A DNA stretch of 64,000 bases, from assembly GCF_019633745.1 (NCBI RefSeq), contig NZ_CP037968.1:2238789-2302788 (forward strand). Direction: 5' to 3'. The DNA comes from Methanofollis formosanus. GTDB lineage: Archaea > Halobacteriota > Methanomicrobia > Methanomicrobiales > Methanofollaceae. This document shows, piece by piece, positions 1 to 64,000 of this stretch. Numbering within the stretch: position 1 is the first letter of the stretch; each line of letters opens with the position of its first letter. The notes beneath the pieces were generated by a model. The model did not search any database. It saw only the letters and a list, made by a program, of their open reading frames with translations, and was not told where the DNA came from. The position numbers were made by a program, and so were the translations under genes.

Positions 1-3000
1 GATCGGTGGTCGTGACGATGAGCGGCCAGAGGACGGCGAGGCGGGAGGTTCCGTCAAGCGTGACCTTTGTCCGGTCGTGGGTGGTGTTCGAGAGCGTGAT
101 GTGTGCGTTCCCTCTCAGGTCGAGGTCTCCGGTGGTGCCGGCAAGGGCGGAGTCGGTGATCGTGGCGTTGATGCCGGTGATCTGCATGGCCTGGTTGTTT
201 CCGGTGATTGTGGCGTTCTCAAAGACAAGGAGGGGCCGCTCGATGCCGGTCAGGACCATGCCGGTCCGGGCGTTCCCGCTGGCCTCGCAGTCGAGAACCC
301 GTACTCCGCCCCTGGCCTTGAGTTCGATGCCGTGGTTCCCGGATCCTTCGACGGTGCAGTCCTGGAGGGTGATGTTCTTGCTCTCCGCACGACTTTCCTG
401 CCCGACGATGATGCCGTTTCCTGTTGTGTTCCTGACCGTGACATTGGTGAGGACGATGTCGCGGACCGCGTGAGAAGAGTCGTCGTCGAGGACGATGCCG
501 TTTTCGCTGGCGTTGGTCACGGTGCTGTCGCGGATGGTGATGTTTGCAAGGTTGGAAGAATAGTACTTCGTGATGCCCGCCGCCGGATCGGTGATGGTGA
601 TGTTCGAGAAGATGGTGTTCGCACAGTCCCCCCTGAAGTAGATCCCGTGCTGGTCAGGGGAGGCGACGGTGATATTCTTGAAGGTGCTGTTTGTCACTGA
701 GGCGAGGTAGAGGCCGTGGGTATAGGATTTCGGGCCGAGAGCGTGGTCGCGGACGGTGATGTTGTCGCAGTTTTGCAGATTATAGGGATACCCACCATTG
801 TCCAGGACGGTGACGCCGTTGTCCAGAAGAAGATCGGAGACTTGTTCCAGATAGAGGCCGTTCCTGTTCTTCTCGACGGTGGTGTTGATGAGGGTGACGG
901 TCGGGGCGTCGTATCCCTTGAGATAGAGGCCGTAATAGGTGCCGTCCCCGGCGTTGTCGCCGTTCTCTCTGGTCTCGACGCCGTCGATGACGGCCGTCCC
1001 TCTCGCCCTGAGTTCAACTCCGTACTTTTCTGCTCCTTCGACGGTGCAGTCCCGGAGAGTGATGTTCCTGCTCTCTTCACGACTGTCCTGCCTGATGATG
1101 ATGCCGTTTCCTGTTGCGTTCCTGACCGTGACATTGGTGAGGGCAATGTCGCGGACCGCGTGAGAAGAGTCGTCGTCGAGGGCGATGCCGTCTCCCCTGG
1201 CGTTGGTCACGGTGCTGTCGCGGACGGTGATGTTTGCAAGGTTGGAAGAATAGTACTTCGTGATGCCCGCCGCCGGATCGGTGATGGTGACGTTCGAGAA
1301 GACGGTGTTCGCACAGTCCCTGTAGAAGTAGATCCCGCTTTTGCCTGGTTTCGTGATGGTGATGGCGTCGAAGACAAGTCCTGTGGATGTGCCCTCAAAC
1401 CAGAGTGCGTCGCCGTTTGCTCTGTCGATGGTGATGTTCCGGAAGGTGCTGTTCGTCACTGCGGCGAGGTAGAGGCCGCGGGTATAGGGTTTCGGGCCGA
1501 GAGTGTTGTCCCGGACGGTGATGTTGTCGCAGCTTTGCAGATAATAGGGATACCCGCCATTGTCCCGGACGATGACGCCGCCGTCCAGGAGGATATCGGA
1601 GACTCCGTTCAGATAGAGGCCGTTCGTGTTGTTCTCAATGGTGGTGTTGGTGAGGGTGACGGTCGGGTCATCGTATCCCCTGAGATAGAGGCCATAATAG
1701 GAGCCGTCCCCGGCTTTGCCCCCGTTCTCTCTGGTCTCGACGCCGTCGATGACCACCTTGCCCCGGCCAAGCACCCGGACGCCGTTCTCACCTGCTCCTT
1801 TGACGGTGCAGTCGCGCACCGTAACATTCCCGCTCTGTGACGTGCGGTCCTGCCCGACGCTGATGCCGGTTTCTGTGACGTTCGTAACCGTGACGTTTGA
1901 GAGGACGATGTCGCGGACATAATAGGAACTGTAGTCATTCAGGACGATGCCGTTGTTGCCGGCGTTGGTCACCGTGCTGTCGCGGACGGTGATGTTTGCA
2001 AGTTTGGAAGAATCGTACTTCGTGATGCCCGTCTTCTTCGGATCGGTGATGGTGACGTTCGAGAAGACCATGTTTGCACAGTCCTCCCTGAAGTAGATCC
2101 CGTGCTGGTCGGGGGAGGCGACGGTGATGTTCCGGAAGGTGCTGTTCGTCACTGCGGCGAGGTAGAGGCCGTGGGTATAGGGTTTCTTCGGGCCGAGAGT
2201 GTTGTCCCGGACGGTGATGTTGTCGCAGTTTTGCAGATAATAGGGATACCCCCCATTGTCCCGGACGATGACGCCGCCGTCCAGGAGGATATCGGAGACT
2301 CCGTTCAGATAGAGGCCGTTCGTGTTGTTCTCAATGGTGGTGTTGGTGAGGGTGACGGTCGGGGCGTCGAATCCCTTGAGATAGAGGCCATAATAGGAGC
2401 CGTCCCCGGCGTTGTTCCCGTTCTCTCCGGTCTCGACGCCGTCGATGACCACCGTGCCCCGGCCAAGCACCCGGACGCCGTTCTCACCTGCCCCTTTGAC
2501 GGTGCAGTCGCGCACCGTAACGTTCCTGCTCTGTGATATGCGGTCCTGCCCGACGCTGATGCCGGTTTCTGTGACGTTCGTAACCGTGACGTTTGAGAGG
2601 ACGATGTCGCGAACATGATAGGAACTGTAGTCATTCAGGACGATGCCGTTGTTGCCGGCGTTGGTCACCGTGCTGTCGCGGACGGTGATGTTTGCAAGTT
2701 TGGAAGAATCGTACTTCGTGATGCCCGTCTTCTTCGGATCGGTGATGGTGATGTTCGAGAAGAGAGTGTTCGCACAGTCCTCCCTGAAGTAGATCCCGTG
2801 CTGGTCGGGGGAGGCGACGGTGATGTTCTGGAAGGTGCTGTTCGTCACTGCGGCGAGGTAGAGGCCGTGGGTATAGGGTTTCTTCGGGCCGAGAGTGTTG
2901 TCCCGGACGGTGATGTTGTCGCAGCTTCGCAGATAATAGGGATACCCGCCATTGTCCCGGACGATGACGTCGCCGTCCAGGAGGAGATCGGAGACTCCAT

Positions 3001-3967
3001 CCAGATAGAGGCCGTTCCTGTTGTTCTCGACGGTGGTGTTGGTGAGGGTGACGGTCGGGGCGTCGAATCCCTTGAGATAGAGGCCATAATAGGAGCCGTC
3101 CCCGGCGTTGTTCCCGTTCTCTCCGGTCTCGACGCCGTCGATGACCACCGTGCCCCGGCCAAGCACTCGGACGCCGTTCTCACCTGCCCCTTTGACGGTG
3201 CAGTCGCGCACCGTAACGTTCCTGCTCTGTGATATGCGGTCCTGCCCGACGCTGATGCCGGTTTCTGTGACGTTCGTAACCGTGACGTTTGAGAGGACGA
3301 TGTCGCGAACATGATAGGAACTGTAGTCATTCAGGACGATGCCGTTGTTGCCGGCGTTGGTCACCGTGCTGTCGCGGACGGTGATGTTTGCAAGTTTGGA
3401 ATAATCGTACTTCGTGATGCCCGTCTTCTTCGGATCGGTGATGGTGATGTTCGAGAAGACGGTGTTTGCACAGTCCCTGTAGAAGTAGATCCCGTGCCGC
3501 CCGGAACTCACAATGGCCACGTCAGAGATCGAAACGCCGTCAGAGTTCCCCGTGAATTGGATGCTGTCCTGATAATGGGCGATTTGACCGTTTTTGATCG
3601 TGACGTCATTCGCGCCTGCAAGCGTGATCCCTGGCCGGTCCGTGATCGCCGACCCGTCAAGTATCGATCCGTTGAGGTCGAGGGTGATCGATTTTGCATC
3701 GAAGACGAGGGAAGAAGGATAGGATGTCTGTTCAACGACAGTGACCACGCTGCCGGCAGAGGCGTTGGTCAGCGCCGCCTGGATGGGGTTTGCCGGGGCA
3801 GGGTTGAAAGCACCGGTCTCGTCCCACCACCCGGTGGCGTTCACCGAGTACGCAGGCGGAGGGGAGGCCGCCACCCCGGATACCAGATATCCGAGGATCG
3901 ATACGCAGATGAGAATTCTGAAGATGTTTGATGGATTTATTATAATCTCAGGAACTTCTTTTTCCAT
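1..3967 (-). CDS. Giant secreted right-handed beta-helix repeat protein (NosD-like), C-terminus beyond window
   Basis: The reading frame is open from an ATG at 3967 to the left edge, giving more than 1,320 codons without a stop. It begins with a short charged stretch and a hydrophobic signal segment (about residues 17-38, ending VSGVAAS). The rest is rich in N, T, V, D and G and repeats phrases such as NITVRDSTVTNAG, NGLYL and GVRVLGRG, as expected of parallel beta-helix (NosD/pectate-lyase-like) surface proteins. Large repeats begin near 3488, 2792, 2096, 1331 and 641. The first two units have a period of exactly 696 bp and are almost identical as DNA. There are many N-x-S/T sites. A GGAGGA ribosome-binding site lies just upstream. 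It is probably an exported or cell-surface protein; any ligand or enzyme activity is unknown. Confidence 0.85.
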   Translation of the reverse strand, partial: MEKEVPEIIINPSNIFRILICVSILGYLVSGVAASPPPAYSVNATGWWDETGAFNPAPANPIQAALTNASAGSVVTVVEQTSYPSSLVFDAKSITLDLNGSILDGSAITDRPGITLAGANDVTIKNGQIAHYQDSIQFTGNSDGVSISDVAIVSSGRHGIYFYRDCANTVFSNITITDPKKTGITKYDYSKLANITVRDSTVTNAGNNGIVLNDYSSYHVRDIVLSNVTVTNVTETGISVGQDRISQSRNVTVRDCTVKGAGENGVRVLGRGTVVIDGVETGENGNNAGDGSYYGLYLKGFDAPTVTLTNTTVENNRNGLYLDGVSDLLLDGDVIVRDNGGYPYYLRSCDNITVRDNTLGPKKPYTHGLYLAAVTNSTFQNITVASPDQHGIYFREDCANTLFSNITITDPKKTGITKYDSSKLANITVRDSTVTNAGNNGIVLNDYSSYHVRDIVLSNVTVTNVTETGISVGQDRISQSRNVTVRDCTVKGAGENGVRVLGRGTVVIDGVETGENGNNAGDGSYYGLYLKGFDAPTVTLTNTTIENNTNGLYLNGVSDILLDGGVIVRDNGGYPYYLQNCDNITVRDNTLGPKKPYTHGLYLAAVTNSTFRNITVASPDQHGIYFREDCANMVFSNVTITDPKKTGITKYDSSKLANITVRDSTVTNAGNNGIVLNDYSSYYVRDIVLSNVTVTNVTETGISVGQDRTSQSGNVTVRDCTVKGAGENGVRVLGRGKVVIDGVETRENGGKAGDGSYYGLYLRGYDDPTVTLTNTTIENNTNGLYLNGVSDILLDGGVIVRDNGGYPYYLQSCDNITVRDNTLGPKPYTRGLYLAAVTNSTFRNITIDRANGDALWFEGTSTGLVFDAITITKPGKSGIYFYRDCANTVFSNVTITDPAAGITKYYSSNLANITVRDSTVTNARGDGIALDDDSSHAVRDIALTNVTVRNATGNGIIIRQDSREESRNITLRDCTVEGAEKYGVELRARGTAVIDGVETRENGDNAGDGTYYGLYLKGYDAPTVTLINTTVEKNRNGLYLEQVSDLLLDNGVTVLDNGGYPYNLQNCDNITVRDHALGPKSYTHGLYLASVTNSTFKNITVASPDQHGIYFRGDCANTIFSNITITDPAAGITKYYSSNLANITIRDSTVTNASENGIVLDDDSSHAVRDIVLTNVTVRNTTGNGIIVGQESRAESKNITLQDCTVEGSGNHGIELKARGGVRVLDCEASGNARTGMVLTGIERPLLVFENATITGNNQAMQITGINATITDSALAGTTGDLDLRGNAHITLSNTTHDRTKVTLDGTSRLAVLWPLIVTTTD

Positions 3968-4085
3968 AATGGTGTCCTCCGGAGCGATATAATAAAAATA
4001 ACAGTATGATATAGATTCTTTTCTATGGGGGCAGAGCAATCTATATAATGTACTTCTGCCGCTCTATAAATCAAATATAAACCAT
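3968..4085 (-). promoter_or_regulatory. AT-rich promoter region of the beta-helix gene
   Basis: The reverse strand upstream of the ATG at 3967 has a strong purine-rich SD (GGAGGA, about 9 nt from the start) and an AT-rich run (TTTTTATTATAT, about 3985-4000) that can serve as TATA box. The region is much richer in A+T than the flanking genes. Confidence 0.4.
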
Positions 4086-4234
4086 TTGCCTGGGCTGCTA
4101 TGCCTGGTTATGATAGAATTAGATCTTTTTGTGATTTATCAGGCATTTTTGTGGCGAGATCAATCCGGTCCAATACAAAAAAAGAACATCCGGGGTTGTT
4201 GATCCCGGTCTCCTTCTCCCGACGCCCGCATCCC

Positions 4235-5695
4235 TTACCCTTCGTGATCAGGGCGTTGCACAGGGGCGGGAGTGGAGTGGCCGGCCCGCTGCCTGATGAG
4301 CCGCGAGAGGTAAACCCGCGCCCAGAGGTACCCGACGATGCTGCCGAGGATGTTCCCCGTGACGATCCCCCACCAGACTCCCACTTCCCCGAAACCGAGG
4401 GCGACGCCGAGCACCCAGACGGCGAGGACGATGAAGACAAGGTTCCTGAGGAACTCGACGGCAAGGGCGAAGAGGCCCTTCCCGGTCCCCTCGAAGACTC
4501 CGGCAGACATCATGCCCGGTGCGATGAAGGGGTAGAAGAAGCACATCGTCATGAGAAAGGCGGTGATCCCTCCGGCCAGGTGTGCGCTCCCGGCCGAGTA
4601 GGTGAAGATCCAGGAGATGAAGGGCGCGAGAAACCAGGTGAGGAGAGAGAGACCGAGGCCGATGAGGATGCCCGATCGAACCGCGAAGGCGTGGGCGACC
4701 CTGAGCCTGTCGTACTTCCTCGCGCCGTAAGCCGCGCCCGAGACCGAGACGACGGCGATGGACATGGCGATGAACGGGATCAGGGCGAAGAAGACGATCC
4801 GCCACCCGCCGGTATAGACGGCGACGGCATTCGACCCGGCGAGATGGACGAGGGTGCCGTTGATGATGATCCCGGCGACCGACATCAGCACGAATTCCAG
4901 GCTTGCAGGGATCCCGACGGCGAAGATGTCCATGGTCGTGTGCCTCTCAGGGGAGAAACGCTGCCATTCGATGGAGACATAGGTGTCCTTTTTCACCAGG
5001 AGCCAGTACAGGAGGATGACGCAGACGAAGGCCATCGAGATGAGTGTCGCCCAGGCCGCTCCCGCGATGCCCATGCCAGCACCATAGATGAGGATGGGGT
5101 CGAGGACCATGTTGAGGACCGCGGACCCGGCGCAGGCGTACATCGTCCTCCGGGTGTTCCCTTCGGCCGTGAAGACGGCATAGAGAACGTCGGCAAAGAG
5201 AATGAATATGGTCCCGGCAAAGATGATGCGGCCGTACTCGATGGCATAGCCCGCGGTCTCCCCGGCGCCGAGGGCAAGGACGAGGGGTTCGATGAAGAGG
5301 AGGAGGGCCAGGGTGACAACGACCGAGAGGATCAGGATGATGGCGATGCCGTGCATCGCGGCGTTGTCTGCTCCGGCCTTATTCTCCGCGCCGATGCGGC
5401 GGGAGACGGCCGAGGTGACGCCGGCCCCGAGGCCGCTGCCCAGGCCGACGAGGATCATGAAGATCGGCGTGATGAACCCGACGGCGGCGAGGGCGTCGTC
5501 ACCGAGGCCCGCTACCCAGACCGCGTCAGCGAGGTTGTAGACCGCCTGGAAGAGCATGGCGACCATGATCGGGCCGGCGATCATGAGGATGGCCTTTTTC
5601 GGGTCGCCGGTGAGGACGGCGACGCCTTCGGTGATCATTCTCTGGTGGTCCGCCGTTTTTGGGTCAGGATTGGAGGTGATGGTGGTTTCTGTCAT
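4235..5695 (-). CDS. MATE family efflux transporter
   Basis: A 486-aa polytopic membrane protein, the usual length for MATE (NorM/DinF) exporters. After a soluble N-terminus it shows two similar halves of six hydrophobic segments each. The first helix region (IMVAMLFQAVYNLADAVWVA) is typical of the family, as is GLGSGLGAGVTSAVSRRIGA in the next helix. It probably exports drugs or cationic metabolites in exchange for sodium or protons across the cytoplasmic membrane. It stands alone on its strand, next to the beta-helix gene. The substrate cannot be told from the sequence. Confidence 0.9.
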   Translation of the reverse strand: MTETTITSNPDPKTADHQRMITEGVAVLTGDPKKAILMIAGPIMVAMLFQAVYNLADAVWVAGLGDDALAAVGFITPIFMILVGLGSGLGAGVTSAVSRRIGAENKAGADNAAMHGIAIILILSVVVTLALLLFIEPLVLALGAGETAGYAIEYGRIIFAGTIFILFADVLYAVFTAEGNTRRTMYACAGSAVLNMVLDPILIYGAGMGIAGAAWATLISMAFVCVILLYWLLVKKDTYVSIEWQRFSPERHTTMDIFAVGIPASLEFVLMSVAGIIINGTLVHLAGSNAVAVYTGGWRIVFFALIPFIAMSIAVVSVSGAAYGARKYDRLRVAHAFAVRSGILIGLGLSLLTWFLAPFISWIFTYSAGSAHLAGGITAFLMTMCFFYPFIAPGMMSAGVFEGTGKGLFALAVEFLRNLVFIVLAVWVLGVALGFGEVGVWWGIVTGNILGSIVGYLWARVYLSRLIRQRAGHSTPAPVQRPDHEG

Positions 5696-6374
5696 AATGT
5701 ATCCTTCAGATTAGAGTTTGTTCATACAGATGCTCCCGGAAAAGGAGGTGAAGTGCCTTTTCTGTATGCATTCGGTCGTCGCCGGGCAGGAGCCGATCAT
5801 GTTGCTCTCAGTGCTGATAATGGTGTCGTTTTTAAATCTTTTCAGCCGTTTGAGAGGATCTTCGACCTATATTATGGAATGTGTCGCGGTGGAAGATAGC
5901 ATGCCGAAGTTTGCCCCGTGGGAGAGTTTTGCTCCGGGTGGAATGATGATAAAAAAATTATCCTGGATGTGGAGCCGCGCCCTCTCCGATGTCCGGGGAA
6001 ACCATGAATGTCCGTGCCAGGATGGCGATGAAGATTGCCGGAGAGGTTCGCGATGTTCAGGCATAGTATTATGTGTCGGTCGGGAACACCTTCGGTGTAC
6101 GACGCATCGTCGCAAGACCTCATGCAAGGAGATCAGGGGAAAGATGGTGCAGGGGATCTTTTGCAGCAGACCCCCCTTTTTTGCAGCAGTTTGCAGCAGG
6201 TTGCGGAAGGTGCCGCCATTCAACGGGCGACGTATGGGGTTTTGATCCGGTTTTCCTCCGTTGCACTCCGGGATCGGCGGATCGTTTGCAACATTTCGGG
6301 TATCACACACGCACGCACCCGGACACGGAAGAACCGATACCACCGTGTGGGTGTGGGTTTTGCTGTAACATAAT

Positions 6375-6406
6375 ACTGAGAGAGAGAAGTTTCTCTCTCT
6401 CTCAGT
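6375..6406. repeat. Inverted repeat (GA/TC hairpin)
   Basis: ACTGAGAGAGAGAA is followed after two bases by its inverse, apart from a 2-nt bulge. Outside it, TGCTGTA (6361) and TACAGCA (6406) form a second, partly offset pair of arms. It could form a cruciform or an RNA hairpin. No gene ends close by on either strand, so a simple terminator role is not obvious. Confidence 0.5.
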
Positions 6407-6721
6407 ACAGCATGATTCAACCCCTTTTCAGGCCGTTTGATCTTTGCAGCATCTGCTGCAATGTTGCAAGTGTCACTGCCGGCAGATACTGATCCCGACT
6501 CAAGCTATCCCAGAACTCTCGCACCCTCTCCCGCAGAAGATAAGGGGGAAGGTTGCTGTATTGTCATTGAGCATATCCCAAAAGTATCCCTGGCTCGATC
6601 AATCATCTGGATCGAGACACTTTCTGGCCATTCCTCCGCCCTCCCCACTTCACACCATCGGAGGGGTCAGAGGGCGGCAGCCCCGGTGCGAGTGACGGAG
6701 GAAGGTATGATTGATCCGATG

Positions 6722-6819
6722 TGCCGCCCACAGAGAGAATAAAAAGTGTTTCCTTGCTTTCTCCTGCCTGGGGGAGACCGCCCGAGCCCCCCCACGATAA
6801 AGATAGGGGCGGGGCGGCA
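6722..6819 (+). repeat. Palindromic repeat family, long form (diverged copy)
   Basis: It starts TGCCGCCC and ends GGGGCGGCA, with an internal CCTGGGGGAG...CCCCCCC hairpin and the hallmark AAGATAGGGG near the right end. Upstream, GAAGGTATGATTGATCCGATG corresponds to the flank of the other long-form copies (28417, 44470, 51869). The conserved tail is not recognisable here. Confidence 0.55.
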
Positions 6820-6941
6820 ACAATTTCTCGAACGACACCGTGCTTCAGAACCTTCTTCCACTCACCTATCAAGGCCAGAGAAGTTTTGAGATGGCCTCAT
6901 AGTAAATCGAATATCTCCGCCTGCAGATTCATCGCTCTCAA

Positions 6942-6950
6942 TGGATTTAT
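6942..6950 (+). promoter_or_regulatory. TATA box of the DUF21/CBS gene
   Basis: ATTTATAAA lies 31-39 nt before the ATG at 6981. That fits an archaeal TATA box driving a short-leader or leaderless transcript. Confidence 0.5.
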
Positions 6951-6980
6951 AAACCCGGTCTCCAACACTCTCTCAGTCAA

Positions 6981-8306
6981 ATGTCATATCTCATCGAGAT
7001 TGCGATTATCGTTATTCTGATTGTGTTCAACGGCATCTTTGCGATGTCTGAGTTTGCTATCGTCTCGGCCAGGAAGGCCCGACTCCAGCAACGTGCGGAA
7101 AAAGGGGATGCCGGCGCGGCAACGGCGCTTGCCCTTGCGGAGAGCCCGACGTCGTTCCTCTCGACCATCCAGATCGGGATCACCCTGGTGGGGATCCTTG
7201 CCGGTGCCTTTGGCGGCGCGACGGTTGCTGCGGGCGTCGTCCCCTTCTTCCAGGAGATCCCCGCCCTGGCGCCGTACAGCCAGGTGCTGAGCATCACGCT
7301 GGTGGTCCTGGTCATCACCTATCTGACCTTGATCTTTGGAGAACTCGTCCCGAAACGTATCGCCCTCACGAACGCGGAGACGATCGCGTCCACGGTTGCC
7401 CGGCCGATGCGCCTGCTCTCGGTCGTCGCGACGCCGGTCGTCTTCGTCCTCAGTCGTTCGACCGAGGCGGTGCTGAAGGTCATGGGGATCCGGGATGCCG
7501 CAGAGCCCCCGGTCACCGAAGAGGAGATCATGATGATGCTCGAGGAAGGGACCAGGGCCGGCGTCTTTGAGCGATCTGAATTGCATATGCTGGAAGGTGT
7601 CTTTGATCTGGATGACCGCCGGGTCGAGTCGCTGATGACGCCTCGCCCCCATATCGTCGCGCTCGATCTCGATGACCCTGATACGGAAAACCTGAGAAAG
7701 ATGGTCCAGAGCGGGCGCTCCAGGTTTCCGGTGTACGAGGGAGACCCGGACAACATCGTCGGCATGGTCTCGGTGAAGAAGGTCATGGCAAAGATGGAGG
7801 AAGGCACTTCGCCCGCGATCAGGGCCGCCGTGACAGAGCCTTTCTTTGTCCCCGAGGGACTCCAGGTCCTGAAACTGATCGAGGCGTTCAAGGAGACCGG
7901 GCTGAATATCGCGCTGGTAACCGACGAATATGGGAGTGTCCAGGGCCTTGTGACGCTCCATGATGTGCTGGAGGCGATCGTGGGGGATGTCCGTACTCTG
8001 AGGGAGCGGGCCGAGGTAGGGGTGGTCGTCCGTGAGGACGGTTCGTGGCTGATCGACGGGAGCACCGCTGTCGAGAATATCAAGGAAATCCTGTCGGTGG
8101 ATGTCTTTCCAGGAGAAGAAGAGGGGCGGTACCACTCTCTTGCCGGGTTGATCATGTATGTTCTGGAACGGATACCCCGGACTGGCGATTATATTGAACT
8201 GGGCAATCTGCGCTACGAGGTGGTGGATATGGACGGCAACCGGGTGGACAAGGTGCTGGTCACGCGGGTTGCCGGGGAACCGGGCGTGGGTGAAGGGCAG
8301 ACCTGA
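6981..8306 (+). CDS. DUF21/CBS-pair/CorC_HlyC membrane protein (CNNM-type ion transporter)
   Basis: 441 aa with the full UPF0053 order: a DUF21 membrane domain (residues 1 to about 190, with several hydrophobic segments and the motif GELVPKRIAL), a CBS pair (about 205-325, containing MTPRPHIVALD and DEYGSVQGLVTLHDVLEAIVGD) and a C-terminal CorC_HlyC domain (about 340-430, with GEEEGRYHSLAGLIMYVL). The family includes magnesium/cobalt transporters (CorB/CorC, CNNM) in which nucleotides bind the CBS module. 'Haemolysin' is a legacy name. A monocistronic unit with its own TATA box. Confidence 0.9.
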   Translation: MSYLIEIAIIVILIVFNGIFAMSEFAIVSARKARLQQRAEKGDAGAATALALAESPTSFLSTIQIGITLVGILAGAFGGATVAAGVVPFFQEIPALAPYSQVLSITLVVLVITYLTLIFGELVPKRIALTNAETIASTVARPMRLLSVVATPVVFVLSRSTEAVLKVMGIRDAAEPPVTEEEIMMMLEEGTRAGVFERSELHMLEGVFDLDDRRVESLMTPRPHIVALDLDDPDTENLRKMVQSGRSRFPVYEGDPDNIVGMVSVKKVMAKMEEGTSPAIRAAVTEPFFVPEGLQVLKLIEAFKETGLNIALVTDEYGSVQGLVTLHDVLEAIVGDVRTLRERAEVGVVVREDGSWLIDGSTAVENIKEILSVDVFPGEEEGRYHSLAGLIMYVLERIPRTGDYIELGNLRYEVVDMDGNRVDKVLVTRVAGEPGVGEGQT

Positions 8307-8568
8307 AGCATGCTGTGGAAAATTTTTGAGCAGATCTTTGGGGTGTGGAGGGGACCCATGATCAGGAACGCTGCGTCTCGCCGTCTTCCCAACGCGAGGC
8401 GGCGGGAAAGGGTCTGCGATCAGGGCGGTGCGTCTGATCATCGCACCTTCCCCCTCCGGTCGCAGCCACCGAGCCCCCGGGATGGCGATGGGAGTGGAAA
8501 GGCGGACGGATGACTGTGAGGGGGGTTGTGCCCCCCAATATAGAATCCAGAGGTGTAATTCTACACCG
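8307..8568. other. Convergent intergenic spacer
   Basis: It separates two convergent genes. Around 8365-8505 there are GC-rich stretches (GATCATCGCACCTTCCC, GAGCCCCCGGGATGGCG) that recall the flanks of the palindromic repeat family, but the termini are not recognisable. No gene is seen. Confidence 0.4.
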
Positions 8569-9387
8569 CTATTCTATTGTGTCTCGTCTTCTGATCGCTG
8601 TCAAAAAAAAGTAGATCTCTTTTGTTTCCCGGGGCAGGTTTGGATGCCGGGAGTGCAGGTGACGGTATGCTCGGACAAAGGCCTTCGAGAGCCTCTCCAA
8701 TAACTCCGCGGCATCTTTGAGATCCAGGCTCGCGGCAAGGTTGCGAAACGCTCTCTGCCCCTCGGCATCCATCTCTTCCAGCAGGGACCGGGGGGTGTAC
8801 AGGTAGGCATCGTTTCCCTTCTGCAGTTGAAGAAGAGCGGCATAGCGGGCGAGGGCGATGTTGTAGGTGAAGTAGAAACGGTAGGCATCGTTCTGGGCGG
8901 CGTATCTGGACGCGAGTTCGAACATCTCCATGAAACTCTCTGTCACCTTTGCGATCTCGGGCATGAGGTCAGGTATCTCGGGCGGCCGGATCCATGTGCT
9001 GACGGCCGCCCTGACCGTCCCGTCTTTGTCTACCAGCACCGAGCGCGAGGGGTCGGTGATCCGTGAGCCCCTGTACATCTTCTCGATCTCTGAAGTATCA
9101 GAGACGACCGTGATGTCGGCCTTGAGATAGGTATCACCCAGGAAGAAGACCCCTTTCTCTGGCTTTGACCTGATCACCTCCCTCGCGTCCATGGCATCGG
9201 CAAGGTCGTGCAGGAGAGTATCAGGATCTGTCCTCGCGATCAGGAAGAGGTCGAGGTCAGACTGTTCGGTCTCCTCGCCCCGTGCCCACGAGCCTGTGAG
9301 CACCATGCCGCGAACGTCTTTGTGCGACCCGGCAAAGCCCCGGACTTCTTCGAGTACGATCGTCCCATACACTGTCCCTACTCCCAT
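8569..9387 (-). CDS. Nucleotidyltransferase with helical C-terminal domain (aminoglycoside-nucleotidyltransferase-like)
   Basis: 272 aa from the ATG at 9387, which overlaps the 3' end of the upstream kinase gene by 10 bp; a longer upstream extension is only the antisense of that kinase. The nucleotidyltransferase signature is intact: G32-S33, then ten residues, then D44-x-D46. The second half is all-helical, as in small-molecule nucleotidyltransferases of the ANT/KNT type. Last gene of a four-gene operon with a kinase and a MATE exporter, which suggests modification of a small molecule. The substrate is unknown. Confidence 0.8.
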   Translation of the reverse strand: MGVGTVYGTIVLEEVRGFAGSHKDVRGMVLTGSWARGEETEQSDLDLFLIARTDPDTLLHDLADAMDAREVIRSKPEKGVFFLGDTYLKADITVVSDTSEIEKMYRGSRITDPSRSVLVDKDGTVRAAVSTWIRPPEIPDLMPEIAKVTESFMEMFELASRYAAQNDAYRFYFTYNIALARYAALLQLQKGNDAYLYTPRSLLEEMDAEGQRAFRNLAASLDLKDAAELLERLSKAFVRAYRHLHSRHPNLPRETKEIYFFLTAIRRRDTIE

Positions 9388-9923
9388 ACAAATGCGACAA
9401 CTTTGTCCGTGATCTCTTCGGCCGTCTCTCCTCCATTGAGAGGGAGATGGAGGGTACGGAATCTCCTGCCAGACGTCCAGACCCATTCCCACGTCTTTTT
9501 GAGGTCGCATGAGATGGAGGAGATGGAGAGGGCGACATCCCCCCAGGGAAGAGGGTAGGGCACCTGACCGCTCCGCCTCTCTGCTCTTTCCAGACAGATC
9601 TTCTCCGGGGCGTCCAGCCAGATGACAGAGACCGGCAGACCTGACTCCCTGAGTGCGACGGCCGCCATGCCGGCGTGAGGACCGCATCCGGAGAACTCGA
9701 TGACGGCCGGGCGGGTGGCGCTGCATGCCTCCATGAAAGCGGTCTGTGCCCGGTATTCGCCGGCGACGGTGCCGTCACCGTGCTCTTCCCTGTATCGGTC
9801 GATGGACCGGTACGGGATGCCGGTCCTATCTGAGAGATGCTCTGCCACCGTCGTCTTCCCGCTCCCAAGAGTGCCGACAAGGAGGATCTTTGCCGGTGGG
9901 AGGGACTCTCTCTTCTCAGGCAT
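9378..9923 (-). CDS. P-loop nucleoside/small-molecule kinase (AAA_18/shikimate-kinase-like)
   Basis: 181 aa when started at the ATG at 9923; upstream in-frame codons read into the preceding gene. Walker A is GTLGSGKTT (residues 17-25). The next helix carries IDRYREEHGDG, where a substrate-binding aspartate is expected. VSVIWLDAPEKICLERAERR resembles the lid/adenine region of adenylate- and dephospho-CoA-kinase-fold enzymes. Overlaps the MATE gene by 8 bp and the nucleotidyltransferase by 10 bp, so all three are probably co-translated. The phosphate acceptor is unknown. Confidence 0.75.
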   Translation of the reverse strand: MPEKRESLPPAKILLVGTLGSGKTTVAEHLSDRTGIPYRSIDRYREEHGDGTVAGEYRAQTAFMEACSATRPAVIEFSGCGPHAGMAAVALRESGLPVSVIWLDAPEKICLERAERRSGQVPYPLPWGDVALSISSISCDLKKTWEWVWTSGRRFRTLHLPLNGGETAEEITDKVVAFVWE

Positions 9924-11316
9924 GCGCCGCCTCCCCTCTCTCTGCCTGCGGGAACGTCCCGAGCAGATGGTGTGCAAAGAATACCGTGCAGATGAGGTCA
10001 AGGGTGAACGTGAAGACAAAGAGGGTCATCACGGTGGTGAAGACCGGGACAATCGCGCCGGCCTTCATGAGGATCACGAACGGGAAGACCACACATGCCT
10101 GCACGATGAGAGAGACAAAGAAGATGTACTTAGTCATACCTGTCCCGTAAAAGAGACTCTTGAGGATGATCCCGGCGGCGAAGAAGATGTACGGGACGAT
10201 GAGCCAGTGGAAGGCCTGTACCGAGTACGCCACCATCTCGGGGTTGGGGTTGAAGACCGCAGAGAGCCAGTCCCAGGAGAGGAGGCCGGCCATGGCGATA
10301 CATCCGATGACGCCCAGGGCAAGGATCTCTGACATCGCGAGCACTTTTGGGATGGCCAGGTAGTTGCCTGCACCATAATAGTTGCCGACAACGACATTGG
10401 TCGCTTCTGCCAGGGCGAGGACCGGCACGAGGAGCGTCCACATCACGGTCATGGCAAGGCCGTACCCGCCGAACTGGCTGACGCCGATGAGGTTGAGGGC
10501 CATGAGGATGCCGACATAACCGGCATTCCTGACGAGGGAGTCAAGGCCGGTCCACCCGCCGATCTTGAAGATCGGGATCATGCAGAGGCGTGCGGGGATC
10601 TCCCTGACAAACCTGAGGATGTTGAGATCAAGGATGTGGACAAGGTAGCCGAGGGACACCGCCGCCAGAATACTTTTTGAGAGGATATAGCCGAGCGCGA
10701 CCCCCATGACGCCGAGGTGGAGGGAGATGTCAAGGGTGGAGATGAACAGGAGGTCGAAGACGACATTCAGGACGACCGAGAGGAGGACGATCAGCATGGC
10801 GGCCTTTCCTTTTCTCATGGCCTTGACCGCGATGAGGAGGAGGAAGGCGATGGCGTCGAAGGGAAGCGCGAGGGCCATGAGGTGGATATAGGACTCGGTC
10901 AGGGTGACGATCTCGGCCGGGGTTCCGATCGTCGAGACAAATGTCGGTGTGCAGAGAAAGACGACCGCCGTCAGCACGGCCGAGAGGGCGACCTGGATCA
11001 CAAGGCCTGACTTGAGGATGGAGAGCACTTTTTTCCGGTCGGTGTAGTTCTGGGCGATGAGGGCCAGCACACCAAAGGGTACGGTCTCGTTGATCACCTC
11101 GACGGCGACGGCGAGGAAGTCGTACTGTTTGGTGACGGCAAGGGCGTCGTAACTGATCTGGCCGACCCAGAACATATTCGTGAGGTCATAGACTTTTGGG
11201 ATGAGGGAGGCAAGGATGATGAACCCGATGAACCGCCAGGGGTAGACGGCGATGAGTTCACGGAGCATTCGCCCGGCTTTTCCTGGGTATGTGGGAGTAT
11301 GTGCCTGGTATTCCAT
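9916..11316 (-). CDS. MATE family efflux transporter (second, divergent type)
   Basis: 466 aa with about twelve hydrophobic segments in two halves. LTNMFWVGQISYDALAV in the first helices and the general layout match MATE/polysaccharide-flippase superfamily exporters. It differs clearly from the MATE protein at 4235-5695. It lies 9 bp after the B-box/rhodanese gene and overlaps the kinase gene, so it is the membrane arm of the four-gene unit. A role in exporting a product modified by the neighbouring kinase and nucleotidyltransferase is inferred, not shown. Confidence 0.85.
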   Translation of the reverse strand: MEYQAHTPTYPGKAGRMLRELIAVYPWRFIGFIILASLIPKVYDLTNMFWVGQISYDALAVTKQYDFLAVAVEVINETVPFGVLALIAQNYTDRKKVLSILKSGLVIQVALSAVLTAVVFLCTPTFVSTIGTPAEIVTLTESYIHLMALALPFDAIAFLLLIAVKAMRKGKAAMLIVLLSVVLNVVFDLLFISTLDISLHLGVMGVALGYILSKSILAAVSLGYLVHILDLNILRFVREIPARLCMIPIFKIGGWTGLDSLVRNAGYVGILMALNLIGVSQFGGYGLAMTVMWTLLVPVLALAEATNVVVGNYYGAGNYLAIPKVLAMSEILALGVIGCIAMAGLLSWDWLSAVFNPNPEMVAYSVQAFHWLIVPYIFFAAGIILKSLFYGTGMTKYIFFVSLIVQACVVFPFVILMKAGAIVPVFTTVMTLFVFTFTLDLICTVFFAHHLLGTFPQAERGEAAHA

Positions 11317-11325
11317 GCTGGCCTT

Positions 11326-12141
11326 CTATTCGTAAAATTCACAGATCCTGCAGTGGCCGTTTGCACGGTGTTCCTCGACGATATCGGGGTAGGCATGGTG
11401 GAAGGCGGCCCATCCTCCGTCAACATATTCGATGTGTTCGACCTGGAAGAAGACCTTCAGTTTGACAGCCGAGATGAGGCTTCGTGCCGATCCGGTGATC
11501 GTTCCCTCTCTCTTCGGCTGCCCCTGGCTCATGATGAGGTAGCGATAGTCGGGGTGCTTGCCGGTGATCTCTTCAAGGGTTTTGTACTGGTCTTTTTCCC
11601 TGAGGTCAAAATAGTACCAGGGGATATTGAAGAGATATTTATAGGGGCGGCATTGTGTGGGGAGGTGACCTTCTTCCCATTCTTTCTCGGTCCTGACGTC
11701 GATGATGATGATCGGTTCGTCTGATTCGAGGATGGACCTGAGTCCGGGTGCCTTGATTGTAGGGATGTCCGCGATCCCGCTCCATCGGTCTGCTTCACAG
11801 AGGAGACAGGATTCTTTGTATGCAATCTGGTGTCGACGGCAGAAGTTCTGGATGTCGTGGCCGGCCTCGAGGTGTCCCTTGATGTTGCACCCTGCGCAGA
11901 GGGCGATGTCGCAGTCCATGCAGTAGGCAATGTAGGGCTGGTTGTGCTTTTCGCAGACCAACGTCTCGTTATATGCCTCTTCGACCAGTCGGTCCCATGG
12001 TTTTCCGTGTTTGTTCTCAAGCAATTTCCGGAGATATCCGGATATGTTCTTCGCTCCGTTCTTCTGCATCGACCAGTCGAAGACGTCTTTTGTCTCCTGG
12101 TCAAGGGCAATAGATGTCCGTTTTTTATCGGGTGGTGCCAT
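11326..12141 (-). CDS. RHH/B-box zinc finger/rhodanese-like fusion protein
   Basis: 271 aa with three parts. Residues 5-45 (KRTSIALDQETKDVFDWS...ISGYLRKLL) look like a ribbon-helix-helix DNA-binding or dimerisation unit. Residues 63-115 hold a B-box-like zinc cluster (C63, H66, C74, C77, C82, C85, H90, H95, then C101, H104, C112, C115). Residues 135-255 are rhodanese-like (IIIIDVRTEKEWEEGHLP). At the catalytic loop the sequence is YLIMSQGQ, with Ser205 where the active Cys is expected, so sulphur transfer is unlikely. A last CRIC pair lies at the C-terminus. First gene of the operon, so it is probably a redox- or zinc-responsive regulator. Confidence 0.75.
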   Translation of the reverse strand: MAPPDKKRTSIALDQETKDVFDWSMQKNGAKNISGYLRKLLENKHGKPWDRLVEEAYNETLVCEKHNQPYIAYCMDCDIALCAGCNIKGHLEAGHDIQNFCRRHQIAYKESCLLCEADRWSGIADIPTIKAPGLRSILESDEPIIIIDVRTEKEWEEGHLPTQCRPYKYLFNIPWYYFDLREKDQYKTLEEITGKHPDYRYLIMSQGQPKREGTITGSARSLISAVKLKVFFQVEHIEYVDGGWAAFHHAYPDIVEEHRANGHCRICEFYE

Positions 12142-12187
12142 GCATCTCTCCTATGGTAATGGGCGGTTCTGCCTTTTAGCCTTGTCC

Positions 12188-12219
12188 ATGCATATGCATA
12201 TGCATGCAAATACATGCAT
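12188..12219. promoter_or_regulatory. ATGCAT repeat cluster between divergent genes (candidate operator)
   Basis: Three abutting ATGCAT palindromes (12188-12205) are followed 8 bp later by a fourth (12214-12219). They lie between the RHH/B-box/rhodanese gene (reverse) and the SMP-like gene (forward), directly before a TTTATAAAT TATA-like box (12219-12227) for the forward gene. Phased short palindromes suit a ribbon-helix-helix dimer, so autoregulation by the adjacent gene is a reasonable inference. Confidence 0.45.
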
Positions 12220-12289
12220 TTATAAATGTGGGGAGAGATCTTTTCTATGGGTGCAGGGAACTCCCCTGCCCCAGGAAGTGAACGAAAAC

Positions 12290-12415
12290 ATGGCAGATAA
12301 GAAAATGACCTCTGAAGCGGCATCGAGGATCCAGGCACACGCGGACAGGGCCGGAAAGAACCAGGACTTCAAGGCCCGTGCACAGGCTGCTGGAGAGAAA
12401 AACTCCAGAAAATAA
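12290..12415 (+). CDS. Small SMP-like (seed maturation protein domain) stress protein
   Basis: 41 aa (MADKKMTSEAASRIQAHADR...KARAQAAGEKNSRK). The core T-S-E-A-A-S-R-I-Q and the later F-K-A-R-A-Q match the short SMP/LEA-type proteins known in bacteria and fungi. It is hydrophilic and probably unstructured. TTTATAAAT at 12219-12227 can serve as its TATA box. It is divergent from the B-box/rhodanese operon across the ATGCAT cluster. The SMP assignment rests on motif recall. Confidence 0.7.
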   Translation: MADKKMTSEAASRIQAHADRAGKNQDFKARAQAAGEKNSRK

Positions 12416-12461
12416 TCATTTTCATCATGAATCGATCTCGTGTTCTGTGATGGGGTAAATT

Positions 12462-12746
12462 ATGGCTGTATGGATCAAAGTAAAGCTGTTTGGCGACTCT
12501 ACTCTTGTAAATGCGGAGAATATTGACTTGATCTTCCTCGGGGTAAATCCCTCAAGATCAAAATATGTTCTGTATGCAATGCAGGGTGAGTTGCAGATTC
12601 CCCTGGCGGAATCTGATAATGAAGGTACGATCAAGTCTATGCTCTCTGGTCTGTTGGCCTTCATACAGGCGGGAAAGGGACTCGACGCTCAGAAAGTTCC
12701 AGTTATTGAAAACAGAGGTACAGAATTTGTATGGGGGGGCGTCTGA
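12462..12746 (+). CDS. Hypothetical small protein
   Basis: 94 aa, no family recognised. It begins MAVWIKVKLFG and alternates beta-like stretches (KYVLYAMQGELQIPLAES) with one helix (MLSGLLAFIQAGKGLD). There is no signal peptide or membrane segment. It stands alone after the SMP-like gene. The A+T content is a little higher than in the housekeeping genes. It ends 124 bp before tRNA-Glu on the other strand. Confidence 0.6.
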   Translation: MAVWIKVKLFGDSTLVNAENIDLIFLGVNPSRSKYVLYAMQGELQIPLAESDNEGTIKSMLSGLLAFIQAGKGLDAQKVPVIENRGTEFVWGGV

Positions 12747-12870
12747 AGCTCCTCTTTCCTGTTAGACGTCCCTGAAATCTATTCATTATTCTTTTCTTCA
12801 GTGCGGATTTTGACTATGACGGAACCGTGGGATGGGATGGATGGTATCAAAACGTCGCAAAACAAGAGAA

Positions 12871-12945
12871 TGCTGCTATGGGGATTCGAACCCCAGTCGC
12901 AGGAGTGAGAGTCCTGCATGATTGGCCGGTCTACACTATAGCAGC
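12871..12945 (-). tRNA. tRNA-Glu (CTC)
   Basis: On the reverse strand the acceptor arm GCTGCTA pairs with TAGCAGC, followed by discriminator A. The anticodon stem CAGGA/TCCTG encloses CTCTCAC, giving anticodon CUC (12907-12909 on the plus strand). The T arm is TGGGGTTCGAATCCCCA-like. CCA is not encoded. A TATA-like GGTTAAATACC lies about 45 bp upstream (near 12990-13000). No intron. Confidence 0.95.
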
Positions 12946-13116
12946 GAGTGATTGCACCTCAGTGCTCTACAATATTTGATATGACGGTATTTAACCATTC
13001 CTGTCCGCGCCGCCGGATCAGACCATGACCATAACTCTGCGATACGAGCCGCGCGAGAGAGCGCCAGCGTTCCCTATCCATGACCCTTATGTAGTCGGCA
13101 GACAGAGTATTGAGGA

Positions 13117-14229
13117 ATGAGTGGTCTTGAAGATCAGATCAAAGAGATCGAGGATGAGATCCAGCGGACGTCCTATAACAAGGCCACCTCCAAGCACATC
13201 GGCCGCCTGAAGGCGAAAGTCGCCAAGATGAGAGAAGAGGCCGTCCAGCGGGCGATGAAGTCGGCCGGAGGCGGCGAGGGCTACTCGGTCAAGAAGTCCG
13301 GGGACGGCACCGTCGTTCTGGTCGGTTTCCCCTCGGTGGGGAAGTCCACCCTCCTCAACCGGCTCACCGGCAAGGACAGCGAGGTCGGGGCCTATGCCTT
13401 CACCACTCTCACGGTCGTGCCCGGCGTCCTCGAGCACAAGGGTGCGAAGATCCAGGTCCTCGATATCCCGGGGCTCATCGCCGGTGCCGCGATGGGCAAG
13501 GGGCGGGGCAAGGAGGTGATCGCCGTCGTGCGGAGCGCCGACCTCATCCTGATCCTCGGCGATGTCTACAATGGCCGGCACGTCGACGTCCTGATGAAAG
13601 AACTCTACGACGCCGGCATCAGGATCAACAAGCCCAAGCCCGACATCACCATCAAGAAGGCGGCCAACGGGGGTATCAGGCTCAACTATGTCGGCGAAGA
13701 GGCGCTTGAGATCGACGAAGTCCGCTCGATCCTCGCGGAGAACAAGACCACCAATGCCGACGTCCTGGTCCGTGGCAACGTCTCCCAGGACGACTTCATC
13801 GACGCCATGATCGGCAACCGCATCTATGTCCCGGCCTTCGTCGCCATCAACAAGGTCGACCTCGTCGACGAAGCGATGAGGAACGAGGTCAGAGAAGAAG
13901 TCGTCGAGCGTTTCGGCGACGAACCCTACATGATCTCGGCCCACTCCGGCTACAACATCGAGGCCCTCAAGGACGCGATCTACGAGAACCTGGGCTTCAT
14001 GCGGGTCTACATGAAACCGCTCGGCGGCCCGGCCGATCTGGAGGAGCCCCTGATCGTCAGGAGCGGTTCGACGATCGAGGACGTCTGTAACCGGCTCCAT
14101 CGTGAATTCGTCGAGAAGTTCAAGTATGCCAAGATCTGGGGTAAGTCGGTGAAGCACGACGCCCAGCGGGTCGGTCTCCAGCACACCCTCGCCGACGAGG
14201 ACATCGTGACGATTGTCACGAGGTTCTGA
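13117..14229 (+). CDS. DRG/Obg-family GTP-binding protein with TGS domain
   Basis: 370 aa. A helical N-terminus (residues 1-50) precedes the G domain, with P-loop GFPSVGKST (70-78), G3 DIPG (116-119) and G4 NKVD. The C-terminal 80 residues form a TGS domain ending TLADEDIVTIVTRF. Length and architecture are those of archaeal/eukaryal DRG (Rbg) GTPases, which bind ribosomes and RNA. In its own transcription unit, followed by a repeat array. Confidence 0.95.
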   Translation: MSGLEDQIKEIEDEIQRTSYNKATSKHIGRLKAKVAKMREEAVQRAMKSAGGGEGYSVKKSGDGTVVLVGFPSVGKSTLLNRLTGKDSEVGAYAFTTLTVVPGVLEHKGAKIQVLDIPGLIAGAAMGKGRGKEVIAVVRSADLILILGDVYNGRHVDVLMKELYDAGIRINKPKPDITIKKAANGGIRLNYVGEEALEIDEVRSILAENKTTNADVLVRGNVSQDDFIDAMIGNRIYVPAFVAINKVDLVDEAMRNEVREEVVERFGDEPYMISAHSGYNIEALKDAIYENLGFMRVYMKPLGGPADLEEPLIVRSGSTIEDVCNRLHREFVEKFKYAKIWGKSVKHDAQRVGLQHTLADEDIVTIVTRF

Positions 14230-15002
14230 AATCTTTTTTTTGGCTTTGTAAAATTCGGCATGAACCTGCGGTTCAAGCATACGCGGTCGAACATTTTCTG
14301 AGCGGTGCTTCAGCGTGTGGGGAGATCCCGATCGTTGCGAGAGGGCATCTGAGAGATCTGAGTTCGTCGCCGCCTCCGTCCGATCTTCTCGCGAGACGGC
14401 CCCGCCGGCGGCCCTCGCGTTTCAACGCACGGCAAAACAACAGAAATGAACTCAGGCCATCGCCGTCCCCACCCTCTCCTCTCGCGAGACGGCAGAACGG
14501 GTTCGGTGATGAGGGGACGGCACATCCGGTCGTCACATCTGTCCTGTATTCATGGCCCCGAAGATAGAACCGTGACGGGAGAGGGCCGATCATTATTCCG
14601 GGGATCACGCCACCCCGTACCGCCCCCCGCCCTATCTTTTCGCGAAGTACCAGAAATGATTCTGTGAGGAGGGACGGCAATTCAGATCATGACGCCGTTC
14701 TATTTTCATGACCCCGAAGATAGAACCGGACGGGAAAGGGTTGATCACTCTTCGACGGGATCACGCGTTCGTGCCCTCCCCCGCACTATCTTCTCGCGAG
14801 ACAGCAGAACAGATCCGGTGATGAGGGACGGCACATTTGATCATCACACCCGTCCTGATTTCATGACCCCGAAGATAGAACCGGGATCGGAGGGGGCCGA
14901 TCGTTTTCAGCGGGATCACGCCGCCCCCCGGCGCGAGATGATGGCGGCGTACGATCCGGGGATAGAGAGAAAGCGTGCGATCAGAGGCGCAGCCCGCGCC
15001 TC
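14230..15002. repeat. Array of the 62-bp palindromic repeat family (reverse orientation), convergent intergenic
   Basis: Complete cores lie at 14461-14522, 14618-14679 and 14772-14833 (spacing 157 and 154 bp); degraded pieces lie near 14369-14400 and 14918-14945. Each starts YRCCSYCCCC, carries a TCTTCTCGCGAGA-like centre and ends GGGACGGCA. Between cores, CCCCGAAGATAGAACC and a GGGATCACGCC block recur. A 45-bp left flank (CCTCGCGTTTCAACGCACGG...) is nearly identical to that at 23697-23744. No gene is seen. Confidence 0.8.
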
Positions 15003-16136
15003 TCACGACCGTTTGTCAGGCACGTCTCCCCTCACCGCCGCCTCGACCACTTCGAGCGGCGCCCCGGTCTTCACCCCGGTGCCGACATAGTGGGTCCGCG
15101 TCGCCGCATACCCGGCCTCCTGCACCCGCTGGAGCATCACGTCCATCGCCGGCGGCGAGGTCCGCATCCGTTTGGCCACCCGGTGATAGTCGTAGAAGGA
15201 CGAGGTGGGGAGTTCGGCCCTGAGGAGGGGGAGGAGGCGGCCGAGGTAGGCGGCCGTGCCAAGACCCATCGTCGGGAGGCGGGCCTCCATCTCTTCGAGG
15301 AGGTCGGGGTCGTTGATCGCCCCGAGCCAGAGGGGGCCGACCGGACTGAGCACTTCCCCGCAGCGCGGGCAGGTCCGGCGTTCCGGGAACATCCCGGCCT
15401 GTTCGGCGCGGTAGAAGCAGTGCGGGCACTGGAGGATATACCCGATCCGGCTGCGGGCCTCTTCGGCGGCGCTGACTCTCGGCACCACCCGCAGGTGGAG
15501 GCGGATGAAGTGCTCGTGGGCAAAGCAGAAGAGTGGTTTGATGCCCCGGTCGTACTTGATCATCTGGCGTGCCGCAAACCCGAGGAGCACCCGCAGCCCC
15601 ACCTCGCCGTGGTACTCGGTGTTCATCGGCCGCGCCCAGTAGCGGCGCATCCCGGCCTTGAGATGGGCGCCGCAGAGCGGGGCGGTGTCGGTGGCGGTGA
15701 TGCAGAGAAACCGTCTGGCGCTCCGGCACCCCGAGTCGGTGAAGGGCGCCGGCGTCCCGAAGGGGTCGAGGTCCACGCAGTCGAAACGGCGACTGCTCAT
15801 CAGGGCGTTGGCGTCCTGGCAGGTCACCTCGGCGTCGAGGCCCAGATCCTTGACATTGGCCCTGATCTCGGCCGCGGCCGCGGGGTCGATGTCGTTGATG
15901 GTGGTGTGGGTCCCGGTCTCGTTCGCGACCCGCAGCCCGCGCACGCCGGTCGCCCCCATCGCATCGAGGTATTCGGAAGGGCGGACCGCCGAGAGGAAGA
16001 GGACGGTGGCGTCCCGGTTCGCCTCCATCCTGGGATTATAAAATATGGGGGCCGAACCGGGGGGGAACTGGGTGTTCTTATCCTGGACCGGTGCAAAAAA
16101 TGACGTCTTCCCCTCGGTGACCCGTACTCTTTCCAT
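15003..16136 (-). CDS. trm1: tRNA (guanine26-N2)-dimethyltransferase
   Basis: 377 aa, normal for archaeal Trm1, which makes m2,2G26 in tRNA using S-adenosylmethionine. Visible motifs are the N-terminal FFAPVQDKNTQFPPGSAPIFYNPRM-type segment, SAM site DAMGATGVRGLRVANE, NDIDP, and the catalytic DLDPFGTPAPF. A zinc knuckle (CPHC...CPRC) sits in the second half. It is transcribed away from the tRNA-Arg gene that starts 67 bp beyond its 5' end. Confidence 0.95.
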   Translation of the reverse strand: MERVRVTEGKTSFFAPVQDKNTQFPPGSAPIFYNPRMEANRDATVLFLSAVRPSEYLDAMGATGVRGLRVANETGTHTTINDIDPAAAAEIRANVKDLGLDAEVTCQDANALMSSRRFDCVDLDPFGTPAPFTDSGCRSARRFLCITATDTAPLCGAHLKAGMRRYWARPMNTEYHGEVGLRVLLGFAARQMIKYDRGIKPLFCFAHEHFIRLHLRVVPRVSAAEEARSRIGYILQCPHCFYRAEQAGMFPERRTCPRCGEVLSPVGPLWLGAINDPDLLEEMEARLPTMGLGTAAYLGRLLPLLRAELPTSSFYDYHRVAKRMRTSPPAMDVMLQRVQEAGYAATRTHYVGTGVKTGAPLEVVEAAVRGDVPDKRS

Positions 16137-16163
16137 TGCGGCAGAGAGGTGGCCCTCTCAAAA

Positions 16164-16173
16164 CCTTAATACC
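16164..16173 (+). promoter_or_regulatory. TATA box of tRNA-Arg copy 1
   Basis: CCTTAATACC lies 30-39 bp upstream of the tRNA at 16203, the expected place for an archaeal tRNA promoter. The second tRNA copy at 18670 has no equivalent. Confidence 0.5.
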
Positions 16174-16202
16174 TTCCCGGCACCAATATCTATAGACACT
16201 GA

Positions 16203-16277
16203 GGGCTTGTGGCCTAGCCAGGATAGGGCGTCAGCCTCCTAAGCTGAATACCAGGGGTTCGAATCCCCTCAAGCCCG
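16203..16277 (+). tRNA. tRNA-Arg (CCT), copy 1
   Basis: The acceptor GGGCTTG pairs with CAAGCCC (discriminator G). The anticodon stem TCAGC/GCTGA encloses CTCCTAA, giving CCU (Arg, AGG codon). The T arm is AGGGGTTCGAATCCCCT. Position 14 is the conserved A. A perfect hairpin CTGCGAA/TTCGCAG (16291-16308), followed by T4, probably ends the transcript. Confidence 0.95.
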
Positions 16278-16290
16278 CTCGATTTTATCA

Positions 16291-16312
16291 CTGCGAAATT
16301 ATTCGCAGTTTT
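16291..16312 (+). terminator. Hairpin plus T-run after tRNA-Arg copy 1
   Basis: CTGCGAA, a 4-nt ATTA loop, then TTCGCAG and TTTT. In the duplicate module (18759-18776) the stem is broken by substitutions. Confidence 0.45.
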
Positions 16313-16357
16313 GGATATCTTTATCGGGCCGTCGGCCTGATCTCCAGTCGTGAGATC

Positions 16358-18505
16358 ATGCACCGAATACTCCCGGCCCTTGTCCTTGGCGTCGCCCTCC
16401 TGATCGCGGGGTGCGCTACCGTAGACGAACCGTCGCCTCCGCTCCAGAGTGTGGCGGCGGAGAATGATACCGGCTTTGCCCATTCTTATACCTTCAAACC
16501 CCTTGAGTTCACGCCGTCGGCACCGCAGTACGCCCTTCCCCTCGATCCCGACACCGTCACGAACTGGGAGGAGGTCGTCGCCGTCCTCGACCTCGGCGAG
16601 GAGGAGCAGGCCCTCCTCAAGGAGCACGGTTTTGTCGTCGCCGCTTATCCCTTCGGCCTTGAAAGCGACATCGTCAGGCCGTACAGGACGCTTGGCGAGC
16701 ATGACGTCCCGCTCTTCCTCTCCTCAGACACTCTCTACCACCTCTACCATCTCCAGTTCGACGAAACCCTCTGCCAGATCGAGAAAGACACCCTCGCAGC
16801 CGACCTCCTGGCTCTCGACATCGCTCTCCTCAACGCCTCCGAGGAGACCTATCGGCAGAGTTCGGGCGAGGCGAAGGAGGCGGCCAGGCTGAACATGGGA
16901 TATTATGCTGTGGCCGTTGCTCTCCTTGACCCATCAGGCGTCACGGTCCCGGCCGAGGTCCGCGACGAGGTCGAGGCCGAACTCGCCCTCATCGGGGGGC
17001 AGGCCGGGCTTGCGCCCTCGCCCCTCTTCTCATACACCGAGGACTACACCCAGTACCGCCCGCGCGGCCACTACACCTGGACAGAAGAATTGGAACGCTA
17101 TTTCCAGGTGACGATGTGGCACGGGCGGATGCCCTTCCTCCTCAACGCCACCGCGGAGGTCAGCGAGAAGGAGGCGCGCATCCAGACCGCAGCCGCCGCC
17201 AGGACCGCGGCGCTCCTCGCCGCCGACCCCGACCTGATGGAACGCTGGGAACGGGTCTATGAGGTCACCGCCTTCTATGTCGGCTATTCCGACGACCTCG
17301 GGCCAGCGGAATATATCACCGCGATGGAACGGCTCTTTGGCGGGGCGAAGCAGACCCTCACCCCCGACGAGGTCGAGGCCCTCAGGCAGGAGCTTCTGAC
17401 CCTGCCGCCGCCGTCGATCTACAGCGGGACCGGCTACCAGGGCGTCGAGTCGCCTGAAGAGGCGCGGGCGGTGCTCAACGCCACCATGGGCTTCAGGTTC
17501 ATGGGCCAGCGTTTTGTCCCCGACTCGTACGTCTTCTCTGAACTCGTCACCCCGTACGTCGGCGAGTTCACCGGGACCGGCGCCCCCTTCACCATGATCG
17601 GCGGGGCCAGAAGCGTCCCGACCGGCCTGGACCTGATGGCCCTCCTCGGTTCAGACCGGGCCCGCGCCCTCCTGGACGAGGGCGGGGACAGCGCCTATAG
17701 AGACTACGATACGGTCTATGGCAGGCTCGAAGCCGACCTTGCCGCGCGCACCGAGACCGGGTGGCACCAGAACCTCTACTGGGCCTGGCTGGACTCACTC
17801 CGCCCGCTCCTTGACGGGTGCGGGGAAGGCTACCCGACCTTCATGCAGACCCCGGCCTGGCAGGAGAAAGAGCTCACCACTTCGCTTGCCTCCTGGACCG
17901 AACTCCGCCACGACACCCTCCTCTATGCCAAGCAGAGTTATACCCTCGAGTGTGCCTTCATGTACCCTGAGAAACCAGAGATCCCGGGTTACGTCGAGCC
18001 GGTACCCGAGGCCTACCACCGCCTCGCCGCCCTCAACACCATGACCGCCGACGGACTCTCTGACCTCGACGTCCTTGACCCCGCCGCGGAGCAGCGGCTC
18101 AGTGGCCTTGGCGAGGTGATCGACCGGTTCACCGCCCTCTCGGTGAAAGAACTCGAAGGCGACCCCCTCACCGCCGACGACCGCGCCTTCATCAGGGACG
18201 CCGCCGAGAGCCTCGACGACCTCATCATCGCCCCGGAGTCCTGGGCGGCCCTGGTCGCGGACGTGCACTCCAACCCCTACCATGGCATCGTCCTGGAAGA
18301 GGGTGTGGGAGACATCGACCTCATCGTCGTCGCCTGTCCCACCTCGGACGGCGAGGCCACCCTCTGCGCCGGCCCGGTCCTCTCGTACTACGAGTTCACG
18401 CACCCACTCGACGACCGTCTCACCGACGAGGCGTGGATGCGGATGCTCAGGAAAGATCCCCCGCTCAGGCCCTGGTGGACTGCCCGCTACGCGATGGTGG
18501 AGTGA
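16358..18505 (+). CDS. DUF3160 lipoprotein, copy 1
   Basis: 715 aa with an N-terminal signal and a lipobox LLIAGC (Cys at about residue 19), so it is probably anchored outside the membrane. The remainder fits the DUF3160 family of about 700-aa exported proteins with unknown function. Landmarks include PLFLSSDTLYHLYHLQFDE, FMGQRFVPDSYVFSEL and TSLASWTELRHDT. It is a tandem duplicate of the gene at 18825-21023, very similar at both ends and more diverged in the middle. The SD is weak; the start is fixed by the signal peptide. Confidence 0.85.
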   Translation: MHRILPALVLGVALLIAGCATVDEPSPPLQSVAAENDTGFAHSYTFKPLEFTPSAPQYALPLDPDTVTNWEEVVAVLDLGEEEQALLKEHGFVVAAYPFGLESDIVRPYRTLGEHDVPLFLSSDTLYHLYHLQFDETLCQIEKDTLAADLLALDIALLNASEETYRQSSGEAKEAARLNMGYYAVAVALLDPSGVTVPAEVRDEVEAELALIGGQAGLAPSPLFSYTEDYTQYRPRGHYTWTEELERYFQVTMWHGRMPFLLNATAEVSEKEARIQTAAAARTAALLAADPDLMERWERVYEVTAFYVGYSDDLGPAEYITAMERLFGGAKQTLTPDEVEALRQELLTLPPPSIYSGTGYQGVESPEEARAVLNATMGFRFMGQRFVPDSYVFSELVTPYVGEFTGTGAPFTMIGGARSVPTGLDLMALLGSDRARALLDEGGDSAYRDYDTVYGRLEADLAARTETGWHQNLYWAWLDSLRPLLDGCGEGYPTFMQTPAWQEKELTTSLASWTELRHDTLLYAKQSYTLECAFMYPEKPEIPGYVEPVPEAYHRLAALNTMTADGLSDLDVLDPAAEQRLSGLGEVIDRFTALSVKELEGDPLTADDRAFIRDAAESLDDLIIAPESWAALVADVHSNPYHGIVLEEGVGDIDLIVVACPTSDGEATLCAGPVLSYYEFTHPLDDRLTDEAWMRMLRKDPPLRPWWTARYAMVE

Positions 18506-18660
18506 GGTGCGCCACCCCCTCCACCGCCTGAGGACCAGACCGCCACCCTTGAAGACCATGAGGCGCTCACCACCCTCCCGATCTCTCCTGGGCTTACAAT
18601 GCCTCGGTCACGCCCTCGACGCTCAGGGCCGTGCCAGGCGAGCAGTGCAGGCGGCCGTAT
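18506..18660 (+). pseudogene. Remnant of the downstream gene (copy of 21025-21921), eroded
   Basis: Short blocks match the gene at 21025. GACCAGACCGCCACCC with the following GAAGACCATGAGGCGCTC parallels 21160-21191, and GCCTCGGTCACGCC with GACGCTCAGGGCC parallels 21369-21402. A start-like GTGCGCCA follows the DUF3160 stop, as ATGCGCCG does in the intact copy. Most of the gene between the blocks is gone and no frame is kept. The match stops at GTGCAGGCGGCCGT, where the second tRNA module begins. Confidence 0.75.
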
Positions 18661-18669
18661 AGGCACTGA

Positions 18670-18744
18670 GGGCTTGTGGCCTGGCCAGGATAGGGCGTCA
18701 GCCTCCTAAGCTGAATACCAGGGGTTCGAATCCCCTCAAGCCCG
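18670..18744 (+). tRNA. tRNA-Arg (CCT), copy 2, probably silent or decaying
   Basis: Identical to the copy at 16203-16277 except for one base: A14 is G here (18683). A14 normally pairs with U8 in the tRNA core. The TATA box found upstream of copy 1 is missing, because this copy directly follows gene debris. All stems including the CCU anticodon arm are intact. Confidence 0.85.
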
Positions 18745-18824
18745 CTCGATTTTATCACTGCGAATGTATTCGTAGTCTTGGATATCTTTATGGGGCCGTC
18801 GGCCTGATCTCCAGTCGTGAGATC

Positions 18825-21023
18825 ATGCACCGAATACTCCCGGCCCTTGTCCTTGGCGCGGCCCTCCTCATCGCGGGGTGCGCCACCGTAGACGAACCGT
18901 CGCCTCCGCTCCAGGATGCGGCGGCGGAGAATGATACCGGCTTTGCCCATTCTTATACCTTCAAACCCCTTGAGTTCACGCCGTCGGCACCGCAGTACGC
19001 CCTCCCCCTCGATCCCGACACCGTCACGAATTGGGAGGAGGTCGTCGCCGCCCTCGACCTCGGCGAGGAGGAGCAGGCCCTCCTCAAGGAGCACGGTTTT
19101 GTCGTCGCCGTCTATCCCTTCGGTGACCAGGACGAGATCGTCGGGCCGTACAAAGCCCTCGGCGACCAGGACGTCCCCCTCTTCCTCTCCTCCGACACCC
19201 TTCTCCATCTCTACCATGCCCAGTTCGACGACACCCTCCGACGGGTCGAGGAGCGCGAGTTCTTCGACGACCTCCGGGCCCTCGACACCGCCCTCCTCAA
19301 CGCCTCCGAAGAGGCCTATCGGCAGAGTTCGGGCGAGGCGAAGGAGGCGGCCAGGCTGAACATGGGCTACTATGCCGTGGCCCTCACCCTCCTCGCTCCC
19401 GACGCCGGACAGGTCGGGGACAGTTTCGGCCCCGGGGACGTCAGGCGCTATCATGTCGACGTCCCGGCACCGGTCCGCGCCGAGGTCGAGGCCGAACTCG
19501 CCCTCATCGACCGGAAGGCCGGGCTTACGCCTTCACCCCTCTTCTCGTACACCGAGGACTACTCGCAGTACCGACCGCGCGGTCACTACACCCAATCGGA
19601 GAGACTCAAAAATTATTTCCAGGCGATGATGTGGCACGGACGGATGCCTTTCCTCCTCAACGCCACCAGGCAGGTTCCCGAGGAGGAGGCGCGCGTCCAG
19701 ACCGCGGCCGCCGCTCGGACCGCGGCGCTCCTCGCCGACGATCCCGACCTGATGGAGCGCTGGGACCGGATCTACGAGGTCACCGCCTTCTATGTCGGCT
19801 ACGCAGACGACCTCGGACCGGAGGAGTATATCGCCGCGATGGAACGCCTCTTCGGCGGGGTGAAGCAGAGTCTCGCCCCGGCCGAGGTCGATGCACTCAG
19901 GCGGGAACTCCTGGCCCTGGACCCGCCGGCGATCTACAGCGGGACCGGCTACCAGATCGTCGAATCACCGGAAGAGGCGAGACGGGTGCTCAACGCCACC
20001 CAGGGATTCAGGTTCATGGGCCAGCGTTTTGTCCCCGACTCCTACTTCTTCTCTGAACTGGTCTTCCCGTACACCGGCGAGTTCACCGGGACCGGTGAGC
20101 CCTTCACGCTCGTCGGGGGGTATCGGAGCATTCCGACCGGCCTGGATGTGATGGCCCTCCTCGGCTCGGAACAGGCCCGCACCCTCCTGGACGAGGGAGA
20201 AGACAGCGCCTATGCAAAGTATGATCCGGTCTATGGCAGGCTCGAGGGCGAACTCGCCGCGCTCAACGAGAGCGCGTGGCGCCAGAACCTCTACTGGGGC
20301 TGGCTGTACTCGCTCCGCCCCCTCCTCGTCGAGTTCGGGGAAGGCTACCCGACCTTCATGCAGACACCGGCCTGGCAGGAGAAAGAACTCACCACTTCGC
20401 TCGCCTCCTGGACCGAACTCCGCCACGACACCATCCTCTATGTCAAGCAGAGTTATACGCTCGGCAAAGGGCCTGCCACCTCGCCCGAGAAACCCGAGAT
20501 CCCCGGCTACGTCGAACCGGTACCCGAGGCCTACCACCGCCTCGGGGCTCTCAACGCCATGACCGCCGACGGGCTCTTCGACCTCGACGTCCTTGACCCC
20601 GCCGCGCAGCGGCGGCTCAGGGATCTCGGCGACGTCGTCGACCGGTTCACCGACCTCTCGGTGAAAGAACTCGAAGGCGTCCCCCTCACCGCCGAGGATC
20701 ACGCCTTCATCAGGGACGCCGCCGAGAGCCTCGACGACCTTGTGATCAACCTTGAGGCACGGACGACCCTGGTCGCGGACGTGCACTCCGACCCGTACGA
20801 CGACATCGTCCTCGAGGAGGGCGTGGGGTACGTCGACCTCATCGTCGTCGCCTGCCCCGAACCCGACGGTGCGGTCACCCTCTGCGCCGGCCCGGTCCTC
20901 TCGTACTACGAGTTCAAGCACCCGCTCGACGACCGCCTCACCGACGAGGCCTGGCGGGAGATGCTCAGGGAAGCACCCCCGGCCAGGCCCTGGTGGACCG
21001 GCGAGTACGCGGTGGTGGCGTGA
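18825..21023 (+). CDS. DUF3160 lipoprotein, copy 2
   Basis: 732 aa, paralogue of the 16358 gene with the same lipobox (LLIAGC) and landmarks (LFLSSDTLLHLYHAQFDD, FMGQRFVPDSYFFSEL, TSLASWTELRHDT). It has an extra 16-17 residues near position 195 (DAGQVGDSFGPGDVRRY). Function unknown. It is directly followed, 1 bp after its stop, by a secreted protein gene, so the two are likely translated together. Confidence 0.85.
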   Translation: MHRILPALVLGAALLIAGCATVDEPSPPLQDAAAENDTGFAHSYTFKPLEFTPSAPQYALPLDPDTVTNWEEVVAALDLGEEEQALLKEHGFVVAVYPFGDQDEIVGPYKALGDQDVPLFLSSDTLLHLYHAQFDDTLRRVEEREFFDDLRALDTALLNASEEAYRQSSGEAKEAARLNMGYYAVALTLLAPDAGQVGDSFGPGDVRRYHVDVPAPVRAEVEAELALIDRKAGLTPSPLFSYTEDYSQYRPRGHYTQSERLKNYFQAMMWHGRMPFLLNATRQVPEEEARVQTAAAARTAALLADDPDLMERWDRIYEVTAFYVGYADDLGPEEYIAAMERLFGGVKQSLAPAEVDALRRELLALDPPAIYSGTGYQIVESPEEARRVLNATQGFRFMGQRFVPDSYFFSELVFPYTGEFTGTGEPFTLVGGYRSIPTGLDVMALLGSEQARTLLDEGEDSAYAKYDPVYGRLEGELAALNESAWRQNLYWGWLYSLRPLLVEFGEGYPTFMQTPAWQEKELTTSLASWTELRHDTILYVKQSYTLGKGPATSPEKPEIPGYVEPVPEAYHRLGALNAMTADGLFDLDVLDPAAQRRLRDLGDVVDRFTDLSVKELEGVPLTAEDHAFIRDAAESLDDLVINLEARTTLVADVHSDPYDDIVLEEGVGYVDLIVVACPEPDGAVTLCAGPVLSYYEFKHPLDDRLTDEAWREMLREAPPARPWWTGEYAVVA

Positions 21024-21024
21024 G

Positions 21025-21921
21025 ATGCGCCGGCTCCTGGCGGGGGCGGGGCTTCTCATCCTCCTGATTTTTCTTTTTCTGCTCCTCCCCGCGCCCCGGG
21101 TGGCGGCACCGCCGCCACTGCCGCCGCCAGAAAACCAGACTCCGCCGGCACCGTTCAACCAGACCGCCGCCCTCGAAGACCACGAGGCGCTCACCACCCT
21201 CCCGATCGGGAGCCTGGAGCAGGGCTTCATCTGGGTGAGGCCAGGGGAGGAGATTGCGGTCAACTACACCTTCCTGGCTAGAGGGGAGGCGCCCGTCGTC
21301 CTCAACCTCTCCCTTGAACGGGTGGACGGTGTCGGGTCGACGACCTCCCTCCCGATGCCTGCCGGACTCTCCGCCTCGGTCACCCCAGCGACGCTCAGGG
21401 CCGCGCCCGGCGAGCGGGTGCAGGCGGTCGTCACCGTGAAAAATGCGCCCGAAGGTGGGCGGGGCGGGGTCCTGAGGATTGCCGCCGACGCCGGCGGCGC
21501 GCCGGTGGTCGCCGATGACTGGCTCAGGGTGCTCGCCTCGGAGTCTCCGAAGCCTGGGATCTCAGGGGTGTATCATATCAGAGAAACCTTTGAGAACGAG
21601 AGCCTCGTCCTCAGTCCGGGGGAGCGCGTGACGACGAACTGCACGGTCAGAGCCGGTGAGGGGGGCAGGCTCGACACCATCTGGGTGAGACCCTTCCGCT
21701 CGACCAGACGCTCGGCGCAGGACTTCTTCCCGATGCCCGAGGGCCTCACCGTCACCGTCGATCCCTCCAGCCTCCTGGTCAGGAACCACGGGGTGTATCA
21801 TCTCATCGTCACCGTCACCGCCGCCGAAGAGACCCCGCCCGGCACCTACCCCATCACCTTCGCCTTCGGGTGGAGGGATCGGGCCTATGCCTACCCCTCC
21901 ATCGAGGTCACCGTCAGGTAA
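21025..21921 (+). CDS. Secreted or membrane-anchored Ig-like/NEW3-type domain protein
   Basis: 298 aa from the ATG at 21025, 1 bp after the upstream stop. A hydrophobic anchor (LLILLIFLFLLL) is followed by a proline-rich linker (residues about 25-45). Two beta-sandwich-like halves follow, with phrases typical of extracellular adhesion or NEW3 domains: GLSASVTPATLRAAPGERVQ and GLTVTVDPSSLLVRNHG. There are several N-x-T sites. It is probably an outer-surface partner of the DUF3160 lipoprotein. The family is not recognised with certainty. Confidence 0.7.
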   Translation: MRRLLAGAGLLILLIFLFLLLPAPRVAAPPPLPPPENQTPPAPFNQTAALEDHEALTTLPIGSLEQGFIWVRPGEEIAVNYTFLARGEAPVVLNLSLERVDGVGSTTSLPMPAGLSASVTPATLRAAPGERVQAVVTVKNAPEGGRGGVLRIAADAGGAPVVADDWLRVLASESPKPGISGVYHIRETFENESLVLSPGERVTTNCTVRAGEGGRLDTIWVRPFRSTRRSAQDFFPMPEGLTVTVDPSSLLVRNHGVYHLIVTVTAAEETPPGTYPITFAFGWRDRAYAYPSIEVTVR

Positions 21922-21961
21922 GTGGGATTGAAATACCTCTCCCGCTCACCTCTTTCTCAGC

Positions 21962-22798
21962 ATGCACGGCTATCTTGCGATCACCCGCCCCGTCAACTCG
22001 GTCGTCGCCGGCCTTGCCGGGGTGCTCGGCTACCTCATCGCCACCGGCACGGTCAGGCCCGAGGCCGCGTTCCTCATCGGGATCGTCGCCCTGGTCACTG
22101 CCGCCGGCAACACCATCAACGACTACTGCGACGCCGAGATCGATGCCGTCAACCGTCCCGACCGTCCCATCCCCTCGGGTGCGGTCTCCAGGCGCGGGGC
22201 GCTCGTCTATGCCGCCCTCCTCTTCACCGGCGGCGTTGTCATCGCCCTCGTCACCAACCCCCTCTGCCTTGCGATCGCCGTCTTCAACTCGGTGCTCCTG
22301 GTGCTCTACGCCGTGCGCCTCAAGGGCACCCCCTTCCTCGGCAACCTCGCCGTCGCGTACCTTTCGTCCTCCATCTTCCTCTTCGGCGGGGCGCTCGCCG
22401 GGCCCGACGGCCTCGCCGCCAACCTGCCGGTGGCCGGGGTCACCCTCCTGGCCATGCTCGCCCGCGAGGTGCTCAAGGACGCCGAGGACGTGGAGGGCGA
22501 CCGCGCCGGCGGGGCCAGGACGCTTCCGATGATCATCGGCGTGCCCCGGTCGGTCGCCCTTGCCCTCGGCTTCGCCCTTGCGGCCGCCGTCCTCTCGATG
22601 CTCCCGGTCTTCCGGTGGTGGGGCCTCCCGTATCTCCTCGCCATCGGTCTCCTCAACCTCGCCGTCCTTCTCGGGTCGGCGGGGGTGCGCGGGTGCACCA
22701 CGCCTGCCTGTGTCCGCGACTCCCGGGTCACCTCGACCCTGAAGAAGGGAATGTTCCTCTCGCTGCTGGTCTTCACTGCGGCCGCTATACTCTGCTGA
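21962..22798 (+). CDS. UbiA-family geranylgeranyltransferase (digeranylgeranylglyceryl phosphate synthase)
   Basis: 278 aa with eight to nine hydrophobic segments. The first aspartate-rich motif is NDYCDAEIDAVNRPDRPIPS (about residues 55-74); the second is DAEDVEGDRAGGARTLP. This is the usual signature and size of archaeal GGGP geranylgeranyltransferase, which adds the second isoprenoid chain to archaeal membrane lipid. UbiA enzymes for quinones are less likely in a methanogen. It lies 40 bp after the upstream gene. Confidence 0.9.
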   Translation: MHGYLAITRPVNSVVAGLAGVLGYLIATGTVRPEAAFLIGIVALVTAAGNTINDYCDAEIDAVNRPDRPIPSGAVSRRGALVYAALLFTGGVVIALVTNPLCLAIAVFNSVLLVLYAVRLKGTPFLGNLAVAYLSSSIFLFGGALAGPDGLAANLPVAGVTLLAMLAREVLKDAEDVEGDRAGGARTLPMIIGVPRSVALALGFALAAAVLSMLPVFRWWGLPYLLAIGLLNLAVLLGSAGVRGCTTPACVRDSRVTSTLKKGMFLSLLVFTAAAILC

Positions 22799-22965
22799 GG
22801 GGACAGGTTCGGGGCAATGGCCTCTTCTCTTTTTAACGGGGTTTTTGGGAATGGAGCGGCGTCGGGTTAATGAAAAATGTTTTATGCCGAGGGTTGATTT
22901 CTTCATTAAAAATATAAACAAACCGAAACCTTTTCTATCCCTCCACCGCATGGTTGTGTGAGAGC

Positions 22966-23376
22966 ATGAAGGTCTATCAGCGCGGGGACACCTATATCGC
23001 ACCGAAGGGCTCTTATTTTGACGGGAATGTCCACATCCCGGGAAACTTCATCGTCCCGGCTGAGACGCATATCTGGGGCAGGCTTGATGTCGAAGGCTGT
23101 CTCGAACTCGGGCCGCACTCGACCGTCGGCGAGGACGTCACCTGCGGTTCCGGGGTCATCGGCCGCGGGGTGCGGATCAAAGGGGCGCTCTCCTCGGCAG
23201 GCGACGTCACCGTCTCCGACCAGGCCGTGATCAACGGTGTCAGCGCAAAGGGGGACATCATCCTCAGGCCAGGCGTGGACGTCGGCGAGGTGAGGAGCGA
23301 GGCCACCATCTATGTCTACGGCAAGATCGTCTCGACCAAACTGACCGGGAAGAACGTGAAGGTCTCGGGGAACTAG
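22966..23376 (+). CDS. Bactofilin-like polymer-forming protein
   Basis: 136 aa from ATG 22966 (a TTG 12 bp upstream is a weaker alternative). The whole chain is short beta-strand repeats with alternating V/I and G, such as IWGRLDVEGCLELG and GRGVRIKGALSSAG, as in bactofilins and other DUF583/polymer-forming cytoskeletal proteins that build right-handed beta-helical filaments. There is no signal peptide. It may organise envelope assembly or act as a scaffold. Followed by a convergent repeat array. Confidence 0.75.
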   Translation: MKVYQRGDTYIAPKGSYFDGNVHIPGNFIVPAETHIWGRLDVEGCLELGPHSTVGEDVTCGSGVIGRGVRIKGALSSAGDVTVSDQAVINGVSAKGDIILRPGVDVGEVRSEATIYVYGKIVSTKLTGKNVKVSGN

Positions 23377-24251
23377 GGGCGGGGCGTTGCTCGAATTATT
23401 GGCTCTGTAGAAAACCTTCACTTTTCCGGGGATGAGCGCGGCATGTTCTGATCATCACGCCGTCCTGTCGTCCCGGCCCCGAAGATAGATCCCGGACGGG
23501 ATGGGCTGATCATGATTCCGGGGAGTACACCATCTCATGCCGTCCCAACCCTATCCTCTCGCGAGATGGCAGGAAAGATCCGGTGAAAGGGGGGACGGAT
23601 GTTTTGATCGTCGCGCCGTCATGAAACCCGGCAGTGGGGACGCCGCTCCCGATCCTGAACCCTGAAGATAGGGGCGGGACGGCCACGCCGGTGATCCTCG
23701 CGTTTCAATGCACGGCAAAACAATAGAGATGAACTCAGGCCATCGCCGCCCCCGCCCTATCTTCTCGCGAAATTAAAGCAATGATCGGGGACGGCACTCC
23801 TGATCATCACGCCGCCCTGTCGTCGTGACCCCGAAGATAGAACCCGGACGGGAGGTATTTGATCTTTTTTTCAGCGGGAGCACACCAACCCTTGCCGTCC
23901 CCCGTCCTATCTTCTCGCGAAATAACAGAAAAGATTCAATGATCGGGGACGGCACATTCTGATCACCACACCTTTCTCGTCGTTGCGACCCCGAAGATTG
24001 AACCTGGACGGGATGGGCTGATCATGATTCCGAGGAGCACACCATCTCATGCCGTCCCCCGTCCTATCTTCTCGTGAAATAACAGAAAAGATTCAATGAT
24101 CGGGACGGCACATCCTGATCACCACACCTTTCTCGTCTTCGCGACCCCGAAGATAGAATTGGGACTGGGGAGGGCCGATCCCCCTCTCAGCGAGATCACA
24201 CCGTTCCCTATCGTAGAGAACTATCAAAAAGGAGAGTGCGACCGGGGGCTC
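23377..24251. repeat. Array of the palindromic repeat family (reverse orientation), convergent intergenic
   Basis: Cores lie at 23538-23599, 23744-23796 (internally shortened), 23893-23954 and 24050-24110; a decayed end is at 24205-24225. The inter-core sequence with CCCCGAAGATAGAACC, GGATGGGCTGATCATGATTCCG and a G-A-G-C-A-C-A-C-C stretch is repeated. Another fragment at 23660-23680 reads GAAGATAGGGGCGGGACGGC in the opposite sense. No protein gene is seen. Confidence 0.8.
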
Positions 24252-24947
24252 TCAGTTCTGTCCCTGGGTACTTCCGGGGACAAGCCCGATCTCTGCGATC
24301 TCCATGAGGTCGTTCCAGTCGAGGATGGTCTCGACGCACCCGTCCTTGAGGGTGACCACGCCCATCCCGATGAGCCCGATCTTGTCGCAGAGTTCGAGCC
24401 CCTCCTTGATCTCCATCAGGCACCCGACCCCGATGAGTGCCTCCGGATGATAGCGCTTCACCATCCGCTTGATAAAGGTCGAGCCCGGGACAATGAAGAC
24501 CTGATAGCCCATCGCTTCATAGGCGTCGATCTCAGAGCCGATGGCGCACCGCTTGCACCGGCGGCAGACCAACCCCTCCGGGGTGAGGGAGGCGGGGCAG
24601 TCGCTTGCCCTCATGCACTGGGGCAGGAAGATCGCCCGCTTATCCACCGGCGTCTCCCCGAAGGTCTTCATGTTCATGGTATTGTGGAGCCTGATGAAGA
24701 AGGTGACCAGGTCCTTGTCGTCGAAACCGAAGAACTTGCAGATCCCTTTGATCATCCCTTCGAGGAGGACCATCCCGCTCTTCATGAAGCGTGGGAAGTA
24801 GAACTGCCCGTTTCTGACAGAAACCGTGGCGATGGTCATGACGACGACCGCACCGACGAACATCCCGATGAAGAGCAGGATCGTGACCTCGCCGATAAGG
24901 GTCATCAACGGAGTCCAGAGCGGGCTTGAGAAGAACATAGTTGCCAT
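24252..24947 (-). CDS. DUF116 family membrane-associated protein
   Basis: 231 aa. A hydrophobic segment near the N-terminus (VTILLFIGMFVGAVVVMTIA) is followed by a cysteine-rich DUF116 core: LPQCMRASDCPA, CRRCKRCAIG and GVGCLMEIKEGLELC. DUF116 proteins are widespread in methanogens and strict anaerobes and are thought to bind a metal or iron-sulphur centre; the role is unknown. Follows the mtnA-like gene by 18 bp on the same strand. Confidence 0.85.
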   Translation of the reverse strand: MATMFFSSPLWTPLMTLIGEVTILLFIGMFVGAVVVMTIATVSVRNGQFYFPRFMKSGMVLLEGMIKGICKFFGFDDKDLVTFFIRLHNTMNMKTFGETPVDKRAIFLPQCMRASDCPASLTPEGLVCRRCKRCAIGSEIDAYEAMGYQVFIVPGSTFIKRMVKRYHPEALIGVGCLMEIKEGLELCDKIGLIGMGVVTLKDGCVETILDWNDLMEIAEIGLVPGSTQGQN

Positions 24948-24965
24948 AAGATATGGGGAGGGAAT

Positions 24966-25991
24966 TTATATATTCCGGGGTCCGGGCATCGGATCGAAGG
25001 GCGGCCTGAGGACGCCCTGCTCGGTGATGATCCCGGTGACCAGGTCGAGTGGCGTGGCGTCGAAGGCATAGGTGGTGCACCGCACGCCTTCCCGCACGGT
25101 CCGCTTCCCGTTGAAGATGGCGATCTCCTCCTCGCCCCGCTCCTCGATCTCCACCTCGGCCTCGCTCAGCACCGGGTCGAAGGTCGAGAGGGGCGCGGCG
25201 ACATAGAAGGGGATCCCGTGGTGCTTCGCACAGACCGCGTGCATGTAGGTGCCGATCTTGTTGAAGACGGCGTCGCGGGTGATCCGGTCGGCCCCGACGA
25301 CCACGCAGTCGATCTCTCCTTTGCGCATCAGGAAGGCGGCGGTCGAGTCGGTGATCACCCGCACCGGGATTTTGTCCTCGGCGAGTTCGAAGGCGGTGAG
25401 ACGTGCTCCCTGCAGGAGTGGTCTGGTCTCGCACGCCGTGACCGAGACCTTCTTGCCGGCCTCGACCGCCGAGCGGACGACACCGAGCGCCGTACCCCAG
25501 GTCGAGCAGGCAAGGGCCCCGGCATTGCAGTGCGTGAGCACCCTCGCGCCGTCGGGGATGAGCGCCGCGCCGTGTCTGCCGATCGCCCGGCAGGTCGCCT
25601 CGTCTTCGGCGGCGATCCGGTCGGCCTCCGCGACCGCCGCCTCCTTCGCGTTCTCGACGGTTTCGGCCGCCCCGGCGGCGGCGAGCACCCGGTCGATCCC
25701 CCATCCGAGGTTCACCGCGGTCGGCCGCGTCGCCCTGAGGTATTCGGCGGCGTCGGCGATCCCGGCAAGGAAGCCCTCCATCTCCCCGGCCTCGCTCTGC
25801 ATCGCGGCCAGGGCGACGCCGTATGCCCCGGCGATCCCGAGGGCCGGCGCCCCCCGCACCTCGAGCCGCCGGATCGCCGTGGCAAGGCGCTCGACGTCGG
25901 TGCACCGCACCGTCTCCAGGCGTCCGGGGAGGAGCGTCTGGTCGATGAAGACGATGACCTCGCCCTCGCGGGCGATGGTCCGCGGGATCAC
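24966..25991 (-). CDS. mtnA: S-methyl-5-thioribose-1-phosphate isomerase / related aIF2B-family sugar-phosphate isomerase
   Basis: 341 aa starting with GTG at 25991, overlapping the preceding gene's stop by 3 bp (GTGA). Signatures are RRLEVRGAPALGIAGAYG, HCNAGALACSTWGTALG (catalytic Cys region) and VVVGADRITRDAVFNKIGT (catalytic Asp). The length fits MtnA. In archaea close relatives are ribose-1,5-bisphosphate isomerases, so the substrate cannot be settled from sequence alone. Read with DUF116 and the HdrA-like gene. Confidence 0.85.
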   Translation of the reverse strand: MIPRTIAREGEVIVFIDQTLLPGRLETVRCTDVERLATAIRRLEVRGAPALGIAGAYGVALAAMQSEAGEMEGFLAGIADAAEYLRATRPTAVNLGWGIDRVLAAAGAAETVENAKEAAVAEADRIAAEDEATCRAIGRHGAALIPDGARVLTHCNAGALACSTWGTALGVVRSAVEAGKKVSVTACETRPLLQGARLTAFELAEDKIPVRVITDSTAAFLMRKGEIDCVVVGADRITRDAVFNKIGTYMHAVCAKHHGIPFYVAAPLSTFDPVLSEAEVEIEERGEEEIAIFNGKRTVREGVRCTTYAFDATPLDLVTGIITEQGVLRPPFDPMPGPRNI

Positions 25992-27271
25992 CGGTCCACC
26001 TTCAGTGCGTCCCGGTAGGCCCGCATCGCCGCGGCCCCGGCCATCGCCACCGAGTCGGGGATGTCTTTCGGGGCGACGGCCGTCCCGGCTACGTAGATGC
26101 CCGGCCTGAGCGTCGAGACGGTGTCGGTCTTCTCGTCCCTGATCTGCACGAACCCGGTCGTCTCCTGGGTGATCCCGAGCCGCTCGGCAAGTTCATCGGC
26201 CCCGGCCGGGGGCTGCATCCCGACCGAGAGGACGACGAGGTCGGGGTGGAGGAACTCGACCTCCGCCGTCTCGGTGTCCTCGACCATCAACTCAATCCCG
26301 CCGTCCTTTGCGGCGATCTCGCCGGGCATCCCTCTGAGGAACCGAACGCCCATCGCCTTGGCCCGTTCGAAATATTCCTCGTAGCCCTTCCCATAGGCCC
26401 TGAGGTCCATGTACAGCACCGTCACCTCGGTCTCCGGATGGTGCTCTCTGATCAGGATGGCGTTCTTGACCGCCGCCATGCAGCAGACGCAGGAGCAGTA
26501 CGGGCGGTCGATCTGCATGTCCCGCGACCCCACGCACTGGAGGAAGACGATGCTCTCCGGCACGGCGCCGTTCGAGAGCCGGCGCAGTTCGCCGCCCGTC
26601 GGGCCGCTCGCGTTGATCATCCGCTCGAACTCGAGGTTGGTCACGACGTCGGGGAGCTGGAGATAGCGGAGGTTGGCCTTGCGCGAGGGGTCGAAGGTGG
26701 CGTAGCCGGTGGTGACCACCACGGCGGCGGCACTGACCTCGGTCTCTTCTTCGTGGTCCTCGTCGTCCCTGAGCACGGCGTCTTTGCCGCAGGCCTCGTA
26801 GCAGAGCCCGCAGTCGATGCAGTGCTCGGCGTCCCTGACCGTGATGTTGGGGACGGCCTGGGGCATCGGTTTGTACACCGCCTTGCGCACCCCGATCCCG
26901 GCGTCGAAGTGGTTGTAGACCTCGACCGGGCAGACCTCGGTGCAGTCGCCGCAGCCGTTGCATTCCTTCTCGTCGATGTAGCGGGGGTGGCGGAGGAGGC
27001 GGACCGTGAAGGCCCCGACCTCGCCCTCGACCCCGACGACCTCGGTGCAGGTGTGGAGGGTGACGAGCGGGTGGCGCTCCACGTCGACCATCTTGGGCGA
27101 GAGGATGCACATGGAGCAGTCGTTGGTCGGGAAGGTCTTGTCGAGCATGGCCATGTGCCCGCCGATCGTCGGTTCGCGCTCGACGAGGTGGACCGTGACC
27201 CCGTGGTTGGCAAGGTCGAGCGCCGCCTGGATCCCGGTGATCCCGCCGCCGACGACGACCACCTCAGCCAT
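25988..27271 (-). CDS. HdrA-like FAD/4Fe-4S oxidoreductase
   Basis: 427 aa from the ATG at 27271, which overlaps the stop of the carbonic anhydrase gene by 8 bp. The FAD site is GGGITGIQAALDLANHG. The HdrA-specific cysteine segment is TNDCSMCILSPKMVD. Two ferredoxin motifs follow (CNGCGDCTEVCP and CIDCGLCYEACG), then a second Cys cluster (CSCVCCMAA). It is shorter than HdrA of heterodisulfide reductase (about 650 aa) and lacks extra ferredoxin domains. It is probably an electron-bifurcating or transfer subunit; no HdrB/HdrC is nearby. Confidence 0.85.
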   Translation of the reverse strand: MAEVVVVGGGITGIQAALDLANHGVTVHLVEREPTIGGHMAMLDKTFPTNDCSMCILSPKMVDVERHPLVTLHTCTEVVGVEGEVGAFTVRLLRHPRYIDEKECNGCGDCTEVCPVEVYNHFDAGIGVRKAVYKPMPQAVPNITVRDAEHCIDCGLCYEACGKDAVLRDDEDHEEETEVSAAAVVVTTGYATFDPSRKANLRYLQLPDVVTNLEFERMINASGPTGGELRRLSNGAVPESIVFLQCVGSRDMQIDRPYCSCVCCMAAVKNAILIREHHPETEVTVLYMDLRAYGKGYEEYFERAKAMGVRFLRGMPGEIAAKDGGIELMVEDTETAEVEFLHPDLVVLSVGMQPPAGADELAERLGITQETTGFVQIRDEKTDTVSTLRPGIYVAGTAVAPKDIPDSVAMAGAAAMRAYRDALKVDR

Positions 27272-27755
27272 GCCGGTACCTCGCGGCCAGGTCGACGTAG
27301 ATGCGCGCGTTCTCCCTGATGTGTTCGCGCTGTTCGGGGCCGACCTCCTTGACGACCTTGCCGGGCACGCCGAGGACCACCGAGCCCGGCGGGACGAGCT
27401 TGCCTTCGGTGACCACCGCGCCGGCGCCGATGATCGAGCCTTCACCGACGACCGCTCCGTTCATCACGATCGCACCCATCCCGACGAGCACCTCGTCTGA
27501 GATCGTGCATCCGTGGACGATGGCGCCGTGTCCGACCGAGACCCGTTCGCCGATGATGGTCGGGTGACCGGTGCTGCCGTGGACGACGGCGTTGTCCTGG
27601 ATGTTGGAGTCGGCGCCGATGACGATCCGGTCCCGGTCGCCCCTGACCACGGCGCCGAACCAGACCGCCGCTCTCTCGCCGAGCGTGACGTCGCCGAGCA
27701 CGGTGGCGTTCTCCGCGATGAAGACCCCGGCGCCGATGCGCAGATTGTGGTTCAT
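27264..27755 (-). CDS. Gamma-class carbonic anhydrase family protein
   Basis: 163 aa of left-handed beta-helix hexapeptide repeats, with a C-terminal helix. The metal-site histidines are in HGSTGHPTIIG and VGHGAIVHGC; R-G-D-R-D and Q-D-N also match the Cam/YrdA pattern. It forms trimers in the known family. Lacking the acidic loop of Cam, it is closer to the YrdA/PaaY type whose anhydrase activity may be low. First gene of a reverse operon with the HdrA-like, MtnA-like and DUF116 genes. Confidence 0.85.
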   Translation of the reverse strand: MNHNLRIGAGVFIAENATVLGDVTLGERAAVWFGAVVRGDRDRIVIGADSNIQDNAVVHGSTGHPTIIGERVSVGHGAIVHGCTISDEVLVGMGAIVMNGAVVGEGSIIGAGAVVTEGKLVPPGSVVLGVPGKVVKEVGPEQREHIRENARIYVDLAARYRHG

Positions 27756-27767
27756 ACTAATAGTATG
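27753..27767. promoter_or_regulatory. Palindrome joining two divergent start codons
   Basis: CATACTA-A-TAGTATG is a perfect 7-bp inverted repeat around one base. Its left CAT is the start of the carbonic anhydrase gene on the reverse strand; its right ATG is an in-frame upstream start of the CoaD-like gene on the forward strand. It could be a site for a regulator acting on both genes. Confidence 0.4.
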
Positions 27768-27785
27768 GGTTCCCCATCAGTATCA

Positions 27786-28253
27786 ATGAAGATTATGGTC
27801 GGGGGAACCTTCTCCCCCCTTCATGCCGGGCACAAGAAACTGATCTCGCGCTCTTTTGAACTCGCCGGCCCTGAGGGTCTGGTCGTCGTGGGGCTGTCGT
27901 CTGACAATTTTGCCGGCAGGAAGAGCCACCCGGTCATGACCTACGAGGCGCGGAAGGCGGCGCTTGAACGATATATCGAGAGCCTCGGCACCGCGACGAC
28001 CTGGGAGGTGGAGGCGCTCAACGACCGGTACGGATCGGCGCTGGAGGCCGACTTCGATATCCTGGTCGTCTCAGAAGAGACGCTTCCCGTCGGCCTCGAG
28101 ATCAACAAACTCCGCCGGGCCAAGGGGAAGAAGATGGTGGAGATCCACCAGATCGCCTGTGTCCTTGCGGAGGACGGACGGTGGATCTCCTCGACCCGGA
28201 TCATCAGGGGCGAGATCGACGATGTCGGCAGGGTGATCCGGCGGGAGGAGTGA
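27786..28253 (+). CDS. Archaeal pantetheine-phosphate adenylyltransferase (CoaD-type)
   Basis: 155 aa from ATG 27786 (MKIMVGGTFSPLHAGHKK). The nucleotidyltransferase motif GGTFSPLHAGH and the later ISSTRIIRGEID are typical of archaeal PPAT, which makes dephospho-CoA from ATP and phosphopantetheine. An ATG 21 bp upstream (27765) would add seven residues with no family support. It is divergent from the carbonic anhydrase gene with only 30 bp between them, so the promoters must overlap coding sequence. Confidence 0.9.
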   Translation: MKIMVGGTFSPLHAGHKKLISRSFELAGPEGLVVVGLSSDNFAGRKSHPVMTYEARKAALERYIESLGTATTWEVEALNDRYGSALEADFDILVVSEETLPVGLEINKLRRAKGKKMVEIHQIACVLAEDGRWISSTRIIRGEIDDVGRVIRREE

Positions 28254-28416
28254 GGGGAACCGGGAGGTGATCGGAGGGGCCTTCCCGCCCCCCGGTCCCC
28301 TCGCGCGAAGAAGGGCGGAGGACCGCACCCCCCTCTTCATCGTCATCGCTTCGCCTTCCCGCTCTCATCCTCAGGTCCACCGGCGCGTGTGGTGGGGAAG
28401 GCGTGATGATCGGGTG
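28254..28416. other. Left part of the convergent spacer
   Basis: GC-rich; contains a CCCGCCCCCCGGTCCCC run and the flank GGGGAAGGCGTGATGATCGGG that precedes other long-form repeats. No gene is seen. Confidence 0.4.
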
Positions 28417-28625
28417 TGCCGCCCCCCATCGTAGAATCTTCACCGCCGTCTCGCGCCAGGGGGTTGCACCCCCGGAACCCCCACGGACCGAGGATAGGTG
28501 GGGGCGGCGATGGAACAAGGTTCCCCCCGCTTCTCCTGTCTTGAAAAAGAGCGATCAAGCAAGGGAAATTTTCATCCAGTCTGTTTGAGTCGTGCTCTCG
28601 ACTCATGTCTGATTCTACAGAGCCA
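28417..28625 (+). repeat. Palindromic repeat family, long form with conserved tail
   Basis: The core 28417-28510 starts TGCCGCCCCC and ends GGGGGCGGCGA, with TCTCGCGCC then a GGGGG-TTGCA-CCCCC hairpin and GAGGATAGGTGGGGG. The tail (28511-28625) has TCTCCTGTCTTGAAAAAGAG, AAATTTTCATCC, TTTGAG and a CATGTCTGATTCTACAGAGCC end. The same tail occurs at 44561-44670 and 51965-52080. It lies between convergent genes. Confidence 0.8.
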
Positions 28626-28743
28626 TTGTTTCAAATTTTCTCGTGGAAGGAGAGAATGAAGGCGTTGTCGCCATCCCATCTTATCCGGTGAGTTCGACCT
28701 CGCCTGCCGTGAGTGGACGGCAGCAGATCCGGCCGTTATTCTC

Positions 28744-29235
28744 TTATAATTCCGGGGGACGGTGATGATTCTGACGATCGATCACAAGTTGTTCTCTGTG
28801 TGTCTGGACAAAAGCCACAACGTGCTCTTTATTCAGCCCGAGGACAGGACCTAACGCTTCGCCGAATATGTCGAGATCGTTTATGTGATAGTAGTCATGG
28901 TCCTCATCATAGTACCTGACCAATACCTCTTCTTCAAGGTCCCGGGAACAGCTCTTGATCTCCTCCTCAGATAGGTTCCATTTCATCCTTTCATTCCAGT
29001 AGGTGAGGTAGACGATGGTATCGTCGATGATCACGCCGTCGTCTTTTTCCCTGAGAGATTGTAATGTTTCATCCGATGGTACCACCGTCGGCTCCGGTAC
29101 AGGCACGTCGATACCGATGATGGTGGAGGATTCGCATTCTTCGTCGCTTGCACTCATCACCGGCACCATTATGACGCCCGCCAGCAGGAGTGCCAGGAGG
29201 ATGAAGAATGTCCGGATGAGAGTTCTTTTTTCCAT
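28744..29235 (-). CDS. Secreted hypothetical protein
   Basis: 163 aa from the ATG at 29235, preceded by GGAGAGA as SD. A clear signal peptide (RTFFILLALLLAGVIMVPVMSA) is followed by a mature domain very rich in D and E (EECESS, YYDEDHDYYHINDLD), ending in a helical stretch LGLNKEHVVAFVQTHREQL. No family recognised. The acidic, Tyr/His-rich centre could bind cations. Single gene, convergent with the repeat element. Confidence 0.65.
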   Translation of the reverse strand: MEKRTLIRTFFILLALLLAGVIMVPVMSASDEECESSTIIGIDVPVPEPTVVPSDETLQSLREKDDGVIIDDTIVYLTYWNERMKWNLSEEEIKSCSRDLEEEVLVRYYDEDHDYYHINDLDIFGEALGPVLGLNKEHVVAFVQTHREQLVIDRQNHHRPPEL

Positions 29236-29773
29236 GTGTTCTCTCTCCTTTCCCCCGCGGCAGACGAAGTCCATGCTTGCATATTCCCTCTGCCTCCGGG
29301 CAGTGCGGGGCTCTGTCAACACCTGGACGTTTGCACCGGGCCCCGCCTCGAGACCGGATCGATCTCCACGAGGCCAGATATCTCTGTATTAATATATATG
29401 GTTTCTAGCACGATCGTCTTACTGTTGCCGGGCTCTCACCTGTCCTGACGGACCGATTTGGCCTGAAAACGTACATGCCGATTTTTCTGGATCTCTCAGC
29501 GGCCTGTCGGCGCGATAAACCTCTTTCGTGCGGCTCCGCCCTCCTGCTCCTTGTGAAGCGGGAGGAGGAGTTCGCTGCACCGTATATCGGCCTCTCCGTG
29601 AAGGACACCGGGGAAAACTCGAAGATCTCTGATCGTACGACCTTCACCGAGGTCTCCGTACAGGACTGCAGAGTTCGGGTTCACCGATACGCTCGAACTC
29701 GCTGGCACACTCGGTCTCCCTCATGATGGCGATCGGCGGAGGACGGAGGCGTGACAGATATCTCTATATATAT
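29236..29773. other. Intergenic region without a supported gene
   Basis: Short frames on both strands between 29405 and 29726 have no recognisable motifs and no good start signals. They may be decayed coding DNA, but no family can be named. The right end (29761-29773) holds the TATA-like CTATATATATT of the MNT/HEPN operon. Confidence 0.5.
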
Positions 29774-29811
29774 TGTCTAAAAAAATAGACATATGTCTAA
29801 AAAATTAGACA
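29774..29811 (+). promoter_or_regulatory. Twin operator over the MNT start codon
   Basis: TGTCTA-A6-TAGACA (29774-29791) and TGTCTA-AAAAAT-TAGACA (29794-29811) are two perfect 6-bp inverted repeats with the same spacing, 20 bp apart centre to centre, that is, on one DNA face. The second contains the ATG (29793) and encodes the first residues of the MNT protein. A TATA box (CTATATATATT) lies immediately before. This is a textbook layout for autorepression by a toxin-antitoxin complex. Confidence 0.75.
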
Positions 29812-30377
29812 TAACTGAGAACGATCTTCTGGTGCTCGCCCTCTTCTCAGACGGTTATGACCGTGAATACTATATCAGGGAAGTCTGCACCCATCTCCCC
29901 ATCACACACGGGACGGCGCAGACCGTCCTTGTCCGTCTTGAGGAGAAACGCGTACTTGCATCCTCGCAGCACGGGAAGATCAGGCTCTTCCGGATTAAAA
30001 CCGGTGAAATCTCGATTCAATATTTTGTTCTCGCCGAGATTTACAAAAAGATCCGGTTTATGGAAGAGCACCCCTATATCTCGGAAATGATGGACAGGAT
30101 CTCCTCGTTCACGCGAGGGACCACCCTGCTCTTCGGGAGTTATGCAAAAGGTACGGAGACGGAGGAGTCTGATCTCGATGTGTTCGTCGCGGGAGCGTAT
30201 GATGAACGGGAAGTCGCAAAGATCGGGAAAATGTACGATGTCGAGATCAATGTCAAGGCGTACCCTGAGACGGCGTTCGATCTGAAATATCGATCCGATC
30301 CGCTTGTTTGTGAGGTGAAGAAGCATCACATCGTCTGGAAGAACGCCGAGTCGTTTGTCCGTGAGGTGATGACATGA
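29793..30377 (+). CDS. MNT-type nucleotidyltransferase with N-terminal winged helix (antitoxin-like)
   Basis: 194 aa. Residues 1-75 form a winged-helix DNA-binding domain (ITENDLLVLALFSDG...HGTAQTVLVRLEEKRVLASS). The second half is a minimal nucleotidyltransferase with GSYAKGTETEESDLDVFV, so the GS-x10-DxD motif is complete. The HEPN gene follows with a 4-bp overlap (ATGA). In HEPN/MNT pairs the MNT protein neutralises the HEPN RNase, often by AMPylation. The winged helix probably binds the twin operator at the promoter. Confidence 0.85.
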   Translation: MSKKLDITENDLLVLALFSDGYDREYYIREVCTHLPITHGTAQTVLVRLEEKRVLASSQHGKIRLFRIKTGEISIQYFVLAEIYKKIRFMEEHPYISEMMDRISSFTRGTTLLFGSYAKGTETEESDLDVFVAGAYDEREVAKIGKMYDVEINVKAYPETAFDLKYRSDPLVCEVKKHHIVWKNAESFVREVMT

Positions 30378-30868
30378 GAGACCGACTTTCCTGGTGTGCC
30401 GGGATCAAAAACGGCATCAGAATTGTCGAACCAAACGACAATCTTGCAACCGCGTATCTGAAAAAAGCTGAGGAGGCGATGGAGGCCATGCACTCCGTCA
30501 CCTCGAATGACTGGAAGATCTCGACCGGGTACTATTCCCTCTATTTTTCCCTGTACTCCGTGCTGACAGGGATCGGGTTCAGGTCCGAGAACCATACCTG
30601 CACGATCGTGCTGATGCGACACCTCCTCGACGGGTTCTTCACCCCCGAGGAGTGCGAGATGGTGGAGAGGGCGCGGCAAGCACGCGTGGAGACGCAGTAT
30701 TATGTCGCCGGTGATGTCTCCAGGGCATATGCTGAGAGGCTTGCACAACAGGTCCCCCGATTTCTGGTGAAGTGCAGGGGCATCGTCGATGGGTTGAACG
30801 AGCGGGAGGTGCAGGCACTGCGCGAGAGATATCGTATGTTGATCGAGGAAAGCGGGGAGCGGTGGTGA
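30374..30868 (+). CDS. HEPN domain protein (toxin-like partner of MNT)
   Basis: 164 aa, all-helical. The first half carries NLATAYLKKAEEAMEAM and GYYSLYFSLYSVLTGIGF, as in HEPN proteins. At the position where active HEPN toxins have R-x4-6-H, this one has RVETQYYV, with Tyr in place of His, so RNase activity may be lost or altered. Translationally coupled to the MNT gene (ATGA overlap). It is more likely a regulatory or weakened toxin than a classical HepT, but this rests on one motif. Confidence 0.75.
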   Translation: MRDRLSWCAGIKNGIRIVEPNDNLATAYLKKAEEAMEAMHSVTSNDWKISTGYYSLYFSLYSVLTGIGFRSENHTCTIVLMRHLLDGFFTPEECEMVERARQARVETQYYVAGDVSRAYAERLAQQVPRFLVKCRGIVDGLNEREVQALRERYRMLIEESGERW

Positions 30869-31034
30869 GAGGTGTTTCCTGGTTGGCCTATTGATCGCGG
30901 GGCGTGCGATCGATCAACACGAGATGGATCGGTCGGTGATCAGAGGTGCCACCTCCTGAAGGAATGCTCGCCTGCGCTCTCATCCGCGGCCTCTCTCGCC
31001 GCTCTTCACCACTAAAAAAAGAGAAAAAAAATCC

Positions 31035-31496
31035 TCAGATAATATGCCCGGGGATATCGTCCTTCAGGTACCAGTCACAGTATAGACAGTGCAGACCCCT
31101 TTTTGTCACCTCAAACCTGCTCTTGATCGGTTCGTTGGTGTTGGAGATGCACCCCCGGTTCGGGCACCTGACCACGCCCAGGAGCACCCTGGGGATCTCG
31201 ACCCCCATCTTCTCGCAGACCAGGTAGTCCCTGATGATGTTGATCGTGGCCTGGGGGGCGATGAGGGCGATGCGGTCGACCTCCTCGGTGCAGAGTTCGC
31301 GGTCTGAGATCTTGACCACGTCCTTTCTGCCCGACTTCTCGCTCGCCACGTTGGTGGCGATGGAGAGGCACTCGTCGGTCGTCCCGGTGATCCCGAGGAT
31401 CTTGAGCACGTTGAGGGCCTCGCCCGCGGTGATATGGTCGATCACCGTCCCGTTCCTGATCGGGCTGATCTGCAGCACCCGCGGTTCGTCTTTCAT
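31035..31496 (-). CDS. pyrI: Aspartate carbamoyltransferase regulatory subunit
   Basis: 153 aa, normal length. The N-terminal nucleotide-binding domain starts LQISPIRNGTVIDHI. The zinc domain has CPNRGC and later CLYC, giving the four Cys that hold zinc and contact PyrB. It mediates allosteric control of pyrimidine synthesis by nucleotides. The start codon overlaps the pyrB stop (ATGA). Confidence 0.97.
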   Translation of the reverse strand: MKDEPRVLQISPIRNGTVIDHITAGEALNVLKILGITGTTDECLSIATNVASEKSGRKDVVKISDRELCTEEVDRIALIAPQATINIIRDYLVCEKMGVEIPRVLLGVVRCPNRGCISNTNEPIKSRFEVTKRGLHCLYCDWYLKDDIPGHII

Positions 31497-32392
31497 CCCA
31501 TCACCTCCAGGAGGAGGGCCATCCTGATCGGAACGCCGTTCCTCGCCTGCTGGAAATACTTTGCGTGCGGGAGGGCGTCGACCCTGGGGTCGATCTCGTC
31601 GACCCGTGGAAGGGGGTGGAGGACGATCATCCGCTCCCGCGCCTCCGCGAGGAGTTCGGGGGTGACCCGGTAACTCGAGGCCACCGCATAGTACGAGGCC
31701 GAGTCAGGGAAGCGTTCCCGCTGGATCCTGGTGACGTACATCACGTCGAGCGCCCGCGTGAACTCCCCGATCTCGTCGTGGACCACGATCTCGACGCCCC
31801 GCTCGCGCAGTTCCTCGACGACGTTGGGCGGCATCTCCAGGCCCTCGGGGGCGAGGGTGTGGATGGTGACGTCGTACTGCGTCAGGGCATAGGCGAGGGA
31901 GTGGGCCGTCCGCCCGTACCGCAGGTCGCCGAGGAGGCCCACGTCGATCCCCTCGAGCGGCATCGCCTGCCTGATCGTGTACAGGTCGATGAGCGTCTGG
32001 GACGGGTGCTGCCCGGCGCCGTCGCCGGCGTTGAGGACCGGGACCGAGGCAAACTCGCTGGCCAGTTGTGCCGCCCCCTCCCTGGGGTGACGGAGCACGA
32101 TGGCGTCGGCATACCCGCTCACCACCCTGATGGTGTCGGCGAGGGTCTCGCCCTTCACGACCGAACTCGCCTCCACCCCGCCCATGTCGATGGATGCCCC
32201 GCCGAGCCGGGCCATCGCCGCCTCGAACGACATCCGCGTCCTGGTCGAGGGCTCGAAGAAGAGCACCCCGAGGATCTTGTCCTCGAGGGCCTTCGGGTCG
32301 TAGTCGCCCTGATCGATCGCCTCCGCCCGGTCGAGGAGGGCGTCGATATCCTTCTTCTCAAACTCCTTGATTGAGATGATATGCTGCCGCAT
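31493..32392 (-). CDS. pyrB: Aspartate carbamoyltransferase catalytic subunit
   Basis: 299 aa from ATG 32392; a TTG 15 bp upstream would run back into trmI. Carbamoyl-phosphate site STRTRMSFEAAM, aspartate-site DGAGQHPSQTLIDLYT and HPLPRVDEI are all present. It catalyses the committed step of pyrimidine synthesis. It starts immediately after the trmI stop and overlaps pyrI. Confidence 0.97.
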   Translation of the reverse strand: MRQHIISIKEFEKKDIDALLDRAEAIDQGDYDPKALEDKILGVLFFEPSTRTRMSFEAAMARLGGASIDMGGVEASSVVKGETLADTIRVVSGYADAIVLRHPREGAAQLASEFASVPVLNAGDGAGQHPSQTLIDLYTIRQAMPLEGIDVGLLGDLRYGRTAHSLAYALTQYDVTIHTLAPEGLEMPPNVVEELRERGVEIVVHDEIGEFTRALDVMYVTRIQRERFPDSASYYAVASSYRVTPELLAEARERMIVLHPLPRVDEIDPRVDALPHAKYFQQARNGVPIRMALLLEVMG

Positions 32393-32393
32393 C

Positions 32394-33125
32394 TTACCGC
32401 CTTGCAATCGTGATATAGCCCGAGTGTCCGACCCGCGTCGACGGCCTGGTGCCGCGCTTGCCCCGCGTCATCTCCCGCTCCATGCACTCATAGGTGTGCA
32501 CCTCTGAGAAGAGCGTTGCGGCGGCGTCATAGGCGGCACTCATCCCCTCGATGAAGGGGGTGTAGCAGGCGAGATACCCGCCAGGCACCAGGAGGGCGCG
32601 GGCGCGGGCGACGTGCTCGGCCGTGACCGGGAGGTCGAAGTGGACGATGTCGAACCGTTCCTCGCCTTCCACTTCGAGGACGTCGCAGGCCCGCACTTCG
32701 ACGTTCTCAAGCCCGGCGTCTCGAATGTTCTTCTCGGCCCGCGTCGCGAACTCGGGCCGCACCTCGCAGGTGACGACCGTCCGGGCGATCCCGCCGAAAT
32801 AGATCGCGGCGATCCCGCTCCCGGTCCCCGCGTCCAGGACGAGGTCGTTTTTGTTCATCCCGGTGTAGGCGATGACCATCCCGATGTCCTTGGGGAGCAT
32901 CGGGGCCCCGGTCCTGGCGGCGTGGGCGAAGAAGTCGGTCGCCCGCGGGCGCCTCACTGTGAACTCGTGCCCCAGGTGGGTGGCGACGACGCTCCCGTAC
33001 GCCGCTCCGACCAGCGCGGCGAGGTCGAGGATCCCGAGGTCGGTGGAGAGCGTGCCCTCGCCGGCCCGTACATAGTACTCCCGCTTGCTCGAGACGAGGA
33101 GCAGCCGCTCCCCTGCCTGGATCAT
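32394..33125 (-). CDS. trmI: tRNA (adenine-N1)-methyltransferase
   Basis: 243 aa. A short N-terminal beta domain is followed by a class I methyltransferase fold: SAM motif DAGTGSGIAAIYFG, motif CEVRPEFATRAEKN, and motif IV HFDLP. This matches archaeal TrmI, which methylates A57/A58 in the T loop of tRNA. The start overlaps the stop of the NAC gene (4 bp). Confidence 0.93.
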   Translation of the reverse strand: MIQAGERLLLVSSKREYYVRAGEGTLSTDLGILDLAALVGAAYGSVVATHLGHEFTVRRPRATDFFAHAARTGAPMLPKDIGMVIAYTGMNKNDLVLDAGTGSGIAAIYFGGIARTVVTCEVRPEFATRAEKNIRDAGLENVEVRACDVLEVEGEERFDIVHFDLPVTAEHVARARALLVPGGYLACYTPFIEGMSAAYDAAATLFSEVHTYECMEREMTRGKRGTRPSTRVGHSGYITIARR

Positions 33126-33466
33126 GCGCCGCTCAGCCGCAGGATCGCCTCGGCGATGTCGCCGTTCGTGGCGATGAGCGCCTCTTTTGCGGCTTCTGCA
33201 GAGGCGTTCGTCTGGACCATCACCAGTTTGACGTCTTCTTCGGGGATCTCGACGGCCGCCGGTTCGAACCGCGCCTCGCCGTTGATCTGGTAGGTGGTGG
33301 TTCCCTGCATGATGGTGGCAACGACCTCGGCCTCGTCGAAGACGTAGTTACCCTTCCCGGTCTCGATGACGACCCGCTGGACGTCCTCGAGTGTCTCCAT
33401 CTGCATGCCGAGCTGCTTCATCATCTGTTTCATCTTTTTTGGATTGATCTTTCCGCCTGGAAACAC
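33122..33466 (-). CDS. nac: Nascent polypeptide-associated complex protein
   Basis: 114 aa. The N-terminal part (GGKINPKKMKQMMKQLGM) is the ribosome-binding stretch; the NAC beta-barrel covers about residues 25-70; the C-terminus is a UBA domain (DVKLVMVQTNASAEAAKEAL). Archaeal NAC is a homodimer that binds emerging chains at the ribosome. It follows the PUA gene by 2 bp. Confidence 0.96.
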   Translation of the reverse strand: MFPGGKINPKKMKQMMKQLGMQMETLEDVQRVVIETGKGNYVFDEAEVVATIMQGTTTYQINGEARFEPAAVEIPEEDVKLVMVQTNASAEAAKEALIATNGDIAEAILRLSGA

Positions 33467-33468
33467 GT

Positions 33469-33942
33469 TTACTTCCCTCCTTTCCGTACCTTTACCGCTA
33501 CTCCGTAATCAAATGCCATCATTTCGTCGCCTGAGAGGGCCGCCTCGCCGGTGCCGAGGAGGTCGTCGCCCTCCCGCACCACCAGCACCTCGTCGCCCGG
33601 GCGGATGCCCGGGTCGGCGGCGAGGACGTGCTTTGCAAAGGCGTTCTTCCCCTGCGCCACGAACTCGGCGGCGTCCTCCATCACCACGACCCGGTAGGCC
33701 GGGGCCGGGATGCCGGCCCTGAGCCGCCGGGCTCCTTCGATCCCGAGGGTGAACCGTCCGTCCTGGGCCCTGACGGTGACGAGCCGTTCCTTGTTCAGCA
33801 TCACCTGTCTGACCCGTTTGGTCTTCGACCTGACGAACCGACACTCTTCCGGGAAGAGGGCCTCGCCCGCCCCCCGTCCGAACTGGAAGTCGGCGATGGC
33901 TCGAACCTGTTCCAGCGCGCGCGCTCCTGATCTTCCTGTCAC
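33469..33942 (-). CDS. PUA domain protein
   Basis: 157 aa. The C-terminal 75 residues (AYRVVVMEDAAEFVAQGKN...AADPGIRPGDEVLVV) form a PUA RNA-binding domain; the N-terminal half resembles the pre-PUA region of archaeal transglycosylase-related proteins. It probably binds tRNA or rRNA, fitting its place next to NAC and TrmI. The specific target is unknown. Confidence 0.85.
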   Translation of the reverse strand: MTGRSGARALEQVRAIADFQFGRGAGEALFPEECRFVRSKTKRVRQVMLNKERLVTVRAQDGRFTLGIEGARRLRAGIPAPAYRVVVMEDAAEFVAQGKNAFAKHVLAADPGIRPGDEVLVVREGDDLLGTGEAALSGDEMMAFDYGVAVKVRKGGK

Positions 33943-34023
33943 AACACCAGTCTCCTGTTTTCCGGGTCCTGCCGTGGGGCCCCCATGGGGGCCGGTCGGT
34001 CAGTACTTGGGTCTCAGGTGGAT

Positions 34024-35412
34024 TTAAGGCATCGGTGGCCGGGTGCGCTGCCGCCCGATGCACCCGTCCACCAGACCGAGAAACTCCTCTTCCGCTTCCC
34101 TGGGGATATACGCCCCCGCGGCGATCGCGTGGCCGCCGCCGGCCCCGCCGAAGGGTGCGGCCGCCTCGACGAGCGCCGCCTGCAGGTCGACGCCGCCTTC
34201 GACCATCCGGTCGGTCGCCCGCATCGAGACCTTGGTGAGCGAGGGGTCTTCGGGGAGCGAGCACATCACCAGGATCGGTTTGTCGGGATTGAGCCTGGAG
34301 AGGGCCATGCCGGCGCCGATCCCGACGACGGTGTCGGGGAAGCGGTCGCCCACATGGATGTACTGGACGGCGCCGCGTTCTTCCACGCCGGTCTTGAGGA
34401 TGTAGTTCATCAACTCCTTGATCGTCGCCCGGTGGTGGGTGAGCATGTGCTCGGCCTCCCGCAGGGCGACGCCGCGGTCGTCGGCGCAGACCGCGGCCCC
34501 GACCTCCGGCCTGGCCCACCGCCCGCAGGCGTTGAGGAGGGTGGAGAACTCGGCGGCGTTCCTGAGTGCGGTGTGCGGGGTCTCGTCGGGGAAGAGGTAG
34601 AGTTCGGCGGTGAGTTTCTCGACGTCCCCGCCGTCGGCGATGACCTGTTCGGCGAGGGCCGAGGTGATGCTCTGCCGTTCGCCGTCGTCGAGGTCTTCCC
34701 AGACCCGCCACCGGCCTTCGCCGGTCCTGGTCCGGATCCCGTGGCGTTCCAGGAGCCGGCGGGCGCCCTGCGGGTTGCCGGTCACGCCCTGCACCGGGGT
34801 CTCGCTGCTGTAGGCGAGAGAGATGTGGAGGGGCCGGGTGGAGATCCCGAAGATGTTGAGGTCGCGCCTGGCGGCGACGTTGCCGTACTCGATCCCGTCC
34901 GCGGCGATCTCCCTGGCCGGGCCGATGAGCCCGCAGTCTTCTCTGGCCATCATGTCGCCGACGTTCCCGATGACGGCGAGTTTGGCCAGGTCCCGGTTGT
35001 CGGCGTCGATCGCCCTGGCGACGAGGTACGCCGCCCCGGCGGCCGAGAACTTGGTGTGGCCGTACGGGAGGGCGTTCACCTGGAGGTAGGGGGTGTCGAC
35101 CTCCTGCGAGACGTGGTGGTCGACGATCACCACCTCGTCCTCGGTGAGGCCGTGCTCTTCGAGGAGGTTTTGTTGTCCTGCCCCGAGGTCGGAGAAGACT
35201 TTGAGGCTGTTGTCCTGCGGGACGCGGTGCATCATCAGCGGTTCGAGTTGCCGGAGAAAGACCGGCGTCGCCATCACGCCGGCACGGGTGATGGCCTGCA
35301 TCAGCACCGAGAGGCTGGTGATCCCGTCGGCGTCGATATGGGAGATGACGGTCACCTCGTCGGCGTCCAGGATCCGGTCTGCAGCCTCGCGCACCTCGCC
35401 CTCAAGAGTCAT
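34024..35412 (-). CDS. DHH/DHHA1 phosphoesterase (archaeal RecJ-like)
   Basis: 462 aa from the ATG at 35412; the open frame continues upstream only through repeat DNA. DHH motifs are SHIDADGITSLSVL, VIVDHHVS and GNVGDMMARED. The C-terminal DHHA1 domain ends in GGAGGGHAIAAGAYIP. Archaeal members are single-stranded DNA/RNA exonucleases (RecJ/GAN type) or nanoRNases, using manganese. Monocistronic; divergent from nnr across a 1.3-kb repeat array. Confidence 0.9.
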   Translation of the reverse strand: MTLEGEVREAADRILDADEVTVISHIDADGITSLSVLMQAITRAGVMATPVFLRQLEPLMMHRVPQDNSLKVFSDLGAGQQNLLEEHGLTEDEVVIVDHHVSQEVDTPYLQVNALPYGHTKFSAAGAAYLVARAIDADNRDLAKLAVIGNVGDMMAREDCGLIGPAREIAADGIEYGNVAARRDLNIFGISTRPLHISLAYSSETPVQGVTGNPQGARRLLERHGIRTRTGEGRWRVWEDLDDGERQSITSALAEQVIADGGDVEKLTAELYLFPDETPHTALRNAAEFSTLLNACGRWARPEVGAAVCADDRGVALREAEHMLTHHRATIKELMNYILKTGVEERGAVQYIHVGDRFPDTVVGIGAGMALSRLNPDKPILVMCSLPEDPSLTKVSMRATDRMVEGGVDLQAALVEAAAPFGGAGGGHAIAAGAYIPREAEEEFLGLVDGCIGRQRTRPPMP

Positions 35413-36757
35413 GGCTGTATGTACCTTGTCGCTGTCATATAATGCATCGGGTGATGGTCGGTGCCGGGGAATTGTGGCGACGGTGAAGTCCTCGGCGCGA
35501 GGGTGTGAGAAGGCGTGATGATCGGGCGTGTCGTCCCCTATCACTGAATCTGTTCTGCCGTCTCGCGAGAGGATGGGGCGGGGGACGGCACAGGGTGGTG
35601 TACTATCTCCCATCCGGCTCTATCTCCAGGGTCATGAAAGCAGCACAGCATCGTGATCAGAACGACCGCCCCCTCATCACCGGATCTGCTCTGCTATTTC
35701 GCGAGAAGATAGGGCGGAGGACGGCATCACACGCGTTCCCACTGAAAACGGATCAGTGCTCTCCCTTACGGGTTCTCTCTTCGGGGTCGCGGCGACGGGG
35801 AAGGCACGTTGATCAACTGTGCCGTCCCCCATCGCCGAATATGTTCTGTCGTCTCGCGAGAGGATGGGGCGGGGGACGGCACGGGGCGTGTTCCTGTTGA
35901 AGAATGATCGGCCCTCTCCCGTCCTGATTCTATCTTCGGGGTCATGAAAGTGGGACGGCAACATGATCAAACCATGCCGTCCCTCATCATCGATCTGTTC
36001 TGCCGTCTCGCGAGAGGATAGGGTGGGGACGGCACGGGGCGTGTTCCTGTTGAAGAATGATCGGCCCTCTCCCGTCCTGATTCTATCTTCGGGGTCATGA
36101 AAGTGGGACGGCAACATGATCAAACCATGCCGTCCCCTCATCGGAGAACTGTTCTGCCGTCTCGCGAGAGGATAGGGTGGGGACGGCGAAGAGTTGCGTG
36201 CCCTTCCCCTGTTCCGGTTCTATCTTCGGGGTCATGAAAGTGGGACGGCAACATGATCAAACCATGCCGTCCCCTCATCATCAAATCTTTCCCGCCGTCT
36301 CGCGAGAAGATAGGACGGGGACGGCGAAGATTGGTGTGTCCTTCCCCTGTCCCAGGTCTATCTTTGAGGTCATGACAACAGGGTGGGTGTGGTGATCGAT
36401 GTGCCGTCCCCTCATCGGAGAACTGTTCTGCCGTCTCGCGAGAAGATAGGGTGGGGACGGCACAGGGCGGCGTGATCCCGCTGAAACGAAATCGGCCCCT
36501 TCCTGTCCTGGTTCTATCTTCAGGGTCGCGACGGCGGGGGGTGTGGTGATCAGACCGTGCCATCCCCTCATCATCAAATCTTTCCCGCCGTCTCGCGCGA
36601 GGATAGGCAGGGGCGGCATTATACCCGGCACGATCGCTGTTCTCTTCGCGTCTCTCCCCCCCATCTCCCCTCAATCCTGAGGGAGGTGATGGATTCTCCA
36701 GAGCCAAAAATTTCTATGGAGGAACCGCGAAAAAGGACGTTTTGAGAAGGATATACC
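35413..36757. repeat. Eight-unit array of the palindromic repeat family (forward orientation)
   Basis: Cores lie at 35529-35590, 35664-35726, 35820-35881, 35975-36034, 36128-36188, 36265-36326, 36402-36462 and 36558-36618; start-to-start spacing is 135, 156, 155, 153, 137, 137 and 156 bp. Each has TGCCGTCCCC, a GCCGTCTCGCGAGA centre, GAAGATAGG or GGATAGGG, and GGGGACGGC. The spacers are also related (CTATCTTCGGGGTCATGAAAG, GGGACGGCAACATGATCAAACCA), unlike CRISPR spacers. It lies between divergent genes and no protein gene is seen. Confidence 0.9.
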
Positions 36758-38149
36758 ATGGACTTCAGGGAATTGCAGGAGTTTTGCGAGACCGGGACGA
36801 TCACGCCCGGGCGGATGCGTGCGGTGGATAAAAATTCCATGGCCCTCGGGGTTTCGGGCCCCCAGTTGATGGAGGCGGCCGGGCTTGCGGTCACGGCGGC
36901 GGTGCGGGAGTCCGCTCCGTCGCGGGTGCTCGTCCTCTGCGGGCGGGGGAACAACGGCGGCGACGGGCTGGTCGTCGCCCGTCACCTCCAGGAGTGCGTG
37001 GTGGACGTGATCTATCCGGCATATGGGTCGGCCACGCCCGGCTTCCTCGCCCAGCTCGACTCGCTCCGCGCCTGCTCGGCCGCCCTCCATGCGGTGCGCC
37101 TGCTGGCCGAGGTGGAGGCCCTCGCCCCCCTCTTCGAACAGGCCGACGTGATCGTCGACGCGATGCTCGGCACCGGCGTTGAGGGAACGCCGCGGGAACC
37201 CCTGGCGACGATGGTCGGGCTCATGAACGCGAGTCCAGCCCGCGTGGTGACGACCGACGTCCCGACGCCGGGGACGCGTTCCGACCTCATCGTCACCTTC
37301 CACCGCCCCAAGGAGCCGGGCGGCCGGGTGGCGGAGATCGGGATCCCGCTCGCCGCGGAGATCTGCACCGGCCCCGGCGACCTGATGATGCTCAGGCCGA
37401 AGGGTGCGACCGCCCACAAGGGGGTGGGCGGCGAGGTGCTCGTCGTCGGCGGCGGGCCGTACCAGGGCGCCCCGTACCTCGCGGCCCTCGCCGCCCTCAG
37501 GGCCGGGGCCGACATCGTGCGGGTCGCCTCGCCGGTGGCGCTCCCGGCCCCCGACCTCATCCATGTTCCCCTCGCCGGGAACCGGATCGGTACCGAACAC
37601 CTGGAGACGCTCGTCCCGCTCGCCGAACGGGCCGACGTCGTCCTCTGCGGCAACGGCCTCGGGACCGAGAGCCACGCGGTGGTGACGGCCCTCGCTCCGC
37701 ATGCGAGGCGGCTCGTCCTGGACGCCGACGCCCTCCGCCTCCCCCTGCCTGCGGGGAACGAGACGATCTATACTCCGCACGCCGCCGAGTTTGCCAGGAT
37801 GACCGGCGGCGGCGCCCTGCCGGCCGACCTCGCCGGCCGCGCACGGGCGGTGCGGGCGGCGGTGCCTGAGGGCGCGGCCGTGCTCCTGAAGGGTGCGGTG
37901 GACATCGTCTCGGACGGCGCGCGCGTCCGCTTCAACCGGAGCGGTTGCCCGGCCATGACCGTCGGCGGGACCGGGGACGTCCTCGCCGGGCTGACCGCCG
38001 GGCTCTTCTGCCGTCTTTCCCCCTTTGATGCGGCGTGCCTCGCGGCGTACGCGAGCGGTCTCGCTGGTGAGGCCGCCGCCGCCGGGCGGGACGCCGGGAT
38101 GACCGCAACAGAGATGCTCGAAAAGATCCCACAGGTGCTCTATGGTTGA
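36758..38149 (+). CDS. nnr: Bifunctional NAD(P)H-hydrate epimerase / ADP-dependent dehydratase
   Basis: 463 aa with two domains: YjeF_N epimerase (residues 1 to about 205, [17 protein letters not shown]) and the ribokinase-like dehydratase (about 215-463, [20 protein letters not shown] and [20 protein letters not shown]). The pair repairs hydrated NAD(P)H. It overlaps the MoaC start by 8 bp. Confidence 0.95.
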
Positions 38150-38615
38150 GTTTACCCATATCGCCGACGACCGAGCCCATATGGTCGACGTCTCGGCCAA
38201 GCCCGACGTGGTGCGCACGGCGGTCGCCGCCGGCCGAATATACCTGCGCCCCGAGACCCTGGAGGCGATCCGCTCGGGCACCACCATCAAGGGCAATGTC
38301 CTGGCCACTGCCAGGGTCGCCGCCACCCTCGCGGTCAAGGACACTCCCAGGATCATCCCGATGTGCCACCCCCTCGCCCTCGGCGGGGTGGAGGTCGAGT
38401 TCGAGGAGACCGGGGAAGACGCCATCGAGGCGAAGGTCAGCGTCCGCTCGTACGGCAAGACCGGCGTGGAGATGGAGGCCCTCACCGGCGTCTCCGCCGC
38501 CCTGCTCACCATCTGGGACATGGTCAAGTCCGCGGAGAAGGACGAGGACGGGCAGTACCCGGTCACCAGGATCGAGGGGATCCGGGTGATCGAGAAGAGG
38601 AAGGGCACGGCCTGA
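38142..38615 (+). CDS. moaC: Cyclic pyranopterin monophosphate synthase
   Basis: 157 aa, the usual size. Motifs [15 protein letters not shown] and [23 protein letters not shown] contain the catalytic residues (including the conserved K and D) for converting 3',8-cyclo-GTP to cPMP in molybdopterin synthesis. Translationally coupled to nnr. Confidence 0.97.
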
Positions 38616-38719
38616 GGGTTCTGTCTGAGAATTTTTTTTCGGGAGGCATGGTCGGGAACAGAACTGTTTCCTTCAGATTTTTCAACGTGGCTCCCCCCTG
38701 TGCAGCGGGTGATCGGATG

Positions 38720-38812
38720 TGCCGCCCCTATTACAGAATCTTCACCGCCGTCTCGCGCCGGGGGGTTTCACCCCCCGGATCCCCCACGGAGAGAAGATAG
38801 ATGGGGGCGGCA
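38720..38812 (+). repeat. Palindromic repeat family, long form without tail
   Basis: Starts TGCCGCCCC, has TCTCGCGCC, a GGGGGG-TTTCA-CCCCCC hairpin, GAGAAGATAGATG and ends GGGGGCGGCA. The conserved tail of the other long copies is not recognisable here. It lies between moaC and the L15e leader (codirectional genes). Confidence 0.75.
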
Positions 38813-39008
38813 AGGGGTGGTGCTCTCTCATCTACAATCTGAGAGTGATTTGAACATTCAGGATCTCCTATGTGCCCGAGGAAAGGGGATCGGATCGATC
38901 CTGGTGTTCGGAACAATAATATTCCCTCGAAGTCTAAGTATACAGAACCACGGGATCCGTCCCGTTGAGGTATGTGGCGCGCAAGCGCCGAACCTGAGGT
39001 GAATACGA
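38813..39008 (+). promoter_or_regulatory. Leader of the L15e operon
   Basis: Contains a TATA-like AAGTATAC (near 38935-38942), a CGGGATCCGTCCCG hairpin, a GGCGCGCAAGCGCC hairpin and an SD (GAGGTG) before the ATG at 39009. The two hairpins in the leader could bind a ribosomal protein, but no known site is recognised. Confidence 0.4.
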
Positions 39009-39599
39009 ATGGCAAAGTCAATGTATTCCTACGTCCGCGAGGCGTGGAAGAACCCTGACGCCACCGAGGTCAAGGCCCTGCTCTGGGAGCGGATGCAGAC
39101 CTGGCGGCGCGAGGGGGCCGTGGTCCGTCTCGACCACCCGACCCGTATCGACCGTGCACGCACCCTCGGCTACAAGGCCAAGCAGGGCGTCATCGTCGTC
39201 CGTGCCCGGATCCGCCGCGGCGGCCGGAGGAAGTCCAGATATATCCGCGGCCGCAGGACCGCCAGGATGGGCATGCGCCGGATCACCGGCGGGAAGAGCA
39301 TCCAGCGGATCGCCGAGGAGCGCGCCGCCCGGAAGTACCCGAACATGGAGGTCCTCAACTCGTACTGGGTCGGTCAGGACGGCCGGTACAAGTGGTACGA
39401 GGTCATCCTCGTCGACGGGAGCCACCCGTCGGTCAGGAACGACCCCTCGCTCGCCTGGGTGGCCAACGCCAACCAGCGCGGACGTGCCGAGCGCGGGAAG
39501 ACGTCGGCCGGTCACAAGGGCCGTGGCATGCGCCGCAAGGGCAAGGGTACCGAGAAGACCCGCCCGAGCATCAGGTCCAACGCGAACCGCGGCAAGTAA
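39009..39599 (+). CDS. rpl15e: Large ribosomal subunit protein eL15
   Basis: 196 aa, basic throughout. It has the archaeal/eukaryal L15e start [13 protein letters not shown] and the conserved [20 protein letters not shown] and [17 protein letters not shown]. First gene of a large informational operon (RNase P proteins, proteasome, SBDS). Confidence 0.98.
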
Positions 39600-39628
39600 C
39601 CCCATCTTTATTTTTTCGGAGTGCACCG

Positions 39629-40264
39629 ATGGCGTATGCCGATGCCTGCGTGCATCCTTATCCTTCAGGCGACACGACCGCCGCCCGCCTTGCTCTCGAA
39701 GCCCGTGCCTGTGGGTTTGACACCCTCGTCTCCACCGCCGGTGCAGGGGAGTTCTTCGGGGTGACGGTGGTGAAAGGCGTCCTGGTCAGGGGGCGAAACC
39801 CCCGGGACGTCGCCCGGAGCGTACGCCGCGCCCCCGAGGGCGCCCTGGTCCTCGTCGAAGGTGGGGACGACGGGTTCAACCGGGCGGTGCTCTCGACCGG
39901 CGGGGTGGACGTGCTCCGCGGGATGCACCGGGCCCCACGACGGGCCTTCGACTTCGTGGCCGCGAAGATCGCCGCCGAACGCGCGGTGGCCGTCGAGATC
40001 GACCTCGCCCCCCTCGTCGCCTGGCGCGGCCGGGAGCGGCAGAAGGTGCTCGGGCGGTACGCCGACCTCCTCGGTCTCCAGCGGAAGTACGGCTTCTCGT
40101 TCTGCGTCGCGAGCAACGCCCATTCGGTCCTCGACCTCCGCAACGTGCGGGAGACGGTGGGGCTCTGCGGGCTCTTCGGGATGGAGGAGGCCGAGGTGCG
40201 GGCCGCCCTCGCGACGGTGGACGCACTCCTCGACCGCGAGGGGCCGGTGCGGGTGGTGACATGA
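39629..40264 (+). CDS. rnp3: Ribonuclease P protein component 3 (Rpp30)
   Basis: 211 aa with the PHP-like TIM-barrel of Rpp30: DACVHPYPSGDTTAARLAL, VAVEIDLAPLV and the late FCVASNAHSVLDLRNVRE. In RNase P it pairs with Pop5 to support tRNA 5' processing. The start ATG (39629) is 29 bp after rpl15e. It overlaps the next gene by 4 bp (ATGA). Confidence 0.92.
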   Translation: MAYADACVHPYPSGDTTAARLALEARACGFDTLVSTAGAGEFFGVTVVKGVLVRGRNPRDVARSVRRAPEGALVLVEGGDDGFNRAVLSTGGVDVLRGMHRAPRRAFDFVAAKIAAERAVAVEIDLAPLVAWRGRERQKVLGRYADLLGLQRKYGFSFCVASNAHSVLDLRNVRETVGLCGLFGMEEAEVRAALATVDALLDREGPVRVVT

Positions 40265-40743
40265 GGGCGAGACCCAAGGCCCTCCGGGCCAAACGCCGCT
40301 ACCTCCTTGTCAGGATCCTCCCGCCGTGGCGAGAAGTCGGGCAGAAGGCACTGTACCTCGCGGTCAACGAGGCGGTCACCGCCCTCTTCGGGGACGTCGG
40401 GGCCGCCGAGATCGAACCGGCGGTGGTCTACTCGTCAGGCGAGTACGCCGTCGTCCGGTGTCGGCGCGGTGCCGAGGACGACCTGGTCGTCGCCTGCGCC
40501 ACCGTCACGGCCGTCGACGGCGAACGGGTCTCCTTGCGGACGGTTGCGACTTCTGGGACCATCGCTGCGCTCAAGCGTCGGCTTGAACGCGACGAAGGAC
40601 GGTACGAACCCGAAGAAGCGCGCTATGGTGAAAATGGGGTGCCGGCGTTCAGATACGGACGGCACAAGGTTGATGTGTTACAGGAAAATATTAAAGGAGA
40701 GAGCATAGTCTTTTTGACAGATAGTGAGAGAGAGGAGATCTAA
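40261..40743 (+). CDS. rnp2: Ribonuclease P protein component 2 (Pop5)
   Basis: 160 aa. The Pop5 fold is marked by KRRYLLVRILPP at the N-terminus, ALYLAVNEAVTALFGDVG and CATVTAVDGERVSLRTVATSGTI. An acidic C-terminal extension follows. Its partner Rpp30 is encoded directly upstream. It overlaps psmA by one base. Confidence 0.93.
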   Translation: MRARPKALRAKRRYLLVRILPPWREVGQKALYLAVNEAVTALFGDVGAAEIEPAVVYSSGEYAVVRCRRGAEDDLVVACATVTAVDGERVSLRTVATSGTIAALKRRLERDEGRYEPEEARYGENGVPAFRYGRHKVDVLQENIKGESIVFLTDSEREEI

Positions 40744-41486
40744 TGCAGCCACAATATCAGATGGGATATGACCGGGCCATCACGGTGTTCAGCCCGGACG
40801 GCCGGCTCTACCAGGTAGAGTACGCCCGTGAGGCGGTCAAGCGCGGGACCACCGCGGTGGGGATCAAGTGCAAGGACGGGGTGATCCTCCTGGTCGACAA
40901 GCGGGTGGCCTCGCGCCTGCTCGAGCCCGAGTCGATCGAGAAGATCTACAAGATCGACGAGCACATCGGCGTCGCGTCGTCGGGACTGGTCGGGGACGCC
41001 AGGCTTCTGGTCGACCGGGCGCGGGTGGAGGCCCAGATCAACCGGGTCACCTACGACGAGTCGATCGATGTCGATACCCTGGCCAAGAAGATCTGCGACC
41101 ACATGCAGGTCTACACCCAGTTCGGCGGGGCACGCCCGTACGGGACGGCCCTGCTCATCGCCGGGGTCTCAGAGGGCGAGAGCCGCCTCTTCGAGACCGA
41201 CCCCTCGGGGACGCTCCTGGAGTACAAGGCCACCGGGATCGGGATCGGCCGTGCCGCGGTGATGAAGGTCTTCGAGGAGGAGTACGACCCCGAGATGGAC
41301 GTCAAGCAGGGCGTGCACCTCGGGCTCAAGGCCCTTCATGCGGCGACCGAAGGGAAGTTCGATGTCACGACCGTTGAGATCGGCGTCATCGAGGTCGAGA
41401 ACCCGGTCTTCCGCAAGATGGAACCCGAAGAAGTGAAGGCCTTCGTCGACGCGACCGAGTTCGAGACGCCGGCCGGCGAGGAGTGA
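40743..41486 (+). CDS. psmA: Proteasome subunit alpha
   Basis: 247 aa. The N-terminal gate (YDRAITVFSPDGRLYQVEYA) and the ring-forming region (GVASSGLVGDARLLVDRARVEAQINR) are typical. It builds the outer rings of the archaeal 20S core. A GGAGA SD precedes the ATG. It overlaps the SBDS gene by 4 bp. Confidence 0.98.
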   Translation: MQPQYQMGYDRAITVFSPDGRLYQVEYAREAVKRGTTAVGIKCKDGVILLVDKRVASRLLEPESIEKIYKIDEHIGVASSGLVGDARLLVDRARVEAQINRVTYDESIDVDTLAKKICDHMQVYTQFGGARPYGTALLIAGVSEGESRLFETDPSGTLLEYKATGIGIGRAAVMKVFEEEYDPEMDVKQGVHLGLKALHAATEGKFDVTTVEIGVIEVENPVFRKMEPEEVKAFVDATEFETPAGEE

Positions 41487-42199
41487 GCGAACCGATGATC
41501 CCGCTTGACCGGGCAGTGGTGGCACGGCTGGAGAGCCACGGCGAGCGGTTCGAGATCGGGGTCGACCCCGACCTGGCGCAGCAGGTGCGGCAGGGTGCGG
41601 AGATCCCGATCGAGGACGTCGTCGCGGCCGAGACGGTCTTCGAGAACTTTGCCCACGGCGACCGGGCCTCGGAAGAGACCCTGCAGAAGGTCTTCGAGAC
41701 GACCGAGTTCGAGCCGATCGCCCGGCGGATCCTCACGAAGGGCGAGATCCATCTCACCTCGGATCAGCGCAAGAGGATGATCGAGGAGCGGCGCCGGCAG
41801 GTGGTCACCTATATCGCGCGCAACGCCGTCAACCCGCAGACCAAGCTCCCGCATCCGCCGCAGCGGATCGAGATGGCGATGGAGGAGGCGCGGGTGAACA
41901 TCGACCCCTTCAAGTCGGTGGAGGAGCAGGTGAAGGTGGCGATGAAGGCCCTGCGCCCGATCATCCCGATCCGGTTCGAGGAGTTGCGGGTCGCGGTGCG
42001 GATCCCGGCCGACCACGCGCCCAGGGCCTACGGCGAGATGCAGGCCGCGGTGACGGTCGAGCGCGAGGAGTGGCAGAACGATGGTTCCTGGATCTGCGTC
42101 TGCCGCATCCCGGCCGGGGTCCAGAACGACTTTTACACCCTGGTCAACCGTCTCTCCAAGGGCGACGGCGAGGTCAAGGTGCTTGAACAAGTATATTAA
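41483..42199 (+). CDS. SBDS-family ribosome maturation protein
   Basis: 238 aa with the three-domain layout of archaeal SBDS/Sdo1: N-terminal FYSH domain (VARLESHGERFEIGVDPDLAQQ), a helical centre (EIHLTSDQRKRMIEERRRQV) and a ferredoxin-like C-terminus. It helps release eIF6 from the 50S subunit in related systems. Position after psmA is conserved in archaea. Confidence 0.96.
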   Translation: MSEPMIPLDRAVVARLESHGERFEIGVDPDLAQQVRQGAEIPIEDVVAAETVFENFAHGDRASEETLQKVFETTEFEPIARRILTKGEIHLTSDQRKRMIEERRRQVVTYIARNAVNPQTKLPHPPQRIEMAMEEARVNIDPFKSVEEQVKVAMKALRPIIPIRFEELRVAVRIPADHAPRAYGEMQAAVTVEREEWQNDGSWICVCRIPAGVQNDFYTLVNRLSKGDGEVKVLEQVY

Positions 42200-42243
42200 T
42201 TCAGAAGTGTAACCTAGTAAGACATAATCAGGGGTAATCCAGA

Positions 42244-42534
42244 ATGGCGAGGCGTAAACAGAAGGCAAAAGGTAAAGTCACCGGAAGTGCCGGCAGATTC
42301 GGGCCGCGTTACGGCAGGTTCATCCGCAAGAGAGTGCTCCAGGTGGAGAAGGTCCAGAAGGCCACGCACACCTGTCCCCGCTGCGACCATGTCGCGGTGA
42401 AGCGGGTCGGCACCGGCATCTGGGAGTGCCGCAAGTGCGGGTTCAAGTTCGCCGGTGGCGCCTATGCGCCGCAGACCCCGTCGCTGCGCGTGGCACTCAG
42501 GACGATCGAGCGTGCCATTGAGTCGCAGGAGTAA
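42244..42534 (+). CDS. rpl37ae: Large ribosomal subunit protein eL43 (L37Ae)
   Basis: 96 aa, with the zinc-finger pattern CPRC...CRKCG and the typical start [17 protein letters not shown]. It heads a group of overlapping or near-abutting genes (rpoP, Brix, pcc1, prefoldin). Confidence 0.97.
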
Positions 42535-42539
42535 ACGGC

Positions 42540-42692
42540 GTGGCTGGTTCATATAAGTGTGCGCGGTGCAAGCAGAAGGTGGAGATCGATATCGACTCCG
42601 AGGGGCGCAAGCAGATCCGCTGCCCCTACTGCGGTCACCGTATCCTCTTTAAGGAAAGAGGGGCCGGGATCAAAGAGCTGAAGGCTCAATGA
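42540..42692 (+). CDS. rpoP: DNA-directed RNA polymerase subunit P
   Basis: 50 aa starting with GTG at 42540, five bases after the L37Ae stop. The zinc ribbon is complete (CARC near the N-terminus, [14 protein letters not shown] later), and the size is normal for Rpo12/RpoP. Its stop overlaps the Brix start (ATGA). Confidence 0.95.
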
Positions 42693-43087
42693 CCGTCGTC
42701 ACCACCTCCAGAAAGGCGGCGCACGACCTGCGGGCACTTGCCCGGCACCTCGCCTTTGCGACGGGTGCCAGGTACATGCCCCGCGGGAAGACGGGATTTG
42801 CGGCCCTTGGCGATGAGCCGGTTATCGTTTTTTCGCGTGAGCACGGCAAGGTCCGGCTCCAGATCGTTGAAGAAGGGACGATCGTTTTTGACGCATTGGT
42901 CAGGGAGGTGACCATCTCCGATCGGGAGGGGCCCATCGTCCGGACGCTCAGGATCTCAGACCAATCGGTTTATGATGTCCTGAACAGATATTGTGAAGCA
43001 GAACTGGTCGAGGCCGCAGAGCCGTCCGTCGTCTACGACGGTCAGCAGAAGAAGCGGGTCGTCCTCGAGGTGGTGCCGGATGCATGA
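42689..43087 (+). CDS. Brix domain ribosome-biogenesis protein (Imp4-like)
   Basis: 132 aa with a short archaeal Brix domain: [20 protein letters not shown] and a central strand-rich part ([18 protein letters not shown]). It probably binds pre-rRNA in large-subunit or U3-like processing. Overlaps rpoP by 4 bp and pcc1 by 8 bp. Confidence 0.88.
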
Positions 43088-43322
43088 GGCGGTCTTTTCC
43101 TTTGAAACCCCTGCCGCACCCCTCCTGTACCGGGCCCTCGCCCCTGAGGCCGGGGAGGTGGCGGGCTCGCGGTCCCGCGAGGCGGTCGCCCTCCCTGACC
43201 CGGAGACCCTGGTCCTCTCGGTGCAGGCCGAGGACGTCCATGCCCTGCGGGCGGCGCTGAATATGTGGTTCCGGCTGATCAATGTGGCAGATGAAATTCA
43301 GGAGATGATCAGGCATGAGTAG
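43080..43322 (+). CDS. pcc1: KEOPS complex subunit Pcc1
   Basis: 80 aa, matching the small Pcc1 subunit that dimerises on Kae1 and helps form t6A37 on tRNA. Typical features are the alternating beta start HEAVFSFET and the C-terminal LRAALNMWFRLINVADEIQEM. ATG 43080 is used, within the Brix gene end. Confidence 0.88.
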   Translation: MHEAVFSFETPAAPLLYRALAPEAGEVAGSRSREAVALPDPETLVLSVQAEDVHALRAALNMWFRLINVADEIQEMIRHE

Positions 43323-43674
43323 TAATATTCCCCCAAAGGTGCAGCAGCAACTGGCGATGCTCCAGCAGATCCAGCAGCAGCTCCAGACGGTGGTCGGGCA
43401 GAAGACCCAGTACGAGATGGCGGTGAAGGAGACGAACCGCGCCGTGGAGGAACTCAAGGAGGTCGCGGACGACGCCCCGGTCTTCGTGAACGTGGGCACC
43501 GTGATGATGCAGCAGGAGAAGGCGACGGTGCTCGCCTCGCTCACCGAGAAGGCCGAGACGCTTGAGCTGCGGATCAAGTCGCTGGAGAAGCAGGAGAAGG
43601 CGCTCCAGACGAAGTTCGAGCAGCTCCAGGCCCAGATCAAGCAGGCGATCGGCGGGCCGCAGCAGGCGGCGTAA
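43315..43674 (+). CDS. pfdB: Prefoldin subunit beta
   Basis: 119 aa with two long coiled coils (QQQLAMLQQIQQQLQTVVGQ and a C-terminal LRIKSLEKQEKALQTKFEQL) around the beta hairpin FVNVGTVMMQQEK. Prefoldin delivers unfolded proteins to the thermosome. Overlaps pcc1 by 8 bp. Confidence 0.97.
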   Translation: MSSNIPPKVQQQLAMLQQIQQQLQTVVGQKTQYEMAVKETNRAVEELKEVADDAPVFVNVGTVMMQQEKATVLASLTEKAETLELRIKSLEKQEKALQTKFEQLQAQIKQAIGGPQQAA

Positions 43675-44469
43675 AGCCGTCTCTTTTTTTGTTCTTTTTG
43701 GTTTTCTCCGGAGCCTGCGCGCCCGAAATCCGCTCCCAATCCGGGTTCCTCTTCCGTGGTTTTCAGGGACGTACCGGGGTCCATGGACGGGTGATATTAC
43801 TGGAGATCATATGGAGCTTCTGCGGGCGTTGTGAGGCCTGGTTTCTTTTCTGGATTGGAGAAAATACGGCCTCTCCGGGCAGATCCGAAATGGGGCTTGA
43901 TCTGGCCCCGGATTGGGGGTTTTGTTCCTGAAACGGGGGACGATATGGGCGTATCCGGGGGCGGGTCCGCTGTGGTGAGATCCGATCGTTCGCCTTCCTT
44001 CGCCGTCGTCTCGCGCCGGGGGTTGTACCCCCGGACTCGAAGTCCTCCGGCCTTCTCGAACTCGCTCACGCTCGTTCCCCCGACGGACAGAGATAGGCGG
44101 GGGCGGCAATGAGGCGGGAGTCTCATATAGTCTCCTGTTCTGAAGGGTGAGCACGGATCCAAACACCTAGGAGACCCACGATCATTTTCATCCCGTATGC
44201 TTGAGCCCCAGGCTCATGCCCGATTCAACAGAGCCGCTTGAGGCGTGTTCTCAACTCGTCCCTGATTGCCATGAAAATAATCCCGAATATTGTCTCTATA
44301 GATTTGCATGACGATTTGAACTCACGAAATCTCATTGAGTCCAATACACAGAGATAGAAACACCTTCAGAGTGATCGGCCCTCTGCCTTCCCGGCCCTAT
44401 CTTCATCCCAGGGGTCCGGGCGGCAATCGCCCCCGGCGCAAGGATGTGGGAAGGTGTGATGATCAGATG
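43675..44469. repeat. Convergent spacer with a diverged long-form repeat
   Basis: Around 43971-44108 there is GCCGTCGTCTCGCGCC, GGGGG-TTGTA-CCCCC, an extra insert (GAACTCGCTCACGCTCGTTC), then AGATAGGCGGGGGCGGCAATG. A tail with ATTTTCATCC and GTATGCTTGAG follows at 44178-44210. The left end is not clear. The flank of the next copy (CTATCTTCATCCCAGGGGTCC) is at 44398-44418. No gene is seen. Confidence 0.65.
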
Positions 44470-44670
44470 TGCCGCCCCTATCGCAGAATCTTTCCTGATA
44501 TCTTGCGCCTGGGGGAAACTCCCCCGGACCCCCCACGAACGAAGATAGGTGGGGGCGGCGATGGAATGGGGTCTCCACCAGTTCTTCTGTCTTGAAAATA
44601 AGCGATCAAACGACGATAAATTTTCATCCCGTATGTTTGGGGTGTGCGTTCGCTTCATGAACAATTCTAC
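44470..44670 (+). repeat. Palindromic repeat family, long form with tail
   Basis: Core 44470-44560 begins TGCCGCCCCTATCGCAGAAT and ends GATAGGTGGGGGCGGCG. The left outer arm CCTATCTTC...AGGGGTCCGGG (44397-44421) pairs with CCGGACCCCC...GAAGATAGG at 44524-44549. Tail: TTCTTCTGTCTTGAAAA, TAAATTTTCATCC, GTATGTTTG. Convergent spacer before the LeuA-type gene's 3' end. Confidence 0.8.
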
Positions 44671-44806
44671 AAACTCGTTCAGGCATATCGTTGGCCCGTC
44701 CCGGACACCTTCGAGCGGCCCCCCACACAAAGATCGATCCAGAGGCCCTCTCCCGCACTCTCTATCCCAAAAAAGCGATGAGGGAAGGGTCTCCCTCCCC
44801 TCGTCT

Positions 44807-46327
44807 TCACTCCTCTTTCTCGGCCCGTCTGACCAGGTTGACGGCATTGATCATGGCGTCGACCGAGGCGGTGACGATGTCGTCTGAGGAGGCCGAGGCG
44901 TCGAAGATATGGCCGGCCCGGTCCTCCACCGCGATGGTGACGTGGCCGATGGCGTCGGTCCCGCCGGTGATCGCCTCGATGGAGAACTCCTTCAAATGCA
45001 CCGGCTCGGGCAGGCACCCGAGGATCGCCCGCATCGCGGCGTCGATCGGACCGTTGCCGGTGCTGCACGCCACCTTCTCGGCCCCGTCGACGACCATCCG
45101 GATCGAGGCCGTCGGGAGGGTGTGGTTGCCGGTGAGCACCGAGATGTCGGAGAGCTGGACCGACGGGGTCACCGCGCCCATCCCGACCACCTCCTCGGCG
45201 ATCGCATAGAGGTCGGCGTCGGTGACCCGGCGGCCGCGCCCTGAGAAGGCCTTGACCTTCTCCAGAACCTGGTCGAGCTGGGCCTCGGTCGGCGTGAGGT
45301 GGACGTCGGCGAGCATCTGGGCGACGGCGTGCCGGCCGGCATGTTTGCCGAACTTGATCCGGCGCCGGTGTCCGACCATCTCCGGGGTCATCACCCCGGG
45401 CTCGAAGGTCTCCGGGTGCTCGAGCACCCCGTGGGCATGGATCCCGCTCTCGTGGGCGAAGGCGTTCTCGCCGACGACCGGCTGCAGGGGCGGGACCGCG
45501 AGGCCGGCGTGGCGCGAGACGAGGCGCGAGGTCTCGACGAGACGTGCGGTCTCGACCCCGGTCCCGATCCCGTACACCGCCTCCAGCGCCATCACCGTCT
45601 GGGCGAGGTCGGCGTTCCCGGCCCGTTCGCCCATCCCGTTCACGGTCACCTGGACCTGGGAGGCCCCGGCCTCCACTGCCGCGAGGGTGTTGGCGACGGC
45701 GAGGCCGAAGTCGTTGTGGCAGTGGACGTCGACCGGGGCCTTCACCTCTTTCACGACCTTCGCGATCAGCTCCTTCGTCGCCGACGGTGTCATCACCCCG
45801 ACGGTGTCGGGGATGTTCACCGCCGTCGCCCCGGCCGCCACCGCGGTCTGGCAGACCTTCACCAGGTCATCCCAGTCGGTCCTGGTGGCGTCCATCGGCG
45901 AGAAGAGGACCTGGCCCACGTGCTCGCGGGCATACCCGACGACCTCCGCGGTGGCCGCGAGCACCTCGTCCATGCTCATCCGCACGGTGTGCTCACGCTG
46001 GACCTCCGAGGTCGGGATGAAGACGTGGACCATATCGACCCCGCACTCGAGGCAGGCGTCGACGTCGTCTCTGCGCATCCGGGCAAGTCCGCAGATCGTC
46101 GCACCGGTCTTTGCGGCGACGACGGCCCTGACGGCCTCGCGTTCCTCTGCCGAGGATGCCGGGAACCCGGCCTCGAGGATCTTCACGCCGATGCCGGCGA
46201 GCTGCTCGGCGATCTCGACCTTCTGATCGGTGGTGAAGGACACGCCCGGCGTTTGTTCGCCGTCTCTCAGCGTGGTGTCGAAAAGAGCGATTGATTTACG
46301 CGCGTTTCCAGGGGCAAAGAAAACGAT
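44807..46327 (-). CDS. 2-isopropylmalate/citramalate synthase family enzyme (LeuA/CimA type), start codon unclear
   Basis: About 506 aa counted from 46327. The HMGL-like TIM barrel shows DTTLRDGEQTPGV, HCHNDFGLAVAN (metal-binding HxH region) and GERAGNADLAQTV, and a C-terminal allosteric LeuA dimer domain is present, so LeuA or CimA is likelier than the shorter AksA. The conserved N-terminus lies upstream of the first in-frame GTG (46243), but no ATG/GTG/TTG exists in frame there. An ATG at 46340 is one base out of frame; a run of five G (C on the plus strand, 46329-46333) lies between. A native frameshift, a non-standard ATC start (46327) or a sequencing slip could explain this. Confidence 0.85.
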   Translation of the reverse strand: MVFFAPGNARKSIALFDTTLRDGEQTPGVSFTTDQKVEIAEQLAGIGVKILEAGFPASSAEEREAVRAVVAAKTGATICGLARMRRDDVDACLECGVDMVHVFIPTSEVQREHTVRMSMDEVLAATAEVVGYAREHVGQVLFSPMDATRTDWDDLVKVCQTAVAAGATAVNIPDTVGVMTPSATKELIAKVVKEVKAPVDVHCHNDFGLAVANTLAAVEAGASQVQVTVNGMGERAGNADLAQTVMALEAVYGIGTGVETARLVETSRLVSRHAGLAVPPLQPVVGENAFAHESGIHAHGVLEHPETFEPGVMTPEMVGHRRRIKFGKHAGRHAVAQMLADVHLTPTEAQLDQVLEKVKAFSGRGRRVTDADLYAIAEEVVGMGAVTPSVQLSDISVLTGNHTLPTASIRMVVDGAEKVACSTGNGPIDAAMRAILGCLPEPVHLKEFSIEAITGGTDAIGHVTIAVEDRAGHIFDASASSDDIVTASVDAMINAVNLVRRAEKEE

Positions 46328-46430
46328 ACCCCCTTGTCATCTGTGTGTCTGCGTTGTTGCGAGACATAGACAGAAAGGGACGTGTCGGTATATATAGGTG
46401 CGCCCCCCGGCATCGGACGCCTCCGATACC

Positions 46431-46438
46431 TTTAATAA
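46431..46438 (+). promoter_or_regulatory. TATA box of tRNA-Tyr
   Basis: TTTAATAA lies about 32-39 bp before the tRNA start at 46470. Confidence 0.45.
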
Positions 46439-46469
46439 CAAGACCAACCCACCTATGTAGCACAACAAA

Positions 46470-46574
46470 CCCGCCTTAACTCAGACTGGTAGAGTGCGCG
46501 GCTGTAGTTTGGTTCACCAGCACGGTGACCGCGCGGCTACCGCGATGTCCCCGGTTCGAATCCGGGAGGCGGGA
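46470..46574 (+). tRNA. tRNA-Tyr (GTA) with 31-nt intron
   Basis: Acceptor CCCGCCT pairs with AGGCGGG (discriminator A). The anticodon stem CGCGG/CCGCG encloses CTGTAG|A, so the anticodon is GUA (46504-46506). The intron (46508-46538) sits at the canonical 37/38 place and can form the bulge-helix-bulge cut by the archaeal splicing endonuclease. CCA is not encoded. Confidence 0.93.
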
Positions 46575-46585
46575 TCTTGCTGTAT

Positions 46586-46658
46586 GCCCAGGTAGTGTAG
46601 CGGCCTATCATGGTGCCCTGTCACGGCACCGACACGGATTCGAATTCCGTCCTGGGCG
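46586..46658 (+). tRNA. tRNA-Asp (GTC)
   Basis: Acceptor GCCCAGG pairs with CCTGGGC (discriminator G). The anticodon stem GTGCC/GGCAC encloses CTGTCAC, giving GUC. The T arm is CGGATTCGAATTCCG. It follows tRNA-Tyr by 11 bp, so the two are probably one transcript. Confidence 0.95.
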
Positions 46659-46693
46659 TTTACCCTTTTTGTGATCTTTCTGGCGTACGGGAA

Positions 46694-46703
46694 CCTATAT
46701 TAA
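46694..46703 (+). promoter_or_regulatory. TATA box of the 53-aa protein gene
   Basis: CTATATTAAG lies about 52-61 bp before the ATG at 46755, allowing a leader of about 30 nt with a good SD (AGGAGATGAT). Confidence 0.45.
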
Positions 46704-46754
46704 GAGCGTGCGAGACAGTACTGCCTGACCGCACCGAGCAAGGAGATGATAGAG

Positions 46755-46916
46755 ATGGCCCAGAAAATTGAACTCGGTCTGTACCTGGAGGGTGAGGACG
46801 CCCGCCGCTTCGAGGAGTACATGGCAGACCCCGATAAGTACAACACCCCTGAGGGGAGAGAAATCGTCCGCTGGGTGCGTGCCCACGGGGATGAGCTTGT
46901 CGACTCCATCCGCTGA
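46755..46916 (+). CDS. Small hypothetical protein
   Basis: 53 aa (MAQKIELGLYLEGEDARRF...HGDELVDSIR), preceded by the SD AGGAGATGAT and a TATA box. It starts with a short beta-like stretch, then a helix (GEDARRFEEYMADPDKY) and a second helix (EGREIVRWVRAHG). No family recognised. It ends 37 bp before a GNAT gene on the same strand; a functional link is possible but unproven. Confidence 0.65.
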   Translation: MAQKIELGLYLEGEDARRFEEYMADPDKYNTPEGREIVRWVRAHGDELVDSIR

Positions 46917-46953
46917 ACGTCCTTCTCCAGTTTATTTTTGAACGTGATTCAAG

Positions 46954-47463
46954 GTGCCCTCTAAGATTCCTCTCTCTGCCCTCTCCTTTGTACATCTTAC
47001 CTCAGATCACGATGTCTCGTCATTCCAATGTGCTCACCATGATCTGACCGAATATCTTGTCGAAGATGCACTGAGGAACCAGAACGCACAGGTCGCCGCC
47101 ACCTACCTTGTCCTCTACGAGGGCGAGTGTGCGGGATATTTTACCCTCCTCAACGATAGCATCATCAAAAAAGATCTCGATCCCGGGGTTGGCGAAGAGG
47201 ATTATCCCTATTCGCACTACCCCGCGATCAAGATCGCCCGCCTCGCCACATGCCTGGACTATGAACATCGGGGTATAGGAACGGCGATGATCATCGCCGT
47301 CGCCTCTATCGCAAGAAAGGTGTCAAGATATTCGGGGTGCAAAGTCATCACCGTCGACTCAAAACCAGAGGCCGAGGAATTCTACGCCAAGAAAGGGTTT
47401 CATAGGGCCCTCAAGACCAAAAAGAAAACCTCAATCCCGATGTATTTCTACAACTACTTCTGA
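46954..47463 (+). CDS. GNAT family N-acetyltransferase
   Basis: 169 aa from GTG 46954; no better start is seen. Acetyl-CoA site: YEHRGIGTAMIIAVASIARK (R/Q-x-x-G-x-G/A pattern), preceded by AIKIARLATCLD, and a typical late GNAT block VDSKPEAEEFYAKKGFHRAL. It resembles the TacT/GNAT group, some members of which are toxins acetylating aminoacyl-tRNA, but others acetylate proteins or small molecules. Confidence 0.85.
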   Translation: MPSKIPLSALSFVHLTSDHDVSSFQCAHHDLTEYLVEDALRNQNAQVAATYLVLYEGECAGYFTLLNDSIIKKDLDPGVGEEDYPYSHYPAIKIARLATCLDYEHRGIGTAMIIAVASIARKVSRYSGCKVITVDSKPEAEEFYAKKGFHRALKTKKKTSIPMYFYNYF

Positions 47464-47603
47464 TGCCCCCTCCCTCTTCTCTTTTTTGTCTTTGTCTGAA
47501 GAGATATTGACGGTCGAGAGGGAACCAGAGATCCGTCTCACCCACAAACGCTGCCTGCGATCCCCCGACGCCTTCTTCACCCCCGAGCAACGATAGGTGT
47601 TGC

Positions 47604-48182
47604 ATGGAGCATGATGAACAGACCGACGACCTCGCCGAGGAGGCCCTCCGCCTCGCCCTCGGCGGGGCCGAGGAAGCCAGGATCCGGAGGATGGCCTCCA
47701 TCTTTCTGGGACAGAGCGGCGGTTCCACCTCCTCGGTAGAGGCGCTTGCCGCGGCGCTCCGCGACCCCGACAAGACGGTGCGGGCCGAGGCGGTGCGTTC
47801 GCTCGTCGCCTGCGGGCCGACGGGGTTCCCGGTGCTTCTCGCCGCCCTCCGCGATCCCGACTGGCGGGTGCGGTACCGTGCCGCCGAGGGGCTCGGGCTG
47901 CTCGGCGAGCGGCGGGCCGTCGCCCCGCTGCTCAGGGCGCTCACCGACGAGAGGGAGCATGTGCGGTACATGGCCGCGAAGGCCCTGGGCCTGATCGCCG
48001 ACCCGGCGGCGAGGGCGGCGCTCCTCCCGCTCCTCCGCGACCCCAACCCCCCGGCGCGGAAGGCGGCGGCGACGGCCCTGGGTGCGATCGGCGGGGCCGA
48101 GGATGCCCTGGAGGCGGCCCTGGCCGACGAGCCCTCGGGAGCGGTCCGCCGGGCGGTGCGGGACGCCCTCGGCCGGTCGTGA
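47604..48182 (+). CDS. HEAT-repeat protein
   Basis: 192 aa of five to six HEAT/PBS-lyase repeats, each with a D-P/D-E-x-x-x-V-R turn, for example LAAALRDPDKTVRAEAVRSL, LLAALRDPDWRVRYRAAEGL and LLRALTDEREHVRYMAAKAL. It is probably a protein-binding scaffold. Its stop is one base from the next start, so it is very likely coupled to the SLATT-like gene. Confidence 0.9.
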   Translation: MEHDEQTDDLAEEALRLALGGAEEARIRRMASIFLGQSGGSTSSVEALAAALRDPDKTVRAEAVRSLVACGPTGFPVLLAALRDPDWRVRYRAAEGLGLLGERRAVAPLLRALTDEREHVRYMAAKALGLIADPAARAALLPLLRDPNPPARKAAATALGAIGGAEDALEAALADEPSGAVRRAVRDALGRS

Positions 48183-48183
48183 G

Positions 48184-49524
48184 ATGGACCGGTTCGCCGT
48201 CCCCCTCGTCGTGACGATCGGGGTCGCGGGTGCCGGCGACCTGACGCCGGCCCTGGCCCTCCTCGACGGCATCCTGGCCCATACCCCCCACACCTATCTC
48301 GCCCTCTCGACCGCACCCGGCCCGGTGGCCGGCACCGACGCCCACCGGCAGGTCGCCTCCCTCGACGACCTGGTCCGCGAGTGCGACCTGCTCGTCGTCG
48401 CCGGTGCTGCGGACGGCGCCCTCGCCGCCGCGAGGGCCGCGGGACGGACCGCCCTGCTCGTCTTGCCTGCGGGCCGGGTCCGCGTCGAGGTGCACGGTGA
48501 CCGGACCCTCGAGAGCCTGGGTGCCTACGACGCCTTCAATGCTGAACAGGTCCGTCAGAAAGAGATCGATGCAAAGGTCGCCGCATGGTCGGCCGACGTC
48601 AGGGCCGCCCTGCGGAAGGCCGGGCTCGCTCCCGCCCTCTTCGAGCCCCTGAACCGCTCGCTTCTTCCATCCTATATCCGCACCCGGCTCCTCGCCGACC
48701 GGTACCGCCGCTGCCACCTCTGGGCCGGGACCGCCGTCTATGTCCTGGCCGCCGCGGCGATCGCCACCGTCGCCCTCCAGGTCCTTTTTGTACCTGAGCA
48801 CCCGGAGGTGATCTGGCTGGAGGTGGCCGAGATCGCCGCCGCCCTCTTCCTGCTCATCGCCGCCCGCAGCCTGGAGTGGCACCGCAAGTGGCTCGACTAC
48901 CGGATCCTTGCCGAACGGCTGCGCTCAGCGCTCTTTCTCTGTTTTGTCTGTATCAGATGCGAGTTCCCTGGCGACCATCCGGGCCTCACCCTCTCCCATC
49001 CCCCCGACGATTGGATGACCCGGGCCTTCGAAGAACTGCTCGAGACGCGCCCTCTGGAGTACTGCTCGCTCTCCATGCCCCTCGGCCCGCTCAAGGAGTT
49101 CCTGCTCGCGGCCTGGATCGACCGGCAGATCGCCTGGTATGCCGGTACCGCACGGACGAACCGGGCCTGGTTCGAGAGGCTTCTGTATGCCGGCGAGGTC
49201 GTCTTCATCGCCACCCTCATCGCCGCCGCCGCCCATGCCTCGGGCGCGGGGCATGAGTACGCCCCGGTCCTTGCGGCGGCGACGCTGATCCTCCCGGCGG
49301 TCGCGGCGGCCCTCGGGGCGGTGCGGACCCAGCGCGAGTACCGGCAGACCGCGGAGCGGGCCTCCCGGATGCTCAACCGTCTCTCCTCCATCGCCCTCGA
49401 GATCAGACGGGCCGAGGACATGCCCACCCTCTGCGCTCTCCTCGGCCAGGCCGACGAGGCGATGCTGCGCGAGCAGCAGGAGTGGCGGGTGGTCTTCCGG
49501 TTCAGGGAGCTCGAGAGCCTCTGA
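48184..49524 (+). CDS. SLOG/SLATT-like membrane effector protein
   Basis: 446 aa. Residues 5-100 form a Rossmann-like domain (VVTIGVAGAGDLTPAL, ECDLLVVAGAAD, RTALLVLPAG), similar to SLOG nucleotide-sensing domains. Two transmembrane helices (about 185-235) are followed by EWHRKWLDYRILAERLRSAL, the signature of SLATT/DUF4231 proteins. Two more helices lie at about 345-393. SLOG-SLATT proteins are predicted membrane-damaging effectors of nucleotide-activated immune systems. Here it stands with a HEAT-repeat gene and no cyclic-nucleotide synthase in sight. Overlaps the convergent gene by 23 bp. Confidence 0.7.
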   Translation: MDRFAVPLVVTIGVAGAGDLTPALALLDGILAHTPHTYLALSTAPGPVAGTDAHRQVASLDDLVRECDLLVVAGAADGALAAARAAGRTALLVLPAGRVRVEVHGDRTLESLGAYDAFNAEQVRQKEIDAKVAAWSADVRAALRKAGLAPALFEPLNRSLLPSYIRTRLLADRYRRCHLWAGTAVYVLAAAAIATVALQVLFVPEHPEVIWLEVAEIAAALFLLIAARSLEWHRKWLDYRILAERLRSALFLCFVCIRCEFPGDHPGLTLSHPPDDWMTRAFEELLETRPLEYCSLSMPLGPLKEFLLAAWIDRQIAWYAGTARTNRAWFERLLYAGEVVFIATLIAAAAHASGAGHEYAPVLAAATLILPAVAAALGAVRTQREYRQTAERASRMLNRLSSIALEIRRAEDMPTLCALLGQADEAMLREQQEWRVVFRFRELESL

Positions 49525-51160
49525 ACGCCCCGAGCAGCCGTTCGAGTTCCTCGACCTCGTCCCAGGTGCACTCCCCGCCGGCATAACGGATGCGTTCGTA
49601 GATCTTCACGAACGCCCCCGCACTCTCGGCGCCCGGCGTCTCTTTGAGGGCCTGCACGAGCTCGCGCGGGGTGTGCGCCCGCGCGTTCTTCACGCCGTAC
49701 TCGATCCCGGCGGCGTCGGCGAGGTCGTTCCAGAGCCTGAACGCCGCTTCTGCCGGGGTCTGGGGTTCGATTGGGATCTGCACGTCTCTGATCGCTGTCT
49801 CCTCTGCTGTCATGATGGGTTCTCCTTGGCTGTGTGCAATCTCTCGGTCCTGTGCGGCCTCCGGTTGCCGTCTCGACCACCGGAGGAAGACGGCGCCGGC
49901 GAGCAGACCGACGACCACGCCGCCGGCGATGGGGATGAGGTTTGCGGGCGAGAAGGGGGCGAAACCGATCTGGACCCTGATCTCCTCGCTCGACGATGGG
50001 TCGAGCGGGTACCCTTCAGCGGTGAACTCGGCCCTGATCCGGTGCTCGCCTGCTTCGAGCGGCACTGCGGCCTCGTAGGTCCCGTTCTCGCCGGTGACCG
50101 GCCGGGCGGCGACGGCGTCGTCGACGATGATCCGCACCCCGGCGCCCCGAACTCCGCGTTCGTTCGCCGTGAGGTTCCCGGTGCAGGTGGCGACCTCGTC
50201 CTCGACAGTGACGCCAAGGCTGAGGTTGGAGGGCGAGGTGAGCACCGTGAAGGGGACGAGGTCCGAGACCGCCCGGCCCGCCTGGACGTACACCAGGTGC
50301 GGCCCTGCCCGCACCTTCTCGATCCGGCACGAGACGGCGTATTTCCCGTCGGCGCCGGTGGCGGTGGTTGCAAAGAGCCTGCTGTCCAGATAACTCTCGA
50401 CCGCCACATCTACCTCGCCGCTCCCGAGCCTCCCGTGCCATCGCACCACGTCGCCGTACACCGCCTCGGCCGGGGCGAGGGCGATCCCGATCTGCGGCGG
50501 TGGGATGCCCGGCCCGGGCGCCGGCGCCTTGCCGCCGGTCTCCTTCTCCACGATCTCGCCGTAGTCCTCGACGCTCTGTTTCAGGTCGGCGGTGTCTGCC
50601 TCGTAATGATCCCCGATCGTGGTGAGGGCCGGGCTGTTTCCGGCATAGGTCTTGTAAGAACTCTGGAGTTCTTCCCTGAGTGCCTCCTCCTCGTAGACGA
50701 CCGAGTAATATTTCGAGGGATCGTCGCTGTCCCGGTAGGTGATCTCGAGTTGCTTGAGGTGGTCGAGGCGGGCGGTGCCGTTCACCAGGCTCGTCAGGGC
50801 GTCCCGGTTCTCCTGGCTTTTCTTCCTGAACTCGTCGAGGTCGGTCTCGGAAAGGTCGAGGGAGAGGACCAGGTTGTCCATGGAGCGGGTCATCTCGGCA
50901 TACTCCTCCAGTTCTTCCTGCGCGCTCTCCCAGTCCTTCACCTTCACCGAGAGGACCACCGTCCCCCCCTGCCCGAGGAGGTCCTGGAGGAGGGGCATCA
51001 CCGCCTCCGCCTTCTTCGAGTCCATCTTCTCTGCCACCGAGAGGTCGACCTCGCCGATCGAACTGGTGTTCTCCGCAGTGTACAGCATCGGCTCCTGCGC
51101 ATGGAAGACGATGAGGGCCAGGCAGGCCAGGACCAGCACACCGAGGATGATGCGTTTCAT
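49502..51160 (-). CDS. Membrane-anchored extracellular protein with DUF4129-like C-terminal domain
   Basis: 552 aa. An N-terminal signal/anchor (IILGVLVLACLALIVFHA) precedes an external part with coiled-coil helices (about 50-220) and two Ig-like domains (about 225-400, SNLSLGVTVEDEVATC, ENGTYEAAVPLEAGEHRIRA). A transmembrane helix follows (LIPIAGGVVVGLLAGAVFL), then a cytoplasmic DUF4129-type domain (TPRELVQALKE...YERIRYAGGECTWDEVEEL). In related archaea such proteins lie with transglutaminase-like and MoxR genes; only the small 51157 gene is seen here. Confidence 0.75.
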   Translation of the reverse strand: MKRIILGVLVLACLALIVFHAQEPMLYTAENTSSIGEVDLSVAEKMDSKKAEAVMPLLQDLLGQGGTVVLSVKVKDWESAQEELEEYAEMTRSMDNLVLSLDLSETDLDEFRKKSQENRDALTSLVNGTARLDHLKQLEITYRDSDDPSKYYSVVYEEEALREELQSSYKTYAGNSPALTTIGDHYEADTADLKQSVEDYGEIVEKETGGKAPAPGPGIPPPQIGIALAPAEAVYGDVVRWHGRLGSGEVDVAVESYLDSRLFATTATGADGKYAVSCRIEKVRAGPHLVYVQAGRAVSDLVPFTVLTSPSNLSLGVTVEDEVATCTGNLTANERGVRGAGVRIIVDDAVAARPVTGENGTYEAAVPLEAGEHRIRAEFTAEGYPLDPSSSEEIRVQIGFAPFSPANLIPIAGGVVVGLLAGAVFLRWSRRQPEAAQDREIAHSQGEPIMTAEETAIRDVQIPIEPQTPAEAAFRLWNDLADAAGIEYGVKNARAHTPRELVQALKETPGAESAGAFVKIYERIRYAGGECTWDEVEELERLLGAFRGSRAP

Positions 51161-51429
51161 GAACCGATGATCTCCATGACCTTCATCACCACGATATATC
51201 CAAAGACCGCCACGCCCATGGCGATGAGCACCTTGATCCGGCGCATGGAACGAGGCTGGACGAAGGGAGAATCGACGAGCACCACCAGGACCAGCAGCCC
51301 GATCAGCCCGAGCACGAAGTAGACCTCAAGGTCGAGCGCCCGGTTGAGGAGCATGAAGAAGGCGACGATCCCAAACCAGAGGGCAAAGATGCAGGCGGCG
51401 AGGTACCTGGCATTGCTCATTGCGTTCAT
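51157..51429 (-). CDS. Small membrane protein
   Basis: 90 aa with three hydrophobic segments (YLAACIFALWFGIVAFFML, VYFVLGLIGLLVLVVLV, VLIAMGVAVFGYIVVMKV) and a basic loop (QPRSMRRIK). No family recognised. It overlaps the following large membrane protein gene by 4 bp, so the two are probably one operon and may interact. Confidence 0.75.
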   Translation of the reverse strand: MNAMSNARYLAACIFALWFGIVAFFMLLNRALDLEVYFVLGLIGLLVLVVLVDSPFVQPRSMRRIKVLIAMGVAVFGYIVVMKVMEIIGS

Positions 51430-51868
51430 AGGTTCTCATTACCCCGGATTAATGTTGCGAAATCGCCCTCCCTATTCTAAAAAGCATGGTACATATGCCT
51501 TTCTTCTTTACGGAATATTTTTTATGGTGGGTCTGTACTTAATGCCGCTCCGGGCTGTCTCCCCCCTCCCGTCTCTTGCTATCATTTCTCAGTATTATAT
51601 ATTGGCTTTGCAGCGCTCTTCCCCTCTCACGACAGGGGTCTCGGTCCGATCCTCTCTCCCCCCGCGGACGCGGTCGAAGTTCGCCGGTTCCATCCCCCTG
51701 TATCCGGCGTCTGGTCCTCTCTGCAGGGGGGCCTTCCGTGAAGATGGGCGGGGGACGGCATCCTGTCTTTCAGGATCTTTTCTTCAGCCTTCCCGGGCCT
51801 ATCTTCATCCCGGGGATCCAGTGGCGGCGCCCCCGGCGCCGTGTTGCGGGAAGGTACGCTGATCAGAA
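51430..51868. other. Upstream spacer before the long-form repeat
   Basis: A short AT-rich part (51470-51610), presumably with the promoter of the 51157-51160 operon, is followed by a GC-rich part. The latter includes GGGGGACGGCATCC (51751-51764), CCTATCTTCATCCCGGGGATCC (51799-51820) and a CGCCCCCGGCGCCG hairpin, which are the left part of the repeat unit whose core starts at 51869. No gene is seen. Confidence 0.5.
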
Positions 51869-52080
51869 TGGCCGCCCCCATCGCAGAACTTTCACCGTCA
51901 TCTCGCGCCGGGGGGGTTGCACCCCCCGGACCCCCCCCCACGATGAAGATAGGTGGGGGCGGCGATGGAACACGATCCTCACCGATTCTCCTGTCTTGAA
52001 AAAGAGTGATCGAGCAACGAAAAATTTTCATCTGGTATGCTTGAGGCGTGCTCTCGTCTCATGTCGGATTGTACACGATT
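51869..52080 (+). repeat. Palindromic repeat family, long form with tail
   Basis: Core 51869-51964: TGGCCGCCCCC, ATCTCGCGCC, a GGGGGGGTTGCACCCCCC hairpin, GATGAAGATAGGTG and GGGGCGGCG. Tail: TTCTCCTGTCTTGAAAAAGA, GAAAAATTTTCATC, GTATGCTTGAGG and TCATGTCGGATTGTACA, matching 28511-28625. It lies directly beside the TnpB element. Confidence 0.8.
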
Positions 52081-52138
52081 CCACCAGGTAGACGGATAGA
52101 GTATATTCATGTGGTCACACAGACCATACCACAGACCT

Positions 52139-52330
52139 GTGAACTACCTCGCGCCTGTTGGGCGTGGCTTCCTGCTTCATCCTCCCTCTACTGAGGCAAG
52201 TCCACAGGCTCAACGGTTGCGTCCCGCACCTGATACCCCTACAAGATTCTGCTCTTGCAGGGCGAACTTCTTGATATTGATCGCCGCGTTGATGTCGCGG
52301 TCGTGATGAGTACCACACTCAGGACAGACC
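52139..52330 (-). ncRNA. Putative omega RNA (reRNA) and right end of the TnpB element
   Basis: Downstream of the TnpB stop the reverse strand reads GAAGCCACGCCCAACAGG and CGCGAGGTAGTTCAC, a stem followed by the TTCAC-type end seen at archaeal TnpB right ends. In known systems the omega RNA overlaps the 3' end of tnpB and its guide starts just past the element edge, here after 52139. Placement is by analogy. Confidence 0.4.
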
Positions 52331-53343
52331 CACTCCCTGTCAGAGAGGGTAAGATCCCGCTTAAGATACCCACACGTATTGCATATCTTCGAGGAGGGAT
52401 CGAATCTCCCGATCTTCAGGAGAGTTTTCCCATACTTCCGACACTTGTACTCCAGCATCGTGAAGAATGTGCTCCACGAAACATCCTCGATCCCCTGTGC
52501 CAGATGATGGTTCTTCATCATCCCACCAACATTCAACGATTCCACTGCAATAGCTTGGTTCTCGCTCACAACTCGAAAAGAGATTTTGTGCAGGAAATCG
52601 TTGCGCTGGTTGGCGACCTTTTCATAGCACCGGGCAAGTTTCTGGATCGCTTTCTCCCGGTTCTTCGACCCTTTTTTCTTCCGTGACATTCGCCGTTGCA
52701 ACACTTTCAGGCGTTGAAGGGAATTTTTGAGGTGTCGAGGATTTTCAATCTTCTCTCCGATAGAGAAGGTTGCAAAGTCCTTCAGCCCGACATCAATCCC
52801 GAGGGTGGTGTCCAGAGAGAAAGGTGCAGGTTCAGGTTCGTTTTTCCCATCATCGACAAGAATGCTGACGAACCACTTTCCCGTCGAAGTCACGGAAACC
52901 GTTGCATACTTCATCTTCCCGGTGAAGACACGGTGGAAGATCGTTCTAATCTTGCTGATCTTTGGAAGTTTGATCCATCTCTGGTCGAAGTCCACGGAGT
53001 AACTCTGAGGCACCTGAAAGGACTGTAATGGATTCTTCTTTGACTTGAACCGGGGGAAACCTTTCTTCTCCCGGAAAAACCGGGTGAAGGCGTTGTCGAG
53101 ATTTTTGTTTGCACTCTGGAGAGACTGTGAGTTGACGTCCTTGAGCCACGGATGCTCGTCCTTGAGAGCCGGGAGACGGTTGTTCAGGTCGAAACAGGAG
53201 AGTTTTCGACCTTCCTGCTCGTATGCCCGGATCTTCTGCTCCAGGGAATTGTTGTACACAAACCGACAGGCATGGATGTGCTTCATGAGGAGCGCAACCT
53301 GCTCCTGAGATGGATACATCCGATACTTGTAGGCCTGAAGCAT
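52210..53343 (-). CDS. tnpB: TnpB (IS200/IS605 family, RNA-guided nuclease), solitary
   Basis: 377 aa, full length. The N-terminal HTH domain starts AYKYRMYPSQEQ. RuvC-I is LGIDVGLKDFA, RuvC-II AVESLNVGGM, a zinc ribbon has CNTCGY and CPECGT, and RuvC-III is HDRDINAAINIKK, so all three acidic residues are kept. No tnpA (Y1 transposase) is nearby, as in IS1341-type elements. TnpB proteins cut DNA matching their omega RNA guide and next to a TAM, helping the element persist. Confidence 0.95.
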   Translation of the reverse strand: MLQAYKYRMYPSQEQVALLMKHIHACRFVYNNSLEQKIRAYEQEGRKLSCFDLNNRLPALKDEHPWLKDVNSQSLQSANKNLDNAFTRFFREKKGFPRFKSKKNPLQSFQVPQSYSVDFDQRWIKLPKISKIRTIFHRVFTGKMKYATVSVTSTGKWFVSILVDDGKNEPEPAPFSLDTTLGIDVGLKDFATFSIGEKIENPRHLKNSLQRLKVLQRRMSRKKKGSKNREKAIQKLARCYEKVANQRNDFLHKISFRVVSENQAIAVESLNVGGMMKNHHLAQGIEDVSWSTFFTMLEYKCRKYGKTLLKIGRFDPSSKICNTCGYLKRDLTLSDREWVCPECGTHHDRDINAAINIKKFALQEQNLVGVSGAGRNR

Positions 53344-53419
53344 ACATGCAGATGTAAGTCTTATAATATCAAATAGTTCCTGGTAGATGAGATCATATCA
53401 AAAGGGGTTCCGCTTTCAC

Positions 53420-53439
53420 CCCCGGCCTGAAGGCCGGGG
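53420..53439. repeat. Perfect hairpin upstream of tnpB
   Basis: CCCCGGCCT, GA, AGGCCGGGG, preceded by CTTTCAC. Such GC hairpins lie near the ends of IS200/IS605 elements; it may mark the left end of the TnpB element or terminate transcription. Confidence 0.45.
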
Positions 53440-53473
53440 TCCTCCCCCTCCACCACTTTACCCCGCAAGATAG

Positions 53474-53851
53474 ATGGACAAAAATGTCGGAGAAGCCCAG
53501 CGCTGGATGATGCAGGCAGAAAAAGATCTCTGGAGTGCACGCAACAGCCTTGCCACCGAGGACTTTGAATGGGCCTGTTTTCAGGCACAACAGAGCGCTG
53601 AAGGCAGTGCTCTACGGGAGAGGTGCGCGACGGATCATCACCCCCTCGGTCTTCGAGTTGCTCAGGGAGATCGACGACCCGGCGCTTCTTCCCTTCCGAA
53701 AGGGTGCACAATATCTGGACAGCCCAATCCCCCGACAGCATCGCCGGCGGCCTTGCCCCCTGTGAATAGTATGACAAAGGAGGATGCAGAGGAATGTATC
53801 AACGCTGCAGACCATATCGTCCGGGCAGCACGGTCCCTTGTCCCGATCTGA
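53474..53851 (+). pseudogene. HEPN domain gene with several frameshifts
   Basis: The first 43 residues (DKNVGEAQRWMMQAEKDLWS...CFQAQQSAE) are a normal HEPN start. Near 53602 the homologous sequence moves to another frame (AVLYGRGARRIITPSVFELL...PFRKGAQYLD). It shifts again around 53722 (AQSPDSIAGGLAPCE, then stop), and the first frame resumes with TKEDAEECINAADHIVRAA. At least two indels and one internal stop make it inactive. It overlaps the MNT start (TGATG), as in intact pairs. Confidence 0.75.
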
Positions 53852-54138
53852 TGGACGAAATCCGGGCGTTTGCGAGCGTTGTCCGCGCCCGGTTCAGGAT
53901 CGATCGGATCATCCTCTTCGGTTCGGTGGCAAGCGGGACGCTCCACGAAGGGAGCGATATCGACCTCATCGTGGTGGGTGATTTTTCTGGGCGTTTTCAC
54001 CAACGTATCGCCGCCCTCCTCGACCTCACCGACCTCCCGGTCGAGCCACTCTGCTATACCCCGGAGGAGTTCCGGCATCTCCTCGACGAGCAGAACACCT
54101 TCATTCTCTCGGCTCTTTCCGAGGGCATCGACCTCTGA
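53851..54138 (+). CDS. MNT-type nucleotidyltransferase (antitoxin-like)
   Basis: 95 aa from the ATG at 53851, overlapping the HEPN remnant. The motif is ILFGSVASGTLHEGSDIDLIVV (GS-x10-DxD intact). The second half (EPLCYTPEEFRHLLDEQN) matches minimal nucleotidyltransferases. With its HEPN partner broken it may be an orphan. Confidence 0.8.
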   Translation: MDEIRAFASVVRARFRIDRIILFGSVASGTLHEGSDIDLIVVGDFSGRFHQRIAALLDLTDLPVEPLCYTPEEFRHLLDEQNTFILSALSEGIDL

Positions 54139-54176
54139 GGTGGGGTGCTGGGGGCGCCCGCACGTCCGGCCCGTCG

Positions 54177-54362
54177 GTGAGGGGGGAGGAGAGCGACATC
54201 GATCTGCTCGTTGGATGTGAACCCGGGCGAAATCTCCTCGACCATGTCACTCGTGTCCGGGACCTGGAGGGCCTGCCCGGCCGCAGGGTCGATGAGGTGA
54301 CTGGGGGCGGTCTGCACCGGTCTGTCAGGGACCGCCTCCGCCGGGAGGCCGTCCCTCTGTGA
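54177..54362 (+). pseudogene. Truncated MNT nucleotidyltransferase
   Basis: EESDIDLLVGCEPGRNLLDHV...DLEGLPGRRVDEVTGGGLHRSVRDRLRREAVPL is clearly the C-terminal two thirds of an MNT protein of the SDIDLLVEF type. The helix and GS part of the active site are missing; upstream DNA does not encode them in any frame. Confidence 0.7.
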
Positions 54363-54391
54363 AAGACGACCGACCTCCTGCAGATGAACTG

Positions 54392-54669
54392 CTATCCTTC
54401 TGATACAAGGTTCTCCATCAGGTCGATGAACTGTTCGGTCAGGTCGAGAACGGTGTTGTTCTCGTCGGGGAGAGGCGCGGGGCTGAACGAATACTGGCTT
54501 TCCTCGCGTTTCTTCCGCAGAATCCCCTGGAGACCCCGGTGGCGAGGGCGACCGCCCCGACCGTGGCCGACCGCCTGAGGTTGATATGGCGGAGGATGCG
54601 GATACGCTCTTTGGTCTTGAAGATCTCGGGAAGCATGATCTGGGAGGTATGTTTATGGCTGGAGTACAT
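54392..54669 (-). pseudogene. Winged-helix regulator/nucleotidyltransferase-type remnant
   Basis: From the ATG at 54669 the frame reads LPEIFKTKERIRILRHINLRRSATVGAVALATGVSRG, the first helices of an archaeal winged-helix protein. The recognition helix is missing and the frame breaks near 54545. A second frame then gives ILRKKREESQYSFSPAPLPD and TVLDLTEQFIDLMENL up to a TAG at 54392-54394. Confidence 0.6.
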
Positions 54670-55130
54670 TTTGTTTTCGATCCGGAAACATAGATCTCAT
54701 CCCATCCTGTCGTCGGGAAGGGTCGTGGGACAGTGGGGTTCGCTCCCGTCCCCGGCGATGTCCAACCCCGCCTGGTTCTCCGCCGCGCACCGCCCGAAAT
54801 CCCGGTCCCCGGCCAGGACCGTGCTCCTCCCGCGGTCCCCGGCCGGCGCGGGGAGGTACGATCTGCACCCCCTCGCCCCGCCGTCTGCGCACCCCCGATC
54901 CTGAATTATATATATTTTTTGAATTTGCCTTCTTTATTCCTATCGCAATATCGCAACCTATATTATCATGTGAAGTGAATTATCTCCAATCTTTGTGGTG
55001 CCCTGTCCGCCGCCACGTTCCCCCCTCCGTGCGCCGTTTCGTCTCATGAGGGGGATCTTTGCGCCTTTGAATGGCGGCCGTGCGGTCGGACGGGGGCTAA
55101 TGTGAGGATGAGTCTGTGGAGTCTGGGTGG
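54670..55130. other. Intergenic region without a gene
   Basis: The left half is GC-rich with no plausible frame; the right half (54900-54985) is very AT-rich and could hold a promoter for the glycosyltransferase gene. Nothing else is recognised. Confidence 0.45.
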
Positions 55131-56171
55131 ATGCCAATCGGAACAGAGAGCGTGGCCCTCGGCGGGGGGGGTGCGGTCGAGGGTCGGCCTTCGGCCGCGG
55201 CCGATGAGGGACCGCGGTACCGGGGGCGGCGGGTTGCGGTCGTCGTGCCGGCGTATAATGAGGAGAACCTGATCAAGGAGACCCTGGACGGGATCCCCGA
55301 CTACGTCGAGAAGGTATATGCCATCAACGACGGGTCGGCCGACCGGACCGGGGCGATCATCGACGCCTACGCCCACCACGACCCCCGCATTGTCCCCATC
55401 CACCACGACCCGAACCGCGGACCTGGAGCTGCTATTGTTTCGGGTTATTCTCGAGCATTAGATGATGACATGGACATTGTCGCAACGATGGATGGCGACG
55501 GCCAGATGGATCCCCGGTATCTCCACAAATTTTTAGATCCTATCGTCGATGGGAAGTGTGACTTCACCCTTGGAAATCGTCTGATCTCTCCAGAATATCG
55601 AGGCACTATGAGTAAATGGCGGTTTTTTGGGAATGCCATGCTCACTCTGCTTACCAAGATTGCATCTGGCTACTGGTCGATGATGGATCCCCAGAATGGA
55701 TATACTGCAATCTCTCATCGTGCTCTTGAGAGGATTGATTTTGAAGATATGTACCCTCGATATGGTTATCTTAACGACCGCCTGGTCCGACTAAATCTCT
55801 ATGGCTTCAGGATCAAGAATATCCCTCATCCTGCAAAATATGGCAATGAAAAATCTACAATCAAATATGGCCGTTATATTGTTCGGGTCTCAAATCTCCT
55901 GCTCCGGGACTTTCTCTGGAGACTCAAGATGAAGTATGTGGTCTTCAGCTTCCATCCTCTCGTTTTTTTCTACTCGTTTGGATCTGTATTGTCAATGATC
56001 GGATTGTTGGGTGGTGGTATCACACTCTGGGAAAAAATGGTCTGGGGATATCCTGTTCTTTTTGTTCATGGCACTCTCTCGATGCTGGTATTTATGATGG
56101 GTGTTATGTTCCTTTCCTTTGCAATGCTCTTTGATATGACTCAGGAAAGACAAAACAGCACGTGGTATTGA
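55131..56171 (+). CDS. Family 2 glycosyltransferase (dolichol-phosphate sugar synthase-like)
   Basis: 346 aa from ATG 55131; the first 35 residues are a low-complexity Gly/Pro leader. GT2 motifs are VAVVVPAYNEENLIKETL, INDGSADRTG, MDGDGQMDP and the later LGNRLISPEYRG. Two membrane segments lie at the C-terminus (PLVFFYSFGSVLSMIGLLGG and LSMLVFMMGVMFLSFAMLF). It probably makes a lipid-linked sugar for glycan assembly. DNA composition changes abruptly near 55425: the first 300 bp are GC-rich, the rest AT-rich. Confidence 0.88.
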   Translation: MPIGTESVALGGGGAVEGRPSAAADEGPRYRGRRVAVVVPAYNEENLIKETLDGIPDYVEKVYAINDGSADRTGAIIDAYAHHDPRIVPIHHDPNRGPGAAIVSGYSRALDDDMDIVATMDGDGQMDPRYLHKFLDPIVDGKCDFTLGNRLISPEYRGTMSKWRFFGNAMLTLLTKIASGYWSMMDPQNGYTAISHRALERIDFEDMYPRYGYLNDRLVRLNLYGFRIKNIPHPAKYGNEKSTIKYGRYIVRVSNLLLRDFLWRLKMKYVVFSFHPLVFFYSFGSVLSMIGLLGGGITLWEKMVWGYPVLFVHGTLSMLVFMMGVMFLSFAMLFDMTQERQNSTWY

Positions 56172-56181
56172 GGCAGTCAGG

Positions 56182-57270
56182 ATGAAAATACTATTTAATG
56201 TTGCCCACCCTGCTCAAGTCCATCTTTTCAGGAACGCACTGCAGATTCTCATGGATCATGGTCATGAGTGCAGGATCACGGCAATAAATAAGGAAGTCTC
56301 TCTCAAATTGCTGGATTCTTTTGGTTTTGACTATGATGTAGTCGGCAGTGCGAAACCCACACTTTCTGGTAAAGCCCTGGAATTACTCCAGATCGATGCA
56401 AAATTGTATCAAATTGCACGATCTTTTCGTCCGGATATTCTTGTAGGTGGGGTTGGGAATGCCTATGTTGCCCATGTTGGAAAGTTAATTCGGAAGCCCT
56501 CGATCATTTTTGATGATACCGAACACGCAAAGATCCAGCATTCTCTTACAGATCCCTTTGTATCTGCCATCTGTACCCCTTCATGCTATCGCGGCGATCT
56601 CGGCCCGAAGCAGATCCGCTACAACGGCTACCACGAACTTGCCTATCTCCACCCCAACCACTTCACTCCGAACCCCGCCGTCCTTGACGAAATTGGCCTC
56701 ACTGAGGACGATCCCTTCATTATCGTTCGCTTCGTCTCGTGGAACGCAAACCACGACGTCGGTCAGCACGGTATCTGTGACAAGGTCGGGTTGGTGAAGG
56801 CGCTGGAGCAGTACGGCCGCGTCCTGATCACCTCTGAGGGGGCGTTGCCTGAGGAATTGGAGCCTTACCAGATCCGGGTTTCGCCGGAGAAGTTGCATGA
56901 TCTGTTGTACTACGCAACGCTGTATGTGGGGGAGGGGGGGACGACGGCGTCGGAGGCTGCAACATTGGGTACGCATGTTATTCACATATCTACTACAGCG
57001 AAGTACTGTGGTATATTCTGTGACTTAAACCAGCATGGATTACTCTGGACATCTGAGACCGATGAAGAAACGATCAAAAAAGCGATTGAACTTCTTCAGG
57101 ATCCTGATCTCAAAAGTATGGGCCAATATAAACGACATCAGTTAAATCGTGAAAAAATTGATGTAACTGCATTCATGGTCTGGTTCATTGAAAACTATCC
57201 AGAGAGTGTTAGGATAATGAAAGAGAATTCTGATTTTCAGAATACTTATCCGTCTGGGAGGAAGTTATGA
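56182..57270 (+). CDS. DUF354 family glycosyltransferase-like protein
   Basis: 362 aa. The start KILFNVAHPAQVHLFRNAL and the C-terminal YVGEGGTTASEAATLGTHVI are typical of DUF354, a GT-B-like family found in archaeal surface-glycan clusters. Central motif: DDTEHAKIQHSL. Bases about 56580-56960 are GC-rich, while both flanks are AT-rich, so the gene is a mosaic. It overlaps the next gene by 4 bp. Confidence 0.85.
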   Translation: MKILFNVAHPAQVHLFRNALQILMDHGHECRITAINKEVSLKLLDSFGFDYDVVGSAKPTLSGKALELLQIDAKLYQIARSFRPDILVGGVGNAYVAHVGKLIRKPSIIFDDTEHAKIQHSLTDPFVSAICTPSCYRGDLGPKQIRYNGYHELAYLHPNHFTPNPAVLDEIGLTEDDPFIIVRFVSWNANHDVGQHGICDKVGLVKALEQYGRVLITSEGALPEELEPYQIRVSPEKLHDLLYYATLYVGEGGTTASEAATLGTHVIHISTTAKYCGIFCDLNQHGLLWTSETDEETIKKAIELLQDPDLKSMGQYKRHQLNREKIDVTAFMVWFIENYPESVRIMKENSDFQNTYPSGRKL

Positions 57271-57896
57271 AAGTATTAGTTTTGTCTCCTCACACCGATG
57301 ATGCTGAATTGGGGTGTGGCGGGACGATTATTAAACTCTTGGAAGATGGGCATGAGATCTTCTGGGTTGTATTTTCGACTGCTGAAGATTCTTTACCAGA
57401 AGGTCTTCCAAAAAATACCTTGAAAACAGAATATTTCAACGTAATAAGAGATCTTGCTCTCAAAGAGGAGAACTGCAAAGTCTTTGATTTCAAAGTACGA
57501 AATCTTCATCGATATCGCCAGGAGATATTGGAAGATCTGGTCAGAACTCGGAATCATTATAATCCCGAGATCGTAATCGGGCCTTCTCTCAATGACCTCC
57601 ATCAGGATCATCAGGTGGTTGCACATGAAATGGTCAGAGCCTTCAAGACTACATCAAGCATCATCTGTTATGAACTGCCCTGGAATCATGTAACATTCAA
57701 TACACAGTGTTTTAGCAAACTGAATAACGATCATATTGAGAGAAAGTGTAAGATCCTGAAAAACTATCAATCTCAGTTCGTCAAGGGTAAATCCTATTTT
57801 TCAAAGGAGTTTATTTATGGTCTGGCTAAAACACGCGGGATCCAGTGTAATTCAGAGTATGCTGAGGCTTTTGAGGTTGTACGATGGATGATTTAA
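57267..57896 (+). CDS. PIG-L family deacetylase
   Basis: 209 aa. The zinc motif SPHTDDAELGCGGTI and the later LNDLHQDHQVVAHEM (H-x-D-H) mark the LmbE/PIG-L N-acetylglucosamine deacetylase family. It probably deacetylates a sugar in glycan synthesis. AT-rich. Overlaps DUF354 and the ATP-grasp gene (13 bp). Confidence 0.9.
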   Translation: MKVLVLSPHTDDAELGCGGTIIKLLEDGHEIFWVVFSTAEDSLPEGLPKNTLKTEYFNVIRDLALKEENCKVFDFKVRNLHRYRQEILEDLVRTRNHYNPEIVIGPSLNDLHQDHQVVAHEMVRAFKTTSSIICYELPWNHVTFNTQCFSKLNNDHIERKCKILKNYQSQFVKGKSYFSKEFIYGLAKTRGIQCNSEYAEAFEVVRWMI

Positions 57897-58939
57897 CGGT
57901 TCTTGTTACCGGTGCAGGAGCTCCTGGAATAAAAGGTACGCTCTACTCTCTGAATGAAAACTTTGACAATAGATGCATACGGACAATTGGAACCGATATC
58001 AAACAAGAGGTCGTTGGAACATATCTGTGCGATAAATTCTATCACATTTCGAGACCTTCTGAAAAGGACTATCTGGATCAATTACTTTTGATCTGTGAAC
58101 AAGAAGATGTGGATGTCATATTGCCCCAGAACACCCTTGAGTTATCTGTTTTAGCTGAAAATAAATCTCCATTCCTTAATATTGGGACATCTATTGCCGT
58201 CTCCGATGCTCCAGCAATTTCTATCGCCAACGATAAATACAAACTGATGAAGTTGGCTGAACAAATTGGTGTTCCAACGCCGAAATCTATTCTTGTAGAC
58301 AATTTTGATGCCCTGATCAAGTCTGCAAGTGAGTTAGGCTGGCCGCATAAACCGGTTGTTGTCAAACCTCCGCTTTCCAATGGGATGAGGGGAGTACGTA
58401 TCATTGACGAATCCCTTGATCTTAAAAAGATGTTCTATTCTGAGAAACCGACATCTTTGTTTGTGAAGATGAATATCCTCCGTGAGATATTGGGATCTCA
58501 TTTCCCCCCTCTATTGGTGATGGAATACCTGCCTAATGCAGAATATACCATCGACGTCTTGGAGGCTCAGAAGTATACGATCATTCCAAGGAAGCGAGAT
58601 CTCATTCGTTCGGGTATTACTTTCCAAGGTACAGTTGAGTGTCACGAGGAACTCATCACATACGCACAGAAACTCAGTGAAGCTACTGGATTGAATTATG
58701 CATTTGGCTTCCAGTTCAAAATGGACGAACAAAGTGTCCCCAAATTGTTAGAATCCAACCCGAGAGTTCAGGGCACGATGGTGCTTTCGACATTTGCAGG
58801 TGCTAATATTATTTATGCTGCTGTTAAACGCGCTTTGAATGAGGATATTCCTGATTTCCAGGTTAAATGGGGAACAAAGATCCTCCGATATTGGGGAGGC
58901 ATGGGGATCCAGAATAAAAATGCTGTGGCGTTCTTATGA
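57884..58939 (+). CDS. ATP-grasp family ligase
   Basis: 351 aa. A Rossmann start (VLVTGAGAPGIKGTL) precedes an ATP-grasp domain (NDKYKLMKLAEQIGVPTPKS, PVVVKPPLSNGMRGVR, then LLESNPRVQGTM with the metal-binding E and N). It resembles carbamoyl-phosphate-synthase-like ATP-grasp proteins that add an amino acid or acid group to a sugar or lipid. Coupled to the PHP gene (ATGA). Confidence 0.88.
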   Translation: MDDLTVLVTGAGAPGIKGTLYSLNENFDNRCIRTIGTDIKQEVVGTYLCDKFYHISRPSEKDYLDQLLLICEQEDVDVILPQNTLELSVLAENKSPFLNIGTSIAVSDAPAISIANDKYKLMKLAEQIGVPTPKSILVDNFDALIKSASELGWPHKPVVVKPPLSNGMRGVRIIDESLDLKKMFYSEKPTSLFVKMNILREILGSHFPPLLVMEYLPNAEYTIDVLEAQKYTIIPRKRDLIRSGITFQGTVECHEELITYAQKLSEATGLNYAFGFQFKMDEQSVPKLLESNPRVQGTMVLSTFAGANIIYAAVKRALNEDIPDFQVKWGTKILRYWGGMGIQNKNAVAFL

Positions 58940-59556
58940 AGATCTGGAAGAAATATTCACAATATCTGTTGTCTGGCGAGTGGCATATCCACACGAGTTA
59001 TACCGATGGAGAGAGTTCGGTAGATGATTATTGCAAGAGAGCAGTAGAACTGGGTATACCTCTGATTGTGTTCACCGAGCATGTCCGGCATAATTTGAGT
59101 TATGACTTTAATGCATATATGGATGATATCGATAATGCCCGGGAAAAATATGATTTGATCATTCTTTCAGGGTGTGAAGCGAAGGTTCTCCCAGATGGGA
59201 CGCTGGATGTCGATGATGACATCCTGAAACAGGTTGATTATCCGATATTTGCCTTTCATTCTTTTCCAAGAGACATAGACATCTATCTTGATGCACTTTA
59301 TGATGTCTTGAGAAATCCTTATGTCAATACCTGGGCACATCCGGGTGTATTTCTTAAGAGATCCGGCCTCTATTTGTCTGAAAAGAGATTATACAATTTA
59401 TTTAAGAATTTAAACGATAATGATACCTTAATTGAACAGAACATGAAGTATAATGCCCCTCCAGAGGCATGGCTCAATATAACTAGACGATGCCGGGTAA
59501 ATTATGTCAGGGGCAGTGATTGTCACCGTGTTGGAGATCTGAAACTGGTATCATGA
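58936..59556 (+). CDS. PHP domain phosphoesterase-like protein
   Basis: 206 aa. The PHP metal motifs are GEWHIHTSYTDGESSVDDY, VFTEHVRH and RGSDCHRVGDL. It is a likely hydrolase of phosphate esters or a metal-dependent amidohydrolase. Overlaps the ATP-grasp gene by 4 bp; the two look like one functional unit. AT-rich. Confidence 0.85.
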   Translation: MKIWKKYSQYLLSGEWHIHTSYTDGESSVDDYCKRAVELGIPLIVFTEHVRHNLSYDFNAYMDDIDNAREKYDLIILSGCEAKVLPDGTLDVDDDILKQVDYPIFAFHSFPRDIDIYLDALYDVLRNPYVNTWAHPGVFLKRSGLYLSEKRLYNLFKNLNDNDTLIEQNMKYNAPPEAWLNITRRCRVNYVRGSDCHRVGDLKLVS

Positions 59557-59581
59557 TGGGGACATCAATTTTGGAGGAACT

Positions 59582-60901
59582 ATGTACCACATTTTAATGA
59601 CAAAAATCACTGATCAGAGTGCAAAAATCGGCATCATCGGCCAGGGCTACGTCGGCCTCCCACTCGCGATGACCTTCGCGAAGAAATTCGCCGTCTTTGG
59701 ATTTGACATTTCTTCAGGTACCGTTGAGAGTCTCAAGGCGGGAAAATCCCACATTCAGGACGTCACCGACGAGCATCTCTCCCAGTACCTCGGGAAGACC
59801 TACTTCCCAACCGCAGACACTGAAGATCTCCGCCAGTGTGATATCCTCATCATCTGTGTCCCTACTCCCCTCTCAGAGGACAAGATCCCTGACCTGATCT
59901 ATATCAAGAGTGCCTGCACGACCGTCAAGGCCGTCCTCCACAAAGGACAGTTTGTGATCCTCGAGAGCACCACCTACCCGGGGACGACCGACGAGGTGGT
60001 GGTCCCGATCCTTGAAGAAACGGGGCTCATCGCCGGCACTGACTTCGGCGTCGCTTACTCTCCCGAACGGGTGGATCCGGGGAACAAGCAGTACCCCATC
60101 GACAAGGTGCCGACCGTTGTCGGCGGCATCAATCCTGAGTGCACCGAGGTGGCCGCTGCCCTCTATGGGAGTGTTGTGGAAAAAATTGTCCCTGTCCGTG
60201 ATGCCCGCACCGCAGAGTCGGTGAAGATGGTCGAGAATATTTACAGGAATGTGAACATCGCTCTGGTGAACGAACTCTCCCTTATCTTCGAGCGGATGGG
60301 CATCGACACCTGGGAGGTGATCGACGCCGCCGCCACCAAGCCCTACGGCTTCATGCCCTTCTATCCCGGTCCCGGCATCGGCGGCCACTGCATCCCTCTC
60401 GACCCCTATTACATGTCGTACAAGGCGAAAAAGTACGGTTTCATCCCCCGCTTCATCGAGACCTCCGGTGAGATCAATGAGTTCATGAAGATGCATATGG
60501 TCAACCTTGCCGAAAAGGGCCTCCAGAAAGTAGGAAAGTGTCTCTATGGGGCAAAGATTGTAGTGATGGGCCTTGCCTACAAGAAGAACATCAACGACCC
60601 CAGGGAGTCGCCCTCGATCACGGTCATCGAGGAACTTGTGAACCTTGGGGCTGAGGTGCGGGTGTACGATCCGTTTGTCCCCTCAATCAGGACGAAGGCG
60701 GGGGAGTTTGCCTCGTTTGGGAGTGTCGAAGAGGCACTCTCAGGGGCGGAGTGTGCGGTGTTTATGATAGACCATGACGTGTTCAGGGGGATCTCCGTGG
60801 AGAGCGTGAAGGGGCTCATGGCCTCGCCGGTGGTCGTGGACGGGAAAAATCTGTTCGCTGGCGAAGAGGGGATTGTGTATCTGGGGATTGGGAAATCCTG
60901 A
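59582..60901 (+). CDS. Nucleotide-sugar dehydrogenase (UDP-ManNAc/UDP-Glc type)
   Basis: 439 aa; ATG 59582 is preceded by GGAGGA. NAD site IGIIGQGYVGLPLAMTFA; catalytic Cys in GPGIGGHCIPLDP; the C-terminal domain is present (GLAYKKNINDPRESPS). It oxidises a UDP-sugar to the uronic acid. GC-rich like the core genome, except near 59700-59745, in contrast to the AT-rich neighbours on both sides. Confidence 0.92.
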   Translation: MYHILMTKITDQSAKIGIIGQGYVGLPLAMTFAKKFAVFGFDISSGTVESLKAGKSHIQDVTDEHLSQYLGKTYFPTADTEDLRQCDILIICVPTPLSEDKIPDLIYIKSACTTVKAVLHKGQFVILESTTYPGTTDEVVVPILEETGLIAGTDFGVAYSPERVDPGNKQYPIDKVPTVVGGINPECTEVAAALYGSVVEKIVPVRDARTAESVKMVENIYRNVNIALVNELSLIFERMGIDTWEVIDAAATKPYGFMPFYPGPGIGGHCIPLDPYYMSYKAKKYGFIPRFIETSGEINEFMKMHMVNLAEKGLQKVGKCLYGAKIVVMGLAYKKNINDPRESPSITVIEELVNLGAEVRVYDPFVPSIRTKAGEFASFGSVEEALSGAECAVFMIDHDVFRGISVESVKGLMASPVVVDGKNLFAGEEGIVYLGIGKS

Positions 60902-60912
60902 ATCTAGTAAAA

Positions 60913-62622
60913 ATGACCGATCTTACGAAGGGTGGGACTGTGATCAAGGCTACTGAATTCTTTCATGACATATTAAGGCACGAATTGGTACCTGGTAAGA
61001 ATATGTGTGAACTGACAAGTTACAATGGGGTAGCATTCTGGTGGTTTGCAGATAAATTATTCTATAACACTGTTGTAAAATTGTCAAAAGGAAACTCCTT
61101 CAAATCGAGTTATTATAAAAAAGTCATCGCAATGTTCTATAGATCAGTTGGTATTTATGCCGATGCGATTTTTGATTCCGTGCTTACAGTAATTATACTA
61201 ATATTCAACTTTATTGCGCACAATATTAATAAATCCAAAAGTGATCCAAAAAATAATATTACAATTGTGATGACAACTCAGGATAATAAATGGGGATATT
61301 TAGATGGTAACAGTTGTGTTATCTCGAGAAAATCGGATGTTTTTTTTAATTCGATTATTGGCAAATTGAAGGGGCAAGTAAAGATCGTTGGCACATATCC
61401 AATTAATACCACTAATATTTTTTCAAGTTTTAAAATATTTTTAGAGAAAATTTTCTTTTGGGATGTGAACTATTGCCCGTACAACATGTACTGGTCCATT
61501 GACGTTTGGAAAGAAGAGTATTTGGCATATAAGCACTTCAGCGATATCTGGGATAGCATCAAATTTGATACTATCTCTGATATGTGTAATAAATACGACC
61601 TTCCCGCAAACTACGTGCTAGATGAGTTAGATTTCTATTTTCACGTATTATTTCCTCTAGAAGCAAAATATATTGCGCTTATCAGGAGAATGATCAAACA
61701 TGAGTGTCCTGATCTATTCCTTGTAATTAATGAATACGGTTGGAGAGAAAGACCTCTAATCGTTGCTGCTAACGTTGAGCGAATTCCGACCCTAGCAATA
61801 CAGCATGGGGTGATTCATCCATTCCATAGAGGATATATTTACAATAAATACGAAATATCGGCTGAAGGTCAGGCATGTTCGCCATATTGCCCCATACCTG
61901 ATATGACAACATTATATGGTGAATATCATAAGGATCTTCTCACAAAGAGTAGTTCCTATCCACCAGATCATGTTGTGGTTACAGGTCAACCAAGATATGA
62001 TATATTACCTGTTTTAATGAAGGATATGCCATTAGAAGCAATAGCATCGAAGTACTGTCTGGATAGTAATTCTATATACATATTATGGACAACTCAGTGT
62101 CATGGCTTATCTATGGAAGAGAATATCTGTAATTTCAATACTGTTTTTTCTGCAATTGAAGGATTGGAAAACGTGAATCTTGTTATCAAGCAACATCCTG
62201 GAGAAGGTGACGAATATACCGATTTAATAAAAGAATATTTAAAAGATTATTCTATTAAAGTCAAGATCTGTCCTAGAGATTCGAATACATTCGAACTCCT
62301 ATGTGCTTGTGATTTAGTTATTACAAAGTCTTCGACGACAGGATTGGAAGGTATTGCTCTTAATAAACCATTAATTATACTTAATTTAAGTGAAGATCCA
62401 GATACTGTCGATTATGTCGATCAGGGAGTTGCCATAGGTGTTTACGATGCTAGTGACCTAAAACGCGCAATAACACAGTTGTTGAACGATGATTCCATGC
62501 TCGCACAGAATAGAAAAAAGTTTATTAAAAGAAATTTGTACTCTGTGGATGGGCAGGCGACAGAAAGGGTTATTCGGTGTGCTATGAGCATGATAGAGAA
62601 GAAAATTCATGCTGATGGATAA
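60913..62622 (+). CDS. Surface polysaccharide biosynthesis glycosyl/glycerophosphotransferase-like protein
   Basis: 569 aa. A long helical N-terminal half (with one possible membrane segment, SVLTVIILIFNFIAHNI) leads to a GT-B-like C-terminus: TLAIQHGVIHPFHRGYIY, VVTGQPRYDIL, VIKQHPGEGDEYTDLI, and CDLVITKSSTTGLEGIALNKPLIILNLS. This pattern recalls CDP-glycerol transferases and capsule synthesis proteins. Very AT-rich, a probable acquired gene. Confidence 0.75.
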   Translation: MTDLTKGGTVIKATEFFHDILRHELVPGKNMCELTSYNGVAFWWFADKLFYNTVVKLSKGNSFKSSYYKKVIAMFYRSVGIYADAIFDSVLTVIILIFNFIAHNINKSKSDPKNNITIVMTTQDNKWGYLDGNSCVISRKSDVFFNSIIGKLKGQVKIVGTYPINTTNIFSSFKIFLEKIFFWDVNYCPYNMYWSIDVWKEEYLAYKHFSDIWDSIKFDTISDMCNKYDLPANYVLDELDFYFHVLFPLEAKYIALIRRMIKHECPDLFLVINEYGWRERPLIVAANVERIPTLAIQHGVIHPFHRGYIYNKYEISAEGQACSPYCPIPDMTTLYGEYHKDLLTKSSSYPPDHVVVTGQPRYDILPVLMKDMPLEAIASKYCLDSNSIYILWTTQCHGLSMEENICNFNTVFSAIEGLENVNLVIKQHPGEGDEYTDLIKEYLKDYSIKVKICPRDSNTFELLCACDLVITKSSTTGLEGIALNKPLIILNLSEDPDTVDYVDQGVAIGVYDASDLKRAITQLLNDDSMLAQNRKKFIKRNLYSVDGQATERVIRCAMSMIEKKIHADG

Positions 62623-62907
62623 TCCTATGATCTTAGACCTATGTTGTCTTAGGAGCCACGCAATAATAACTTGAGCATAACCCCATTCATCCTGAAGCAT
62701 AGTGAGAGGCTGCACGCCCTGATGAAAACGCCGATGAGGCCGCGTTCGGCCACAGGCGCAACCGATGAAAATCCCGAAGGGCGAAAACCGCTGGTATGTC
62801 ACGTTTGGGAGCACGGCAATGGTAGTGTTTCAGATCTTCTGTAATTTGTCTGATCCCTGTCTCCTTGCTTGATCATTCCTTCTCCATCGTCAAATACCTT
62901 CTGCCGG
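62623..62907. other. Intergenic region with a structured segment
   Basis: 62715-62785 can fold into nested stems: CGCCCT/AGGGCG outside, CGCC/GGCG and GGCCG-CGTT-CGGCC inside, with the pentamer GATGA recurring three times (62721, 62733, 62763). It is GC-rich in an AT-rich setting. It may be a small RNA or an insertion-sequence end; no family is recognised. Confidence 0.4.
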
Positions 62908-63999
62908 TCACCCACTCCTCGTTGATGTCATCAAGATGGATCCTGCCAGTCTGAGGAGTGAACCTTCATTGGGAAATGCTCCTACGACTTTCGTTCTGCG
63001 TTTCAGTTCCTTGTTGATTCTTTCCATCATGTTCGTTGTTCGAATCCGTTTTGCATGTTGTTTCAGGAATACTGTGTAACTCATGAGTCCCGGCAGAAAC
63101 CTCTCGATGGTATTCGCTGCTTTCCGATATCCTCGTTCGTTCAGATCATCTGCGACCTCCTGAAGTCTCCCTTCGTTCCCATATGCCTCCTTCAAACTCT
63201 CGGCAACTTCTTTCTGATGTTTCCTGGGAGTATTTCTCAAAACCGCGCGAGTACAGTGGACTGAACACATCTGCCATGATGCACCGAGGAAAGCAGTTTC
63301 TGCTGCTCTCTGGATCCCTGCATGACCATCTGAGACGATCAGTTTGACACCAGTTAATCCTCGTTCTTTGAGTTCCTCGAACAGACCGAACCAGAACTCC
63401 TCATTCTCACAGTCGGTGATTCTGGCTCCCAGGATTTCCCGATAACCGTCCACTCGCACGCCGGCGATCACCAGAAGAGCTTTGGTGATGTACCGGGGTC
63501 CATCTCGGATTTTGAAATAGGAGGCATCGACAAAGAGATAGGGAATTTCCTCTTCAATTGGTCTCTGGAGAAATGCATGGACCTGTTCGTTGAGGTTGTG
63601 TGCCATCCGAGAAACAGAAGAAGGAGAGAGTTGATCGATCCCCAGATGAGCAACGATTTCTTGGATCCGGCGAGTTGAAACACCCTGAAGATAGGATTCA
63701 GAGATCGCATTCACAAGAGCTTTCTCAACCCGAGAATAACGTCCAAATACCTGGGTTTCGAAGGGGAATTCACGGAACTGAGGTTTCTGGAGAACGAGAT
63801 CGCCATAGCGAGTTTTCAGAGAGCAACTCTTGTATCCGTTTCGGTGCGCCTGCCGCACAGCAGTTCGTTCATACGGCTCGGCTCCAGCCTGCTGGAGCGC
63901 CTCCAGTAGCATCACTTCGTTGAGGAACGACGTGAGGAGGTTCTTCATACCATTCTCATTATCGGAAAGATAATTTTCGATAAAAAATAAAGAATTCAT
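62908..63999 (-). CDS. IS256-family transposase, C-terminus frameshifted
   Basis: 363 aa from ATG 63999. DDE residues: VDASYFK, VSDGHAGI and ERINKELKRRTKVVGAF. The stop after MTSTRSG comes early. With one extra base near 62939 the frame would continue DINEEWVTGRRYLTMEKE and stop at 62873-62875, as in typical family members. About 17 residues are therefore lost or altered; activity may or may not survive. The left part of the element lies beyond 64000. Confidence 0.88.
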   Translation of the reverse strand: MNSLFFIENYLSDNENGMKNLLTSFLNEVMLLEALQQAGAEPYERTAVRQAHRNGYKSCSLKTRYGDLVLQKPQFREFPFETQVFGRYSRVEKALVNAISESYLQGVSTRRIQEIVAHLGIDQLSPSSVSRMAHNLNEQVHAFLQRPIEEEIPYLFVDASYFKIRDGPRYITKALLVIAGVRVDGYREILGARITDCENEEFWFGLFEELKERGLTGVKLIVSDGHAGIQRAAETAFLGASWQMCSVHCTRAVLRNTPRKHQKEVAESLKEAYGNEGRLQEVADDLNERGYRKAANTIERFLPGLMSYTVFLKQHAKRIRTTNMMERINKELKRRTKVVGAFPNEGSLLRLAGSILMTSTRSG

Positions 64000-64000
64000 G

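Follow-up and report, generated by a model that had tools for sequence, protein, structure and literature searches.

Intergenic repeat arrays of Methanofollis formosanus as a probable tandem expansion of a REPIN/BIME-like element

Introduction

The REPINs and BIMEs of P. fluorescens and E. coli are short intergenic palindromes that form inverted pairs and reach hundreds of copies (PMC3116915, PMC2817692), and REPINs also occur in ordered tandem clusters that include their flanks (PMC3116915). The repeats of Methanofollis formosanus described here share these traits, but they belong to an archaeon, they lie head to tail as diverged units of about 137 or 156 bp, no RAYT gene was found in the genome, and 51 arrays were sampled, compared with 16 ordered REPIN clusters in SBW25 (PMC3116915). 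The recurrent G-quadruplex/triplex motifs of Methanomicrobiaceae are intergenic, about half tail-to-tail and 11% head-to-head, with no orientation preference (PMC8044849). The G-rich hairpin in single copies of our element resembles that motif, as judged from its description rather than from exact published sequences: a G-rich hairpin with a TC(C/A) central loop is reported for a Methanofollis, and the placement is similar. That work, however, describes just the G-rich core; in our element a similar hairpin forms a single module within a longer structure, and it is absent from the arrays.

The SMRs and PATEs of Haloquadratum, compared by description and not by sequence, are likewise transposase-free archaeal repeats; the accessible part of that paper reports near-terminal palindromes in PATEs, and inverted ends unrelated to known transposons without target duplication in SMRs, but does not mention tandem arrays (PMC3119063). 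Noncoding satellites of Methanocella conradii and Leptospira also form related tandem arrays scattered over one genome, but their repeat units are 37-69 nt long (PMC6749651). M. formosanus does not appear in the accessible part of that survey, which describes the passage from interspersed to tandem repeats as rare in prokaryotes (PMC6749651); its own genome paper came later (2022).

No description of the array family was found in the literature searched. Our best reading is that in M. formosanus an archaeal element made of REPIN/BIME-like doublets became dozens of satellite-like arrays, unusual in scale. In its sister species M. aquaemaris, whose genes are about 90% identical, single copies predominate, and the transition from dispersed to tandem repeats can be compared site by site between the two species. 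The arrays also account for a type of intergenic sequence liable to mislead the annotation of genes and CRISPRs.

Results and Discussion

Arrays and single copies in the window

The window is the whole stretch of M. formosanus DNA that was analyzed, 64,000 nucleotides in length. A first-pass annotation had placed eight cores, 135-156 bp apart, at about 35.5-36.6 kb, and further arrays at 14461-14833 and 23538-24110. All three arrays were recovered by profile search (best E = 4e-39 for the array-unit profile in the window), the latter two on the minus strand and slightly longer than proposed. In the main array, TCTCGCGAGA-like central motifs start at 35561, 35697, 35852, 36006, 36160, 36298, 36434 and 36591, giving a measured spacing of 136-157 bp. 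With at most one mismatch, this motif occurs 14 times in the window against 4.8 expected, a count that none of 100 shuffles reached. The core limits listed below are those of the profile matches, which include the end of the linker from the second core on.

35506-36621, plus strand: main array, eight cores and seven homologous linkers (profile matches)
35506-35611, 35619-35727, 35773-35893 and 35928-36046, plus strand: cores 1-4 of the main array
36081-36213, 36218-36351, 36357-36479 and 36512-36621, plus strand: cores 5-8 of the main array
35497-35540, plus strand: first-unit leader (CTCGGCGCGAGGGTGTGAGAAGGCGTGATGATC), which by comparison with the single-copy consensus belongs to the single-copy and not the internal-unit type
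36692-36705, plus strand: degenerate 3' terminus of the parent element, GATTCTCCAGAGCC then AAAAA
14353-14922, minus strand: second array, three full units and one partial unit with linkers
14242-14295, minus strand: terminal hairpin on the 3' side of the second array
23425-24202, minus strand: third array, five units with linkers
23401-23414, minus strand: possible 3' terminus of the third array (GGCTCTGTAGAAAA on the plus strand)
28385-28624, plus strand: single copy (28385-28524) and its 3' terminal hairpin (28567-28624)
38708-38831, plus strand: single copy with a central G-rich hairpin
43998-44235, plus strand: partial single copy, terminal hairpin at 44184-44235
44438-44673, plus strand: single copy, terminal hairpin at 44619-44673
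51844-52076, plus strand: single copy, terminal hairpin at 52023-52076
6693-6822, plus strand: single copy detected by the single-copy model alone
8374-8454, minus strand: weak, partial single copy

At the orthologous M. aquaemaris site, a terminus akin to GATTCTCCAGAGCC reads GATACACCAGAGCCAAAA.

The array family across the genome

The M. formosanus genome is a single contig of 2,965,921 bp (that of M. aquaemaris has 2,746,416 bp), and the counts given here were drawn from sampled stretches and searches. A profile seeded with one unit gave 351 matches in 84 clusters within 34 stretches (0.53 Mb) chosen around BLAST matches; with a score above 25 required, 51 multi-copy arrays remain in this array-rich sample, together with 25 single copies. 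Across the whole genome, BLAST gave 202 matches, and the 150 best matches to the core model fall into about 60 clusters, some of them beyond the sample. The layout is core-(linker-core)n, with a core at both ends, and the units (157-bp consensus ttCtATCTTCGGGGTCATGAnaaCgGgAcgGcgTgaTGATCagAacgTGCCGTCCCctcaTCaccggATCTgTtCTGccnTcTCGCGAGAaGATAGgnCGGGGGACGGCAcggggnGcGTGaTCCcgctGAaaAanGATCggCccTcTCCcGTCCnGg) fall into two main length and period classes, 134-139 and 153-162 bp, which are mixed within arrays.

The inter-core sequences had been described as similar to one another, unlike CRISPR spacers, and this proved correct: a linker consensus, gnnGcgTGntcCcgctGAanAanGATCggCcctcTcCCGTCCnGgTtCtATCTTCGGGGTCATGAnaaC, derived from 211 linkers, fits the arrays. 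Since a CRISPR array needs near-identical short repeats and unrelated spacers, and the linkers here are homologous across arrays while the units are only about 73-79% alike, that identity was rejected.

The strain sequenced, M. formosanus DSM 15483T (CP037968.1), was assembled from 300-bp MiSeq reads alone (PMC9119062), and the main array contains two 112-nt stretches identical to each other, as might be seen if the arrays were partly an artefact of short-read assembly. This is extremely unlikely: similar arrays occur in independently assembled genomes, and reads can place the units because most of them differ by about 20%. The copy number of an array may nevertheless be wrong, and because M. 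aquaemaris BCRC 16166T is also a MiSeq-only assembly (PMC9583781), copy numbers are less certain than the presence of arrays in both species.

As the first-pass annotation had stated, the copies lie outside genes, and no sampled copy falls in a convincing gene. The sole overlap is with the long-start version of an ORF at 34024-35544, for which a start at 35409 keeps the DHH/DHHA1 domains. By gene calls from a simple codon-usage script, 33 of 73 convergent gene gaps carry an element versus 7 of 73 divergent ones (p = 2e-6); these loci were picked for holding arrays, a choice that does not favour convergent gaps over divergent ones. Placement favours gene 3' ends. In tandem gaps, 15 elements are oriented with the genes and 18 against them.

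A structured RNA is poorly supported by folding and covariation

The same annotation had left the choice between a MITE/REP-like element and a transcribed structured RNA. The first part stood, since a dispersed, intergenic, hairpin-ended relative is found in about half of the genus genomes searched (see below). Were each unit instead a transcribed small RNA or RNA processing unit, one might expect what is seen in the inverted arms TGCCGTCCC/GGGGACGGCA that flank each core, where columns 53 and 104 co-vary from T-A to C-G, and in a period and length that are kept despite units only about 73-79% alike. Mutual information was computed over 194 units, and these two columns, a Watson-Crick pair in the arms, are among the top pairs; they are the single covarying pair and may reflect the mere mixing of two subfamilies. 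Among the 100 column pairs with the strongest co-variation, just 6 are mainly of Watson-Crick type. A covariation check on the copies, proposed along with the RNA idea, yielded an alifold consensus of -2.26 kcal/mol with 8 weak pairs and no convincing covarying stem, and fold z-scores were -0.9 and -1.3 on the two strands. A long stem spanning the whole unit had also been suggested from CTATCTTC pairing with GAAGATAG; the 8-bp complementarity exists, but a direct test found no covariation. Orientation relative to flanking genes is random (the 15 and 18 cases above), and the arrays have no Rfam match. On folding, alifold, mutual information and the direct stem test, a structured RNA was rejected, and we regard it as very unlikely.

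Array units correspond to the middle of a dispersed element

Both modules appear in the consensus of the single copies and in that of the array units, and the array units match the middle of a REP/MITE-like element of 330-450 bp that is singly dispersed in part of the genus. This parent element has two palindromic modules around TGATCA, G-rich hairpins within, and hairpin ends reading GATTCTACAGAGCC. The second module lies upstream of the core (GCCTTCCC..TATCTTC..CCGGGGGcagcgCCCCCGG..GAAGAT..GGGAAGGC) and, judged by eye on the consensus without a separate statistic, can be interpreted as a relative of the core module in inverted orientation. The two modules, M1 and M2, thus form intergenic inverted palindrome pairs at high copy, the arrangement that marks REPINs and BIMEs.

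Most single copies have their TCTCGCGAGA palindrome split by a G-rich hairpin, CCGGGGGG..CCCCCCGGACCCCCC (38708-38831 in the window; loci L182-L231 in M. aquaemaris). Single copies of M. aquaemaris have the same core, mostly with the G-rich hairpin CCGGGGGGcgttgCCCCCCGGACCCCCCACGgcGA replacing the end of TCTCGCGAGA. The hairpin is present in 63 scored copies and absent from 2, and the hairpin-less form is that of 165 internal array units.

Beyond a tail, the copies terminate in ATTTTCATCCCGTATGCTTGAGCC...GGTTCATGCCTGATTCTACAGAGCC, after which the sequence is A-rich, and the same end is found inverted on the opposite side, so that outward pairs surround copies of 230-450 bp; neighbouring terminal hairpins are in the order -+ in 22 cases versus +- in 7. 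MITE-like structure, with terminal inverted repeats and a length too short for a transposase, is shown for the parent copies rather than for the arrays. Terminal hairpins are of two types, short-loop and long-loop. Pairing occurs in their stems but does not exceed that of column shuffles (340 paired cells versus a mean of 339, and 374 versus 371), and therefore no covariation is claimed for them. Outside the element ends (e.g. 36706-36710 in the window), the flanks are A-rich, with about 48-58% A at positions 2-6; this may represent T-tract terminators belonging to the adjacent genes, or a preference of the element for such sites when inserting.

This architecture, a palindromic module doublet with subterminal hairpins, is also that of a REPIN/RAYT-type system, in which a Y1 tyrosine transposase moves palindromic doublets and which, in P. 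fluorescens, likewise forms tandem clusters (PMC3116915). However, no Y1_Tnp domain (PF01797) was found in M. formosanus or in G003, both rich in copies; three genomes without core matches have one each, and none of the Y1_Tnp loci has a terminal hairpin. Mobilization by a RAYT was rejected on the absence of PF01797 from the M. formosanus genome, and such a system appears quite unlikely, although the enzyme may have been lost since. Four wide pairs of terminal hairpins were read for an autonomous element between them; the enclosed ORFs are ordinary genes, with no transposase recognized by eye.

Distribution in relatives and history of the array sites

A search of 100 Methanomicrobiales genomes with the core, which had been proposed as a check, found it only in Methanofollis. 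Within that genus the core model matches 111 times in M. aquaemaris, 139 times in G003, 59 times in the fragmentary genome G001 and 4-18 times in G008-G010, and it has no match in the five other genomes. M. aquaemaris has 134 clusters of single copies in 0.8 Mb. Terminal hairpins are frequent in every core-bearing genome searched and number 5-7 each in G002, G004 and G011; they are absent from the flanking-gene loci in named genome contigs, mostly of other Methanomicrobiales. Viral relatives were rejected, as IMG/VR matches to linker and terminal words were short chance matches.

Orthologous gaps could be compared for 11 arrays. M. aquaemaris carries one or more elements at 8 of them, usually in fewer copies (p = 6e-5 against a null rate estimated from 134 clusters per roughly 800 gaps). 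At the site of the main array, M. aquaemaris and G003 have one copy each, with the same NAD(P)H-hydrate dehydratase gene lying immediately downstream. The first and last units of arrays tend towards the type seen in single copies (p = 0.03 for first and 0.002 for last units). A terminal hairpin lies within 300 bp of 12 of the 51 arrays, and on the 3' side these are correctly oriented at ten arrays and wrongly at one; because the hairpin is found at only 12, embedding in the parent element is not shown for most arrays.

Taken with these comparisons, the arrays are probably a non-autonomous REPIN/BIME-like or MITE-like element whose inner part was tandemly multiplied by recombination in M. formosanus. 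The parent, dispersed by an original transposition, would have had the order terminal hairpin, M1, TGATCA spacer, M2, tail and second terminal hairpin, over about 330-450 bp, and copies of a shortened form without G-rich hairpins would have accumulated in head-to-tail rows, most likely because direct repeats allowed unequal recombination or replication slippage. Ectopic recombination may then have spread arrays between old element sites. A few arrays with the same linker occur in M. aquaemaris, G001 and G003, and the sharing of a linker across loci argues against separate origins from linker-less copies. Units are 78.5% alike within one array versus 73.2% between arrays, with no fall with distance, which is more readily explained by exchange among arrays than by new local duplication; this is unlike the product of a simple recent local duplication and so counts against the tandem-element reading, as do the three of 11 array sites that have no element in M. 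aquaemaris. Neither a target-site duplication nor a mobilizing enzyme was found, also a point against it; in the target-site comparison, intergenic flanks were too diverged to define an empty site. On our best reading, no function is required to explain the arrays, and none was shown.

Arrays are scarce in one arc of the chromosome

The best 150 core matches all lie between 0.42 and 2.87 Mb of the M. formosanus genome, so that an arc of 0.52 Mb, from 2.87 Mb across 0 to 0.42 Mb, holds none of them (p = 0.0007 if 60 clusters were placed at random). The arc has 26 of 150 terminal hairpins against 26 expected, an even spread. In 480 kb of the arc, 2 of 56 element clusters have the full linker, versus 8 of 39 in comparison stretches, a contrast that is biased if taken alone because known arrays guided part of the choice of those stretches. 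Opposite the arc, at 1.774 Mb, lies the strongest Orc1/Cdc6 gene, and base skews reverse sign at about the same place; the arc may therefore be the terminus side. Both the arc pattern and this placement are suggestive only. Since single copies are even while arrays are nearly absent opposite the likely origin, a further but rather unlikely possibility is that tandem growth depends on chromosomal place, the arrays arising by a replication-linked process or serving as domain-specific DNA sites. No replication-strand bias was apparent on inspection of the array list.

The scarcity of arrays in the arc would also suit candidate protein-binding arrays, kept by selection, that organize the chromosome or act at gene ends. 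Several words are highly conserved in the units (ATCTTCGGGGTCATGA, TGATC and TCTCGCGAGAAGATAG), and GATC occurs 2.9 times per unit, versus 0.5 expected from base composition and about 1.5 from the window rate. We consider such a role unlikely, however, as the units diverge widely and the sister species lives with few arrays. No Dam-like methylase (PF02086) was found in M. formosanus, M. aquaemaris, G001 or G003, and the idea of GATC sites for Dam was rejected on that absence.

Elsewhere in the window, at 53.8-62 kb, long ORFs are present yet mostly uncalled by the codon-usage gene caller, which suggests DNA of different composition, perhaps acquired.
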